DNA from: Candidatus Rokuibacteriota bacterium
GTDB taxonomy: Bacteria; Methylomirabilota; Methylomirabilia; Rokubacteriales; CSP1-6
DNA length: 48,815 bases
Direction of reading: 5' to 3'
NCBI GenBank assembly: GCA_023248995.1
Contig: JAHFDN010000022.1
Span: 1 to 48,815, forward strand
Shown here: positions 1 through 48,815 of the stretch, piece by piece
Layout of the letters: each line of letters begins with the position of its first letter
How positions within the stretch are numbered: the first letter of the stretch is position 1
Position numbers and translations under genes: made by a program
The notes under the pieces: model-generated
What the model was told of the DNA's origin: nothing
Seen by the model: the letters and a program-made list of their open reading frames with translations, nothing else
The model's database searches: none

Positions 1-1
1 G

Positions 2-1767
<1,766 letters not shown>

Positions 1768-1768
<1 letters not shown>

Positions 1769-3186
1769 TGCGGCGCACGAAGATCGTCTGCACGATCGGC
1801 CCGTCCAGCGCATCGGCCGACGTCCTGGACCGTCTCGTGGCCGCCGGGATGGACGTGGCTCGCCTCAACTTCTCCCACGGCAGCCAGGCGTGGCACGCCG
1901 AGGTCATCCGGCTTATCCGCGAGGGCCAGGCGCGGTGGGGCAGGCCGGTCGCGATCCTCCAGGACCTCCAGGGGCCCAAGATCCGGCTGGCCCGCTTCGT
2001 CGAGGGCGGCGTCGAGCTGGTCACGGGCGCCACCTTCACGCTCACCTCGGAGGCGGTTCTCGGCACGGCCCTGCGCGCGACGATCAGCCAGCCGGAGCTC
2101 CTGTCGGCACTCCAGCCCGGCGATGAGGTCTGGATGGACGACGGGCTGGTTCAGCTGAAGGTCCTAACCGTGGAGGGCGGCGAGGCGCGCTGTCGCGTCA
2201 CCGCCGGCGGTCGCGTGGACGACCACAAGGGGATTTCCCTGCCGCGGGTGCATCGCCCGGTCTCATGCCTGACGGACAAGGATCGGGAGGACCTCAAGTT
2301 CGGCCTGAACCTGGGCGTGGACTACGTGGCGATCTCGTTCGTGCGGTCACCCGCCGACGTCCAGGAAGTGAGGAAGGTGCTCCACGAGCACGGCGCCGAG
2401 GTGCCGGTGGTCGCGAAGATCGAGCGCGCGGAGGCGGTCACGAACCTCGCCGGGATCCTGGCGCTCGTGGACGCGGTCATGGTGGCGCGCGGGGATCTGG
2501 GAGTCGAGGTTCCCCTCGAGGACGTGCCGGTGATCCAGAAGGCCGTGATCCGGCAGGCCCGCGCGGCCAAGGTCCCGGTGATCGTCGCCACCCAGATGCT
2601 CGAGTCCATGGTGGACAACATCCGGCCCACCCGCGCGGAGGTGTCCGACGTCGCGACCGCGATCTTCGACGGTGCCGACGCCATCATGCTCTCGGCGGAA
2701 ACGGCGACCGGCAAGCACCCGGTGGAGACCGTCGACTTCATGGCCCGGATCGCCGAGCGGACGGAGCAGTCGGCGCCGCGGACCCACGTGGAGCGGCGCC
2801 GCCGGGAAGTCTTCGGCTTCGCCGAGGCGGTAGCCGACGCCGCCTGCCACGCCGCGCGCGATCTCCAGGCCAAGGCCATCGTGGCGTTCACGCAGTCGGG
2901 CTCCACCGCGCGCTTCATTTCCCAGGAGCGCCCAGAGGTGCCGATCTTCGCCCTCACGCCGCATCCGGAGGTGCAGCGGCGCCTGACGCTCTGCTGGGGC
3001 GTGTCGGCCCGGCTCGTGCGGAAGGTGGAGACCACCGATGAGATGGTCGAGGAGGTGGAGGCCACGCTTCTGGCGGACGGGTCGGTGCGCGTCAACGACG
3101 TGCTGGTCATCATCTCGGGCGCGCCCATGTGGGTCGCGGGAACCACGAACCTGCTCAAGCTTCATCGGGTCGGGCAACGCCGGTAA
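1768..3186 (+). CDS. pyk: Pyruvate kinase
   Basis: Converts phosphoenolpyruvate and ADP to pyruvate and ATP, the last step of glycolysis. 472 residues, the usual length for the bacterial enzyme. Seen: N-terminal KIVCTIGPSS, RLNFSHG, DLQGPKIR, the acid/base lysine region VVAKIERAEA, the metal/substrate loop VARGDLGVEVP, and ATQMLESM followed by RPTRAEVSDVA. The small B domain is present between the barrel strands and a C-terminal alpha/beta domain follows. The ATG overlaps the uvrA stop; the ORF is open far upstream in the same frame, but homology begins exactly at this ATG. Confidence 0.97.
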
Positions 3187-3211
3187 CCCGAATCGGACGA
3201 AGGAGACCGCG

Positions 3212-4000
3212 ATGGCCTACCAGGTGCTGCGTCTCGAGGTGAAGGACCAGGTGGCCACCATCACGCTGAACCGGCCGGAGGCCTACAACGCCCTGAACGC
3301 CCAGCTGGTCCGTGAGCTGTTCGCGGCCGTCCTGGAAGTGGACGAAGACCCGGAGGTCCGTTGCGTCGTGGTCACGGGGGCCGGGAAGGCGTTCTGCGCG
3401 GGCGGCGACGTCAAGGCTTTCGCCGCCAACCTGGCGACGATCGGCGCCCTCATCAAGGAGGTGACCACCTATCTGCACGGCGCGGTGTCCCGGCTCTGCC
3501 GCAGTCCCAAGCCCGTCATCGTGGGGATCAACGGCGTCGCCGCCGGCGCGGGGATGAGCCTGGCCCTCGCCGGTGATCTGGCGGTCGCCGCCGAATCCGC
3601 CCGCTTCACGATGGCCTACTCGAAGATCGCCGCCCCGCCCGACGGGTCCTCGAGCTACTTCTTGCCGCGTCTCGTCGGGCTCAGGCGCGCGCTGGAGCTC
3701 TACTACACCAACCGGGTCCTGAGCGCCGGGGAGGCGCTCGCCTGGGGCCTGGTGAACCGCGTGGTCCCCGACGCCCAGTTCCGGGAGGCCCTGGCCGCCC
3801 TGGCCCGGGAGATGGCTTCGGGGCCGACGCTCGCCTTCGGCAAGGCGAAACTCCTCTTTCTCCAGTCCACTCAGGAAAGCCTCGAAACCCAGATGGAGCT
3901 GGAGGCCCAGGCCATGGCGAGCTCGGGGAAGAGCGAAGATTACAGGCGCGGCGTCACGGCGTTCGTTGAGAAAAATGCCCCGGCCTTCAACGGGCGCTAG
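3212..4000 (+). CDS. Enoyl-CoA hydratase/isomerase family protein
   Basis: Crotonase-fold acyl-CoA enzyme, 262 residues, cytoplasmic. Seen: ITLNRPEAYNALN near the N-terminus, the first oxyanion-hole strand AFCAGGDVKAF, the second oxyanion-hole region GINGVAAGAGMSLALAGDL, and the C-terminal trimerisation helix. The position of the usual catalytic Glu after GAG is not conserved as in classical hydratases and the segment AAPPDGSSSYFLPRLVG resembles PaaG/isomerase-type members, so the exact reaction is open. AGGAG lies 6 bases before the ATG. It follows pyk by 25 bases. Hydratase, isomerase or hydrolase activity cannot be separated from sequence alone. Confidence 0.88.
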   Translation: MAYQVLRLEVKDQVATITLNRPEAYNALNAQLVRELFAAVLEVDEDPEVRCVVVTGAGKAFCAGGDVKAFAANLATIGALIKEVTTYLHGAVSRLCRSPKPVIVGINGVAAGAGMSLALAGDLAVAAESARFTMAYSKIAAPPDGSSSYFLPRLVGLRRALELYYTNRVLSAGEALAWGLVNRVVPDAQFREALAALAREMASGPTLAFGKAKLLFLQSTQESLETQMELEAQAMASSGKSEDYRRGVTAFVEKNAPAFNGR

Positions 4001-4046
4001 CACTTAACCCACAACCCGAGGGTGACTCGGAAAGGAGCGAGGAATC

Positions 4047-4397
4047 GTGATTACGCTCGAGTCGAAAGAGGTCCGCGAGCAGCTGAACCGGTGGATCGAG
4101 GACGGGCAGCAACAGCTGGCGGTCGTTCTCAGGGTCATGCAGGACTACGATCGCTTTCGCGAGTCGCTCGAGTCCTCCGAGCGCGAGAACGAGCGGCTGC
4201 GGGGGCTCGTCTACGAAAACGAGAAGCTCCACAACCGGCTCGAGACCGCTGAGAGGGAATGCGTGCTGCTCCGGGAGGAAGGGAACCGGCTCCGGGGCGA
4301 GACCGAGCGAAACACGAAAGAACGGGAGGAGATCGCCGACTGGCTCTCCAGCACCATCAACGAGGCTCTGTTGCGGCTCCGTCCCCAGCAGGCGTGA
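4047..4397 (+). CDS. Small coiled-coil protein of unknown function
   Basis: 116 residues, very rich in Glu, Arg and Leu. Residues about 30-100 look like one long amphipathic coiled coil (ERENERLRGL, ENEKLHNRLE, ERECVLLREEGNRLR). No signal peptide, no membrane segment and no catalytic motif is visible. Starts at GTG with AAAGGAG 10 bases upstream. The gene ends 10 bases before the selenoprotein candidate that follows, so the two are probably co-transcribed. I do not recognise a function; a structural or scaffolding role is only a guess. Confidence 0.75.
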   Translation: MITLESKEVREQLNRWIEDGQQQLAVVLRVMQDYDRFRESLESSERENERLRGLVYENEKLHNRLETAERECVLLREEGNRLRGETERNTKEREEIADWLSSTINEALLRLRPQQA

Positions 4398-4407
4398 GGC
4401 GGAAGGC

Positions 4408-5151
4408 GTGAAACGGGCGCGACTCTACTACCGCCCCGGCTGAACCTCCTGCGCCAAGACGAGAGAGTTGCTCTCGTCCTTCGGCGTGGAGGTCCTAGCC
4501 GTGAACGTGGAGGGGGATCCCGCGGCCCTCGCCGAGATGAAGCGCCTCGGCGCCCCCGTGGCGCCCGCCGTGGCCGTCGGCGATCGGGTCGTCCAGGGCT
4601 GGAACCCGAAGGCGGTAGCCGAGCTGGTCGGGGCCCGATACGTCGAGCCGCCGTGCCTCTCGCCCGAGGAGCTCGCCCGGCGCCTCGACACGATCCTCGC
4701 CGCCGCGGAGCGCGCCGTCCGTCAGGTCCCCGACGACCGGCTCGGGATGACGTCGCCCGATCGCGACCGGACCGTGCGCAACCTGGGCTACCATGTCTTT
4801 CGCCTGAGCCTGGCCTTCCGTGACGCCATGGTCGAGCGGCGGCTTCCCGAGGAATGGCTCCAGGAGGCGGCGCCGGCCGAGATCGCCGACGGCGCCGCGA
4901 TCGCGCGCTACGGCCAGACCGTCCGCGAGCGCCTCGCCGAGTGGTTCAGGCGACCCCAGGCCTCGGCAGGCGTGGTCGAGACGTACTACGGGCCGCAGAC
5001 GGGCCACGAGCTGCTCCTGCGCACCACCTGGCACGCCGCCCAGCACCTGCGCCAGCTGTACGCGCTGCTCGAGATGATGGGCGTTCGGCCCGAGCGCCCT
5101 CTGGGGGAGACGGACTTCGAGGGCCTGCCGCTTCCGGCGGCCCTCTGGTAG
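4408..5151 (+). CDS. Candidate selenoprotein: glutaredoxin-like domain (UxxC) fused to DinB-like domain
   Basis: Read from GTG at 4408 with TGA at 4441-4443 as selenocysteine: 247 residues, Sec at position 12. The N-terminus reads YYRPGUTSCAKTREL, matching the glutaredoxin active-site loop where the first redox residue is normally Cys (PGCxxC). The thioredoxin fold continues through GAPVAPAVAVGD (likely cis-Pro loop) and GWNP to about residue 80. Residues about 85-247 form a DinB/YfiT-like four-helix domain with the possible metal-binding His set LGYH and WHAAQH. Translation after the TGA stays in frame for 236 codons with good homology, so an ordinary stop is unlikely. The next in-frame start, a TTG at 4468, would remove the redox loop. 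A strong hairpin sits just after the TGA. A thiol/selenol redox role is inferred; the partner of the DinB part is unknown. Confidence 0.82.
4444..4493 (+). promoter_or_regulatory. SECIS-like hairpin after the TGA of the glutaredoxin-DinB gene
   Basis: Three stacked helices by eye: ACCTCC (4444-4449) with GGAGGT (4488-4493); CGCC (4452-4455) with GGCG (4483-4486); GACGAGAG (4458-4465) with CTCTCGTC (4471-4478). The apical loop is AGTTG (4466-4470), 22 bases after the TGA, with a G among its first two bases and a GU step. These fit the published description of bacterial SECIS elements (loop about 16-37 bases downstream, G in the first two loop positions). The hairpin lies within coding sequence, as bacterial SECIS elements do. 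Confidence 0.75.
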
Positions 5152-5157
5152 CGCCTA

Positions 5158-5282
5158 GTGCCGGCCCAACTAACTTCGCCATACTTCGTTCTCGGTTGTC
5201 GCCGGTCCTCAACGTACAACCTCGTACGCCTCCGGCCGGCTCCTCCCTCGGGCCTCGTCTGGCTCGTTACTTGGCCCGGCAC
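5158..5282. repeat. Small element with near-perfect 17-bp terminal inverted repeats
   Basis: The left end GTGCCGGCCCAACTAAC (5158-5174) and the right end GTTACTTGGCCCGGCAC (5266-5282) are inverted copies with two mismatches, separated by about 91 bases. Weaker complementarity continues inward (GCCAxAC on the left against GTxTGGC on the right). It fills most of the gap between two convergent genes. It could be a MITE-like element or a large bidirectional hairpin terminator. No clear target duplication is visible. Confidence 0.5.
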
Positions 5283-5327
5283 CGATCATCCGGTGGCGAA
5301 CGTCTGGCGCATTCGTTTGGAGCTCCA

Positions 5328-6005
5328 CTAGGCGCGGACGACGCGGAGGGAGTAGTCCGAGTAGCGGAGTTTGGGCGGGATGCTCGAGCGGTGGGCCACA
5401 GTGCTCCACGGGATCTGGTGCCGCCAGGCGCCGCCGCGGGAGACGCGCCGCGTTCCCGCCAGCGGGCCGCGCGGGTTCACCATGGGGGAGGCGAGGTAGT
5501 ACCCCTCCTCGTACCAGTCGATGCACCACTCGTGGCAGGAGCCCGAGAGGTCGGTGAGGCCGTAGCCGTTCGGGCGGCCCCAGCCGACCTTCGGGGGCCC
5601 GGTCAGGGGCAGCGCGACGCCGGGGAAAACCGTGTCGGGCTTGACGTCCCCCCACGGGTAGCGGGAGCCGTCGAGGCCGCCGCGCGCGGCCTTTTCCCAT
5701 TCGGCCTCCGTGGGGATCCGGTGGGTCTCTCCCGTCGTCACCGTGAGCCACTCGCAGTAGGCGACCGCCTCGAGCCAGTTGACTCCCACCACCGGCTGCT
5801 GCGGGTCGTTGAAGCGGGGGTTGTCCCAGAGGGGCGGGGGCGCCACGTGCGTGGCATCCACGAAGCGGGCGTACTCGGCGTTGACGACCGGCGTCCGGGC
5901 GATGAAGAAGCCGTCCACCCGGACCGGATGGCGCGGTCCCTCCCCCGGCAGGCCGTCCTCCCACCCCATCCAGAACTTGCCGGCGGGAATCTCCACGAAC
6001 TCCAC
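5328..6005 (-). CDS. SUMF1/FGE-sulfatase-domain protein (not a classical formylglycine enzyme)
   Basis: 225 residues from GTG at 6005. The sulfatase-modifying-factor fold is recognisable: EIPAGKFWMGWEDG, RHPVRVDGFFIARTPV, NAEYARFVDAT, QPVVGVNWLEAVAYCEWL, RIPTEAEWEKAARGG, YPWGD, NGYGLTDLSGSCHEW and VSRGGAWRH. The paired active-site Cys of true formylglycine-generating enzymes, expected after GGAW, are absent (QIPWSTVAHRSS), so another role is likely; EgtB-type and ergothioneine-related proteins and many orphan SUMF1 proteins share this fold. Frame extends further upstream, but homology starts at VEFVEIPAG, and the divergent aminotransferase begins 39 bases away. Confidence 0.85.
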   Translation of the reverse strand: MEFVEIPAGKFWMGWEDGLPGEGPRHPVRVDGFFIARTPVVNAEYARFVDATHVAPPPLWDNPRFNDPQQPVVGVNWLEAVAYCEWLTVTTGETHRIPTEAEWEKAARGGLDGSRYPWGDVKPDTVFPGVALPLTGPPKVGWGRPNGYGLTDLSGSCHEWCIDWYEEGYYLASPMVNPRGPLAGTRRVSRGGAWRHQIPWSTVAHRSSIPPKLRYSDYSLRVVRA

Positions 6006-6014
6006 TGAGCCTAG

Positions 6015-6020
6015 TATAAT
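6015..6020 (+). promoter_or_regulatory. Candidate -10 box for the aminotransferase gene
   Basis: TATAAT at 6015-6020, 24 bases before the ATG at 6045, in the divergent gap with the SUMF1 gene. No convincing -35 box at normal spacing. A CTGGAGG ribosome site lies between it and the ATG. Confidence 0.5.
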
Positions 6021-6044
6021 GATGCGGTCCGCCTGGAGGCGTCC

Positions 6045-7220
6045 ATGAATTTTGCCGAACGGATGTCGCGGCTCGGGACCGAGTCGGCCTTCGAAGTGCT
6101 GGCCCGGGCGCGGGCCCTCGAGCGCCAGGGACGCGAGATCGTGCACCTGGAGATCGGCGAGCCCGACTTCGACACGCCCGCCCACATCAAGGAGGCGGCC
6201 AAGCGCGCGCTGGACGCCGGCCATACCCATTACGGCCCAGCCGCCGGCCTTCCCGAGTTACGGGAAACGATTGCCGCGCACGTGTCCCAGACCCGCGGGA
6301 TCCCCGTGAGCCCCGAGGAAGTGGTCGTCACCCCCGGGGCCAAGCCGATCATGTTCTTCACGATCCTGGCCCTGGTGAACCGGGGCGACGAGGTCATGTA
6401 CCCCAACCCCGGCTTTCCGATCTACGAATCGATGATCAACTTCGTCGGGGGGGTGCCGGTGCCGATCCCGCTCCGGGAGGAGACGGGGTTCGGCTTCGAT
6501 CTGGACCTGTTCGAGAGGAAGGTTTCCCAGCGAACGCGCCTCATCATCATCAACTCCCCCCAGAATCCGACCGGGGGCGTCCTCGAGCGGGAGCAGCTCG
6601 AGCGCGTCGCGGAGCTGGCGGGGCGGTGGAAGATCCCGGTGCTGGCCGACGAGATCTACCGCCACTTCCTCTACGAGGGGGAGTTCGCCTCGATCGCGTC
6701 GTTGCCGGGGATGAAGGCGCACACGATCATCCTCGACGGCTTCTCCAAGGCCTACGCCATGACGGGCTGGCGCCTCGGCTACGGCGTGATGCCGGTGCCG
6801 CTGGCGGAGCACGTGACGCGCCTCATGGTGAACTCGGCCTCGTGCACCGCGACCTTCGTTCAGCTCGCGGGGGTGGCGGCGCTCGAGGGGGATCAGTCGC
6901 CGGTGGCTCGGATGGTGGCCGAGTTCAAGCGGCGCCGCGATCTGATCGTGGACGGGCTCAACAAGCTCCCCGGCGTATCCTGCCGGAGCCCGCGGGGAGC
7001 CTTCTACGTCTTCCCCAACGTGAGCGCCCTCCGCCGGCCCGCCGGCCAGATCGCCGATCTCCTGCTGAACGAGGCGGGGGTGGCGGCGCTCTCTGGGACC
7101 GCCTTCGGCCAGTACGGCGAAGGGTATCTCCGGCTCTCCTACGCCAACTCCGAAGCCAACCTCCGAAAGGCGCTGGATCGGATGCGGCCGGTCTTGGAAG
7201 GGCTCCGGGCTGGGGCGTGA
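6045..7220 (+). CDS. Pyridoxal-phosphate class I/II aminotransferase
   Basis: 391 residues, fold-type I aminotransferase of the aspartate aminotransferase (AspC/AAT-I gamma) group. Seen: HLEIGEPDFDTP at the substrate-binding N-terminus, THYGPAAGLPELRE, the NSPQNPTGG motif, DEIYRHFLYEG carrying the Asp that contacts the PLP nitrogen, and DGFSKAYAMTGWRLGYG with the PLP-binding Lys and the phosphate-binding Arg. A conserved Arg that binds the substrate carboxylate is probably the one in YLRLSYA. The amino-acid specificity cannot be read. The stop overlaps the next ATG (ATGA), starting a run of overlapping genes that reaches 9697. Confidence 0.93.
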   Translation: MNFAERMSRLGTESAFEVLARARALERQGREIVHLEIGEPDFDTPAHIKEAAKRALDAGHTHYGPAAGLPELRETIAAHVSQTRGIPVSPEEVVVTPGAKPIMFFTILALVNRGDEVMYPNPGFPIYESMINFVGGVPVPIPLREETGFGFDLDLFERKVSQRTRLIIINSPQNPTGGVLEREQLERVAELAGRWKIPVLADEIYRHFLYEGEFASIASLPGMKAHTIILDGFSKAYAMTGWRLGYGVMPVPLAEHVTRLMVNSASCTATFVQLAGVAALEGDQSPVARMVAEFKRRRDLIVDGLNKLPGVSCRSPRGAFYVFPNVSALRRPAGQIADLLLNEAGVAALSGTAFGQYGEGYLRLSYANSEANLRKALDRMRPVLEGLRAGA

Positions 7221-7744
7221 TGCCGACGGTCCCCCCGCCGCTGGCCCCGCCGGATCCTCGGACGCTCGACCGGGCCGCCGACCTCCTCCGGGTGGCGTCC
7301 CGCCCCGTCGTGATCGCCGGTGCCCAGTGCCGGCTTGCCGAGGACGGCGCGTGGCTCCGCGCCCTGGCCGAGGCGCTGCCGGTCCCGGTGCTGACCGCCT
7401 GGCGCGCCCGGGGCGTCCTGCTGGAGGGGCATCCACTCGATCTGGGGCTCTTGACGGCAAGCCCCGAGGACGACGGGCTGCTCGGGCTGGCGGACCTGAT
7501 CCTCCTATGCGGTCTGGACGAGGAGGAGCTGGCCGTGAGCCGCTGGCCGTACTCGGCGCTCGTCGTGTGCCTCTCCCGGACGAGGCACGGTGAGCATCCT
7601 GTCGCGCCGCTCGTGGAAGTCGTGGGAGACCTGGCGCTGATCCTGGCGGAGCTGGCGCCGCGGCTCACGGGGCGGACCCAGGTTGACTGGGACATGTTCG
7701 AGCTCGATCGCCTCAAGAAGATGCGTCGCTCGGTGCGGGGATGA
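7220..7744 (+). CDS. Stand-alone thiamine-pyrophosphate-enzyme middle domain
   Basis: 174 residues resembling only the central (TPP_enzyme_M, nucleotide-binding Rossmann-like) domain of acetolactate synthase and relatives: RPVVIAGAQCRLA, ALPVPVLTAWRARGVLLEGHP and LGLADLILLCGLDEEEL. The flanking pyrimidine- and pyrophosphate-binding domains of these enzymes (about 550 residues in total) are missing, and no remnants are visible in the genes on either side, so TPP catalysis is not expected. It overlaps the aminotransferase and YedE genes by ATGA on both sides, so translation is coupled and the gene is probably functional rather than debris. Role unknown; ligand or nucleotide binding is an inference. 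Confidence 0.68.
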   Translation: MPTVPPPLAPPDPRTLDRAADLLRVASRPVVIAGAQCRLAEDGAWLRALAEALPVPVLTAWRARGVLLEGHPLDLGLLTASPEDDGLLGLADLILLCGLDEEELAVSRWPYSALVVCLSRTRHGEHPVAPLVEVVGDLALILAELAPRLTGRTQVDWDMFELDRLKKMRRSVRG

Positions 7745-8244
7745 AGCCCTACTGGTCTCCGTACGCGGTGGGGGTCGGACTCGGCCTGACCCTCCTGACC
7801 ACGTATGTCCTGATGGGCTTTGGCCTCGGCGCCTCGGGGGCGTTCACCCACGTCGCGGCCCACCTCGAGGGCGCCGTCTCCCCCGCGCGCGCTCAGGCGA
7901 ACTCCTACATCGCCGGGTACCTGGAGGCCGGACGGCTGTGGGCCCAGTGGGTGGTGGTGGAGATGGCCGGCGTCGTCGTGGGCGGCTTCCTCGGGGCGTG
8001 GTCGGCCGGCCGGCTCGGGTGGCGGTTCGAGAAGGGCAGCCGCATCGGCTGGGGGCGCCGCCTGCTCTTTGCCTTTGTCGGCGGAGCGACCGTCGGGTTC
8101 GCGAGCCGCGTGGCCCAGGGGTGCACCAGCGGGCTCGCGCTCTCCGGGAGCGCCGTGCTGTCCCCGGGGGCGTGGGCGTTCACGCTCGCGTTCATGACCG
8201 GCGGCTTCGTGACCGCGCGGATCGTGAGGAGGGCCTGGCGATGA
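7741..8244 (+). CDS. YeeE/YedE family transporter, N-terminal half
   Basis: 167 residues, inner-membrane protein with about four hydrophobic helices. It matches the first half of the YeeE/YedE (sulfur transport, DUF395) family, including AGYLEAGRLWAQWVVVEMAGVVVGGF and the family motif RVAQGCTSGLALSGSAVLS, where GCTSG carries the conserved Cys of the transport path. The family takes up thiosulfate (TsuA) and has been proposed as a selenium transporter by comparative genomics. Here the protein is split: the second half is the next gene, overlapping by ATGA. The two halves presumably assemble into one channel. Confidence 0.88.
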   Translation: MKPYWSPYAVGVGLGLTLLTTYVLMGFGLGASGAFTHVAAHLEGAVSPARAQANSYIAGYLEAGRLWAQWVVVEMAGVVVGGFLGAWSAGRLGWRFEKGSRIGWGRRLLFAFVGGATVGFASRVAQGCTSGLALSGSAVLSPGAWAFTLAFMTGGFVTARIVRRAWR

Positions 8245-8822
8245 GCTGGCCGCTCAGCCTGGAAGGTCCGCCCGCGCTCCTGGCCGGGCTCGGGCTGGGG
8301 GTGGCTTTCGGGTTCTTGCTCGAGCGCGGAGGCCTCGGGGATCCGAAGAAGCTCCTCGGGCTCTTCTACCTGGAGGACTTCACGATGTTCAAAGTCATGT
8401 TCGCCGCCATCGCGACGGCGGCCGCCGGGATCGGCGGACTCTCGGCGCTCGGCCTGATGGACCTCGGCGCGTTGGCGATCCAACCGACCTACCTCTGGCC
8501 GATGATCGTCGGCGGGCTGGTTCTCGGCGCCGGGTTCGCTCTCGGCGGTTACTGACCCGGCTCTTCGGCCGTGGGTGCGGCCTCGGGGCGGGTGGACGCG
8601 CTGGTGTTCATGGGGGGGCTCGTCGCGGGCATCTGGGTCTTCGCCGAGGTGTACGCGTGGCTGGCGGGCTTTACCTCGAGCGGTGAGATGGGCACGGCCA
8701 CGCTGGCCGAGTTGCTGGGGATCCCGTTCTGGCTGCTCGCCGGCCTGGTGGTGCTGATGGCGGTCGCCATGTTCCGGCTGATCCGGAAACTCGAGCGCCC
8801 TGTGCCGGGAGGAAAGGCGTGA
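8241..8822 (+). CDS. Candidate selenoprotein: YeeE/YedE transporter, C-terminal half with Sec in GGYUPG
   Basis: Read from ATG at 8241 with TGA at 8553-8555 as Sec: 193 residues, Sec at 105. The segment reads ALGGYUPGSSAVGAASGR; the family motif here is GGYCPGTSxVGAAtGR, so the TGA replaces the conserved Cys. Before the TGA are helices and LERGGLGDPKKLLGLFYL typical of the family; after it, in the same frame, are VDALVFMGGLVAGIWVFAEVY and a final helix. Without readthrough the protein would end at the most conserved motif. The start overlaps the preceding half, and the stop overlaps the rhodanese GTG. Sulfur or selenium import is inferred from family and neighbours. Confidence 0.82.
8556..8587 (+). 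promoter_or_regulatory. Possible SECIS-like hairpin after the YedE TGA
   Basis: CCCG (8556-8559) can pair with CGGG (8584-8587), and GGCCG (8567-8571) with CGGCC (8578-8582). The apical loop is TGGGTG (8572-8577), 16 bases after the TGA, with a G in its second position. There is a 7-to-1 internal asymmetry. It fits bacterial SECIS geometry, but GC-rich sequence folds easily, so support is moderate. Confidence 0.45.
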
Positions 8823-9697
8823 AACGGACGTGGATCGGACTCGTTGTCAGCCTCGTGGCGCTCCTTGTCGGGGCGCCGGTGGCCCTCGCCCAGGAGAGCC
8901 GGATCCTGGTCGACGCGGCCTGGCTCAATGCCCGACTGGGGACGCCCGGGCTCCGCGTCGTGGACATGGCCACCGAGCCGGGGGACTACGCCAAGGGGCA
9001 CATCCCGGGGGCCGTCTATCTGAACGTCAACGACTCCCGGATCGCGGTGCCCGCCGGCGGATTCCGTCTGCCCACCGCCGAGGAAGGAGCGAAGCTCCTG
9101 GGCGGGCTGGGCATCACACCGGAGACCATGGTCGTGGTCTACGACGACATGGGCGGCCTCAACGCCTCGCGATTGTTCTTCACCCTGGATGTCTTCGGCC
9201 ACTCGAAGGTGGCGATCCTGGACGGGGGGATCCATGCCTGGCGCCGCGGGGGCCTGCCGGTCGGCATGGAGGCGTCGAGCGCGACGCCGACGGTCTCCCG
9301 GCCCGCGCTCCGTCCCGAGCGTGTGGCGAGCGCCGAGTGGGTCCTGGAGCGCCTCAAGGATCCCACGGTCGTGGTGGTGGACGCCCGCAGCCCGGCCGAG
9401 TACGCGGGCACGGATGTCCGGGCCATGCGCGGGGGCCGCATCCCGGGTGCCGTGAACATCGAGTGGAACCAGAACCTCCGCCCCGACTGGACATTCAAGC
9501 CGATCCCGGAGCTCCGCGCCATGTACCTGGCGAAGGGCGTGACTCCTGACAGGACGGTGGTCACCTACTGCCAGACGCATCATCGCGCCGCGCACACCTA
9601 CTTTGTGCTCCGGCTCCTCGGGTATCCGCGCGTCGTGGGGTACGATCGCTCCTGGGCGGAGTGGGGCAATCGAGCCGATCTACCCGTCGAAAAATAA
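8819..9697 (+). CDS. Exported thiosulfate/3-mercaptopyruvate sulfurtransferase (tandem rhodanese)
   Basis: 292 residues. The first 24 form a Sec-type signal peptide (KRTWIGLVVSLVALLVG...ALAQ), so it acts in the periplasm. Two rhodanese domains follow: an inactive first copy (VDMATEPGDYAKGHIPGAVYL) and a catalytic second copy (VVVDARSPAEYAGTDV, then active-site loop YCQTHHRAAHTYF with the persulfide-forming Cys). It starts at GTG overlapping the YedE stop, after GGGAGGAAAGG. Sulfane sulfur chemistry outside the membrane next to a YedE channel suggests that the enzyme supplies or processes the transported sulfur (or selenium) species; that link is inferred. Confidence 0.93.
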   Translation: MKRTWIGLVVSLVALLVGAPVALAQESRILVDAAWLNARLGTPGLRVVDMATEPGDYAKGHIPGAVYLNVNDSRIAVPAGGFRLPTAEEGAKLLGGLGITPETMVVVYDDMGGLNASRLFFTLDVFGHSKVAILDGGIHAWRRGGLPVGMEASSATPTVSRPALRPERVASAEWVLERLKDPTVVVVDARSPAEYAGTDVRAMRGGRIPGAVNIEWNQNLRPDWTFKPIPELRAMYLAKGVTPDRTVVTYCQTHHRAAHTYFVLRLLGYPRVVGYDRSWAEWGNRADLPVEK

Positions 9698-9709
9698 TCC
9701 GGCGGAGCG

Positions 9710-9715
9710 TATAAT
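9710..9715 (+). promoter_or_regulatory. Candidate -10 box just before the UPYC selenoprotein gene
   Basis: TATAAT at 9710-9715, only 9 bases before the ATG at 9725, which implies a leaderless or near-leaderless transcript. No clear -35 box. It separates this gene from the overlapping run that ends with the rhodanese. Confidence 0.5.
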
Positions 9716-9724
9716 GAAGCAGGC

Positions 9725-10381
9725 ATGATTCTCTCCGAGAAGGACCGCGAAGCCGTCAAGAAAGAGTTCGAAAAACTCGCCGATCCGGTGAAGGTCACCG
9801 TGTTCTCCCAGGAGCTCGGCTCCGAGACCTGTCAGCAGACGGAGCGGCTCGTGCGGGAGGTCGTCCTGCTCACCGACAAGGCCTCGATGGAGGTCTTGAA
9901 CCTGGTCCTCGACCGCGAAAAGGCCAACGCCTACGGCGTGGATCGCGTTCCTGCCGTGGTGGTCGAGGGCGCCAAGGACTACGGGATCCGGTTCTTCGGC
10001 CTCCCGGCGGGCTACGAGTTCACAAACCTCGTTGACGCCATCGTCGTGGCCTCGACGGGCAAGCCGGCGCTCTCCCAGGAAACCCAGGCCGCCCTCGCGG
10101 GGCTCAGGTCCCCGGTCCACATCAAGGTCTTCGCCACGCCCACCTGACCCTACTGCCCCCGGGCCGTGCGCCTGGCTCAGCACATGGCGGTCGCGTCGGA
10201 CCAGATCCGCGCCGATTGCATCGAGGCGAACGAGTTTCCCGAGTGGAGCCAGCAGTACCGAGTGATGGCGGTGCCCAAAGTGGTCATTAACGACCGCGTG
10301 CAGTTCGAAGGCGCCCTGCCGGAGCGGGATTTCCTGAGCGCGGTGCTGCGGGCCGTCAACGGCGGAGGGACCCTTGGTTAA
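9725..10381 (+). CDS. Candidate selenoprotein: tandem thioredoxin-fold protein (AhpF N-terminal/PDO-like) with UPYC
   Basis: Read from ATG at 9725 with TGA at 10145-10147 as Sec: 218 residues, Sec at 141. Two thioredoxin/glutaredoxin folds as in the AhpF N-terminal domain and archaeal protein disulfide oxidoreductase. The first fold has VTVFSQELGSETCQQTERL and cis-Pro VPAVVVEG; its redox motif is degenerate with a single Cys. The second has HIKVFATPTUPYCPRAVRLA, where CPYC is standard, and cis-Pro AVPKVVIND. The frame continues 77 codons past the TGA with full homology, so ordinary termination would destroy the active site. Thiol-disulfide reductase activity, perhaps electron delivery to a peroxidase, is inferred. 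AhpF-N homologues with Sec are an established selenoprotein class from metagenomes. Confidence 0.87.
10153..10180 (+). promoter_or_regulatory. Possible SECIS-like hairpin after the UPYC TGA
   Basis: CTG (10153-10155) can pair with CAG (10178-10180), and GGCC (10162-10165) with GGCT (10174-10177, one G-U). The loop is GTGCGCCT (10166-10173), 18 bases after the TGA, starting with G. An asymmetric 5' bulge resembles the YedE hairpin. Distance and loop fit SECIS rules; stability is modest. Confidence 0.4.
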
Positions 10382-10769
10382 TCTGCTCTTCGCCTACGGC
10401 ACGCTGATGCGGGGACTGCCGCTCCATCACCTGATCGCGCGGCGGGCCGAGTTCCTCGCGCTCGGGAGCGTCGCCGGGCGCCTGCTGGACCTCGGCGAGT
10501 ACCCGGGCGCGTGTCCTGACAGGGAGGGGAGGATTCGCGGGGAGGTGTACCGGGTCCAGTCGGCGGATCTCCTCGCCACGCTGGACTCGACGGAGGGCCC
10601 CGAGTTTCCCCGCCGCCTGACGCCGGTGCGCCTCGATGACGGTCGCAAAGTGCGCGCCTGGACCTACTGGTTCAACGGATCCGTCCGCCGGGAGGTCCCG
10701 ATCCCGGACGGCGATTATCGTCGACACGCGGCTGTTCACCTGACAGGGGGGGCCTCATGGCCAGCCTGA
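10374..10769 (+). CDS. Gamma-glutamylcyclotransferase (AIG2/GGCT-like) family protein
   Basis: 131 residues from a TTG start that overlaps the end of the preceding selenoprotein candidate by 8 bases. The family signature FAYGTLMRGLPLHH (substrate-binding YGTL) is at the N-terminus, and DSTEGPEFPRR contains the likely catalytic Glu. Family members release 5-oxoproline from gamma-glutamyl amino acids or amines, linking them to glutathione turnover; the natural substrate here is unknown. It ends inside the start of the class III aminotransferase (13-base overlap), suggesting one transcript. Confidence 0.85.
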   Translation: MVNLLFAYGTLMRGLPLHHLIARRAEFLALGSVAGRLLDLGEYPGACPDREGRIRGEVYRVQSADLLATLDSTEGPEFPRRLTPVRLDDGRKVRAWTYWFNGSVRREVPIPDGDYRRHAAVHLTGGASWPA

Positions 10770-12115
10770 GCGCGTCGGATCTCGTCAAGCACGATCAGGA
10801 CCATCTGATCCATTCGCTGCACCATCCCATGGACAACGCCGAGCCTCTGATCTTCGTCAAGGGACGGGGCGCCGTGATCACGGACGTTCAGGGCCGCGAA
10901 TATCTCGACGGGCTCGCCGGGCTCTGGAACACCAATGTCGGGCACGGCAGGGCAGAGCTGGCCCAGGCCGCCGCGGCCCAGATGCGGGAGCTGGCCTATT
11001 TCTCCGCGTATGCGGGGTCGTCGAACATCCCGGCCATCACGCTGGCGGACCGTCTGGTGAGCCTTGCCTACAAGAACCTGCAGGCGGTGTTTTTCACCTG
11101 CGGGGGCGCCGAGGCGAACGAGGCGGCGTTCAAGACGGCCCGCTTCTTCTGGAAAGCCAAGGACAAGCCCGAGAAAGTCAAGATCATCGCCCGCCTCGAC
11201 GCCTACCACGGCACCACCCTTCAGGCGATGAGCGCCACGGGGATCCCGACCTACTGGGCGATGTTCGAGCCGCGCGTGCCCGGCTTCCTCCACATCCAGG
11301 CGCCCCACCCGTACCGCTTCCAGGGCTGCAGGCCCGGGGAAACCGTGGGGCAGGCGGCCGCCCGGGAGCTCGACGAGGCGATCCTCCGCGAAGGGCCCGA
11401 CACGGTCGCCGCCTTCATCGCCGAGCCCATCATCGGGGGCGGGGGGGTCCTCGTCCCGCCCGACGACTACTTCCCGCGCATCCGCGAGATCTGCACGAAG
11501 CACCGGGTCCTCTTCATCGCCGACGAGGTCATCACCGGTTTCTGCCGCACCGGGCATTGGTTCGCGCTCACCCACTGGGGCGTCCAGCCCGACATCATGT
11601 CCTTCGCCAAGGGGGTCACGTCCGCGTACCTGCCGCTCGGGGGCATCATGGTGAGTCGCGAGATCAAGGACGCCATGGATTCGGTCCCGCCCGAGCGGCG
11701 CTGGATGCACGCCTACACCTACTCGGGGCATCCCACCTGCTGCGCCGTGGCGCTCAAGAACATCGAGATCATGGAGCGCGAGCGCCTCTGGGAGAATGCG
11801 GCGAAGATGGGCGCGCGCCTCCACGACGGGTTGAGCCGAGCCTTTGCCGAGCACCCCCACGCGGGAGACGTCAGGGGCGGCAAGGGGCTCATGGCCGCCG
11901 TCGAGCTGGTGGCGGACCGGGCCACCAAGGCCGCGTTCCCCGCCGACCAGAAGGTCGGGCCGCGCGTTCACGCCGAGATGATCAAGCGCGGGGTCGTGAC
12001 GCGCATGCGCGGTGAGGCCGTCCTCTTCGCCCCGCCCCTGGTGGTGACGGAGGCCCAGGTGGACCGACTGATCTCGGTCGCCCGGGATGCCGTGAAGGCC
12101 GTGCTCGGCGTCTAG
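10757..12115 (+). CDS. Class III pyridoxal-phosphate aminotransferase (omega-aminotransferase type)
   Basis: 452 residues. Seen: DVQGREYLDGLAGLWNTNVGHG at the N-terminus, FFTCGGAEANEAAFKTAR (phosphate-binding GGxEAN), AYHGTT, FIAEPIIGGGGV, the cofactor-Asp motif LFIADEVITGFCRTGHW and the PLP lysine in SFAKGVTSAYLPLGG. This order matches omega-amino acid:pyruvate or diamine transaminases. Amine donor specificity is not readable. The ATG follows AGGGGGGGCC; the upstream GGCT gene overlaps it. Confidence 0.93.
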   Translation: MASLSASDLVKHDQDHLIHSLHHPMDNAEPLIFVKGRGAVITDVQGREYLDGLAGLWNTNVGHGRAELAQAAAAQMRELAYFSAYAGSSNIPAITLADRLVSLAYKNLQAVFFTCGGAEANEAAFKTARFFWKAKDKPEKVKIIARLDAYHGTTLQAMSATGIPTYWAMFEPRVPGFLHIQAPHPYRFQGCRPGETVGQAAARELDEAILREGPDTVAAFIAEPIIGGGGVLVPPDDYFPRIREICTKHRVLFIADEVITGFCRTGHWFALTHWGVQPDIMSFAKGVTSAYLPLGGIMVSREIKDAMDSVPPERRWMHAYTYSGHPTCCAVALKNIEIMERERLWENAAKMGARLHDGLSRAFAEHPHAGDVRGGKGLMAAVELVADRATKAAFPADQKVGPRVHAEMIKRGVVTRMRGEAVLFAPPLVVTEAQVDRLISVARDAVKAVLGV

Positions 12116-12124
12116 GTTTGGCGG

Positions 12125-12130
12125 TACACT
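12125..12130 (+). promoter_or_regulatory. Candidate -10 box for the AmrS-like gene
   Basis: TACACT at 12125-12130, 10 bases before the ATG at 12141, with a GGGGGGA ribosome-binding stretch between. Short leader, like other promoters in this window. Confidence 0.35.
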
Positions 12131-12140
12131 AGGGGGGACC

Positions 12141-13202
12141 ATGGCGGCAACGGTCACCCTGGAGCAGACCCTTTCCCGGCTCGCGCGCGAGGGAGAGCTC
12201 TACGAGCGGCTTTCCGAGGGGCGCGTCCGCTGCTACGCGTGCGGCCACCGCTGCCTCATTCCCCCCGGCCAGAAGGGCATCTGCAAGGTCCGCTGGAACG
12301 AGGACGGCCGCCTTCTGGTTCCCGCCGGCTACGTGGCCGCGCTGCAGCTCGACCCCATCGAGAAGAAACCGTTCTTCCACGCGTACCCCGGGGCGCGCGC
12401 GCTCTCGTTCGGCATGCTGGGTTGTGACCTTCACTGTTCTTACTGTCAAAATTTTTTGACATCTCAAGCGCTGAGGGATCCCAACACGGGCGTGCCGCCC
12501 CAGGAGATCACGCCCCACCAGATCGTGAATCTGGCGCTCCATAACCGCGCGCGGGTCCTCACCTCCACGTACAACGAGCCGCTCATCACGAGCGAGTGGG
12601 CGGTGGAGGTCTTCAAGGAAGGGAAGGCCCGCGGGCTCGTCTGCTCGTACGTCTCGAACGGCAACGCCACCCCCGAGGTGCTGGATTACATCCGCCCGTG
12701 GGTGGACCTCTACAAGGTGGATCTGAAATCCTTCGACGACAAGCACTACCGGCAGCTCGGCGGCGTGCTGAAGACGATCCTCGAGGGGGTCCGGATGATC
12801 CACGCGCGGGGATTCTGGCTCGAGATCGTCACGCTCACCATCCCTGGCTTCAACGACTCCGACGCCGAGCTCAAGGACATCGCCCAGTTCCTCGTTTCGA
12901 TCTCGCCCGACATTCCCTGGCACGTGACCGCGTTCCACAAAGATTACAAGATGACGGATCCGCCCAACACCAGCGCGAAGGCGTTGATCCGCGCGGCCGA
13001 GATCGGCGTTGCCGCCGGCCTCCGCTACGTCTACGCCGGCAACCTGCCGGGGCAGGTGGGGCCCTTCGAGAATACCTACTGCCCGTCCTGCAAGGCTCTC
13101 TTGATCCGGCGCGTCGGCTACACCATCCAGATGGACCTGCTGAGCCCCACCAGTGGCGTCTGCCCGTCCTGTTTAGCCAGAATTCCAGGGGTTTGGGGCT
13201 AA
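12141..13202 (+). CDS. amrS: AmmeMemoRadiSam-type radical SAM enzyme (AmrS-like)
   Basis: 353 residues. The radical SAM cluster motif GCDLHCSYCQN uses C95, C99 and C102. The family-typical N-terminal Cys set RCYACGHRC...GICKVR (C31, C34, C38, C48), LDPIEKKPFFHAYPG, LTSTYNEPLI, VSNGNATPEVL and VDLKSFDDKHYR are present, with further CPSC pairs near the C-terminus. In the named family the gene is linked to AMMECR1 and Memo genes; neither is adjacent here. The protein substrate is unknown. It has its own -10-like box and is followed by TAATTTTTTT. Confidence 0.9.
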   Translation: MAATVTLEQTLSRLAREGELYERLSEGRVRCYACGHRCLIPPGQKGICKVRWNEDGRLLVPAGYVAALQLDPIEKKPFFHAYPGARALSFGMLGCDLHCSYCQNFLTSQALRDPNTGVPPQEITPHQIVNLALHNRARVLTSTYNEPLITSEWAVEVFKEGKARGLVCSYVSNGNATPEVLDYIRPWVDLYKVDLKSFDDKHYRQLGGVLKTILEGVRMIHARGFWLEIVTLTIPGFNDSDAELKDIAQFLVSISPDIPWHVTAFHKDYKMTDPPNTSAKALIRAAEIGVAAGLRYVYAGNLPGQVGPFENTYCPSCKALLIRRVGYTIQMDLLSPTSGVCPSCLARIPGVWG

Positions 13203-13207
13203 TTTTT

Positions 13208-13237
13208 TTGGGCTGGACTACTCATCTTGTGTATAGT
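13208..13237 (+). promoter_or_regulatory. Candidate sigma-70 promoter for the repair-type radical SAM gene
   Basis: TTGGGC (13208-13213), 18-base spacer, TATAGT (13232-13237). It lies right after the stop of the AmrS-like gene and 25 bases before the ATG at 13263. The AT-rich gap stands out from its surroundings. Confidence 0.45.
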
Positions 13238-13262
13238 ATTCTGCACCCACAAAAAGGCTGCC

Positions 13263-14456
13263 ATGGACCGCCACCAAAGACTCGCCATTCTCGCAGAAGC
13301 GGCTACTGGTGACCGGGAGCGCGGGCTACCGAAGGGGCCCAACCGACCCGGGGATCCAGTCGGGATCACGAGGGTCCCGCTCCCGGGCGGGGGGAGCACC
13401 AACATCATGCGCGTCATGCAGACCAACGCCTGCTCCCTGTCCTGCGGCTACTGCCCGACCTTCTGCGGGGGAAAGGTGAAGCGGACGGCGCTTCAGCCGG
13501 AGGAGGTGGCGACGACATTCATGGAGGCCCATCGGGCCGGGCTGGCCCAGGGGCTTTTCCTCACGTCAGGTATCCCCGGGAAACCGGCCCGGGCCATGGA
13601 CCGGATGCTGGCGGCCGTGGACATCCTGCGTCGCCGGGAGGGATACGGGGGCTACGTCCACCTGAAGCTCTTGCCCGGCGCCGATTCGGCTCAGGTCGAG
13701 GAGGCGGCCCGTCTGGCGAGCCGCGTCTCGATCAACCTTGAGGGGCCGGGGGCCGCCTATGTCCGGAGGCTCGCGCCGGAAAAAGACCTGAGCGGCGACC
13801 TGCTCCCCAAGCTCGAGCAGGCCGGCCGCCTCCTCAGGGAGGCGCGCAAGCCGGCGCTGACGACGACCCAATTCGTGGTCGGCCCGTCGGGCGAGAAGGA
13901 CCGGGAGATCCTGGGCCTCGTGGCCCGCCTCGAGAGCGAGCGGCTCCTCCACCACGCGCACTTCAGCGCTTTCCAGCCGGTGGTGGGGACCCCGATGGAG
14001 GGCGAGCGGGCCACGCCGGCGGTGCGCGAGCTCAGGCTCTACCAGGCCGAACACCTGCTCCGTCAGTACGGGTTTCGCTTCGAGGAGCTTCCCTTTGACC
14101 CCGACGGAAACCTTCCCCTCGACGACGACCCCAAGACCGCCTGGGCTCTTCGCCACGCCGAGCAGTTCCCGCTAGAAGTCCGGGCCGCGCCGTACGAGCT
14201 CCTGCTTCGAGTGCCGGGAGTGGGGCCCAAGGCCGCGCTGACGCTGGTTCGGGAGCGACGAAAGTGCGTCATCCGCGGGGCGGAAGATCTTCGGCGCGTC
14301 GGCGTGGACACCGCGCGCGCGGGCTACTTTTTGACGCTCAGGGGGCGGCGCCTCGCCCCGGCGCCCGCCGCCCACCAGCTCCGCCTCTTCCCTCACGGGC
14401 AGCACCTCACCCAGGCGCCATGGAGGACGCCCGTCCCTCCCTGCGCCTTCCGGTAA
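13263..14456 (+). CDS. Putative DNA modification/repair radical SAM protein with helix-hairpin-helix
   Basis: 397 residues from ATG at 13263; the frame opens earlier but the promoter-like box lies there. Radical SAM motif NACSLSCGYCPTFCGG gives C57, C61 and C64 plus an extra C68. The barrel continues with LFLTSGIPGKPARAMDR and YVHLKLLPGADSAQ. Near the C-terminus LLRVPGVGPKAALTLVRERR is a helix-hairpin-helix DNA-binding motif, and DLRRVGV follows. This architecture matches the family often encoded beside a uracil-DNA-glycosylase-like partner (rSAM linked to UDG). No such partner is next to it here. The reaction is unknown; DNA contact is supported by the HhH. Confidence 0.88.
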   Translation: MDRHQRLAILAEAATGDRERGLPKGPNRPGDPVGITRVPLPGGGSTNIMRVMQTNACSLSCGYCPTFCGGKVKRTALQPEEVATTFMEAHRAGLAQGLFLTSGIPGKPARAMDRMLAAVDILRRREGYGGYVHLKLLPGADSAQVEEAARLASRVSINLEGPGAAYVRRLAPEKDLSGDLLPKLEQAGRLLREARKPALTTTQFVVGPSGEKDREILGLVARLESERLLHHAHFSAFQPVVGTPMEGERATPAVRELRLYQAEHLLRQYGFRFEELPFDPDGNLPLDDDPKTAWALRHAEQFPLEVRAAPYELLLRVPGVGPKAALTLVRERRKCVIRGAEDLRRVGVDTARAGYFLTLRGRRLAPAPAAHQLRLFPHGQHLTQAPWRTPVPPCAFR

Positions 14457-14500
14457 GAGCCGGAGCGGGATTAGAGTAGAGTAGGCGCTGGAGGGCGGTG

Positions 14501-15280
14501 ATGCCCGAGCTCGCCGGGAAGATCGCGCTGGTCACGGGGGCCTCGAGCGGGATCGGTGAGGCCACGGCTCGGGAGTTCGCCCGACAATGGGCGCGGGTCG
14601 CTCTGTTCGCCCGTCGCGAGGATCGGCTGGAGGCGGTCGCCGACAGCATCCGGCGTGAAGGCGGGCAGGTGATGGTCTGCGTCGGGGACGTCACCAATCC
14701 GGAGGCCGTCCACGCGGCCGTCCAGAATATCCTCTCCCACTGGAAGCGCCTCGACCTCCTGGTGAACAACGCCGGCCGGGGCCTGGCGGCGCCCTTCGAG
14801 GCGGTGACCGCGCAGGAGTTCCGCGACCTCGTGGAGGTGAACCTGGTGGGCGTGCTGAATGCCACGCAGGCCGCCCTCCCGACGATGCTCCAGCAGGGGT
14901 CCGGGCACGTCTTCAACATTGCCTCGATCGCCGGGCGTCGCGGCGTTCCGTTCCGCTCGGCGTACAGCGCGACCAAGTTCGGGCTGGTCGGCCTCACCGA
15001 GTCCCTACGGCAGGAGCTCAAAGGAACGGGGATCCACGTGAGCCTGGTCTATCCGATCTTCACGGAGACCGAGTTCCACGCGGTGGAGCCGAAGAAGGTG
15101 ACGCTGCGGCGATACGGCCCCGTTCAGTCTCCCCACCGGGTGGCCAGGGCGATCGTGCGCTGTGCCCGGCGTCCACGTCCCGACGTGTACCCGTACCCGC
15201 CGGCGCAGCTCCTGGCCGTGCTGAGCGTCCTCGCCCCGGGGTTCGTGGACTGGCTGATGGCGCGGCTCATGCGCGGCTGA
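14501..15280 (+). CDS. Short-chain dehydrogenase/reductase
   Basis: 259 residues. Classical SDR: TGASSGIGEATARE (dinucleotide binding, residues about 12-25), NNAGRG, the catalytic Ser in FNIASIAG, and YSATKFG with catalytic Tyr and Lys. NADP preference is suggested by ARREDR after the second strand. The last helix is hydrophobic (LLAVLSVLAPGFVDWLMARLM), which may anchor it at the membrane. GGAGGG is 5 bases before the ATG, favouring that start over the GTG just upstream. Substrate unknown. Confidence 0.92.
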   Translation: MPELAGKIALVTGASSGIGEATAREFARQWARVALFARREDRLEAVADSIRREGGQVMVCVGDVTNPEAVHAAVQNILSHWKRLDLLVNNAGRGLAAPFEAVTAQEFRDLVEVNLVGVLNATQAALPTMLQQGSGHVFNIASIAGRRGVPFRSAYSATKFGLVGLTESLRQELKGTGIHVSLVYPIFTETEFHAVEPKKVTLRRYGPVQSPHRVARAIVRCARRPRPDVYPYPPAQLLAVLSVLAPGFVDWLMARLMRG

Positions 15281-15289
15281 CCCCTCGGC

Positions 15290-15901
15290 TCACGCTCTGC
15301 CCTTCGGCCGCCCCCGGATCGCGCCGAGCGCGCGCCGGCCGACCAGCGCCGCGGCGACGAGCGCGGCGGTAATCAGGACCAGATACTCCACGCGGTGGAT
15401 GCGCTCTACGTATGCTCCCAGTCCGTACCCGATGGCGTAGCCGATCCCGACCGCATAGGGCACGTAGATCGCGGCGCCGAGGAGGTTGGCCAGGACGAAC
15501 CGGGCGGGGGGGATGCCGGCCGCCCCCGCCAGGGGGCCGGCCATGAAGCGAACCCCCGGGATGAACCGGGCGGCGAACACGCCGAGGGAGCCGTGGCGGG
15601 TCACGAAGCGCCAGACGGATTCCAGGCGCTCGGGCGTCACGAGGACCCGGCACCCGTAGCGCTCGATGGCCTGCCGCCCGTACGCGCGCCCCAGCCAGTA
15701 GCCGAGGTTATCGCCGGCTGCCGCGCTGATTACGCCCACCGCGAGCACCATCGGGAGGCGGAGTTCGCCCCGCCAGACGAGGTAGCCGGAGAGCGAGAGG
15801 ATCGTCTCCTCCGGAATGGGCAGCCCCAGGTTGCCGAGGAAGACGACGAGGAAGATCGCGGCGTAGCCCCAGTGACCGATCAGCGGCGCCAGGTCAAGCA
15901 C
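15290..15901 (-). CDS. DedA family membrane protein (SNARE-associated/VTT domain)
   Basis: 203 residues with about five hydrophobic segments. Family hallmarks are VFLGNLGLPIPEETILSLSGYL near the N-terminus, GDNLGYWLGRAYGR, and RFIPGVRFMAGPLAGAAG, which carries the conserved Arg and Gly of the VTT domain. DedA proteins support membrane homeostasis and are linked to proton-coupled lipid (undecaprenyl phosphate or phospholipid) translocation. It is downstream of the YetF-like gene on the same strand and convergent with the SDR gene, leaving a 9-base gap. Confidence 0.92.
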   Translation of the reverse strand: MLDLAPLIGHWGYAAIFLVVFLGNLGLPIPEETILSLSGYLVWRGELRLPMVLAVGVISAAAGDNLGYWLGRAYGRQAIERYGCRVLVTPERLESVWRFVTRHGSLGVFAARFIPGVRFMAGPLAGAAGIPPARFVLANLLGAAIYVPYAVGIGYAIGYGLGAYVERIHRVEYLVLITAALVAAALVGRRALGAIRGRPKGRA

Positions 15902-15922
15902 GGCGGCCCCCCGGGCGGCCCC

Positions 15923-16387
15923 TCATTTGAGGACGCTGATGTGGCCATCCTCCTCGAGGATCACGTAGCGCACGTCCCGAAGGGACACGACGCCGTGGCG
16001 CCTCAGGGACGCCCGGAATTCCGGCAGGCTGAGCCGCTCGCGGCGCAGGTTCTCGCGGAGGATCCTCCCGCCCCTCACCAGGATCGTCGGGGTGTGCTCG
16101 ACGAGCCGCTCCACCCGCTTGAACCGGAACGTGACCCACGCGACGCCGGCGTTCAGCAGGAAGATCACCGTGGCGCCGAAGAGTCCGCCGCCGAGCGAGT
16201 TGTCGTTCCCGATGACGGCGTTCTGCACCACGTTGCTGATGATCAGCAGGACCACGAGGTCGAAGGAGGTGATCTGCGACAGCTGACGTTTGCCCGCGAG
16301 GCGAAACGCCACGAGCAGGAACAGGTACACGACCGCGGATCGGACGAGCTTCTCCAGCAGCGAGACGTCGGGGATCAAGATGTGCAC
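15923..16387 (-). CDS. DUF421/YetF-like membrane protein
   Basis: 154 residues from GTG at 16387, preceded by GGGAGGG. Three N-terminal hydrophobic helices (LVRSAVVYLFLLVAFRLAGK, SFDLVVLLIISNVVQNAVIG, FGATVIFLLNAGVAWVTF) precede a soluble domain with PTILVRGGRILRENLRRERL and HGVVSLRDVRYVILEEDGHISV. This is the YetF/YcaP architecture (RQLSQITSFDLVV is typical). Function is poorly known; some members affect spore or envelope properties. The frame is open upstream, but the homology starts at ILIPD. Confidence 0.88.
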   Translation of the reverse strand: MHILIPDVSLLEKLVRSAVVYLFLLVAFRLAGKRQLSQITSFDLVVLLIISNVVQNAVIGNDNSLGGGLFGATVIFLLNAGVAWVTFRFKRVERLVEHTPTILVRGGRILRENLRRERLSLPEFRASLRRHGVVSLRDVRYVILEEDGHISVLK

Positions 16388-16508
16388 GGGGCCCTCCCAC
16401 GCATTCGGCTTTTGGGGCACTCTAGCAACGTCCGGGTCGTGACACAAGACGGGCTGGACGCGGAGGTGGTTGACCTGGGCCCGGGGGAAACAGTATGCTC
16501 CGTGGGAC

Positions 16509-16925
16509 ATGGGGGAGCCCCTCCAGCTCCGTTTCCGGCGCCCCTGGGTGATCACGGCCCTCGCGCTGGCGCTGATGGGCGCGCCGGCGCTCCAGGCGGC
16601 CAGCCTCGCCGGGCTCCGCGTCCTGAACTACGCGCCTGACCGGCCCTGGAACTACGTCGCCTACGGGCTCGTGGCTCCCTACGTGGGCTGGCTTCTCTGG
16701 CGCCGGCATCCCCGGGCCCGCTTCGCCGCGTATGTGTTCCTCACGCACGAGAGCCTCCGCGGCCTGCACTTTGGTCGCCGGGACGCTGTCCTGTTGGCCG
16801 TGGCGTGGGTCGCCCTTCTCCAGCTTGCCGCTGCCCGGCAGTACGCCCCGTCCCTCCGTCCCGCCGAGATCCGGGCGCGGCTCTGCGGCTACCTCGGCCG
16901 GCTGAGGCGCGCGCCCGGTGCTTAA
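16509..16925 (+). CDS. Hypothetical membrane protein
   Basis: 138 residues from ATG at 16509. Hydrophobic stretches near residues 12-30 (WVITALALALMGAPALQAA), 45-62 (WNYVAYGLVAPYVGWLLW) and 90-105 (AVLLAVAWVALLQLAA) suggest three membrane helices. The C-terminal tail is basic (RLRRAPGA). I do not recognise a family. Its stop lies inside the start of the KimA-like transporter (8-base overlap), so the two are probably co-translated. Confidence 0.72.
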   Translation: MGEPLQLRFRRPWVITALALALMGAPALQAASLAGLRVLNYAPDRPWNYVAYGLVAPYVGWLLWRRHPRARFAAYVFLTHESLRGLHFGRRDAVLLAVAWVALLQLAAARQYAPSLRPAEIRARLCGYLGRLRRAPGA

Positions 16926-18723
16926 GCGCCTGTTCGTGGGGATGCCGCTCCCGAGCATGGCGGAGCGGCACCAGCGCCTGTCGAAGAGGCTGGCGCTCGC
17001 GGTCTTTTCATCCGACGCTCTGTCCTCCGTGGCGTACGCCACGGAGGAGACCCTCCTCGTCCTCGTCGCGGCCGGCAGCGCCGCGCTGGTCTGGGCGCTG
17101 CCGCTCGGGCTCGCCATCATCGTGCTCCTCGCCATCGTCGTCACCTCGTACTGGCAGACGATTCACGCGTATCCGAGCGGCGGCGGCTCCTACATCGTGG
17201 CGCGCGAAAATCTCGGCACCTTCCCCGGGCTCGTCGCGGGGGCCGCGCTCCTGATCGATTACGTGCTGACCGTCTCGGTCAGCGTGGCGGCCGGCGTCGC
17301 GGCGTTGACCAGCGCGGTGCCGCGACTGCTCGATCACCGCGTGGCGCTCGGGGTGATCGCGATCACCGTGATCACGGTCGCCAATCTCCGGGGAGTCCGC
17401 GAATCGGGGCGCATCTTCGCCCTGCCCACGTACGGCTTCATCGCCTGTTTCGCCGCGCTGATCCTCTGGGGAGCCACTCGTCTGTTCATGGCGGGAGAGG
17501 TTCCGGCCGTGGTGATGCCCCATCGCGTGACCCCCCCGATCACGCTGTTCCTGCTGCTCCGGGCGTTCGCCTCCGGGTGCACCGCGCTGACCGGCGTGGA
17601 GGCGATCGCCGACGGGGTGCCCGCGTTCAAGGCCCCGGAGTCCCGGAACGCCGGGCTGACGCTCGCCGCGATGGCAGTGATCCTGGGCGGGCTGTTCGCG
17701 GGCATCACGGGGCTCGCGCATTTCTACAGCATCGTTCCGCGCGAGGAGGAAACGGTCGTGTCGCAGATCGCCCGCGTGACGTTCGGGGGGGGCGTGTTCT
17801 ACTACGCGACGCAGGCGTTCACAGCGCTGATCCTGTTCGTCGCCGCGAATACGTCGTTCGCCGACTTTCCCCGCCTCGGCTTCTTCCTCGCGCGGGACGG
17901 CTTTCTGCCCCGTCAGCTTACCCACCGCGGCGATCGCCTGGCGTTCTCCAACGGGATCGTGGCGCTCGGCGTCCTGGCCGGCGTGCTTCTGGCGCTCTTC
18001 GGCGGCGAGACCCACGCGCTGATCCCGCTCTACGCCGTCGGCGTGTTCGTGTGCTTCACGCTGTCCCAGGCGGGAATGGTGACGCGCTGGTGGCGCCTGC
18101 GGGAGCCGGGGTGGCGCTCCTACATGGCGATCAGCGCGGTCGGCGCCGTGACGACCGGCATGGTCACCCTGATCATCGGCGCGACCAAATTCACGCGCGG
18201 GGCGTGGATCGTCGTGATCCTCATTCCGTTGCTGATCTTGCACTTCCGGCGGACCCGTGCCCACTACGATCATGTGGCGTTGCAGCTCTCGCTGGAGGGT
18301 TACGTGCCGACGCCGCCGGGCGCACACCAGGTCATTGTGCCGATCGGGGGGGTGCACCGGGCGACGGTCCGGGCACTCGAATACGCCCGGACGATCAGCC
18401 CCAACGTCACCGCCGTCTACGTGGACCAGCTCGGCGACGCGAATCGGATGCTTGAGAAGTGGGGGCAGTGGGGCGCGGGGATCCCCCTCGTCGTGCTGCC
18501 GACCCCGTACCGGTCGCTGGCCCGTCCGCTCCTCGACTACATCGATCGGGCGCGGAAACAGCAGGGCGGCAAGGGCTTCGTCACGGTCATCCTGCCCGAG
18601 TTCGTGCCGGGCCGCTGGTGGCATCACTTCCTCCACAACCAGTCGGCGCTCCTGCTGAAGGGGGCGCTGCTCTTCCGGCGGGGCGTGGTCGTGGTGGACG
18701 TCCCTTACCACCTCGACGACTGA
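16918..18723 (+). CDS. KimA-like APC-superfamily permease (probable potassium importer)
   Basis: 601 residues. About twelve membrane helices, then a cytoplasmic domain of about 150 residues resembling a universal-stress-protein fold (VPIGGVHRATVRALEYARTIS, VTAVYVD). The N-terminus reads FSSDALSSVAYATEE, and SYWQTIHAYPSGGGSYIVARENLG follows; both are characteristic of the YdaO/KimA group of APC permeases, about 600 residues long, which import K+ with protons and bind c-di-AMP in Bacillus. Amino-acid transport cannot be excluded. GTG start overlaps the upstream gene. The c-di-AMP riboswitch known upstream of some homologues has no room here. Confidence 0.85.
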   Translation: MLKRLFVGMPLPSMAERHQRLSKRLALAVFSSDALSSVAYATEETLLVLVAAGSAALVWALPLGLAIIVLLAIVVTSYWQTIHAYPSGGGSYIVARENLGTFPGLVAGAALLIDYVLTVSVSVAAGVAALTSAVPRLLDHRVALGVIAITVITVANLRGVRESGRIFALPTYGFIACFAALILWGATRLFMAGEVPAVVMPHRVTPPITLFLLLRAFASGCTALTGVEAIADGVPAFKAPESRNAGLTLAAMAVILGGLFAGITGLAHFYSIVPREEETVVSQIARVTFGGGVFYYATQAFTALILFVAANTSFADFPRLGFFLARDGFLPRQLTHRGDRLAFSNGIVALGVLAGVLLALFGGETHALIPLYAVGVFVCFTLSQAGMVTRWWRLREPGWRSYMAISAVGAVTTGMVTLIIGATKFTRGAWIVVILIPLLILHFRRTRAHYDHVALQLSLEGYVPTPPGAHQVIVPIGGVHRATVRALEYARTISPNVTAVYVDQLGDANRMLEKWGQWGAGIPLVVLPTPYRSLARPLLDYIDRARKQQGGKGFVTVILPEFVPGRWWHHFLHNQSALLLKGALLFRRGVVVVDVPYHLDD

Positions 18724-18730
18724 GCAGGGT

Positions 18731-19903
18731 TCACCTCGCGACCGTCGGGTCCTTCACCGCCAGGAGGAAGAGACCGGCCATCGCTCCCATGAGGGCCGCG
18801 ATCACGCTGAAGGCGGGGCCATAGGAGGAGGAAGCGATCAGGATTCCCGCCAGGATCGGCCCGGCCGCCTCGCCGCCGTCCCAGATCGTCCCGAATACCC
18901 CCATCGCGGATCCCATCCGGCCGGCTCTGACCAGATCCGCCACGAGCGCCGTGGTCGACGGGGTGACGACGGCCACTCCCAGGCCGAAGAGCGCCGAGAC
19001 GGGAAGGAGGAGCCAGAGGGAGACGAGGGTCGGGATCGCCGGCAACGTGGCCGCGCAGAGGAGCAGGCCGGCCAGAATCATGGGCTTCCGGCCCAGGCGG
19101 TCGGAGAAGCGGCCCGTGAGCGGCTTGGCGAGCATGGTGGTCGCGAGCTGGCCTCCCATCACCAGCGCGATCTGGGCATCGTTCAGGCCGATGCCTCTCG
19201 CGTAGGGAGGGAAGAAGCCGAGAAAGGCCCCGTAGCCCAGGTAGAGAGTCGCTTCCATGGTGGAGGCGATCAGGACGGCGCGATTCCCCAGCACCTCGGC
19301 GATCCCGCTCCAGAACTGGCGCGACCGTTCGGCGAGCGGCGCGCCGCCGGGGCGAGGGGTGCGGTCGTCGGGCAGGCGGAGAATCAGGACGAGCGGAACG
19401 AGGCCGAGGACCCCCACGACGAGGTAGGTGGTCGAGTAGCTCGAGGTGTAGAAGAGGAGCAGGCCGCCGAGGACAGGTCCGAGGGTCGCTCCCACGTCGC
19501 TCGCCGCCGCGAACCAGCCGAGCTTTTCCCCGCGCCCGCGGGTCGAGAGCTCGGCCACGAACGCGGAGGCCACCGGCGAGAACACCGCCGTGGCCAGGCC
19601 GTGGAGGAAGCGGAGGGCCAGGAGCGCGCCCGCCGTGTGGACGAAGGGGTAGAGGAAGGGCGGGCCGGCGAAGAAGAGACAGCCGAGGAGCATCACGCGG
19701 CGGCGTCCCAAAAGATCGGAGAGGGCGCCCGCCGGAAGCTTCACGGCGACCCCCGTGATGGTCGAGGCCGCGAAGATCAGGCCGATCAGTTCGGGCGCGG
19801 CGCCGAGATCCTGGGCAAAGCGCGGGAGGACCGGGCTCCGGGCCATCTGATAGCTGAAGCGGGCCAGAAACCCGGCCAGGACCAGCGTGAGGAACGGCGT
19901 CAT
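18731..19903 (-). CDS. Major facilitator superfamily transporter
   Basis: 390 residues with twelve hydrophobic segments. The MFS motif A loop LSDLLGRRRVMLLG lies between helices 2 and 3, and the second-half equivalent is RFSDRLGRKPMILAG. Motif C-like glycines occur in SDVGATLGPVLGGLLLF. This is the drug/metabolite efflux type (DHA1-like). It is the last gene of a chrB-cupin-MFS set on the minus strand, 41 bases after the cupin gene. Substrate unknown; co-regulation with chrB is inferred. Confidence 0.9.
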   Translation of the reverse strand: MTPFLTLVLAGFLARFSYQMARSPVLPRFAQDLGAAPELIGLIFAASTITGVAVKLPAGALSDLLGRRRVMLLGCLFFAGPPFLYPFVHTAGALLALRFLHGLATAVFSPVASAFVAELSTRGRGEKLGWFAAASDVGATLGPVLGGLLLFYTSSYSTTYLVVGVLGLVPLVLILRLPDDRTPRPGGAPLAERSRQFWSGIAEVLGNRAVLIASTMEATLYLGYGAFLGFFPPYARGIGLNDAQIALVMGGQLATTMLAKPLTGRFSDRLGRKPMILAGLLLCAATLPAIPTLVSLWLLLPVSALFGLGVAVVTPSTTALVADLVRAGRMGSAMGVFGTIWDGGEAAGPILAGILIASSSYGPAFSVIAALMGAMAGLFLLAVKDPTVAR

Positions 19904-19944
19904 GTCCCGCCGATCATCCGCTCCGTGTCCTGGTCCTCACTACT

Positions 19945-20328
19945 TCACGAAGATCCAGGTCGGCCTGAATAAACTGAGAGGTCGCCAGGTTCAACCGGCA
20001 CATGTTCCACGGGGAGCGGGCACTGGACGACTGTAATGATCATACGGCGATCTCGGCTGGTATTGAGGTAGCCGTGCGGGGTGTCCACAGGCACCAGCAC
20101 GGTCTCACCGGCCTTGATTGGGGAGTGCTCTTGACCGACAACAATGATCCCTTCGCCTTCCCAGCAGAAGACGACCTCGTCCGCAACGGGGTGCCGATGG
20201 AGACTGTTTTGTTGTCCCGGTTCGAAGCAGTAGATGTTGCAGTGGAGCTGAGTGGACTGCCACACGCGCCGCCGCACAAATCCCTTCGGGGAAAACTCTC
20301 GGAGGACCTCGAGACTCTTCTTTTCCAT
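19945..20328 (-). CDS. Small cupin-domain protein
   Basis: 127 residues from ATG at 20328, chosen because AAGGAG sits 10 bases upstream; the earlier ATG at 20337 is too close to that site. Cupin motif 1: NSLHRHPVADEVVFCWEGEG supplies His, His and Glu metal ligands. Motif 2: VPVDTPHGYLNTS supplies the last His. Single-domain cupins bind a metal and often a small molecule; the function here is unknown. It is between chrB and the MFS gene, same strand. Confidence 0.85.
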   Translation of the reverse strand: MEKKSLEVLREFSPKGFVRRRVWQSTQLHCNIYCFEPGQQNSLHRHPVADEVVFCWEGEGIIVVGQEHSPIKAGETVLVPVDTPHGYLNTSRDRRMIITVVQCPLPVEHVPVEPGDLSVYSGRPGSS

Positions 20329-20370
20329 AATCCGCATTCTCCTTGGTGTGTCGTTGTGCATTGACTACCG

Positions 20371-21315
20371 CTATCGGAGCTCGCTCAGCGCGGCGTAGAG
20401 GCCGTCGAACAGGGTCATGCCGTGGGCGAGAACCTCGTGGTCGTCCTTGAGTGCCGCCAGCAGGCCCCGGACGGCCAGGTCCACGCCGCGCGCCTCGTCC
20501 CGGTGGTACTTGTCGTCGCGCAGGTCCACCTCGTGGACGATCTCCGCCAGCTGCGTGAGGTGGCGGTCGCTGAGCCCGCATCGTCGAAGGAGCGTCTCGA
20601 ACGTGCAATCCTCCCCCTGGTGGCCGAACTGGGCGCCGAGAGCGTCGAAAGGGATCGCGTCGGCGGGGAACTCTTCGGGGGGCGCGAACAGGAACTGAGC
20701 CTCGGGGTCAATGAAGCGCCTGATGAGCCACGCCGAGGCGATCCGGTCTATGTGCGGGCGGGGCCGGGTCACCCAGCGCCGGGCGCGCAAGGAGTCGGGG
20801 GGGATCTCCGCGGGCCCCTCGGCGACGGCGGTCGGCAGGTGGAGCCGCATGGCGATGGTTTCCTTGAGGCGCTGGACCTCGTGGAAGCCGGGGGCCTCGA
20901 AGAAGTCAATCTCTTTGATCCGCGCGAGCTCCCTTCCCAGGCGGGCGAGCTCCTCGGCCAGCCGGGCCGCGGTCCGGCGCGGCCGCCTTCGATCCAGGCT
21001 GCCGAGGAGCTTCCGGTAGCGGCGGGCGAGCTCCCCGTAGTCCCGGTTGCGGGCGTGCTGGAAGAGGCGGATGACCTCGGACGGCTTCAGGTTCTCGATG
21101 CGGTCCACCCTGACGAGCGTCGCCTCGCCCCGGTCCTTCTGGATCGCCTGGGTCAGCCACTGGAAGTGCTCGTAGCTCTCCGGCGTGGAGGGGAGCAGGT
21201 AGACCGAGTTCTTGAGCGGGACGGCCCCCAGGGCCCGGAGCTTTCGCCACGTCTTCACCCGGAGGCTCGACGGGTGGGGCGGGAGACTCACGATGAGCAG
21301 GAGCCAGGCATCCAT
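20371..21315 (-). CDS. chrB: ChrB-like chromate resistance protein
   Basis: 314 residues from ATG at 21315. Shows the ChrB layout: an N-terminal domain (LPPHPSSLRVKTWRKLRALGAVPLKNSVYLLP) for sensing or DNA binding, a charged middle helix, and the ChrB C-terminal domain beginning WVTRPRPHIDRIASAWLIRRFIDPEAQFLF, then DALGAQFGHQGEDCTFETLL and EIVHEVDLRDDKY. In other bacteria ChrB regulates or assists the ChrA chromate exporter; no chrA is visible, but an MFS carrier is in the same operon. The upstream region has a good promoter with a palindrome and faces the ornithine cyclodeaminase homologue. Confidence 0.9.
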   Translation of the reverse strand: MDAWLLLIVSLPPHPSSLRVKTWRKLRALGAVPLKNSVYLLPSTPESYEHFQWLTQAIQKDRGEATLVRVDRIENLKPSEVIRLFQHARNRDYGELARRYRKLLGSLDRRRPRRTAARLAEELARLGRELARIKEIDFFEAPGFHEVQRLKETIAMRLHLPTAVAEGPAEIPPDSLRARRWVTRPRPHIDRIASAWLIRRFIDPEAQFLFAPPEEFPADAIPFDALGAQFGHQGEDCTFETLLRRCGLSDRHLTQLAEIVHEVDLRDDKYHRDEARGVDLAVRGLLAALKDDHEVLAHGMTLFDGLYAALSELR

Positions 21316-21334
21316 GGGTGTAGCAACTGTTACA

Positions 21335-21362
21335 AAGATATAACGTGCGTTGCACATGTCAA
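21335..21362 (-). promoter_or_regulatory. Promoter and possible operator of the chrB operon
   Basis: Reading on the minus strand: TTGACA (21362-21357), 16-base spacer, TATCTT (21340-21335), about 20 bases before the ATG. The spacer contains GTGCAACGCAC, a short palindrome, and ATAACG/CGTTAT arms (21340-21345 and 21364-21369) flank it. This looks like an operator for a dimeric regulator, possibly ChrB itself. Confidence 0.55.
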
Positions 21363-21388
21363 GCGTTATTTGAGCCGGACCGAGGCTC

Positions 21389-21418
21389 TTGACAGGAGTC
21401 CCGGGTCCGAGGTACTGT
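21389..21418 (+). promoter_or_regulatory. Promoter of the ornithine cyclodeaminase-like gene
   Basis: TTGACA (21389-21394), 18-base spacer, TACTGT (21413-21418), 63 bases before the ATG. GTTTC/GAAAC arms follow around 21425-21450 and could bind a regulator. The promoter diverges from that of chrB. Confidence 0.55.
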
Positions 21419-21480
21419 AACGGACGTTTCAAACGAGAAACGAGAGTTTCACCCAGCGTGATCGGACGGAGGGGACGAGC

Positions 21481-22467
21481 ATGTCCACCCTGCTCCTCAG
21501 GCGGGAGGAGGTAGCCGGACTCTTGAGCCTCGAGGCGTGCATCGCCGCGGTCGAGGAGGCCTTCAGGCTCTACGCGGCAGGCAGGAGCTTGCCGCCCGGC
21601 GTCCTGAGCGTCCCCGCCCGTGACGGCTGGTTTCACGTCAAGGCCGCCGGGCTCGAACTCGGGCGGACCTACTTCGCCGCGAAGACCAACGGGAACTTCA
21701 CCCACAACCCGGAGCGGTACGGGATGCCGGCCATTCAGGGGATCATCGCGCTCTTCGACGGCGAGAACGGCGCTCCGCTGGCCCTCATGGACTCGATCGA
21801 AATCACGCTCCGCCGAACGGCCGCGGCGACCGCCGTGGCGGCCAAGCACCTGGCGCGGCGTGATGCAAGAGTCGCCACGATCTGCGGCTCGGGCAGTCAG
21901 GGGCGCGTTCAGCTCCGGGCGCTCGCGAAGGTTCGCCCGCTGGAGCGGGTGTATGTCTTCGATGCCGATCCCGGCCGGGCCGAGGCGTTCGCCAAGGATG
22001 CGGCAGCCGAGCTGGGCATCGAGGTCACGGCGGTCCGTGACCTGACGACCGCGGTGGGACGGAGCGATATCTGCGTCACGTGCACGCCGTCGCGGCGGCC
22101 CTTCCTGGGCCCGGCGGATGTGCCGGCGGGGACGTTCGTGGCGGCGGTGGGAGCCGACAGCCCGGAGAAACAGGAGTTAGAGCCGGCCCTGTTGGCGTCG
22201 AGCAAGGTCGTGGTGGACATCCTGGAGCAGTGCGCGACGATGGGCGAGCTCCACCACGCCCTCGAGCGAGGGCTGCTCACCCGGGCGGACGTGCATGCCG
22301 AGCTCGCCGAGGTGATCGCCGGGACGAAGCCGGGCCGCACGTCGAGCCGGGACATCATCATCTTCGACAGTACCGGAACGGCGCTCCAGGACGTGGCGGC
22401 GGCGGCCGCCGTTTACGAGAAAGCCGCGGAGGCTGGAAGAGGCCTCAGGCTGAATTTCGCCGCGTGA
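21481..22467 (+). CDS. Ornithine cyclodeaminase/mu-crystallin family protein
   Basis: 328 residues. N-terminal LLRREEVAGLLSLEACIAAVEEAFRLYA, the substrate-region lysine in GWFHVKAAGLE, TYFAAKTNGNFTHNPERYGMPAIQG, and the Rossmann motif ICGSGSQGRVQLRAL, then DICVTCTPSRRPFL. Family members are NAD-dependent lyases (ornithine to proline), reductases of imines or ketimines, or alanine dehydrogenases, so the reaction is not fixed by family membership. It ends inside the 3' end of the convergent hypothetical gene (23-base overlap). Confidence 0.9.
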   Translation: MSTLLLRREEVAGLLSLEACIAAVEEAFRLYAAGRSLPPGVLSVPARDGWFHVKAAGLELGRTYFAAKTNGNFTHNPERYGMPAIQGIIALFDGENGAPLALMDSIEITLRRTAAATAVAAKHLARRDARVATICGSGSQGRVQLRALAKVRPLERVYVFDADPGRAEAFAKDAAAELGIEVTAVRDLTTAVGRSDICVTCTPSRRPFLGPADVPAGTFVAAVGADSPEKQELEPALLASSKVVVDILEQCATMGELHHALERGLLTRADVHAELAEVIAGTKPGRTSSRDIIIFDSTGTALQDVAAAAAVYEKAAEAGRGLRLNFAA

Positions 22468-22942
22468 GGGTGCGCGGGGAGCGGCGGAAGAGGCGGGCGA
22501 GGAAACTGGCGCGGGGCGGCGGGGCGGTGAGCCGCGCGCGGGCGAAATCCCCCTTCGAGACCTCGAAGCGCTGCCAGTAGTCGGGGAGGAGCCGCGCGAG
22601 CGCCGTCTGGCCGGCCAAGAGCCGGGCCAGCTCTTCCCGGCCCTGGGCGACCTCCGCCTGGCTGACCTTCCCGAGCGCGTCTGGCGCGAGGCCCTCGCTG
22701 CACTCGCGGCGCAAGTGGCGGAGCAGGTCCTGGACGAGCTCCTGGAACTCCGCCCGGTCGCCGGGGCTCCCCGCCTCGAGGGCCGGCCGGCCGTGGGCGC
22801 GGCGAAGCTGGACCAGGAGGTCCATGGCGATGAACTCCACGGCTTCCTCGATGCGCTCCCTGATGAGGGCCTCGATGCGCTCGCCGAGCCCGCGCGGGTC
22901 GTCGGGGTCGCGGCGGAGCGAGGTGTTGAACGGCGTGCTCAC
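22445..22942 (-). CDS. Hypothetical protein, helical
   Basis: 165 residues with no recognised family. Mostly helical and charged (ERIEALIRERIEEAVEFIAMDLLVQLRRA; QELVQDLLRHLRREC), with a basic tail (FLARLFRRSPRTLTRR). Its ATG overlaps the stop of the upstream NAD-dependent epimerase-like gene by four bases, so translation is probably coupled. No signal peptide or membrane helix. The 3' end overlaps a convergent gene by 23 bases. Confidence 0.68.
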   Translation of the reverse strand: MSTPFNTSLRRDPDDPRGLGERIEALIRERIEEAVEFIAMDLLVQLRRAHGRPALEAGSPGDRAEFQELVQDLLRHLRRECSEGLAPDALGKVSQAEVAQGREELARLLAGQTALARLLPDYWQRFEVSKGDFARARLTAPPPRASFLARLFRRSPRTLTRRNSA

Positions 22943-23838
22943 CGGCCGAGCATCCGCCGGAGGCCGTCGGAGAACTCGACGGCGTCGAGATTAAACGCGC
23001 GAAAGAAGGGGTGCGGGTCGCAGACGTTATCCTCCTCGAGCATCGTGAGCTGGTCCCCGGTCAGCGGGAAAAACGGCAGGCGCTCCAGGAGCCGCGTCAG
23101 GGGCCGGATCAGAGCGAGCGGGTGATGGAGCTTCCGCACCCGGCGCTTGCCGAGCGCGGCCCCGATGAGGTCGAGGATCTCCGTGAAGGGGTAGGGGCGC
23201 GGGCCGCCGGCCTCGAACGTCTGCCCCTTGGTCTCGCCGCGCAGTAGCGCCCGGGCGAAGGCGTCCGCCACCTGCGCGACCGGGATCGGCTGAAGCCGGT
23301 AGCGCCCGTCCCCGATCACCGGCACCACCGGGAGCCACCTGATCATCCGGGCCAGCATCGAGACGAACCCGTCCCCCACGCCATAGATGACGGAGGGGCG
23401 GAAGATCGTCCACTCGAGCCGGCTTCCCCGCACGATCTCCTCGGCCTCCCACTTGGTCCGGTGATATCGGGAGCGGGCGTTCGCCCGCGTGCCGAGGGCG
23501 CTCATCTGGAGGAAGCGTGGCACTTCGGCCATCTCGGCGACCCGCACCATGTTGGCCGTGGCGGCGACGTGACTCCGTTGGAAGGTGACGCCCCGGCCCG
23601 GACGCTCGCGGATGATCCCGACGAGGTGAACGAGGGCGCTGCACCCCTGGAGCGACGCCTCGATCCCCTGGGGGAGCAGCACGTTCCCGGGAACCCGCTC
23701 GATCCCCTCGAAGCCCTTCAGGTCCGCCTCGGAGCCTGGCCGGACGAGGCAGCGGACCATGAACCCGTGGGCTCGAAGGGCGCGAATGACGGCCTTGCCG
23801 ACGAAGCCGGTCCCGCCCGTGACGAAGACGCGTTGCAT
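22939..23838 (-). CDS. NAD(P)-binding epimerase-like protein (complex I NDUFA9-like extended SDR)
   Basis: 299 residues. Atypical/extended SDR: N-terminal VFVTGGTGFVGKAVIRAL dinucleotide-binding motif, ALVHLVGIIRERPG, LQMSALGTRANARSRYHRTKWEAE with YHRTK in the catalytic Tyr-Lys position, FRPSVIYGVGDGF. This combination is typical of the NDUFA9/YfcH-like group. Substrate unknown; many bacterial members are linked to quinone or membrane metabolism. It is first in a two-gene minus-strand unit with the helical hypothetical protein. Confidence 0.88.
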   Translation of the reverse strand: MQRVFVTGGTGFVGKAVIRALRAHGFMVRCLVRPGSEADLKGFEGIERVPGNVLLPQGIEASLQGCSALVHLVGIIRERPGRGVTFQRSHVAATANMVRVAEMAEVPRFLQMSALGTRANARSRYHRTKWEAEEIVRGSRLEWTIFRPSVIYGVGDGFVSMLARMIRWLPVVPVIGDGRYRLQPIPVAQVADAFARALLRGETKGQTFEAGGPRPYPFTEILDLIGAALGKRRVRKLHHPLALIRPLTRLLERLPFFPLTGDQLTMLEEDNVCDPHPFFRAFNLDAVEFSDGLRRMLGR

Positions 23839-23909
23839 GGCCCCAGAGCCTCCCGCGATCCTACCACCTTTTCATTCCGTCCTCTCGCGCTTGCCATTAT
23901 CATAGAGGC

Positions 23910-26231
23910 ATGCTTCGGACGACGGTGCTGCTCGCCTCGGGCCTGGCGTTCCTGACGGCGGGCCTGTCCTCGGCCGCCCCGCCGGATCTGAGCGCCGTGG
24001 ACGAGGTGGCGCAGCGCGCGGTCAGCGCCGGCGACACGCCCGGGGCGGTCATCCTCGTGGGGCAGGGAGAGCGCGTCCTGTACCGGAAGGCCTTCGGCTC
24101 GCGCAGCGTCGTGCCCCGGAAGGAGGCCATGACCGAGGACACGATCTTCGACGTGGCCTCTCTCACGAAGGTCGTCGCCACCACCCCGGCGGTGCTCCTC
24201 CTCTGGGAACAGGGGCGCCTGGACCTGGACGCGACGCTCGGGACTTACCTGTCGGAGTTTCGCGGAGGCGCCTACCGGAGCGTGACGATCCGCCAGATCC
24301 TCACCCACACGGCCGGCTTCCCCGATCTTCCCTCGCCCGACGCGATCCGCGAGGGCTTCCCGAAGGCCGCGGCGCGCCTCGCGCAGGGGAGCCTCCAGTT
24401 CCCGCCGGGAAAATCGTTTCGCTACAGCGATACCGGCTTTATCGTCCTCGGCGAGCTGGTGCGCCGGGTGAGCGGGGAGCTGCTGGATCAGTTCACGCGC
24501 CAGCATCTCTACCAGCCGCTCGGGATGAAGGACACGACGTTCCTGCCGGCTCCCGCCCTCCGGCCGCGGGTCGCCCCGACGGAGGCCTTGAACAGCCAGA
24601 TGCTCCGGGGCATCGTCCACGACGGCAACGCCCGCGTGCTCGGCGGCGTGGCCGGCCACGCCGGGGTCTTTTCGACCGCGGACGACCTCGCGCGCTTCGC
24701 GCGCATGCTGCTCGCGGGCGGGGCCGGGCCCCAGGGACAGGTGTTGAAGCCGGGCACGGTGAAGGCGATGTTGAGCCCGACCGAGGTGGGAGAGGTGATC
24801 CGGGATCTGGGCTGGGACGTGGCCTCGCCGTTTTCCGGGGTCATCGCGCCGTTCTTTCCGCCCGGGGCCGCCGGCCACACGGGCTTCACCGGCACGGCCC
24901 TCTGGCTGGATCCGGCGAGCCGAACCTACCTGATCATCCTGACCAACCGCGTGCACCCGTACGGCAAAGGGAGCGTGGTGGGCCTCCGCGCGAAGGTGGC
25001 CGCCGAGGTGGGGGCCGCGCTCTTCCATCCGTCGTTACGGGCCGCGCGCCCGGCTCCGGCGGAGACTTCCTCCACCGCCGCCGACGCGCCGCCGGCTTCC
25101 GGGCCGGTCTTGAGCGGGCTCGACGTGCTGGTCGCGGAGAATTTCGCGCGCTTGGCCGGCCGCCGCGTGGGCCTCGTCACCAATCAGACCGGCGTGGATG
25201 CCCGAGGGCGGCGCGGCATCGACCTCCTGGCCGCCGCCCCGGGGGTCCGGCTCCGGGCGATCTTCTCCCCCGAGCACGGCCTGACCGGGGACGGCGTGGC
25301 CGAGATCCCCCACGCCCGGGACAGGAGAACGGGGGTGACGGTCTGGAGCCTCTACGGGAGCGACCGGCGTCCCACGCCCGCGATGCTGAGAGGGGTGGAT
25401 ACGCTCGTCGTGGATCTGCAGGACGTCGGCGTGCGCTACTACACCTACCTGGCGACGCTCCTCTACACGCTGGAGGAGGGCGCCCGCGCGCGGATTCCCG
25501 TGATCGTGCTGGACCGGCCGAATCCCATCACGGGCAAGATCGTCGAGGGGCCGGTCATGGATCCCGACCTCCGCTCGTTCAGCGGGCCGTATCCCATCCC
25601 CGTGCGGACCGGGCTCACCATGGGCGAGTTCGCGCGGCTGGTCGTGGGCGAGCGGAAGATTCCCGTCTCCCTCACCGTGGTGCCGATGGCCGGCTGGACA
25701 CGCGCGCTCTGGTACGACCAGACCCGGCTGCCGTGGGTCAATCCCTCCCCCAACATCCGCTCCCTCACGGGGGCGCTCTTGTATGCGGGGGTCGGCCTCC
25801 TCGAGGGGACGAACCTCTCCGTGGGACGCGGGACCGACACGCCCTTCGAGGTGGTGGGCGCGCCCTGGATTGATCCGGTCCCGCTTGCTGCGGCGATGAA
25901 CGCGCAGCGGCTCGCGGGGGTCAGGTTCGAGCCGGTGGTCTTCAGGCCGTCGGCGGACGTTTACGGGGGGCAACAGGTCAACGGGGTCCGCCTTCAGGTG
26001 ATCGACCGCGACGCGATCAGGCCCGTCACGGTGGCGCTGGCGCTGGCGCGCGAGATCAGGAAGCAGTACGGCCAGGAGTTCAACGCCGAGGCCATCCAGA
26101 ACCTCCTGGTGAATCGGTCCACGATGTGGGCGTTCCTGCGCGGCGAGCCGCTTGGGAAGATCACGGCCTGGGCCGACGCCGACCGATCCGACTTTCTCGA
26201 GCGCCGCGCGTCGTACCTCATCTACCGCTGA
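23910..26231 (+). CDS. Exported fusion: beta-lactamase-like serine hydrolase plus NamZ-type exo-muramidase (DUF1343)
   Basis: 773 residues. Signal peptide (LRTTVLLASGLAFLTAGLSSA). Residues about 25-370 are a class C beta-lactamase/PBP4-like domain: nucleophile motif S84-L-T-K87, YSDTG near 171 in the YxN position, and HTGFTG near 323 for the KTG position. An Ala/Pro linker follows. Residues about 405-773 match DUF1343: LVTNQTGVDARGRRG, FSPEHGL with the likely catalytic Glu, DLQDVGVRYYTY, LDRPNPITG and NPSPNIRSLTG. NamZ removes terminal N-acetylmuramic acid from peptidoglycan fragments; the hydrolase half could trim peptides or be a non-lactamase esterase. Cell-wall recycling in the periplasm is inferred. 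Confidence 0.92.
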   Translation: MLRTTVLLASGLAFLTAGLSSAAPPDLSAVDEVAQRAVSAGDTPGAVILVGQGERVLYRKAFGSRSVVPRKEAMTEDTIFDVASLTKVVATTPAVLLLWEQGRLDLDATLGTYLSEFRGGAYRSVTIRQILTHTAGFPDLPSPDAIREGFPKAAARLAQGSLQFPPGKSFRYSDTGFIVLGELVRRVSGELLDQFTRQHLYQPLGMKDTTFLPAPALRPRVAPTEALNSQMLRGIVHDGNARVLGGVAGHAGVFSTADDLARFARMLLAGGAGPQGQVLKPGTVKAMLSPTEVGEVIRDLGWDVASPFSGVIAPFFPPGAAGHTGFTGTALWLDPASRTYLIILTNRVHPYGKGSVVGLRAKVAAEVGAALFHPSLRAARPAPAETSSTAADAPPASGPVLSGLDVLVAENFARLAGRRVGLVTNQTGVDARGRRGIDLLAAAPGVRLRAIFSPEHGLTGDGVAEIPHARDRRTGVTVWSLYGSDRRPTPAMLRGVDTLVVDLQDVGVRYYTYLATLLYTLEEGARARIPVIVLDRPNPITGKIVEGPVMDPDLRSFSGPYPIPVRTGLTMGEFARLVVGERKIPVSLTVVPMAGWTRALWYDQTRLPWVNPSPNIRSLTGALLYAGVGLLEGTNLSVGRGTDTPFEVVGAPWIDPVPLAAAMNAQRLAGVRFEPVVFRPSADVYGGQQVNGVRLQVIDRDAIRPVTVALALAREIRKQYGQEFNAEAIQNLLVNRSTMWAFLRGEPLGKITAWADADRSDFLERRASYLIYR

Positions 26232-26236
26232 TCCCT

Positions 26237-26300
26237 CGGAGGGGGGCTTCGCCCCCCTTCCGATACCTCCCCCCAAGGGTTGCGCCGGCAAAGCCGGCGC
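26237..26300. terminator. Two hairpins between convergent genes
   Basis: GGGGGGC (26241-26247), loop TTC, GCCCCCC (26251-26257), extended by CGGA/TCCG; then GCGCCGGC (26282-26289), loop AAA, GCCGGCGC (26293-26300). They lie between the ends of the NamZ fusion and the deacetylase. There is no T-run, so they may act as transcript-stabilising or weak terminators. Confidence 0.5.
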
Positions 26301-26308
26301 TCGGGCCG

Positions 26309-27265
26309 CTAGTCACGCTCGACGAGTCTGAGGCCTTGCGGCAACGGCTCTCTCACCGCTTCCTTCATGCCTTTGGGCACCGTCACGGTCAGCGGGTCGC
26401 CGTCGCTGACAAACCTCGCATCGGGGCGCTTGTCGAAGTAGTCGAGCCAGTAGGACAGCTCGGATTCGAGCGCCTGAATGCGGGGCAGGTGGTACGGGTC
26501 GAAGCGTCTCGAGAACGGCGACGGCGCGGCGCCGCCCGAGACCTGGAGGATCGCGTCGTGCTGGTAGGCGGTCCCGTTCACGCTTCCGCGGATGGCCCAG
26601 TCGAGCTCGCGCGGGTAGCGCCCCATGGGAAGCGCGAGCGTCCGGGGCCGGTAGGCCGGCACGTGCCGCTGGATCCACTCCTGGCCGGACGCGAGCTGGC
26701 GCCGCACGGTCTCCTCCGGGTAGTGGGCGAGGTTGGCGTGCCAGAGCGTGTGGTTGCCGATCTCGAAGCCCCGCGCGACCAGCTGCTGGAGCTTTCGCCC
26801 CTCGTAGGCCGGCTGGTTGAAGAGGCGGTTCGGCGGGGCGGCGCCCGGCAACACGTAGAAGGTGGCCTTGAGGCCGAACTCGGGGTGCGCCCGGGCGAAG
26901 GCCTCGAGAATCCCCACGGCGCAGTCGGGGTCCACCTCGAGGCCGCCGTTTTTCTCGAGGTACCGGAACTGCCCGGGCGAGGAATCGTCGAACGTCAGGA
27001 CGACCGGCGTCGTGCCCGCGGGGAGGTCCAGGCGGCCGTCGAGGAGGTCGTTGAGGGCGACGAGCCGGTAGCCTTTCTCCCAGAGGCGCTCGAGGTCACG
27101 CCGGAAGTTGTCCGGGGTGCGGGTCCAGCGCTCCTCGGGCCGGTCGATCTTGTGGTACTCCAGGATCATCACCTGGCCCAGCTCGTTGGGCAGCCGCTGA
27201 GCGAGGGCGGGCGGGGGAGCGAGCAGGACCGCGCAGGCAAGGACGATGAGTCGGCGGGCGGTCAC
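26309..27265 (-). CDS. Exported polysaccharide deacetylase family (CE4) protein
   Basis: 318 residues from GTG at 27265, overlapping the upstream stop by four bases (GTGA). Signal peptide TARRLIVLACAVLLAPPPALA. NodB-type motifs: VVLTFDDSS (motif 1 with catalytic and metal-binding Asp) and IGNHTLWH (motif 2 HTxxH, metal His). A long insertion lies between them (FRYLEKNGGLEVDPDCAVGI...). Family enzymes remove N-acetyl groups from polysaccharides such as peptidoglycan or capsule; the polymer is unknown. The same-strand glycoside-hydrolase-like gene upstream suggests joint action on an envelope sugar. Confidence 0.9.
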   Translation of the reverse strand: MTARRLIVLACAVLLAPPPALAQRLPNELGQVMILEYHKIDRPEERWTRTPDNFRRDLERLWEKGYRLVALNDLLDGRLDLPAGTTPVVLTFDDSSPGQFRYLEKNGGLEVDPDCAVGILEAFARAHPEFGLKATFYVLPGAAPPNRLFNQPAYEGRKLQQLVARGFEIGNHTLWHANLAHYPEETVRRQLASGQEWIQRHVPAYRPRTLALPMGRYPRELDWAIRGSVNGTAYQHDAILQVSGGAAPSPFSRRFDPYHLPRIQALESELSYWLDYFDKRPDARFVSDGDPLTVTVPKGMKEAVREPLPQGLRLVERD

Positions 27266-28662
27266 CGTGAGTCGGCCGGCCTGGCGCCGGGGGTGGCCTT
27301 CGGCCGGAGCGCGGCCGACGTGTAGCTGTTGCGCGGGTTCCACAGCATCCACCCCGCGGCGCCGGCGTCGGTGGCGGCGCGGGTCTGGGCGTTGACCTCC
27401 GTCACCCCGAACGGGCGCCGGTCGAAGGCGTAGTCGCGGAAGTCCTGGATCCAGGGGCGGACGCGGACGGGAGCGAACGCCGTGCGCTTCCGGATGAGCT
27501 TGACGCTCTGGAAGACGATCTCGTAGGGATGGGCGACGGGGTTCGTGTAGCCCGGGATTCCCAGGTGATAACCCGAGGGGTACACCATCGGGGAGATGTA
27601 GTCGAGGTAGGGCGCCAGCTCCTCGATCCGCTGGCCGATGTCGGTGTCGTTTTCGTTGAACGCGGTGTAGCCGAAGAGGTCGGCGGCCAGGAAGACGCCG
27701 GTGGGCACCAGCGCCTTGCGCGCGCGGGCGAGGAAGGCCGCGATGGCCGGCAGGCGCGTCTCGCGCGTGTTCGGCCGGGCGTAGCGGGCGAGGCCGAGTT
27801 TACCGTCGGTGGGGAAGCGGACGTAGTCGAACTGGATCTCGTCGAAGCCCTTCTCCGCCGCCTCCCGCGCGACCGCGATCGCGTACTCCCACACTTCTTC
27901 ACGGAACGGGTCCACCCAGGCGAGGCCTTCGTTGTCCACCCACGGCTTGCCGGTCCGCGTGTCGATCACCGCCCAGTCCGGCCGGTGCCGGGCCAGGACG
28001 TCGTCCTTGAAGACGACGATCCGGGCGATGGTGTAGACCCCCTTGGCCTTGAGGTCGGCCATCATCTGGTCGAAGTCTCTCATGATGAGCGGGCCCTGGG
28101 CGCCGGCCTCGAGGGCGAGCGGAACCCGGGTCCGGTAGGGCATCCACCCTCGGTCGCCCTTGACGTCGATGACCACACCGTTCAGCTCGGTCGTGTCGAG
28201 GAGCTCGAAGACGCGGCTCCGGATCCCACGGTCCCCGACGCCGTAGTAGGTCAGGTAGGCGGCCTTGATGGCCCTCGGGCGGAGGGAGACGGCGAGGGGG
28301 GACGTCCACGCCGGGAGCGTCTGCCGCTCGTAGCCCGGGGCCTTCACGAGGAGCGAAAGGGTCGGCTTCGCCACGGTGAATCGCCCCTCGGCGTCCGTGC
28401 GAATCTCGCGGGGGCCCGAGTGGATGGATGCCCCGGCGATGGGGCTCCGCGTGTCGGCGTCCACCACCTGTCCCTCGATCAGCTCGAGCGTCGGCGGGAG
28501 CTGAAGGACGCTGCGGAGGTCGTCGAGCCACGGGGAGGCCGGCGCGCGCTTGGGGAGGACCGCCGCTCCGGTGAGCAGGGTCAAAATCAAGGCGAGGAGG
28601 GCGAGGCTGCCGACGGCGGCGCCGCGTCGCCCTCCGGCGGGTCTTTCCGGGACGTCTTCCAT
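27262..28662 (-). CDS. Putative glycoside hydrolase (DUF4015) with N-terminal anchor and carboxypeptidase-regulatory-like domain
   Basis: 466 residues from ATG at 28662. A hydrophobic segment (VGSLALLALILTLLTGAAVL) follows a short charged tail and acts as an anchor or uncleaved signal. Residues about 60-125 (IEGQVVDADTRSPIAGASIHSG...GRFTVAKPTLSLLVKAPGY) match the CarboxypepD_regulatory-like beta sandwich. The rest is a TIM-barrel-like DUF4015 domain: AAYLTYYGVGDRG, VVIDVKGDRG, IARIVVFKDDVLA, FDEIQFDYVRFPTDG with the probable catalytic acid, and YLDYISPMVYPSGYH. The sugar substrate is unknown. Confidence 0.88.
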   Translation of the reverse strand: MEDVPERPAGGRRGAAVGSLALLALILTLLTGAAVLPKRAPASPWLDDLRSVLQLPPTLELIEGQVVDADTRSPIAGASIHSGPREIRTDAEGRFTVAKPTLSLLVKAPGYERQTLPAWTSPLAVSLRPRAIKAAYLTYYGVGDRGIRSRVFELLDTTELNGVVIDVKGDRGWMPYRTRVPLALEAGAQGPLIMRDFDQMMADLKAKGVYTIARIVVFKDDVLARHRPDWAVIDTRTGKPWVDNEGLAWVDPFREEVWEYAIAVAREAAEKGFDEIQFDYVRFPTDGKLGLARYARPNTRETRLPAIAAFLARARKALVPTGVFLAADLFGYTAFNENDTDIGQRIEELAPYLDYISPMVYPSGYHLGIPGYTNPVAHPYEIVFQSVKLIRKRTAFAPVRVRPWIQDFRDYAFDRRPFGVTEVNAQTRAATDAGAAGWMLWNPRNSYTSAALRPKATPGARPADSR

Positions 28663-28798
28663 CGCTAACTCAGAATACGCCCGGCCCCGGAGGGCTGCAA
28701 AGTATTTGTCGCGCTCGGAGGTGGCCCCGCCCGCTGGGTCCCGCGACGCGACGGCGGGCGAGCCGTTGCGCTGCCCGTCGGCAAGGGCGCTTATCGGG

Positions 28799-28804
28799 TA
28801 CAAT
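28799..28804 (+). promoter_or_regulatory. Candidate -10 box for the alpha/beta hydrolase gene
   Basis: TACAAT at 28799-28804, 7 bases before the GTG start at 28812, implying a leaderless transcript. TTGCGC at 28776-28781 with a 17-base spacer could be the -35 box. Confidence 0.45.
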
Positions 28805-28811
28805 CGGGAGC

Positions 28812-29648
28812 GTGAGCCGTCCTCCCGCCTTCGCCTGCGAGGCCGCCCGGCATCGCGTCCTCGCCGCCAACTCCCTCCGCTTTCACTGCCTGGAGTGGGG
28901 CTCCCCCGAGAGGCCGGGCCTCCTCCTGCTCCACGGCGGCGCGGCCCACGTCCACTGGTTTGACGCCGTGGCGACCGCGTTCCAGGATCGCTTCCATGTG
29001 GTCGCCCTGGATCAACGGGGGCACGGGGAGAGCCAGTGGCCCGAGCCGCCCTCGTACCGGACGGAGGATTTCGCCCGCGATGTCGTCGGGGTGATGGACG
29101 CCCTGGGCTGGAGCCAGATGGCGCTGCTCGGGCACTCCATGGGCGGGCACAACGCCATGTGCTTCGCCGCCTGGCATCCGGCCCGCGTCGGCCGGCTCGT
29201 GATCGTGGACAGCCGTCCGGCCCTCCCCGAGGAGGAGCTGCTGGCGATGCTAGAGCGCGGCTCCCGCCCTCTGCGCCGCCACGAGAGCCTGGATGCCGCC
29301 GTGGGGCGCTTTCGTCTCATTCCGCCCGAGAGCACGGCAGACCCGGCACTGCTGGCCCATCTGGCGCGGGCCGGGATCAGCGAGCGCGACGGCACGTGGG
29401 CCTACCGCTTCGACCCGGCGTGCGACGGGACCCGCCGGCCTGCGGACGCCTGGCCGCTCCTGCCGAAGATCGAGTGCCCCACGCTGATCGTCCGCGGCGA
29501 GAAGAGCACCATCCTGTCGCGCCGGACGGGGGAGGCGATGGCGAAGGGGATTACCCACGCCAGGCTCGACGAGATTCCCGGCGCCTACCACCACGTCCCC
29601 CTCGACGCCCCCGCGTCCTTGGTGGTGCTCGTCGAGCGCTTTCTGTAG
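28812..29648 (+). CDS. Alpha/beta hydrolase
   Basis: 278 residues from GTG. Fold hallmarks: LLLLHGGAAHVHWF (oxyanion HGG), VVALDQRGHGES, nucleophile elbow LLGHSMGGHNAM, an acid candidate in LIVRGEKSTILS, and the late histidine in GAYHHVPLD. No signal peptide is evident, so it is probably cytoplasmic. Esterase, epoxide hydrolase or C-C hydrolase activity cannot be distinguished. It ends 4 bases from the end of the convergent formate dehydrogenase gene. Confidence 0.92.
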   Translation: MSRPPAFACEAARHRVLAANSLRFHCLEWGSPERPGLLLLHGGAAHVHWFDAVATAFQDRFHVVALDQRGHGESQWPEPPSYRTEDFARDVVGVMDALGWSQMALLGHSMGGHNAMCFAAWHPARVGRLVIVDSRPALPEEELLAMLERGSRPLRRHESLDAAVGRFRLIPPESTADPALLAHLARAGISERDGTWAYRFDPACDGTRRPADAWPLLPKIECPTLIVRGEKSTILSRRTGEAMAKGITHARLDEIPGAYHHVPLDAPASLVVLVERFL

Positions 29649-29652
29649 GCCG

Positions 29653-32448
29653 TCAGGCGCCGGTTTTTTCGATGCGGACGGCGCAGAACTTGTACCCCGG
29701 GATCTTGCTGAAGGGATCGAGCTGGTCGTTGGTGAGCGCGTTGGCGGCGGCCTCGCGGAAGTGGAAGGGGATGAAGACCGTGCCCGGGGCGACGCGCGTC
29801 GAGGGATGGGCGCGGAGCCTGATGGAGCCCCGGCGAGAGGCGACGGTCACGTAGGCGCCGGCCTGGATGCCGGCAGCCGCCAGGTCCTCGGGGTGCAGTT
29901 CGCAGAACGCCTCCGGCCGGAGGCGGCTCAGGGCTCGGGCCCGGCGGGTCATGCTCCCCGTGTGCCAGTGCTCCAGGAGGCGGCCGGTGTTCAGGATGAA
30001 GGGGTACTCGGGGTCGGGCACCTCGGCCGCCGGGCGGTACTCGGCGGGAACGAACTTCCCCCGGCCGCTCGGGGTCGGAAAGCCGTCGCCGAAGAGGAGC
30101 TGGACGCCGTCGCTCAGCTCGGGGTCGGGGCAGGGCCAGAGCTTGCCGTGGGGCGCGAGGGTCCGGTAGGTGAGCCCCCGGTAGCTCGGGGCGAGCGCGG
30201 TGAGCTCGGCGAAGATCTGCTCGGCGTCCCGGTAGGCCATCGGGTAGCCGAGCCGGCGCGCGATCTCGGCGATGATCTCCCAGTCCAGCCGCGCCTGGCC
30301 CGGCGGGTCGAGGGCCTTCCGCCCGATCTGGACCCGGCGGTCCGTGTTGGTGTAGGTGCCCGTCTTCTCGAAGAAGGACGTCGCCGGGAGGATCACGTCG
30401 GCGAACTCCGCCGTCTCCGTCAGAAAGATGTCCTGGACGCAGAGGAAGTCCAGCGCGGCGAGCGCGTTCCGGACCTTGTTGATGTTGGGATCCGAGAGGA
30501 AGGAGTTCTCGCCCATCATGTACATCCCGCGGATCTCCTTCCGGAGGGCCGCCGCCAGGATCTCGACGACGGTGAGGCCGCTCGTGGGATCGAGGCGGAC
30601 GCCCCAGGCCTCCTCGAAGCGCCGCCGGATCGCCGGGTCCGCCACGCTCTGGTAGTCCGGATAGAACATCGGGACGAGCCCCGCGTCGGAGGCGCCCTGG
30701 ACGTTATTCTGGCCACGGAGGGGATGGAGCCCGGTGCCGGGGCGCCCGACGTTGCCGGTGAGGAGAGCCAGTGAGATCAGGCAGCGCGCGTTGTCGGTGC
30801 CGTGCGTGTGCTGGGAAATCCCCATCCCCCAGAAGATGATCGCGGCCTTCGCCCGCCCGAAGACCCGCGCCGTCTCGCGGATCCCCGCGGCGGCCACCCC
30901 GCAGATCTCGGCGGCGCGCTCGGGCGGGTAGCGCTCGACGGTCGCCCGGAGCGCCTCGAAACCCTCCGTGCGCTGTTTCACGTAGTCCTGGTTGACCAGG
31001 CCCTCCTCGATCAGCACGTGCATCCAGGCGTTGTAGAGCGCCACGTCGGTCCCGGCCTTGATCTGGAGGAAGTGGTGGGCGTGCCGGGAGATCCCCGTCG
31101 CCCGCGAGTCCACCACGATGAGCGTGGTGCCGTGCCGGGCCGCGTCCTTGATGAAGGTGGCGGCCACCGGGTGGTTGTCGGTCGTGCTGCTCCCTGCCAC
31201 GAGCGCGACGTCGGCGTTCCTGACGTCGCCGAAGACGTTCGTGACGGCGCCCGAGCCGATGGTCTCGAGCAGCGCGGTCACCGAGGAGGCGTGGCAGAGG
31301 CGCGTGCAGTGGTCCACGTTGTTGGTCCCGAGGCCGGCGCGGAGGAGCTTCTGGAACAGGTAGGCCTCCTCGTTGCTGCACTTGGCCGATCCGAACCCCG
31401 CGAGCGCCCGGGGGCCGTGCGCCTCCTTGAGGGCGCGGAGGCGCCCCGCCACCAGATCGAGCGCCTCGTCCCAGGTGGCCTCGCGGAAGGCGGGGAGCAC
31501 CTCGGCGTAGTCCACCACCCCGCCGGGCTTGTCCTCCCGCGCGCTCCCCTTGACCTCGCTCGAGAGCGCCCCCTTGGGGTAGAACTCGGCGCGCCGGATC
31601 AGGGGGACGGTGAGCCGCTGGGGATGGAGCGCGTAGTCGAAGCCATAGCGTCCCTTCACGCAGAGGCGACCCTGGCTGGCCGGGTTCGGCCGCCCGCTGA
31701 CCTGGACGATGAGGTTCTTCCGGGGATCCACGTGGACGGTGACGGCGCAGCCCACGCCGCAGTAGGGACAGACGGACTCCACGCTCTCGAGCTCCGCGGG
31801 CGGACGGAGCGGCCCCGTCAGGGCCTTGTCGGTCAGGGCCCCCGTGGGGCAGACGGCCGCGCACTCGCCGCACGACACGCAACTGCTCTGGCCCATGGGG
31901 ACGTCGAGGTCGAAGGCGATGCGGGTGAGATACCCCTTGCCCGTGCGGCCGATGACGTCGTTTCCCTGGATCTCGTCGCACGCGCGGATGCAGCGGTCGC
32001 AAAGAATGCAGGCGGCGTGGTCCACAGCGATGACGGCCGAGGAGAGATCGTGGGGTCGGCCGTTGCCCGGCGGAAGCCGGGGGCGCTCCCTGTCGAGACC
32101 GTAGCGGCGGGCAAGGGCCAGGAGAAGATCATCGCCGGTGGTCTTCTCGCGGGCGGACTCGCGCGGGTAATCGGCCAGGAGGAGCTCGGTGAGGGTCTTG
32201 CGGCACCGCTCGACCTTCTCCGAGCGCGTGGCGACCGTCATGCCGTCGGCCACCGCGCGCACGCACGAGGCCGCGAGGACGCGCTCCCCCACGTCCACGA
32301 CGCACACGCGGCAGACGCCCACCGGGCGGAGGCGCGGGTCGTGGCAGAGGGCGGGGATCTCGATCCCGGCCTCCCGGGCCGCCTGCCAGATCGTGGTCCC
32401 CTCCGGCGCCGTGACCGGGCGCCCGTCGATCGTGAGCGCAACGGTCAC
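29653..32448 (-). CDS. fdsA: NAD-dependent formate dehydrogenase, molybdenum/tungsten alpha subunit (Cys form)
   Basis: 931 residues from GTG at 32448, overlapping the upstream stop by GTGA. The N-terminus is NuoG-like: [2Fe-2S] ligands C35, C46, C49 and C62 (ALCHDPRLRPVGVCRVC), a His-Cys cluster region, and ferredoxin-type clusters CILCDRCIRAC and CVSCGECAAVCPTG. CPYCGVGC then opens the molybdopterin domain. The metal-binding residue lies in HCTRLCHASSVTAL, where formate dehydrogenase H has Sec; here it is Cys. The last part is the molydopterin dinucleotide-binding domain (LNTGRLLEHWHTGSMTRRA). It oxidises formate to CO2 and passes electrons to the fused flavin subunit upstream. Confidence 0.95.
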   Translation of the reverse strand: MTVALTIDGRPVTAPEGTTIWQAAREAGIEIPALCHDPRLRPVGVCRVCVVDVGERVLAASCVRAVADGMTVATRSEKVERCRKTLTELLLADYPRESAREKTTGDDLLLALARRYGLDRERPRLPPGNGRPHDLSSAVIAVDHAACILCDRCIRACDEIQGNDVIGRTGKGYLTRIAFDLDVPMGQSSCVSCGECAAVCPTGALTDKALTGPLRPPAELESVESVCPYCGVGCAVTVHVDPRKNLIVQVSGRPNPASQGRLCVKGRYGFDYALHPQRLTVPLIRRAEFYPKGALSSEVKGSAREDKPGGVVDYAEVLPAFREATWDEALDLVAGRLRALKEAHGPRALAGFGSAKCSNEEAYLFQKLLRAGLGTNNVDHCTRLCHASSVTALLETIGSGAVTNVFGDVRNADVALVAGSSTTDNHPVAATFIKDAARHGTTLIVVDSRATGISRHAHHFLQIKAGTDVALYNAWMHVLIEEGLVNQDYVKQRTEGFEALRATVERYPPERAAEICGVAAAGIRETARVFGRAKAAIIFWGMGISQHTHGTDNARCLISLALLTGNVGRPGTGLHPLRGQNNVQGASDAGLVPMFYPDYQSVADPAIRRRFEEAWGVRLDPTSGLTVVEILAAALRKEIRGMYMMGENSFLSDPNINKVRNALAALDFLCVQDIFLTETAEFADVILPATSFFEKTGTYTNTDRRVQIGRKALDPPGQARLDWEIIAEIARRLGYPMAYRDAEQIFAELTALAPSYRGLTYRTLAPHGKLWPCPDPELSDGVQLLFGDGFPTPSGRGKFVPAEYRPAAEVPDPEYPFILNTGRLLEHWHTGSMTRRARALSRLRPEAFCELHPEDLAAAGIQAGAYVTVASRRGSIRLRAHPSTRVAPGTVFIPFHFREAAANALTNDQLDPFSKIPGYKFCAVRIEKTGA

Positions 32449-34028
32449 TTGGCAGCCCCTTTCGCGAGGTGGCGGCTCAGCTCCTCGGGCCAGGCTCCCA
32501 GCACGGAGGTGAGCGGGTTCAGGGCGACCTGGCCGAGGCCGCAGAGGGAGGTCTGAGTCAGCGTCTCCTCGAGAGCGGGGAGGACCTCGAGGAGCCGACC
32601 GTCGCCCTTGCCGCTCAGGATCTCGTCCAGCAGCTGGACGACCTTCTGGGTCCCGGCGCGGCAGGGGACGCACTTGCCGCACGACTCGTTCCTGAAGAAG
32701 CTCACCACGTTCCGGGCCACCCGGAGCAGGTCCGTGCCCTCCGCCACGACCACCAGCGCGCCGGAGCCGAGCATGCTCCCCGCCGCCTGGAGCGAGGCGA
32801 AGTCGATCTCGACCTCGGCCTTGTCCGCCGGGAGGAACTGCGAGCTGGCGCCTCCCGGCGCGAAGGCCTTGAGCCGGCGCTTGCCGCGCACGCCTCCTGC
32901 GATCTCGATCAGCTCGCTCACCTTCGTCCCCAACGGGATCTCGTAGACGCCCGGCCGCTCGACCTCGCCGGAGACCGCCATCACCTTGAGCCCCTGGTGC
33001 CCGCGGATCCCCTGGGCCTTCCACCAGTCGGCTCCGCGGCGGAGGATGACCGGGACCATGGCGAAGGTCTCCACGTTGTTGATGAGCGTGGGCTGCCCCC
33101 AGAGCCCGCGGCTGACGGGATACGGCGGCCTGTTCCGCGGCTCGCCGCGCCTGTCCTCCAGGGCCTCGAGCAGCGCGGTCTCCTCCCCCAGGATGTAGTC
33201 GCCGGGGGAGAGGAAGATCTCGATGTCGAAGCCGCCGCCGAGCAGGCCGCGCCCGCGCGCCTGGGCGAGGGCGCCCTCGAGCGGCCCGACGGCATGCGCG
33301 TACTCGCGACGGAGGAAGATCCAGCCCCGCTCGGCGCCGACGGCGCGCGCCGCGACGCACATCCCTTCGACGACCAGGTGCGGCAGCGACTCCAGGATCA
33401 CGCGGTCCTTGAACGTGCCGGGCTCGCTCTCGTTCGCGTTGCAGATGACGTACTTCGGCGTGGCGGCCTCCTTCCGGACCAGCTCCCATTTGAGCCCCGT
33501 CGAAAATCCCGCGCCGCCCATCCCGCGGAGGCCCGATGCCTTGAGTGCCCCGATGGTGTCGGCGGGCGAGCGGACGATCGGCTCTCCCTCGCCCTCGGGG
33601 TCGATGCGCCAGCGCGGGCGCGCGGCCGGGACCGCATCCTCCAGACCCGGCCCGGGCTGGCTCACCAGGCGGGCGATGGCCTCGGGAGGACCGCCCCCGA
33701 CCGCGACGCCGTTCACCATGGCGGCGGGCGCCCGGTCGCAGCGGCCGAGGCAGGAGACCGGACGCACTTCGACGCCCTCGTCGCGCGCGAGGAGCGCCGC
33801 GAGCCGGGCCCCCCAGGCCTCGCCGCCCGCGAGGAGGCAGCACACGTCGCGGCAGAGGCTCACCTGAACGCGGGGGGCGGGCGTCGTCCGGAACTCGGGA
33901 TAGAAGGAGACCACTTCCTGGATGCGGTAGAGCGGCACGCGGAGCCGTTCGGCCAGCTCGCGGAGGTCCTCCTCGCGGAGGGAGCCGTGCTGAGCCTGAA
34001 GCCGGGTGAGCTCCGCGATCAGGCTCAT
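32445..34028 (-). CDS. fdsB: Fused NuoE/NuoF-type (FdsG-FdsB) NADH-binding flavin subunit of formate dehydrogenase
   Basis: 527 residues from ATG at 34028. The first 140 or so form a NuoE/FdsG-type thioredoxin-like [2Fe-2S] domain (C59, C64, C93, C97: LCRDVCC ... SCLGRC). Then comes a NuoF/FdsB part: FMN-binding GLRGMGGAGFSTGLKWE, NANESEPGTFKDR, the nucleotide loop GAGRYICGEE-equivalent GDYILGEETALLEALE, a SLBB-like stretch, and the 4Fe-4S ligands SCGKCVPCRAGT with SLCGLG. Usually these are two proteins; here they are one. It transfers electrons between formate oxidation and NAD. It starts at the last base of queC. Confidence 0.93.
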   Translation of the reverse strand: MSLIAELTRLQAQHGSLREEDLRELAERLRVPLYRIQEVVSFYPEFRTTPAPRVQVSLCRDVCCLLAGGEAWGARLAALLARDEGVEVRPVSCLGRCDRAPAAMVNGVAVGGGPPEAIARLVSQPGPGLEDAVPAARPRWRIDPEGEGEPIVRSPADTIGALKASGLRGMGGAGFSTGLKWELVRKEAATPKYVICNANESEPGTFKDRVILESLPHLVVEGMCVAARAVGAERGWIFLRREYAHAVGPLEGALAQARGRGLLGGGFDIEIFLSPGDYILGEETALLEALEDRRGEPRNRPPYPVSRGLWGQPTLINNVETFAMVPVILRRGADWWKAQGIRGHQGLKVMAVSGEVERPGVYEIPLGTKVSELIEIAGGVRGKRRLKAFAPGGASSQFLPADKAEVEIDFASLQAAGSMLGSGALVVVAEGTDLLRVARNVVSFFRNESCGKCVPCRAGTQKVVQLLDEILSGKGDGRLLEVLPALEETLTQTSLCGLGQVALNPLTSVLGAWPEELSRHLAKGAAK

Positions 34029-34714
34029 TACGCGATGTAGGGAAGTGGATCCCTGAGCCCGGCCTCGGCGAAGCCTTTCTTTCTGAGGAGGCAGGAATCG
34101 CAGCGGCCGCACGCCCGGCCGTCGGGGGACGGCTCGTAGCAGGACCACGTCAGCCCGAAGTCCACCCCGAGGGCGCGGCCCTGCGTGACGATCTCGGCCT
34201 TCGTCATCCGGATCAGGGGCGTGTGGATCTTGAAGCGGCTTTTCCCCTCCACCCCCGCCTTCGTCGCCAGGTTCGCCAGCTTCTCGAAGGCCTCGACGTA
34301 CTCCGGGCGGCAATCGGGGTAGCCCGAGCTATCGTACACGTTGGCGCCGAAGAAGAGATCCTCGGCCCCGAGCACCTCCGCCCAGCCCAGCGCGTGGGCG
34401 AGAAAGATCGTGTTCCGCGCGGGGACGTACGTGACGGGGATGCCGCGGCCGATCTCCTCCTGGCTCCGTCCCTTGGGCACCGGGATGTCGGCGGTCAACG
34501 CTGAGCCTCCGATGGATCGGAGGTCGAGGGTGAGAATGAGGTGCTCGACCGCGCCGAGCGAGGCCGCGACCTTCTTGGCCGCCTCGAGCTCCCGCGCGTG
34601 GCGCTGGCCGTAGGCGAAGGAGAGCGCGTGGCAGGCGAACCCCTGGCTCCTCGCGAGTGCGAGAGTCGTGGCCGAGTCGAGGCCGCCGGAGAGCAGGACG
34701 ACCGCCTTCTTCAT
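34028..34714 (-). CDS. queC: 7-cyano-7-deazaguanine synthase
   Basis: 228 residues from ATG at 34714. Converts CDG to preQ0 with ATP and ammonia. Seen: PP-loop [46 protein letters not shown], and the C-terminal zinc ligands SCYEP and ACGRCDSC. An upstream in-frame GTG is possible (34729), but the family start is [11 protein letters not shown]. It shares a strand with queE and queD but is separated from queE by a palindromic repeat. Its stop overlaps the formate dehydrogenase fusion gene by one base (TAATG), so queuosine and formate genes are physically coupled. Confidence 0.96.
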
Positions 34715-34726
34715 CAGATTGTTTCC

Positions 34727-34838
34727 CACGCCCCCTCACCCTGCCCTCTCCCCCCCTCACCCTGCCTCTCCCCACGGGGGAGAGGAGAAGAGGTGAGGGG
34801 CATTAAGTGGGGGGAGAGGATTAAGGTGAGGGGGGCTT
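34727..34838. repeat. GC-rich palindromic intergenic repeat, copy 1
   Basis: Stretches of CCCCTCACCCTGCC / CTCTCCCC on one side are mirrored by GGGGGAGAGG and GGTGAGGGG on the other. It appears to be a compound or partly duplicated copy, between queE and queC. Three related copies occur further right (36390, 36998, 39361). Confidence 0.75.
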
Positions 34839-34840
34839 GA

Positions 34841-35527
34841 TCAGACGCCCCGCCGCGCCCCCCAGAAGAGCACGTGCAGTCGCGGGGAGAACCGGTAGCC
34901 GTGGCGCTGGCATTCCTCGATCACCCACGGCGAGCGCTCCAGAATCTCCTCGCGGCGCACCCCCTCGGGCATCAGGAGGATCTTCTCGCGGGGGATGGCG
35001 AACCGCTCCGCCAGGCGCAGGACTTCGGCGACGTCGGCGGCGTCCACCACGACGAACTTCCACCACGCCCCGAGCCCGAGGAACTGGCGGATGGCCCCGG
35101 CGTCGATCCGTTTCGCCTCGGGGACCCCCGAGCCCGCCAGCTTGAGCGACACGTTCCACTGGTCCACGGGGACGGGCGGCGGCGCGAGCGTCCCCGACGT
35201 CTCGACCTCCAGCGTGAAGGCGCGCCCCTTGAGGGCTTCGACGAGCGGGGCGAAGAGGGGAGACTCGAGCGGCTCCCCGCCCGTGATCACGCCCCGCCGG
35301 CAGGCAAACGCCGAGGCCTCTTCCACGAGGTCGCCCAGCGCCACCTCGCGGCCGGCGCCCGGGTCCCAGGAATACTTCGTGTCGCACCACTGGCAGCCGA
35401 CGGAGCAGCCCTGAAGTCGGATGAACACGGCGGGGAGCCCGGCGGTGACGCCCTCCCCCTGGATGGAGAAGAAGACCTCCGCGAGCCTGCCGGTCAGCTG
35501 GGGTTGGCGGTCAGCTCGCTGGAGCAC
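34841..35527 (-). CDS. queE: 7-carboxy-7-deazaguanine synthase (radical SAM)
   Basis: 228 residues from GTG at 35527, chosen because GAGGAG lies 8 bases upstream; the frame is open further back but homology begins near LAEVFFSIQGEG. The radical SAM motif GCSVGCQWCDTKYSW uses C41, C45 and C48. GVITGGEPLESP is the GGE motif, and VETSGTLAPP follows. It rearranges carboxy-tetrahydropterin to CDG, the step between queD and queC. The start lies 34 bases inside queD, so translation is coupled. Confidence 0.95.
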   Translation of the reverse strand: MLQRADRQPQLTGRLAEVFFSIQGEGVTAGLPAVFIRLQGCSVGCQWCDTKYSWDPGAGREVALGDLVEEASAFACRRGVITGGEPLESPLFAPLVEALKGRAFTLEVETSGTLAPPPVPVDQWNVSLKLAGSGVPEAKRIDAGAIRQFLGLGAWWKFVVVDAADVAEVLRLAERFAIPREKILLMPEGVRREEILERSPWVIEECQRHGYRFSPRLHVLFWGARRGV

Positions 35528-35922
35528 GTGGGAGTCTCCTCGATCTTCACCCGGAGGAGGCTCACGTCTGGCGGCAGCGCCTGCCGGATCGCCTCCCACG
35601 CCTCGCGGGTCAGGATTTCGGCGGTGGGGTTCTGCGGGAAGCTGACGACTTTTTCCGGCGCCTCGGCCTGGACGGCGGAAATCGCCGAGACGAGAGGGTC
35701 CAGCTCTGACAGGAGCGTGGCGTGGTCCCACCGCTGGAGGACCGCCTTCCGGACCAGCGCGCGCAGGTCGTCGAAGTCCATGACCATTCCCAGAGCGTCG
35801 AGGCGGGCGGCGCCGATCGTCACCTCGAGGTGATAGGTGTGGCCGTGGAGGTAGGCGCACTTGCCCGGATGTCCCAGGATGCGGTGGGCGGCGTCAAACG
35901 TGAACCGGCTGATGAGATTCAT
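35494..35922 (-). CDS. queD: 6-carboxy-5,6,7,8-tetrahydropterin synthase
   Basis: 142 residues from ATG at 35922. Family features: FTFDAAHRI with zinc ligand H13, KCAYLHGHTYHLEV giving C22 (catalytic) and zinc ligands H26 and H28, MVMDFDDLR, and the C-terminal VKIEETPTCSSE with the substrate-binding Glu. It makes the queuosine precursor from dihydroneopterin triphosphate. First gene of the queD-queE-queC run. A TATCAT box lies upstream at 35966-35961 on the minus strand. No preQ1 riboswitch is evident in the short leader. Confidence 0.95.
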   Translation of the reverse strand: MNLISRFTFDAAHRILGHPGKCAYLHGHTYHLEVTIGAARLDALGMVMDFDDLRALVRKAVLQRWDHATLLSELDPLVSAISAVQAEAPEKVVSFPQNPTAEILTREAWEAIRQALPPDVSLLRVKIEETPTCSSELTANPS

Positions 35923-35980
35923 GAAACGCCTGTAAGGGCGCGAAATTCTTTTGGGCCTCATGATAGCACGAAATTTCCGC

Positions 35981-36009
35981 TTGCCTGGGGTGGGGCCCTT
36001 TGATATAAG
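35981..36009 (+). promoter_or_regulatory. Strong sigma-70-type promoter for the small gene at 36060
   Basis: TTGCCT (35981-35986), 17-base spacer, TATAAG (36004-36009). The expected start is near 36016, giving a leader of about 45 bases with AAAGGGGG before the ATG. Confidence 0.65.
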
Positions 36010-36059
36010 GAGGCCAACGAACAGGCCTCTCACCCTCCGTGGTGAAAGGGGGATCGCGT

Positions 36060-36335
36060 ATGGCTCAAAGCCTGACGGACCTGCTCCAGAAGAGCCGACT
36101 CACCGTCGTCAGCGTGGACAAGGCCGCCGGCCGTCTCCGCGTTCGGGACGACGCCGACCTGTGCTCCGACCTGAGCTGTCAGGGCTCCTTGGTGGTCACC
36201 GAAGAGGACTCCAAGGCCGACCTTGGCCTGATCAACCCGGGGGACATCATCAAGGTGGAGTCCAAGGACGGCCGTGCCGAGAAGATCGTCGTCGTGCGCC
36301 ACGCCTGGGAGGAGTTCGGTAGCCCCGAGACATAA
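36060..36335 (+). CDS. Small hypothetical protein (monocistronic)
   Basis: 91 residues. No family recognised. It starts MAQSLTDLLQKSRLTVV; the middle holds DDADLCSDLSCQGSLVV with two nearby Cys, then LINPGDIIKVESKDGRAEKIVVVRHAWEEFG. The pattern of alternating hydrophobic strands suggests a small beta-rich (OB- or SH3-like) fold. It has its own consensus-like promoter, a good ribosome site 8 bases before the ATG and a textbook terminator, so it is clearly an independent and probably well expressed gene. Confidence 0.82.
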   Translation: MAQSLTDLLQKSRLTVVSVDKAAGRLRVRDDADLCSDLSCQGSLVVTEEDSKADLGLINPGDIIKVESKDGRAEKIVVVRHAWEEFGSPET

Positions 36336-36353
36336 TCTCGCCATCGGCCCCTC

Positions 36354-36385
36354 GGCCCGCCGCCTCCCAGCGGCGGGCCTTTTTT
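36354..36385 (+). terminator. Rho-independent terminator
   Basis: GGCCCGCCGC (36354-36363), loop CTCCCA, GCGGCGGGCC (36370-36379), then TTTTTT (36380-36385). Perfect 10-bp stem with a T-run, right after the small gene. Confidence 0.93.
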
Positions 36386-36389
36386 GTTT

Positions 36390-36481
36390 CCCCCTCACCC
36401 CGCCCTCTCCCCCCGGGGGGGGCGAGGGTGCGAAAGTTTCCTCTCCCCCGGTGGGGGAGAGGTAGGGTGAGGGGGGGGCGG
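36390..36481. repeat. GC-rich palindromic intergenic repeat, copy 2
   Basis: CCCCTCACCCCGCCCTCTCC at the left is mirrored by GGGGAGAGG and GGGTGAGGGG at the right, with GTGCGAAAGTTTCC in the centre. Nearly identical to copy 3 at 36998-37085. Confidence 0.85.
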
Positions 36482-36494
36482 GGAGACGGTCTTC

Positions 36495-36821
36495 ATGGGT
36501 GTAAGCAATCTGATACATCTTGCTCCAATCGCAAGAATGATAGTCTGTCCTCTTGCGAGGGATCACTTGGACGATAAGGACCGGGATCTCGACGATGTCA
36601 TCCGAGAAGAAACAAGCCGTGGACGGCGTCCGATCGACACGGACGCTCAACGTCAGCGGCAAGAGCGGCTTAAAATGTGTCGGGAGCTTCTGCAGTACAG
36701 CAGCGAGAGGGAGGTGCGCGAGGTTATCCTCGCGTACGGCCTGAAAGACGGGTCGCCCGAGTTCTTAGAGGTAATTCGGGTTTGGCGCGCCTGGCGCGGA
36801 TCTTATCGACCGCGCGGGTAA
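36495..36821 (+). CDS. Small hypothetical protein
   Basis: 108 residues from ATG at 36495 (a second in-frame ATG lies at 36537). The N-terminal part looks unstructured; residues about 58-105 (RLKMCRELLQYSSEREVREV, ILAYGLKDGSPEFLEVIRVW) have a regular helical pattern suggesting a genuine small domain. No recognised function. The last 98 bases overlap the 3' end of a convergent small gene, so at most one may be expressed strongly. Confidence 0.5.
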   Translation: MGVSNLIHLAPIARMIVCPLARDHLDDKDRDLDDVIREETSRGRRPIDTDAQRQRQERLKMCRELLQYSSEREVREVILAYGLKDGSPEFLEVIRVWRAWRGSYRPRG

Positions 36822-36945
36822 AGGCCTCCCATTTCTTCTCGCGCTCAGCGACCGGGAGTCTCGCAGCGTGCTCTTCAAGGATCGCCAGCATGCGCTCCGC
36901 CGCCTGGTCCAGGGTTAAACGCTTGGCCCTTTTCGCCTTATGCAT
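36724..36945 (-). CDS. Small hypothetical protein, helical
   Basis: 73 residues from ATG at 36945. Starts HKAKRAKRLTLDQAAERMLA and continues ILEEHAARLPVAEREKKWEA, then a basic tail. The pattern is a well-behaved amphipathic helix pair, similar to small unnamed bacterial proteins. Its 5' and upstream region is partly duplicated at 38193-38260. It overlaps the convergent gene at 36495-36821. Confidence 0.5.
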   Translation of the reverse strand: MHKAKRAKRLTLDQAAERMLAILEEHAARLPVAEREKKWEAFTRAVDKIRARRAKPELPLRTRATRLSGRTRG

Positions 36946-36993
36946 AGACTTAAGGTAACCGGTTCTCCGGATCAGCGCAAGCAGCAGGATGCC
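36855..36993. repeat. Direct-repeat segment, copy A (intact)
   Basis: Two blocks here recur at 38193-38260: 36855-36877 (begins GGAGTCTCGC) and 36949-36993 (begins CTTAAGGTA, ends AGGATGCC). In this copy 71 bases of the small minus-strand gene separate the blocks. Confidence 0.8.
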
Positions 36994-36997
36994 TCCC

Positions 36998-37085
36998 TCC
37001 CTCACCCCGCCCTCTCCCCCCGAGGGGGCGAGGGTGCGAAAGTTTCCTCTCCCCCGGTGGGGGAGAGGTAGGGTGAGGGGGGCGG
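36998..37085. repeat. GC-rich palindromic intergenic repeat, copy 3
   Basis: Almost identical to copy 2, including the central GTGCGAAAGTTTCC and both arms. It lies between the small minus-strand gene and the stop of the lipoprotein gene. Confidence 0.85.
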
Positions 37086-37094
37086 GGGCGGGGC

Positions 37095-38192
37095 TCAGCG
37101 GGAGGAAGCCGTGCAGAAGTCCAACAAGAAGGTTCCGTTGGATTGATGGATGATGAGGCGGCAGCCGTCTCTTCCATTCACGATGACCGGCGCGTCTTCT
37201 TCAGGATAGTTTTTCAGCTTTATCCAGCGCTCGTCTCGCAATTCATATAGCCCTCTCAACTGGGTGTTCACCAGCTTCCCCCAGATGCTGATCAAGATCT
37301 TGTCGCCCGCCCAAAATACCCTCATGTTGGTGTAGCATGAAATGCCGCAGGAGAATCCGTTGAGGCGGTCGAGAAAGCCGTAATCGACTACCCAGGGTCC
37401 CTGGGGGATCGATATTTCTTGGAAGGATAGGCTGTCCAAGTTCAGGAGATAACTTTTGAGAGGCCAAGGGCCTTTATTCCTCTCGAAATCACTCGTTTCT
37501 TGGTAAATGAGATACTTTTCCTTAGAGGGATCATAGGCGACCCCGTATTCATAACGATGGAAGGCGTTTGCCACGGGTTGGAACCTGACCTCTTCGCCTC
37601 GCTTCAGATACAAGAGCCTCGTTTGATCATTCGCCGGATTGGTCGTGTCCAGGATAGAGAGATAACCATGGGAGTCTCGGATCAGGTTTTGAAATGCGTA
37701 ATGGTATTCTGAGCGGGTGCGCCAGGTTTCTCCATCGTAGGACACCTGAAACTTCTCATGTTTCTGACGTCTTTCTTTGGCGAGATAGTTGAAATATCGC
37801 GGACAATTGTATTTCCCATTCCATACGGACTGGTCTTCTGGAAGCCGTTCGATCGACATGGTCCTTAGGTTCAAGTAGGAGCCATAACTGTAGCTGGTGC
37901 TGCCGCCTTCTTTCTTGACGTTCGCAAAATGGACCTCTCCCTTGTCGAAATCCACGCAATTCACGGAGATAGGGCCTGATGGAACGCGTGCCGCTTCGGT
38001 CTGCGCGTGGATGTCATAGGTAAAGAGGGAGTTTTCATCCTTAAACAAGACGATGTCATCTGCGATCCAGTAAAGGGGTGTCCAAGAAGGATCCAACTTG
38101 ATGGCCTTGTATGGAAAGGCTTCGGGTTCCCTGGTTCCGGAGCAGCCGGCGAGCTGGAGGAAGAGGAATGATATCCAAAGAAGCCTTTTCAT
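37095..38192 (-). CDS. Lipoprotein of unknown function, lower GC than its neighbours
   Basis: 365 residues from ATG at 38192. Signal peptide with lipobox: KRLLWISFLFLQLAGC, so it is lipid-anchored outside the cytoplasmic membrane. The mature part has many aromatic-rich strands (LYWIADDIVLFKDENSLFTY, YLIYQETSDFERN, MRVFWAGDKILISIWG) with a repeat-like rhythm suggesting a beta-propeller. Multiple Cys (SCGISCY, GRDGC, DFC) could form disulfides. No family recognised. Base composition is visibly less GC-rich than surrounding genes, and the gene is bounded by a palindromic repeat on one side and a duplicated segment on the other: likely horizontal acquisition. Confidence 0.8.
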   Translation of the reverse strand: MKRLLWISFLFLQLAGCSGTREPEAFPYKAIKLDPSWTPLYWIADDIVLFKDENSLFTYDIHAQTEAARVPSGPISVNCVDFDKGEVHFANVKKEGGSTSYSYGSYLNLRTMSIERLPEDQSVWNGKYNCPRYFNYLAKERRQKHEKFQVSYDGETWRTRSEYHYAFQNLIRDSHGYLSILDTTNPANDQTRLLYLKRGEEVRFQPVANAFHRYEYGVAYDPSKEKYLIYQETSDFERNKGPWPLKSYLLNLDSLSFQEISIPQGPWVVDYGFLDRLNGFSCGISCYTNMRVFWAGDKILISIWGKLVNTQLRGLYELRDERWIKLKNYPEEDAPVIVNGRDGCRLIIHQSNGTFLLDFCTASSR

Positions 38193-38260
38193 GGAGTCTC
38201 GCGGCGTGCTCTTCACTTAAGGTAGCGGGTTCTCCGGATCAGCGCAAGCAGCAGGATGCC
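38193..38260. repeat. Direct-repeat segment, copy B (71-base deletion derivative)
   Basis: Blocks 38193-38215 and 38216-38260 match copy A blocks with about one and two mismatches but are joined directly, losing the 71 bases at 36878-36948. It is therefore a scar of the small gene's 5' region, just upstream of the lipoprotein start. Confidence 0.8.
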
Positions 38261-38328
38261 GGGGTAGTGTCATAATTTGAGGACTCTTGTGATCGGCACG
38301 GGTAAAGCCTTTCAGGTCGAACAAAGAG

Positions 38329-38334
38329 TATAAT
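38329..38334 (+). promoter_or_regulatory. Candidate -10 box for the 52-residue ORF
   Basis: TATAAT at 38329-38334, 19 bases before the ATG at 38354, with AAGGGGA in between as ribosome site. No clear -35. Confidence 0.4.
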
Positions 38335-38353
38335 AAGGCAAAGGGGAAGCGTT

Positions 38354-38512
38354 ATGGGTGATCTCAAAATACAAGGAAAACCAATCCAGCCTGCCGGAGT
38401 ATACCGACCCCAAACAAGGGTGAGCGTGTACAAGCAGACGATTAGCGGTCGGTTCTCACAGTTTATGTTGCGGAAGGCGAAGCCAGCCGCTCGCGTATCA
38501 GATAGTAAGTAA
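38354..38512 (+). CDS. Possible small protein (52 residues)
   Basis: ATG with AAGGGGA 7 bases upstream and a TATAAT box before that. The product begins MGDLKIQGKPIQPAGVYRPQ and is basic towards the end (LRKAKPAARVSDSK). No signal peptide or membrane helix, and no known family. Support comes only from the expression signals; it could be chance. Confidence 0.35.
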   Translation: MGDLKIQGKPIQPAGVYRPQTRVSVYKQTISGRFSQFMLRKAKPAARVSDSK

Positions 38513-38666
38513 TTCTCGAAGCTCCCACACCCGCTTCGTCGGCCACTATAGTATGGAATGGATTCATCTCGTCCCAGGCCCCCGTGACGCCGCCCAAGCT
38601 GTTCGGTTGGATGTCCTCCTGAAGGAGAAATTGCAGGGATTAGCCGTTTTCGCAAAGGGCATCTCA

Positions 38667-39422
38667 TCAGGCGGTGCCGGCGTGGAGGGTGACGGTGCCG
38701 AGGCCGAGGCGGCGGCAGGTCACATCCCGCAGTCCCACCCGCTCCATCAGGCGGGCGAGCTCCGCCGGCGGGAGAAAGCGCTCCACCGAGCGCGGCAGAT
38801 AGGTGTACGCCTCCCGGTTGCCGCTGACGACAGCGCCGAGCCCCGGGACGAGGCGGTGAAAGTACCAGCCGAACAGGTGGCGGAAGCCCCAGAGTGTGGG
38901 CTGGGTGATCTCGAGCGCAACGACCCGGCCGCCGGCTTGCGTGACGCGCCTCATCTCGGCTAGACCGGGCTCGAGGTGGGCCAGGTTCCGGAGCAAAAAG
39001 GCCGAGGCCACGCACGCGAACGTCTTGTCCGCGAAGGGGAGCAGAAGCGCGTCGCCCGCCACCAGGCTCACGCGCCCCGCCGGATCTTTTCTGAGGAGCT
39101 TCTCCCGCCCGACCTGGAGCATCCCGTCGGAGAAATCGAGGCCGATGACGCGGCGGACCGCCGTCTCAGCCAGGAGGGCGAGGGCGAGGTCGCCCGTCCC
39201 CGTCGCCAGGTCGAGGGCGAGGCCGCCCGCCTGGGGCTCAGCGAGCCGGGCCGCGGCGCGCCGCCAGGCCTGGTGGCGGCCGCCCGTCATGAGGGCGTTC
39301 ATGAGGTCGTAGCGGCGGGCGATGCCGGTGAACATCGCCCGGACGTACCGCGCCTTGTTCTCCCCCTCACCCTGCCCTCTCCCCCCTTGGGGGAGAGGAT
39401 TAAGAGGAGACCCTACGTCCAT
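38667..39422 (-). CDS. ubiE: Ubiquinone/menaquinone biosynthesis C-methyltransferase
   Basis: 251 residues from ATG at 39422, which overlaps the end of ubiA. SAM-binding LALDLATGTGDLALALL, VIGLDFSDGMLQVGREKL, GDALLLPFADKTFACVASAF, RNLAHLEPGLAEMRRVTQAGG and GTVTLHAGTA at the C-terminus identify the UbiE/MenG family. It methylates the quinone ring. The first ~22 codons ([16 protein letters not shown]) are translated from a palindromic repeat that also occurs elsewhere in the window, so the N-terminus is unusual. The conserved part starts near ARYVRAMFTGIARRYDLMN. A shorter start at MFTGIA is possible. Confidence 0.93.
   Translation of the reverse strand: MDVGSPLNPLPQGGRGQGEGENKARYVRAMFTGIARRYDLMNALMTGGRHQAWRRAAARLAEPQAGGLALDLATGTGDLALALLAETAVRRVIGLDFSDGMLQVGREKLLRKDPAGRVSLVAGDALLLPFADKTFACVASAFLLRNLAHLEPGLAEMRRVTQAGGRVVALEITQPTLWGFRHLFGWYFHRLVPGLGAVVSGNREAYTYLPRSVERFLPPAELARLMERVGLRDVTCRRLGLGTVTLHAGTA
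39361..39405. repeat. GC-rich palindromic repeat, copy 4, inside the ubiE 5' end
   Basis: CCCCTCACCCTGCCCTCTCC is mirrored by GGGGGAGAGG. Unlike the other copies this one lies within a reading frame, near the start of ubiE, and its reading frame is open. Confidence 0.8.
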
Positions 39423-40258
39423 AGGCCCGCGAGGGCGGCGAGAAAGACGATGACGGCGATGTAGCCGTTCACGTTGAAGAAGGCGAGGTCCAGGCGCGAG
39501 AGGTCCGTCGGCGAGACCAGCCGGTGCTCGTAGACGAGAAGCCCCGCGACCGCGACGACGCCAACCCAGTAGCCCCAGCCGAGCCCGAGCGTCCAGCCCA
39601 CGGCCCCGAGCGCCAGCACCGTCAGGAGATGGCAGACGCGCGCCGCCCGGAGCGCCGCGGCGATGCCGAAGCGGGCGGGGAAGGAGTAGAGATGCTCCGC
39701 CCGGTCGAAGTCCACGTCCTGGCAGGCGTAGATCAGGTCGAACCCCGCGATCCACACCGTCACGGTGAACCACAGGAGGATCGCCGGCAGATCGAACGCC
39801 TCCCGCACCGCGATCCAGCCTCCCGCCGCGGCGATCCCGTCGGTGAAGCCGAGCACCCAGTGCGAGGTCCAGGTGAAGTACTTGGTGTAGTGGTAGCCGA
39901 CGAGGAAGAGCATCGCGAGCGGGGCCAACGTGAGGCAGAGCGGGTTGAGCTGCCAGGCGGAGACGAGGAGGAGCCCCGCGCCCCCGGCCGCCCACGCGCC
40001 GACCTCCCACGGCGTGAGGAGCCCCCGCGGCAGGTGGCGCTCCGCGGTGCGGGGGTTACGCGCGTCGATCGCCCGGTCCACCAGGCGGTTCGTGCTCATG
40101 GCGAGCGTCCGGCCCCCGACCATGGCGAGCGTGACCCAGAGCACGACGCGCCACCCCGGCCGGCCGCCCGCGGCGAGAACCATGGCCACGTAGGCGAACG
40201 GGAGGGCGAAGATCGTGTGCTCGAACTTGATCGCTTCGAGGAAGTACCGGAGCTTCAA
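39413..40258 (-). CDS. ubiA: 4-hydroxybenzoate polyprenyltransferase family protein
   Basis: 281 residues from TTG at 40258, overlapping the ubiD stop (TTGA). The start gives KLRYFLEAIKFEHTIFALPFAY, as in the family. The two Asp-rich motifs are NRLVDRAIDARNPRTAER and YACQDVDFDRAEHLYSFPARFG, which bind Mg-prenyl diphosphate and the aromatic acceptor. Eight to nine membrane helices. It attaches the polyprenyl tail to the benzoate ring in quinone synthesis. Adjacent ubiD (upstream) and ubiE (downstream) give a compact operon with overlapping ends. Confidence 0.93.
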   Translation of the reverse strand: MKLRYFLEAIKFEHTIFALPFAYVAMVLAAGGRPGWRVVLWVTLAMVGGRTLAMSTNRLVDRAIDARNPRTAERHLPRGLLTPWEVGAWAAGGAGLLLVSAWQLNPLCLTLAPLAMLFLVGYHYTKYFTWTSHWVLGFTDGIAAAGGWIAVREAFDLPAILLWFTVTVWIAGFDLIYACQDVDFDRAEHLYSFPARFGIAAALRAARVCHLLTVLALGAVGWTLGLGWGYWVGVVAVAGLLVYEHRLVSPTDLSRLDLAFFNVNGYIAVIVFLAALAGLWT

Positions 40259-41706
40259 ATACCGTAGTCTTTCCAGCGGCGGGTGACGAGGGCCCGGACC
40301 TCCTCGCTCATCACGATCTCTTCCGGCCACGGCTGGCTCACCTCATCCAGGTCGCTCTTTTCAGTCGCATCCACGCCGAGCTTGCCGCCGTAGCGGTGCC
40401 GGAGGGCGGCGTGGTCGAGATCGTCCATGGGCCCCTCCACGATCACCAGGTCGCGCTTGGGGTCCATGTTGCCGGTGGCCCGCCAGGCCACCTCGGAGAG
40501 GTCGTGCACGTTGACGTGCTCGCTCACGACGATGATCGACTTGGCGAGCATCATGAGCCCCATCCCCCAGAGCGCGTACATCACCTTGCGCGCCTGCCCG
40601 GGGTAGCGCTTCTTGATTGCGACGATCACCAGGTTCTGGAAGATTCCCTCGGCGGGCATGTTGATGTCCACCACCTCGGGCAGGACCATCCGGATGATGG
40701 GCAGGAACAGGCGCTCGGTCGCCTTGCCGAGCCAGTAGTCCTCCTGGGGCGGGCGGCCGACGATGATCGTGGGATAGATCGGCGCCTTCCGGTGCGTGAG
40801 CGCGGTGAGGTGGAACACCGGGTAGTCGCGGGCCAGGGAGTAGTAGCCGGTGTGGTCGCCGAACGGGCCCTCGCGCCGCCGCTCCTTCGGGTCCACGAAC
40901 CCTTCGAGCACGATCTCCGCCTGGGTCGGCACCTCCAGGTCAATCGTCTTACATTTGACCATCTCCACGCCGGTCCCCCGGAGCCAGCCCGCGAAGACGA
41001 TCTCGTCCACCCCGGGCGGGAGTGGCGCCGAGCCGGTGTAGATCGTGGCCGGGTCGCCGCCGAGGGCGATGGCGACCTCCATGGGCTTCGCCAAGCGCTC
41101 GGCCTCCCGGTGGTGCTCGGCGGAGCCCTTGTGGATCTGCCAGTGCATGCCGAGGGTCCGGTCGTCGAAGACCTGGAGCCGGTACATGCCGACGTTGCGC
41201 GAGCCGCGCTCCGGGTCGCGGGTGAAGACCAGCGGGAGCGTGATGTAGTGGCCTGCGTCCTTCGGCCAGCACTGGAGGATCGGCAGGGACGTGAGGGACG
41301 GGCTCCGCGTCTCGACCACCTCCTGGCAGGGGCCGCTCGAGACGCGCTTGGGCCCGGACTTGGCGAGGTCGAAGAGATCCCCCAGCTTTTTGAGCTTGTC
41401 GAAGAACGATCCGGGCATCTTGAGGTCGAGGAGCTTCTCGACGCGGCCCGAGAGCTCGTTCAGGTCCTCCACCCCGAGCGCCCACGCCATCCGCCGCGCG
41501 GTCCCGAACGTGTTGATCAAGACGGGCATCTCGAAGCCCTCGACCCGCTCGAAGAGGAGCGCCTTGTTTTGGCTCGCGGGGCCCTTCGAGACGCGGTCGG
41601 TGATCTCGGCGATCTCCAGATCCCGGCTGACCGGCGCGGCGATCCGGCGGAGCTCCCCCTGCGACTCCAGCTGGGCGATGAACTGGCGGAGATCGGCGAA
41701 GGCCAT
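40255..41706 (-). CDS. ubiD: UbiD family decarboxylase (prenylated-FMN dependent)
   Basis: 483 residues from ATG at 41706 (another in-frame ATG at 41718). FADLRQFIAQLESQGELRRI at the N-terminus, LINTFGTARRMAWALG, RNVGMYRLQVFDDRTLGMHW (cofactor region), and REGPFGDHTGYYS with the conserved catalytic Glu-Asp context. VVDINMPAEGIFQNLVIVAIKK is near the C-terminal oligomerisation part. It removes the carboxylate of the polyprenyl-hydroxybenzoate. UbiX, which makes the cofactor, is not in the window. Menaquinone-route homologues (MqnL) look similar. Confidence 0.94.
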   Translation of the reverse strand: MAFADLRQFIAQLESQGELRRIAAPVSRDLEIAEITDRVSKGPASQNKALLFERVEGFEMPVLINTFGTARRMAWALGVEDLNELSGRVEKLLDLKMPGSFFDKLKKLGDLFDLAKSGPKRVSSGPCQEVVETRSPSLTSLPILQCWPKDAGHYITLPLVFTRDPERGSRNVGMYRLQVFDDRTLGMHWQIHKGSAEHHREAERLAKPMEVAIALGGDPATIYTGSAPLPPGVDEIVFAGWLRGTGVEMVKCKTIDLEVPTQAEIVLEGFVDPKERRREGPFGDHTGYYSLARDYPVFHLTALTHRKAPIYPTIIVGRPPQEDYWLGKATERLFLPIIRMVLPEVVDINMPAEGIFQNLVIVAIKKRYPGQARKVMYALWGMGLMMLAKSIIVVSEHVNVHDLSEVAWRATGNMDPKRDLVIVEGPMDDLDHAALRHRYGGKLGVDATEKSDLDEVSQPWPEEIVMSEEVRALVTRRWKDYGI

Positions 41707-41716
41707 GGCGCCGCCC

Positions 41717-41722
41717 ATTATA
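41717..41722 (-). promoter_or_regulatory. Candidate -10 box for the ubiD-ubiA-ubiE operon
   Basis: On the minus strand TATAAT (41722-41717), 10 bases before the ubiD ATG at 41706, suggesting a leaderless or very short-leader mRNA. It lies back-to-back with the HU promoter. Confidence 0.5.
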
Positions 41723-41737
41723 GCAGGCAGGGCCCTA

Positions 41738-41767
41738 TTGACACCTTCGCCCGACTTCGGGTATACG
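41738..41767 (+). promoter_or_regulatory. Promoter of the HU gene
   Basis: TTGACA (41738-41743), 18-base spacer, TATACG (41762-41767). The CTTCG/CGAAG arms in and around the spacer form a short inverted repeat that may bind a regulator. About 47 bases to the ATG. Confidence 0.6.
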
Positions 41768-41814
41768 AAGACGTATCTCCTCGATGGCTCGCATGCGACG
41801 GGGGAGGGAGCGCG

Positions 41815-42087
41815 ATGAATAGAGCAGAGCTGGTGGCGGTGACCGCGAAGGCGACAGGCAGCACGAAAGCATCCGCTGAAAGAGCCATCCACGCGTTCCT
41901 GACCGCCATCCGCGATTCGCTCAAGAAGGGACGTCGCGTGACGATCGCCGGCTTCGGGAGCTTCGGGGTCGCGCGGCGTTCAGCGCGGAACGGGAGAAAC
42001 CCCCGCACCGGGAATGCCATGAAGATCCCGGCGGCCCGCGTCCCCCGGTTCAAGCCGAGCAAGACGCTCAAGTCCGCCGTCCGCTAA
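41815..42087 (+). CDS. HU-family DNA-binding protein
   Basis: 90 residues, the usual size. N-terminal dimerisation helices (NRAELVAVTAKATGSTKASA, FLTAIRDSLKKGRRV), the turn TIAGFGSFGVARR, the flexible arm ARNGRNPRTGNAMKIPA with the conserved RNP, and the end VPRFKPSKTLKSAV. It bends DNA and organises the nucleoid; IHF-like specificity is not evident. GGGGGAGGGAG precedes the ATG. It is immediately upstream of two tRNA genes. Confidence 0.96.
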   Translation: MNRAELVAVTAKATGSTKASAERAIHAFLTAIRDSLKKGRRVTIAGFGSFGVARRSARNGRNPRTGNAMKIPAARVPRFKPSKTLKSAVR

Positions 42088-42138
42088 CCCTCCCCGGGCG
42101 TTACGGAAGGTTCACGCGCCCGCCGTCCGCCCGCTTTA

Positions 42139-42167
42139 TTGACACCCCTAACCCCCTGTGATGTAAT
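42139..42167 (+). promoter_or_regulatory. Promoter of the tRNA-Gln/tRNA-Glu pair
   Basis: TTGACA (42139-42144), 17-base spacer, TGTAAT (42162-42167). Transcription would start a few bases before the tRNA-Gln 5' end at 42179. Confidence 0.75.
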
Positions 42168-42178
42168 GACTTCCGCGC

Positions 42179-42252
42179 TGGGGGATCGTCTAGTGGTAGG
42201 ACGCGTGGCTCTGGACCACGTAGCGGGGGTTCGAATCCTCCTCCCCCAGCCA
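42179..42252 (+). tRNA. tRNA-Gln (anticodon CTG)
   Basis: Acceptor TGGGGGA (42179-42185) pairs with TCCCCCA before G and CCA (42250-42252). D-loop has TAGTGGTAGGA, the anticodon arm has CTCTGGA with CTG, and the T-loop is GGTTCGAATCC. The CCA end is encoded. Confidence 0.96.
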
Positions 42253-42271
42253 TTTTCTTGTCCGCCGGGCA

Positions 42272-42347
42272 GGCCCCATCGTCTAGAGGCCCAGGACACG
42301 GCCCTCTCAAGGCTGAAACACGGGTTCGAATCCCGTTGGGGCCACCA
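42272..42347 (+). tRNA. tRNA-Glu (anticodon CTC)
   Basis: Acceptor GGCCCCA (42272-42278) pairs with TGGGGCC (42337-42343); A and encoded CCA follow. The anticodon loop is CTCTCAA with CTC, and the T-loop is GGTTCGAATCC. 19 bases after tRNA-Gln. Its 3' half borders a recombinase remnant and was probably an integration site. Confidence 0.96.
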
Positions 42348-42790
42348 TTGACAGGCTAGTTTGAAGTGCCTCGCCACCGATCAGACGTTCAAGGGCGAGC
42401 GCTCCCCGGAAGCGGTATCCGCGCTGGTGATCCTGACCGACCGGCCCCAGTTCGATCTTGTCAGCCAGGATCTTCCTGAGCATCTGGCGGGCCTGGACCG
42501 TGTGCTTGCCCAGGAGCGCGGTCACATCGCTGACCCGCGCCTGGAGTTGGCGCTTCAACTGTGCGTCGTCGAGGGACGCCACCTTGGCGAGTTGATCCAG
42601 CTTCTCTAGCTCTGCCGTCAGCGCCGTCTTGCGGGCCTTCTCGGTGCTCAGGTGGGTCTTGATCTCATCGGCGGGCAGGGAGTCATTCGCCAGCGCGTCG
42701 ATGAGCCGGTCGAGCTTCCGCTGAACCTGTCCGAGTTCTTGTTCCACCTGATCCCGCCGTGACGCATGGTGCGAGCGGGCGTAGGCGAGT
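42307..42790 (-). pseudogene. Serine site-specific recombinase, C-terminal remnant
   Basis: About 160 codons on the minus strand match only the C-terminal coiled-coil part of large serine recombinases: QVEQELGQVQRKLDRLIDAL, ADEIKTHLSTEKARKTALTA, QMLRKILADKIELGPV and GYRFRGALALERLIGG. The catalytic and zinc-ribbon domains are missing: the right side is cut by the IS3-family element at about 42790 and nothing recombinase-like follows after 44063. The frame runs on into the tRNA-Glu gene (tail APTGFEPVF) to a stop at 42307, suggesting the recombinase gene once abutted the attachment site. Confidence 0.82.
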
Positions 42791-42848
42791 GGAGTGCACC
42801 CCATTTGGACTGCACACCGTGGGGACGTAACATGCAGCGGGGGGTGCT

Positions 42849-43202
42849 ATGGGCAACGTTCCCCGGAAGGCCGACGGACGACGGGTCTTTAACCCCGACT
42901 TCAAGCAGGCGACCGTCCAGCGCATCCTGACCGGCGAGAAGACGGTCGCCGAGCTGAGCCGGGAGCTGGACATCGCCGCCAGCGTGATCCGCAACTGGAA
43001 GCGGCACTACGAGGCTGGCGCCGCCACGGGGGTCGCGGCGAACGAGGACGTCGTCCCGGCCAGTCACCTCCGCGAGGCCTACGCCCGCATCCGGGAGCTC
43101 GAGCGCGCCTTGGGGCGGAAGACCATGGAGGTCGAGATCCTCCGGACGGCCCAAGAGATCGTAAAAAAAACGCCGTCGTTGCGCAGAGAGTCCGGGCGGT
43201 GA
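42849..43202 (+). CDS. IS3-family transposase OrfA
   Basis: 117 residues. Helix-turn-helix N-terminal part for terminal-repeat binding (FNPDFKQATVQRILTGEKTV, AELSRELDIAASVIRNWKRH) and a C-terminal leucine-zipper-like coil (RIRELERALGRKTMEVEILR). It ends four bases into the OrfB frame. An A-run at 43163-43170 allows -1 frameshifting to OrfB. Confidence 0.93.
   Translation: MGNVPRKADGRRVFNPDFKQATVQRILTGEKTVAELSRELDIAASVIRNWKRHYEAGAATGVAANEDVVPASHLREAYARIRELERALGRKTMEVEILRTAQEIVKKTPSLRRESGR
43163..43171 (+). other. Programmed -1 frameshift site (A8C)
   Basis: AAAAAAAAC. Slipping back one base leads from the OrfA frame into QRVRAVTHFP of OrfB with no intervening stop. This is the usual way IS3 elements make the OrfAB transposase. 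Confidence 0.8.
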
Positions 43203-44041
43203 CGCACTTCCCGGTCACCGTGATCTGCCAGGCGCTGAGCATCGCGCGCCGGACGGCCTACTACCTCCCGCGGGCGAGGCCCGGGGGCCGGTATCATCGG
43301 GCCAGCGACGAGAGGGTCCTCGGCCAGATCCGGGCCGTGACGAACAGCCGGGCCACTTACGGCTCCCGCCGGGTCTGGGCGATGGTGAACCGGACCTTTC
43401 GCACCGGCTACAACCGCAAGCGGATCCGGCGCGTGATGCAGCTCCACGGCCTCCTGCTGGCCCCGCGGGTCCACCGCCGCCATGGCCGCCCGCATCTCGG
43501 CCAGGTCCAGCAGCCGGCGTCGAATCAGCGGTGGTGCTCCGACGTCTTCCTGGTCCCGTGCTGGAGTGGCGAGGTGCTCTCGGTGGCGTTTGCGATCGAC
43601 TGCCATGACCGCGAGGTGGTGGCGTTCGTCGCCTCGCCCCGGCCGCTGACGGGGGCGGACATTCGGACGCTGATGGACAAGACGCTCTGGGCGCGGTTCG
43701 GCGAAGCCACGTTGAAGGCCCCCCATGCCGTCCAATGGCTCAGTGACAACGGCCCCCAGTACACGGCGACGGCCACGGTCTTCTACGCCCACGAGCTGGG
43801 CCTGGTGCCGATCACGACCCCGGCCTACAGCCCGGAAAGCAACGGCCTGGCGGAAGCGTTTATCGGGACGTTCAAACGCGACTACCTCGGCGACGCTGAC
43901 CTCCGGGACGCCGAAACGGTGCTCGCGCGGCTTGGTGGGTGGTTTGAGGACTACAATACCCAGGCGCCCCACTCGGCGCTCCGGATGCGGAGCCCGGCGG
44001 GGTACCGGGCGGAGCAGCTCACTCTAAGCTCCTCGCGGTGA
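43199..44041 (+). CDS. IS3-family transposase OrfB (DDE integrase core)
   Basis: 280 residues as written; in the OrfAB fusion it would begin earlier at the slippery site. SIARRTAYYLPRARP and TYGSRRVWAMVNR are typical. Catalytic triad: Asp in QRWCSDVF, Asp in WLSDNGPQYTA and Glu in SPESNGLAEAFI. The fold is intact, so the element may be active. The C-terminus SALRMRSPAGYRAEQ is normal. Confidence 0.94.
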   Translation: MTHFPVTVICQALSIARRTAYYLPRARPGGRYHRASDERVLGQIRAVTNSRATYGSRRVWAMVNRTFRTGYNRKRIRRVMQLHGLLLAPRVHRRHGRPHLGQVQQPASNQRWCSDVFLVPCWSGEVLSVAFAIDCHDREVVAFVASPRPLTGADIRTLMDKTLWARFGEATLKAPHAVQWLSDNGPQYTATATVFYAHELGLVPITTPAYSPESNGLAEAFIGTFKRDYLGDADLRDAETVLARLGGWFEDYNTQAPHSALRMRSPAGYRAEQLTLSSSR

Positions 44042-44063
44042 GCAGCACATTGGGGAGCACTCC

Positions 44064-44192
44064 GAAGGAGGGGGTTGTGCAGGGTCAGAGAAGTGAAGGT
44101 TATATGGGAGAGAAGGGTCAGAAACGAAGTAAGGGGTCCTAGAAGTAAGTGGTCTAGGAACTGAGGAGGGCGGAGTCGTTCGGTAGCCGGCG
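44064..44192. other. Short non-coding leader of the nuclease module
   Basis: About 130 bases after the insertion sequence. A TCCTAG/CTAGGA inverted repeat (44137-44142 and 44154-44159) lies some 35 bases before the nuclease-like start and may be an operator. No gene visible. Confidence 0.35.
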
Positions 44193-44927
44193 ATGCTGAT
44201 CGCGTTGCTCAAGGGCAAGCTTTCCGGTGAGCAGAGGAACATGGAGGATCTTCTTACCTCCAATGTCTTCGGGTTGCTCCAGCACTACCAGGAGAAGCTT
44301 GCGCTCCTCCCCTTCATCCGTGAAGCGCGAACCCTGGAAGGCAGGCAACCGCTCGGCGACGTTCCTGACGAGACCCGGGCAACATACGAGTTCTGGCCAC
44401 TCTGGCGCACCGAGACTGGACGCTACTGTGAGCCGGACGTCGTGCTCCAACTGGAGCTTCCCGACGATTCGAGGCGCTTGGTCCTCGTCGAGGCCAAATT
44501 CCACGCCGGCAAGTCCGATACGGCCGATGTCGAGACCACCGGCGAGATCCGCGATCAGCTCGCCCGCGAGTGGGCGTGCCTCCTGACGGAGGCGGATCGC
44601 CGGCGCGCCCAGCCAGTGCTCATCTACCTAACGCCACATCTTGCCCCACCAAGGGACGACATCGAGGCGTCGCTTGCCGCGCTAGGGGCGATCGCGGGAC
44701 CCGCTCCGGTGATCAGTTGGCTATCGTGGCGTCGGCTCACCACTGTCCTATCTGCGACGGCTGATCCCCTATTGCGGGAGCTTAATGCTTCTCTGATTCG
44801 TCTTGGACTCGAGCTCTTCACCGGCTTACCAGACATTCGGCCCTGGGGACCGGTCCTGTGGACATTCGAGAATCGCTGGGACTGGCCGGCGTCCACTATC
44901 GAAAGCGTTACTTGGAGGTTCACATGA
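44193..44927 (+). CDS. PD-(D/E)XK nuclease-superfamily-like protein
   Basis: 244 residues from ATG at 44193. The restriction-like core is visible: E18 in the first helix (RNMEDLLTSNVFGLL), PD at 81-82 in CEPDVVLQLEL, E100-A-K102 in VLVEAKFHAG, then Q122 in the following helix (RDQLAREW). This is the pattern expected for a Mg-dependent nuclease site. The C-terminal part (WLSWRRLTTVLSATADPLLR, RLGLELFTGL) is less typical. It ends with ATGA at the next gene. The gene is in an island beside a recombinase remnant and IS element, so a defence or mobile-element role is plausible but unproven. Confidence 0.75.
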   Translation: MLIALLKGKLSGEQRNMEDLLTSNVFGLLQHYQEKLALLPFIREARTLEGRQPLGDVPDETRATYEFWPLWRTETGRYCEPDVVLQLELPDDSRRLVLVEAKFHAGKSDTADVETTGEIRDQLAREWACLLTEADRRRAQPVLIYLTPHLAPPRDDIEASLAALGAIAGPAPVISWLSWRRLTTVLSATADPLLRELNASLIRLGLELFTGLPDIRPWGPVLWTFENRWDWPASTIESVTWRFT

Positions 44928-45499
44928 CGGCGGACGGGACGGGCATTACCAGGCTGATGGAGGAGCTCAAGAAAGTCTACACGTCAACGGCACTGCTCCT
45001 GACCACAGCCGACACATACATGAACGAGGCGGGCTGGGCGCTGCGAACGAATCAATGCGTGACGGTCACGTACACTCCGGCAGAACCAGCGTACTGGTTT
45101 CCGTACTACGCATTCCGGGTCTACAGGCACAAGGCCTGCCCGCATGTGCTCGCATTCGTGTCCGTGATTTTCGACGACCGGGAGGGCGGCAATTCGGTAC
45201 CCGAATCTCTCCTGAGCGCTGGCTGGCTTGATTACGGGCGGGGCACCGAGGTCACAGAGCAGACGTGCAAGCAGGACATGGCATATGACCACGTCGACTG
45301 GCATCGTTTCATCGAGGGGCGCACCGACGACGGTCGCCTCCTGTCGGTGGATTGGCGCAAGCGACCGGAGTTTGGGAAGTTCAAGGTGCAGCAGAGTGCG
45401 ACACTCGCCGTCCCGCTGGTCGGCGTGAGAAATCCCGACGACCTGAAGAAGCAGGTTATTACCCCATTGCTCGACAGCCTTAAACAACAAATCGCGTAA
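44924..45499 (+). CDS. Hypothetical partner of the nuclease-like protein
   Basis: 191 residues from ATG at 44924, overlapping the nuclease gene stop (ATGA). No recognised family. It has a helical start (LMEELKKVYTSTALLLTTAD), aromatic-rich strands (YWFPYYAFRVYRHKACPHVL, AFVSVIFDDREGG), and ends in a helix (LKKQVITPLLDSLKQQ). No signal peptide, membrane helix or catalytic motif. Codon use is less GC-biased than in the core genes. Translational coupling suggests that the two act together, perhaps as effector and sensor or as a regulator. Confidence 0.7.
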   Translation: MTADGTGITRLMEELKKVYTSTALLLTTADTYMNEAGWALRTNQCVTVTYTPAEPAYWFPYYAFRVYRHKACPHVLAFVSVIFDDREGGNSVPESLLSAGWLDYGRGTEVTEQTCKQDMAYDHVDWHRFIEGRTDDGRLLSVDWRKRPEFGKFKVQQSATLAVPLVGVRNPDDLKKQVITPLLDSLKQQIA

Positions 45500-45731
45500 A
45501 CGCCGCTCGACGCAGGGGTTAGCCGCCGAACAGGGAGCTTACGTTGGCGCTAAAGGACGAGGCGATCGCCAACATCAAAGAGGCAATCTTCTTCCTCACG
45601 GCTTCGACTGTCAGTTCGTTCCGGTCCGCGTGGACGGAGTAGAGCAGCCGCCATGGCCTTGAGGACAGCAAAGAAGGCGGCGCGACGGCTTCCTCGTGGC
45701 AAAGCGGTAGTCATCCTAGCCGGGGTGTCAG
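45500..45731. other. Gap with possible broken gene remnants
   Basis: On the plus strand a short frame reads LALKDEAIANIKEAI near 45547-45590, recalling the very start of GntR-family regulators, but it stops within about 30 codons. ATG at 45653 begins another short basic frame. I regard both as debris rather than genes. Confidence 0.3.
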
Positions 45732-48700
45732 TCACGAGAGCTCTTGGAGGAGGGTCCGGGCGGCCGTCAGGTCGGCGGTGTCGAACCCCTCTGTGAACCA
45801 GCCGTAGCTGGCCGCGAGTAGGCGCCGGCCCTCCTCCCGTTTCCCCTGATGGCGGAGGAGCCCGGCGAGGCTCGTCGCCGCTCTGAGCTCCAGCGACTTT
45901 TCCTGCCGGGCCTGGGCAATCTCGATGGCGCGGCGAAAGCAGCCTTCGGCCTCCCGGGTGTCGCGGCCCGCCTGTCTCAGCAGCTCGCCGCGGACGCGGT
46001 GCAACTCGGATTCGTAGCTCCTATTCTCCTGGGGAATCCCCTCGGCCAGCACCTGGAGGCCCTTGTCGGGCTGGCCCACCTGGGCGTACGCCTCGGCGAG
46101 CGTCAAGAGACAGAGCGCTTCTCTCCATGTGACCCCGGCCGCCCGGGTCACGGCCAGGCCGCGCTCGAGGAGCGCGATGGCCTCCTCGGTATGTCCGCGC
46201 TCGAGCAGGCGTCGCGCCAGGATGAACGACCCGTGCTGGATCCAAGTCGAGAAGCCTTGCGCCGTGGCCAGGGTCACGAGGGCCTGGGCTTTCTCTTCGG
46301 CGGCGCTGCGATCGCCTCGCTGGTCGAGCACCCAGGCGGAGAAGTAGAGCGTGATCGTGGTGGTGAGGGGGTGCGCGAGCTCCTGCGCGAGGCTCAGGGC
46401 GTCTCGGACGCCCTTCAGGGCCTGGTCGGGGTAGCCGAGTATCCACCGGCTGAGGGCCCAGTGGTTCCGGCTGCACGCGCCCGGGTCGTGGCCCCCATAC
46501 AGGGCGGCGTGAGAGCGGTGCTGCACGGGATCATAGAGGGCGAAGCCTTGTTCGATGTGGGCCGTGGCGGAGACCAGCTCTCCCGCCCCGGTGAGGGTCG
46601 CCCAGAGGGAATGATGGGCTTCCAGGAGGAAGCCCCTGTCCTGGGCGGCCTGGGCCGCGCTCAAGAGCCGCGTGCCGAGCTCTCGGGCCGCGGGGTACTG
46701 CCCCCGGGAGACGTTGACGTACCAGAGGCCCCACAGCACCGGGAAGAGGCGCGAGGTGTCCTGGACCCGGCTGCAGAGTTCGTGGGCGTGCTTGTACGAA
46801 GCCTCAACCTCCCGGGCGCCGGCGCCCTTGGTCGCCATCAGCACGGGGCCGAGCTGGAGCCGCACATCGATGGTCTCTCTGAGGGCGTCCTCTGTCTCCG
46901 GCAGACGCGCGAGGGCCGACAGGGCCTGTTCGAAGAAGCCGATCCCCTCCGGGTAGGCGGAGTGAGCCACCGCCTTCGCGCCTGCCTGCCGGAGGTAAGT
47001 GACAGCCTTGGGCCAGAGCTCGCTTCGGAGCGCGTGGTGCGCTAGCCGGTCGATCTGCTCGGTGAGCCGGTCGGGATAGAGCCGCTCGAGCGCCTCCATG
47101 ATCCGCGCATGAAGGGCCCGCCGCCGCTCCTGGAGGAGGCTCCCGTAGGCGACCTGGTACGTGAGGCCGTGCTTGAAGGTGTACTCGAGGTCCGGGAAGA
47201 GGCTCGACTCGTAGAGGAACTCGGCGCCCTGAAGATGCGCGAGGCCCCGGCGGAGGGCCTCCTCCGGCTCTTCGGCGATGGCCGCGAGGAGGGTAAAGGG
47301 CACGTCTTCCCCGATGACGGCGGCGGCTTGGAGGAGGCGCTTCTCCTCTGGCGGGAGACGGTCGATCCGGGCCGCCAGGATCGCCTGGACCGTGGCCGGG
47401 ACCGTGATGCTCGGGAGGGCCTTGGTCAGGCGATAGGCGCCGGCTTCGCCCGCGAGGGCCTGGGTCTCCACGAGGGTCCGCACGCTCTCTTCCAGGAAGA
47501 AGGGGTTCCCCTCCGTCCGCTCAATGAGGAGGCGCTTGAGGGGGTGGAGGGTGGGGTCGTTCCCCATGAGGGCCTGGAGGAGCTCCTCGGCGCTGTCGGA
47601 CGGAAGCGGGTCGATGCGGAGCTGCGTGTAGTAGGTCTTGCTCCCCCACCCGTGCTGGTACTCGGGGCGATAGTTCGCCAGGAAGAGGATGCGCGCGGTG
47701 GGCAGGCTCTCGACCAGGCTGTCCAGGAGCGCCTGGGTCTCAGAGTCGATCCAGTGCAGATCCTCGAAGACCAAGCAGAGGGGCTGGACCTGGCTCTCGC
47801 GGAGCAGTAGGCGCTTGACGGCCTCCAGCGTCCGCCGGCGGCGCTGGGGGGGCTCGAGAGCCTGCCACTCTCGATCCTCGACCGGCACGTCCAGGAGCCC
47901 GAGGAAGGCCAGGAGAGTGGGCTCCAGAGCCCGATCCAGCGTCAGGAGCTTGCCGGTGATCCTCTCGCGCATCTTGCGCCCGTCGTCGCGCGACTCGATC
48001 TGAAAATAGGCCTTGAGGAGATCGATGACGGGGAGGTACGGCGTGGCCTTGCCGTAGGAGACCGAGCCCGATTCCAGGACGAGCCAGCCGTGGGTCCGGT
48101 AAGAATGGATGAACTCCCAGAAGAGGCGGGATTTGCCCACGCCGGGATCGCCCATGAGGGCCACCATCTGGCCGTGGCCGGCCCGGGCCCGCTCGAGGGC
48201 CTGGCGGAGCTGGTCGAGTTCGGCCGACCGCCCCACGAAGCGGGTCAGTCCCCGCGCGGCCGCGGCCTGGAGCCGCGTCCGGGTGGGCGCGGCGCCCGCC
48301 AGCTCGAACATCTCCACCGGGTCTGGTAGCCCCTTGACCGGGACCGGCCCCAGGGATTTGACCTGGATGAACCCTTCGGCCAGTCGGAGCGTTTCGGCGG
48401 TCAGCCGGATGCTCCCGGGGGACGCGAGTTGCTCCATCCGGGCCGCCAGGTGCGTCGTCTGGCCCACCGCCGTGTAGTCCATGTGCAGGTCGCTGCCGAT
48501 GGCCCGGACCACCACCTCCCCCGAGTTGAGGCCGATCCGGATCTGGACCTCGATCCCGTGGGTGCGGCGGACCTCTTCAGTGTAGCGGCGGATCGCCGAC
48601 TGCATGGCGAGGGCCGCGTAGCACGCCCGCACCGCGTGGTCCTCGTGGGCGAGCGGGGCGCCGAAGAGGGCCATGATCCCGTCGCCCATGACCTGGTTCA

Positions 48701-48815
48701 CGGTTCCCTCGTACCGATGGACCGCCTCCATCATGCGTTCGAGGACGGGGTCCAGCAGCTTCCGCGCCTCCTCAGGGTCGCGATCGGCCAATAATTCCAT
48801 CGAGCCCTTGAGATC
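45732..48815 (-). CDS. Adenylate/guanylate cyclase, AAA ATPase and TPR multidomain regulator (5' end cut)
   Basis: At least 1027 residues; the start lies beyond the window (visible frame begins DLKGSMELLADRDP). Class III cyclase domain: VNQVMGDGIMALFGAPLAHE with the second metal Asp, IGLNSGEVVVRAIGSD, and the end TAVGQTTHLAARMEQ. Then an AAA/STAND-type ATPase: Walker A GDPGVGKSRL, Walker B CLVFEDLHWID, FVGRSAELDQLRQALERA. The long C-terminal half is TPR-like helical repeats with an ATP-binding-linked winged helix (LLQAAAVIGEDVPFTLL). Such proteins are probably sensors of unknown signal. Full-length relatives often carry N-terminal zinc ribbons. Confidence 0.92.
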   Translation of the reverse strand, partial: DLKGSMELLADRDPEEARKLLDPVLERMMEAVHRYEGTVNQVMGDGIMALFGAPLAHEDHAVRACYAALAMQSAIRRYTEEVRRTHGIEVQIRIGLNSGEVVVRAIGSDLHMDYTAVGQTTHLAARMEQLASPGSIRLTAETLRLAEGFIQVKSLGPVPVKGLPDPVEMFELAGAAPTRTRLQAAAARGLTRFVGRSAELDQLRQALERARAGHGQMVALMGDPGVGKSRLFWEFIHSYRTHGWLVLESGSVSYGKATPYLPVIDLLKAYFQIESRDDGRKMRERITGKLLTLDRALEPTLLAFLGLLDVPVEDREWQALEPPQRRRRTLEAVKRLLLRESQVQPLCLVFEDLHWIDSETQALLDSLVESLPTARILFLANYRPEYQHGWGSKTYYTQLRIDPLPSDSAEELLQALMGNDPTLHPLKRLLIERTEGNPFFLEESVRTLVETQALAGEAGAYRLTKALPSITVPATVQAILAARIDRLPPEEKRLLQAAAVIGEDVPFTLLAAIAEEPEEALRRGLAHLQGAEFLYESSLFPDLEYTFKHGLTYQVAYGSLLQERRRALHARIMEALERLYPDRLTEQIDRLAHHALRSELWPKAVTYLRQAGAKAVAHSAYPEGIGFFEQALSALARLPETEDALRETIDVRLQLGPVLMATKGAGAREVEASYKHAHELCSRVQDTSRLFPVLWGLWYVNVSRGQYPAARELGTRLLSAAQAAQDRGFLLEAHHSLWATLTGAGELVSATAHIEQGFALYDPVQHRSHAALYGGHDPGACSRNHWALSRWILGYPDQALKGVRDALSLAQELAHPLTTTITLYFSAWVLDQRGDRSAAEEKAQALVTLATAQGFSTWIQHGSFILARRLLERGHTEEAIALLERGLAVTRAAGVTWREALCLLTLAEAYAQVGQPDKGLQVLAEGIPQENRSYESELHRVRGELLRQAGRDTREAEGCFRRAIEIAQARQEKSLELRAATSLAGLLRHQGKREEGRRLLAASYGWFTEGFDTADLTAARTLLQELS

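Follow-up and report, generated by a model that had tools for sequence, protein, structure and literature searches.

A predicted selenocysteine-containing glutaredoxin-DinB fusion protein from Rokubacteria and other bacteria

We analysed a 48,815-nucleotide stretch of DNA (the window; contig C56) from a 2.34 Mb Rokubacteria/Methylomirabilota MAG that is 97% complete. On its forward strand, one frame runs from GTG 4408 to TAG 5149-5151 through an in-frame TGA at 4441-4443, and the frame counts 236 codons from this TGA onward. The codons at the site are CGC CCC GGC TGA ACC TCC TGC. With TGA read as selenocysteine (Sec), the N-terminus is VKRARLYYRPGUTSCAKTRELL..., which places the TGA in the motif RPGUTSC of a glutaredoxin domain. 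The features of the locus are as follows.

4047..4397, + strand: ORF for a 116-residue coiled-coil protein; its TGA stop lies 10 nt upstream of the next gene's GTG
4408..5151, + strand: predicted Sec-type glutaredoxin-DinB fusion gene, GTG start, 247 residues plus stop
4408..4638, + strand: glutaredoxin/NrdH-like domain, residues 1-77, with candidate cis-Pro P53 and an NrdH-like (Q/H)GWNP segment
4441..4443, + strand: TGA read as selenocysteine by comparison with homologues, residue 12, in a UxxC motif with partner Cys15
4458..4478, + strand: SECIS-like upper stem of 8 bp (4458-4465/4471-4478) with apical loop AGUUG (4466-4470)
4663..5148, + strand: DinB/YfiT (S-transferase-like) domain, residues 86-247, with H129, H209 and H213 as predicted metal site
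5331-6014, - strand: FGE-sulfatase-domain gene (E 7.5e-45) beside a class I/II aminotransferase gene

The upstream coiled-coil ORF is possibly co-transcribed with the fusion gene; it matched no family, and its match to Rab11-FIP3 was sub-threshold.

The Pfam glutaredoxin model (PF00462) matched residues 6-62 (E 6e-11; 42.8 bits, cut-off 22.9), and the domain has the UxxC motif and, at P53, the (V/T)P typical of glutaredoxins. DinB_2 matched residues 93-217 (E 6e-5) at 23.9 bits, slightly under its gathering cut-off of 24.8, and matched 53/55 homologues at E<=0.01. An AlphaFold2 model built with 55 homologues reached a pLDDT of 93.0 and a pTM of 0.87. Searched against the PDB with Foldseek, this model found YfiT best (1rxq, E 1.4e-4), followed by other DinB folds including DR0053 (6iz2, TMt 0.81), and its N-terminal part aligned with NrdH (1h75) and other redoxins. 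The redoxin domain was closest to the YruB/NrdH types by profile and sequence comparison. Foldseek also returned long but poor alignments to glutathione S-transferases (TM ~0.3), which most likely stem from the common order of a thioredoxin fold followed by a helical domain rather than from homologous second domains. Plasmids from Roseomonas, Variovorax, Caballeronia and Rhizobium also carry forms with Cys at the TGA position. In four of these plasmid copies the whole fusion is one CDS, named either 'DinB family protein' or 'glutaredoxin domain-containing protein', so the fusion is real and already in databases, though not recognised there as a family. Pfam, Foldseek and these single-CDS homologues bear out the fusion that an earlier note, made from the letters of the window, had proposed.

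Residues G11, U/C12, S14, C15, E20 and P53 in the N-terminal domain were invariant in 55/55 divergent homologues, as were R121, L126, H129, F131, R205, T206, W208, H209, Q212, H213, R215, L240, P241 and P243 in the DinB part. The STL enzymes of B. subtilis are metal-dependent thiol transferases in which three His, the triad of BstA/YfiT, are the sole fully conserved residues, the last two spaced H-x3-H (PMC5815605). H129 and H209-x3-H213 have the same spacing as the His of these enzymes, and we predict that they form a His3 metal site.

A homologue was present in 52/148 related genomes. All copies of this clade that cover the site have TGA in GUxxC and none has Cys; this count leaves out L073, a short Grx-like selenoprotein gene encoding a different protein. 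We extended the scan to 84,980 species genomes, which gave 169 loci, and scored the best 80 of these: 68 had TGA, 11 had Cys (TGC or TGT) and 1 was unscoreable. The 11 Cys forms among these best 80 read PGCSSC or PGCTSC and are full length through the DinB domain. These loci, with full-length homologues in several phyla, came from Rokubacteria/Methylomirabilota, Tectimicrobiota (Entotheonella), SAR324 and Alphaproteobacteria, and from MAGs whose possibly mistaken labels are Acidobacteriota, Nitrospinota and Chloroflexota. The Sec form occurs in three named strains that are not MAGs: Vineibacter terrae CC-CFT640 (L154), Rhodospirillaceae SYSU D60007 (L160) and Desertibaculum subflavum SYSU D60015 (L164). 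Of 399 genomes drawn from the phylum to which Vineibacter belongs, only 2 were carriers, which makes this a rare gene in Pseudomonadota as a whole. In genus g20 of the Rokubacteria we observed stand-alone DinB paralogues of ~176 aa (L074, L075, L076, L079) that have no glutaredoxin domain and share 49-55% identity with the C-terminal part of the fusion; the same genomes also hold the fusion.

These comparisons bear directly on the reading of the TGA. The earlier note had placed it at the first redox Cys and had called the following 236 codons open and homologous. The coordinates are right, aligned homologues have TGA or Cys at the site, and full-length homologues were found. Cys homologues, which the note suggested aligning around residue 12, were found at 11 genome loci and in 6 plasmid copies, all with GC(S/T)SC at the TGA column. 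A read-level error at 4441-4443, which the note had named as a possible flaw, is excluded because the same TGA occurs in many independent genome records. We also considered that the UGA is a true stop, with the gene either starting at TTG 4468 and encoding the rest of the fold or decaying as a pseudogene. A mechanical ORF list does give TTG 4468-5151 (227 aa), as an annotation pipeline would call it. Such an ORF would lose the first strand and the active site of the glutaredoxin domain. Conservation also extends to R9, P10 and G11, which precede the UGA; the TGA is shared by every clade copy, and Cys stands at the site where selB is missing. A true stop is therefore very improbable. Pseudogene and two-gene readings were rejected on conservation and on the Cys/Sec pairing.

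The machinery for Sec insertion, which the earlier note had proposed looking for, was complete in the genome that holds the window:

C51:42802-44682: selB (380 bits)
C51:44713-46083: selA (593 bits)
C51:47447-47540: tRNA-Sec (70.9 bits; ARAGORN anticodon TCA), near selA and selB
G000:C22:271492-272433, - strand: selD (L010; 347 bits)

The selD gene is itself of the Sec form, with one in-frame TGA in its N-terminal region (AG-U-ASKMGPGE). Among 45 related genomes, selB matched in 44/45 at E<=1e-30 and in 42/45 over the cut-off, independent of whether the fusion gene was present or absent. Across fusion carriers, selB was found in 32/32 tested Sec-form genomes vs 1/11 Cys-form genomes (Fisher p 6e-9). 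In a tree of the best 80 of 169 loci, the alphaproteobacterial clade comprised 19 Sec and 11 Cys forms and the remainder 49 Sec forms. Two Sec-Cys changes suffice to explain this tree, and 10/11 Cys forms fall within one clade, so the Sec/Cys and selB counts are phylogenetically non-independent; despite this, their direction is that predicted for a selenoprotein. The sole Cys-form genome with selB (L140 / G148) is possibly a snapshot of a Sec-to-Cys change that precedes loss of the Sec trait.

Another reading is that UGA is decoded as Trp or some other residue, owing to an altered genetic code or to general suppression; like any read-through, this would leave the frame open. However, TGA ends ordinary frames here (e.g. 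the upstream ORF, at TGA 4395-4397), the genome has SelB and a tRNA-Sec whose anticodon is TCA, and homologues have Cys at the aligned position, never Trp. We give a code change hardly any credence, and UGA-to-Trp reassignment was discarded on the TGA stops, the Sec machinery and the Cys homologues.

We then examined the hairpin downstream of the TGA. The bacterial SECIS model allows a loop of 3-9 nt, an upper stem of 4-16 bp, a G at loop position 1 or 2, a distance of 16-37 nt from the UGA and an MFE <= -7.5 (PMC13188914). The hairpin at the locus, GACGAGAG-AGUUG-CUCUCGUC, lies 22 nt past the UGA and falls within every constraint (loop 5 nt, stem 8 bp, upper stem alone -12.6 kcal/mol). The region 4438-4500 folded at -37.7 kcal/mol (z -4.65 vs dinucleotide shuffles). 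The earlier note had reported the apical loop AGTTG 22 bases past the TGA, and both its position and its sequence held. It had also described a three-helix hairpin starting one base after the TGA; the hairpin is strong, but pairing begins directly after the TGA. Across the family, conservation is limited to the upper stem of 8 bp plus two C-G pairs, and the long lower helices are confined to the window copy and its closest kin.

Coding constraint was controlled for by synonymous recoding. The window copy was more stable than 99% of recodings (z -2.84), and 51/51 related copies were more stable than their own mean recoding (mean z -1.68), which argues that the window hairpin is not due to chance. 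In an alignment of 34 distinct copies, pairing was kept in 91.5% of stem cells and 4 pairs showed double changes; the covariation score was reached by 0/500 shuffles, and sliding the partners destroyed the covariation. Sec copies formed 6.8/8 stem pairs vs 5.05 expected, and Cys copies, a natural control, 2.7/8 vs 3.05 expected; the Cys forms lack the hairpin. In alphaproteobacterial Sec copies the hairpin was weaker, in a different register and with little excess stability (mean z -0.23). Machinery, conserved TGA, Cys homologues and SECIS constraints all agree with the Sec insertion proposed in the earlier note. On these comparative grounds, TGA 4441 is almost certainly a selenocysteine codon and the protein a selenoprotein.

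The short Grx-like protein of L073 (G070:C118) has its TGA at the same place (QPGUAACDHEKEFLSQ), and the hairpin near AAAGAGUUUCUUU closely resembles that of the fusion gene. It looks like a separate small selenoprotein that shares SECIS features.

We next assessed the gene neighbourhood. No conserved operon or neighbour across phyla was found around the fusion loci examined. One set of Cys copies lies beside isochorismatase and AtzG-like/amidase genes, and another beside a TTT transporter, SDR and TauD dioxygenase. An FGE-domain gene lies downstream, within ~5 kb and on the opposite strand, in ~25 Rokubacteria loci. EgtB joins DinB_2 and FGE domains; PMC5815605 covers its DinB part. The fusion could be half of a split EgtB-like enzyme of the sulfoxide-synthase type, paired with the separate FGE-sulfatase-domain protein, as the nearby gene at 5331-6014 might suggest. 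This is improbable: the two genes lie on opposite strands, separated by a variable distance and by varying genes, and the FGE gene is absent beside every non-Rokubacteria copy examined. Its proximity may be plain local synteny.

Small-thiol synthesis genes were searched for by family. BshC was found neither in the window genome (G000) nor in the relatives tested, and was present in 2/43 genomes; neither type of GshA was found in the window genome or its kin. In the window genome, MshC gave matches of ~300 bits, none over the cut-off. Such matches occurred in all 14 control genomes, below the cut-off in all but one, as expected for cysteinyl-tRNA synthetase. Bacillithiol, mycothiol and glutathione were rejected as partners in the window organism, since no synthesis genes of the families searched were found. 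Alphaproteobacterial carriers have GCS2. With BshC absent from the window genome and its kin, the bacillithiol-like role raised in the earlier note was not borne out; the thiol-linked detoxification it also raised is plausible.

The following mechanism is proposed. SelB and tRNA-Sec(UCA) would decode UGA 4441 as Sec, directed by the adjacent downstream hairpin. The product would be a 247-aa two-domain enzyme with an N-terminal NrdH/glutaredoxin-type U-x-x-C and a C-terminal DinB/YfiT four-helix His3 domain. Metal in the DinB domain would activate an electrophilic substrate or a thiolate, Sec12 would attack the substrate or the resulting adduct or disulfide, and Cys15 would resolve the selenenylsulfide. 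A thioredoxin-type reductase may then regenerate the Sec12-Cys15 pair; we propose it because the window organism has no known low-molecular-weight thiol route. Glutathione could participate in alphaproteobacteria. The net activity would be thiol/selenol transfer, or a reductive detoxification or catabolic step. We infer the metal in the DinB site, the Sec12-Cys15 redox pair and the coupling of the two.

The selenoprotein could instead be a plain protein-disulfide or peroxide reductase, with the glutaredoxin domain as its catalytic part and the DinB domain serving only for docking or metal storage. Sec redoxins are usually disulfide reductases and the best matches are NrdH-like. Against this, neither H129, H209 and H213 nor R205, T206, W208 and Q212 vary in members ranging from Rokubacteria to Alphaproteobacteria, which suggests catalysis over docking, and Cys forms lie in catabolic-looking gene sets. 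We regard the plain reductase as possible but unlikely. We favour a transferase or reductive detoxification enzyme over a redoxin with a docking domain because the metal site is invariant and several Cys copies lie beside catabolic-looking genes. Assignment to the metal-dependent thiol-transferase/reductase class is tentative, a little short of an even chance; some DinB proteins have other activities, which counts against a thiol-transferase mechanism. The explanation as a whole, a Sec glutaredoxin-DinB protein acting as a metal-dependent thiol-transferase/reductase, is likely when its parts are blended. It is doubtful that the tethered Sec-Cys redoxin replaces the small-molecule thiol of DinB/STL enzymes, giving a transferase that carries its own thiol. 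If it did, substrate activation by the metal and the selenol nucleophile would be combined in one chain, in bacteria that lack genes for glutathione, bacillithiol and mycothiol.

The fusion differs from each known system that we compared. NrdH is reduced by thioredoxin reductase. The E. coli protein (1h75) is similar in fold and sequence, but the window protein scores under the NrdH cut-off, has Sec for Cys and is fused to DinB. The Sec glutaredoxin of Clostridium oremlandii (PF00462) shares the fold and U-x-x-C, and Cys homologues exist (PMC13188914). Known Sec glutaredoxins are listed as small proteins, whereas the window protein is NrdH/YruB-like and fused to DinB, in an organism that has neither tested type of GSH synthesis gene. 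The bacillithiol transferases BstA-H (STL) share the DinB fold and the three-His H-x3-H metal site (predicted here); unlike them, the window protein is fused to a selenocysteine redoxin, in a genome without BshC. UXX-star and HUGP-GUXX-star (NF041212, NF045501) are also glutaredoxin-like Sec domains, one of them a fusion, but the window protein retains the resolving Cys and carries DinB. Its profile similarity to them is weak, far under the curated cut-offs (28 bits vs 66 for NF041212, 20 vs 325 for NF045501), and it also scored under those of further UXX-star-family models (19 bits vs 100 and 23 vs 97).

Sec glutaredoxins, which have been studied experimentally, and DinB/STL transferases are already known separately. 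What is new here, as predicted from sequence, is a selenoprotein family defined by its domain architecture, which occurs in several bacterial phyla with the Sec form predominating. No glutaredoxin-DinB selenoprotein model was found in Pfam or in NCBIfam (June 2026), and no NCBIfam model scored above its cut-off. DinB is absent from a 2026 selenoproteome review (PMC13188914), and a literature search of incomplete coverage found no paper on a selenoprotein with DinB or on DinB, glutaredoxin and domain fusion. Annotation based on stops truncates or misses Sec-form genes of this kind. In the predicted protein a selenol redox centre is combined with a metal-dependent thiol-transferase fold, and this in organisms without a recognised small thiol, so the question of glutathione replacement becomes testable. 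Because named Sec-form strains exist, wet-lab tests need no uncultured Rokubacteria.

Two further candidate selenoproteins were observed in the window. A sulfur-related run at 7741-9697 (+) contains two Sulf_transp (YeeE) pieces and a two-domain rhodanese, and directly precedes the second Grx-like selenoprotein gene. An in-frame TGA at 8553-8555 (+) lies in a sulfur transport protein of the YeeE/YedE type (...LGGY-U-PGSS), at a site where the usual motif is GGYCPGTS. This is likely the second selenoprotein of the window, and its family is on the published list. The third, also likely, is of a known family type: ORF 9725-10147 ends at an in-frame TGA at 10145-10147 (+) in the motif ATPT-U-PYC, and its frame continues to about 10382, giving a two-domain Grx-like protein that resembles the AhpF N-terminal homologue.
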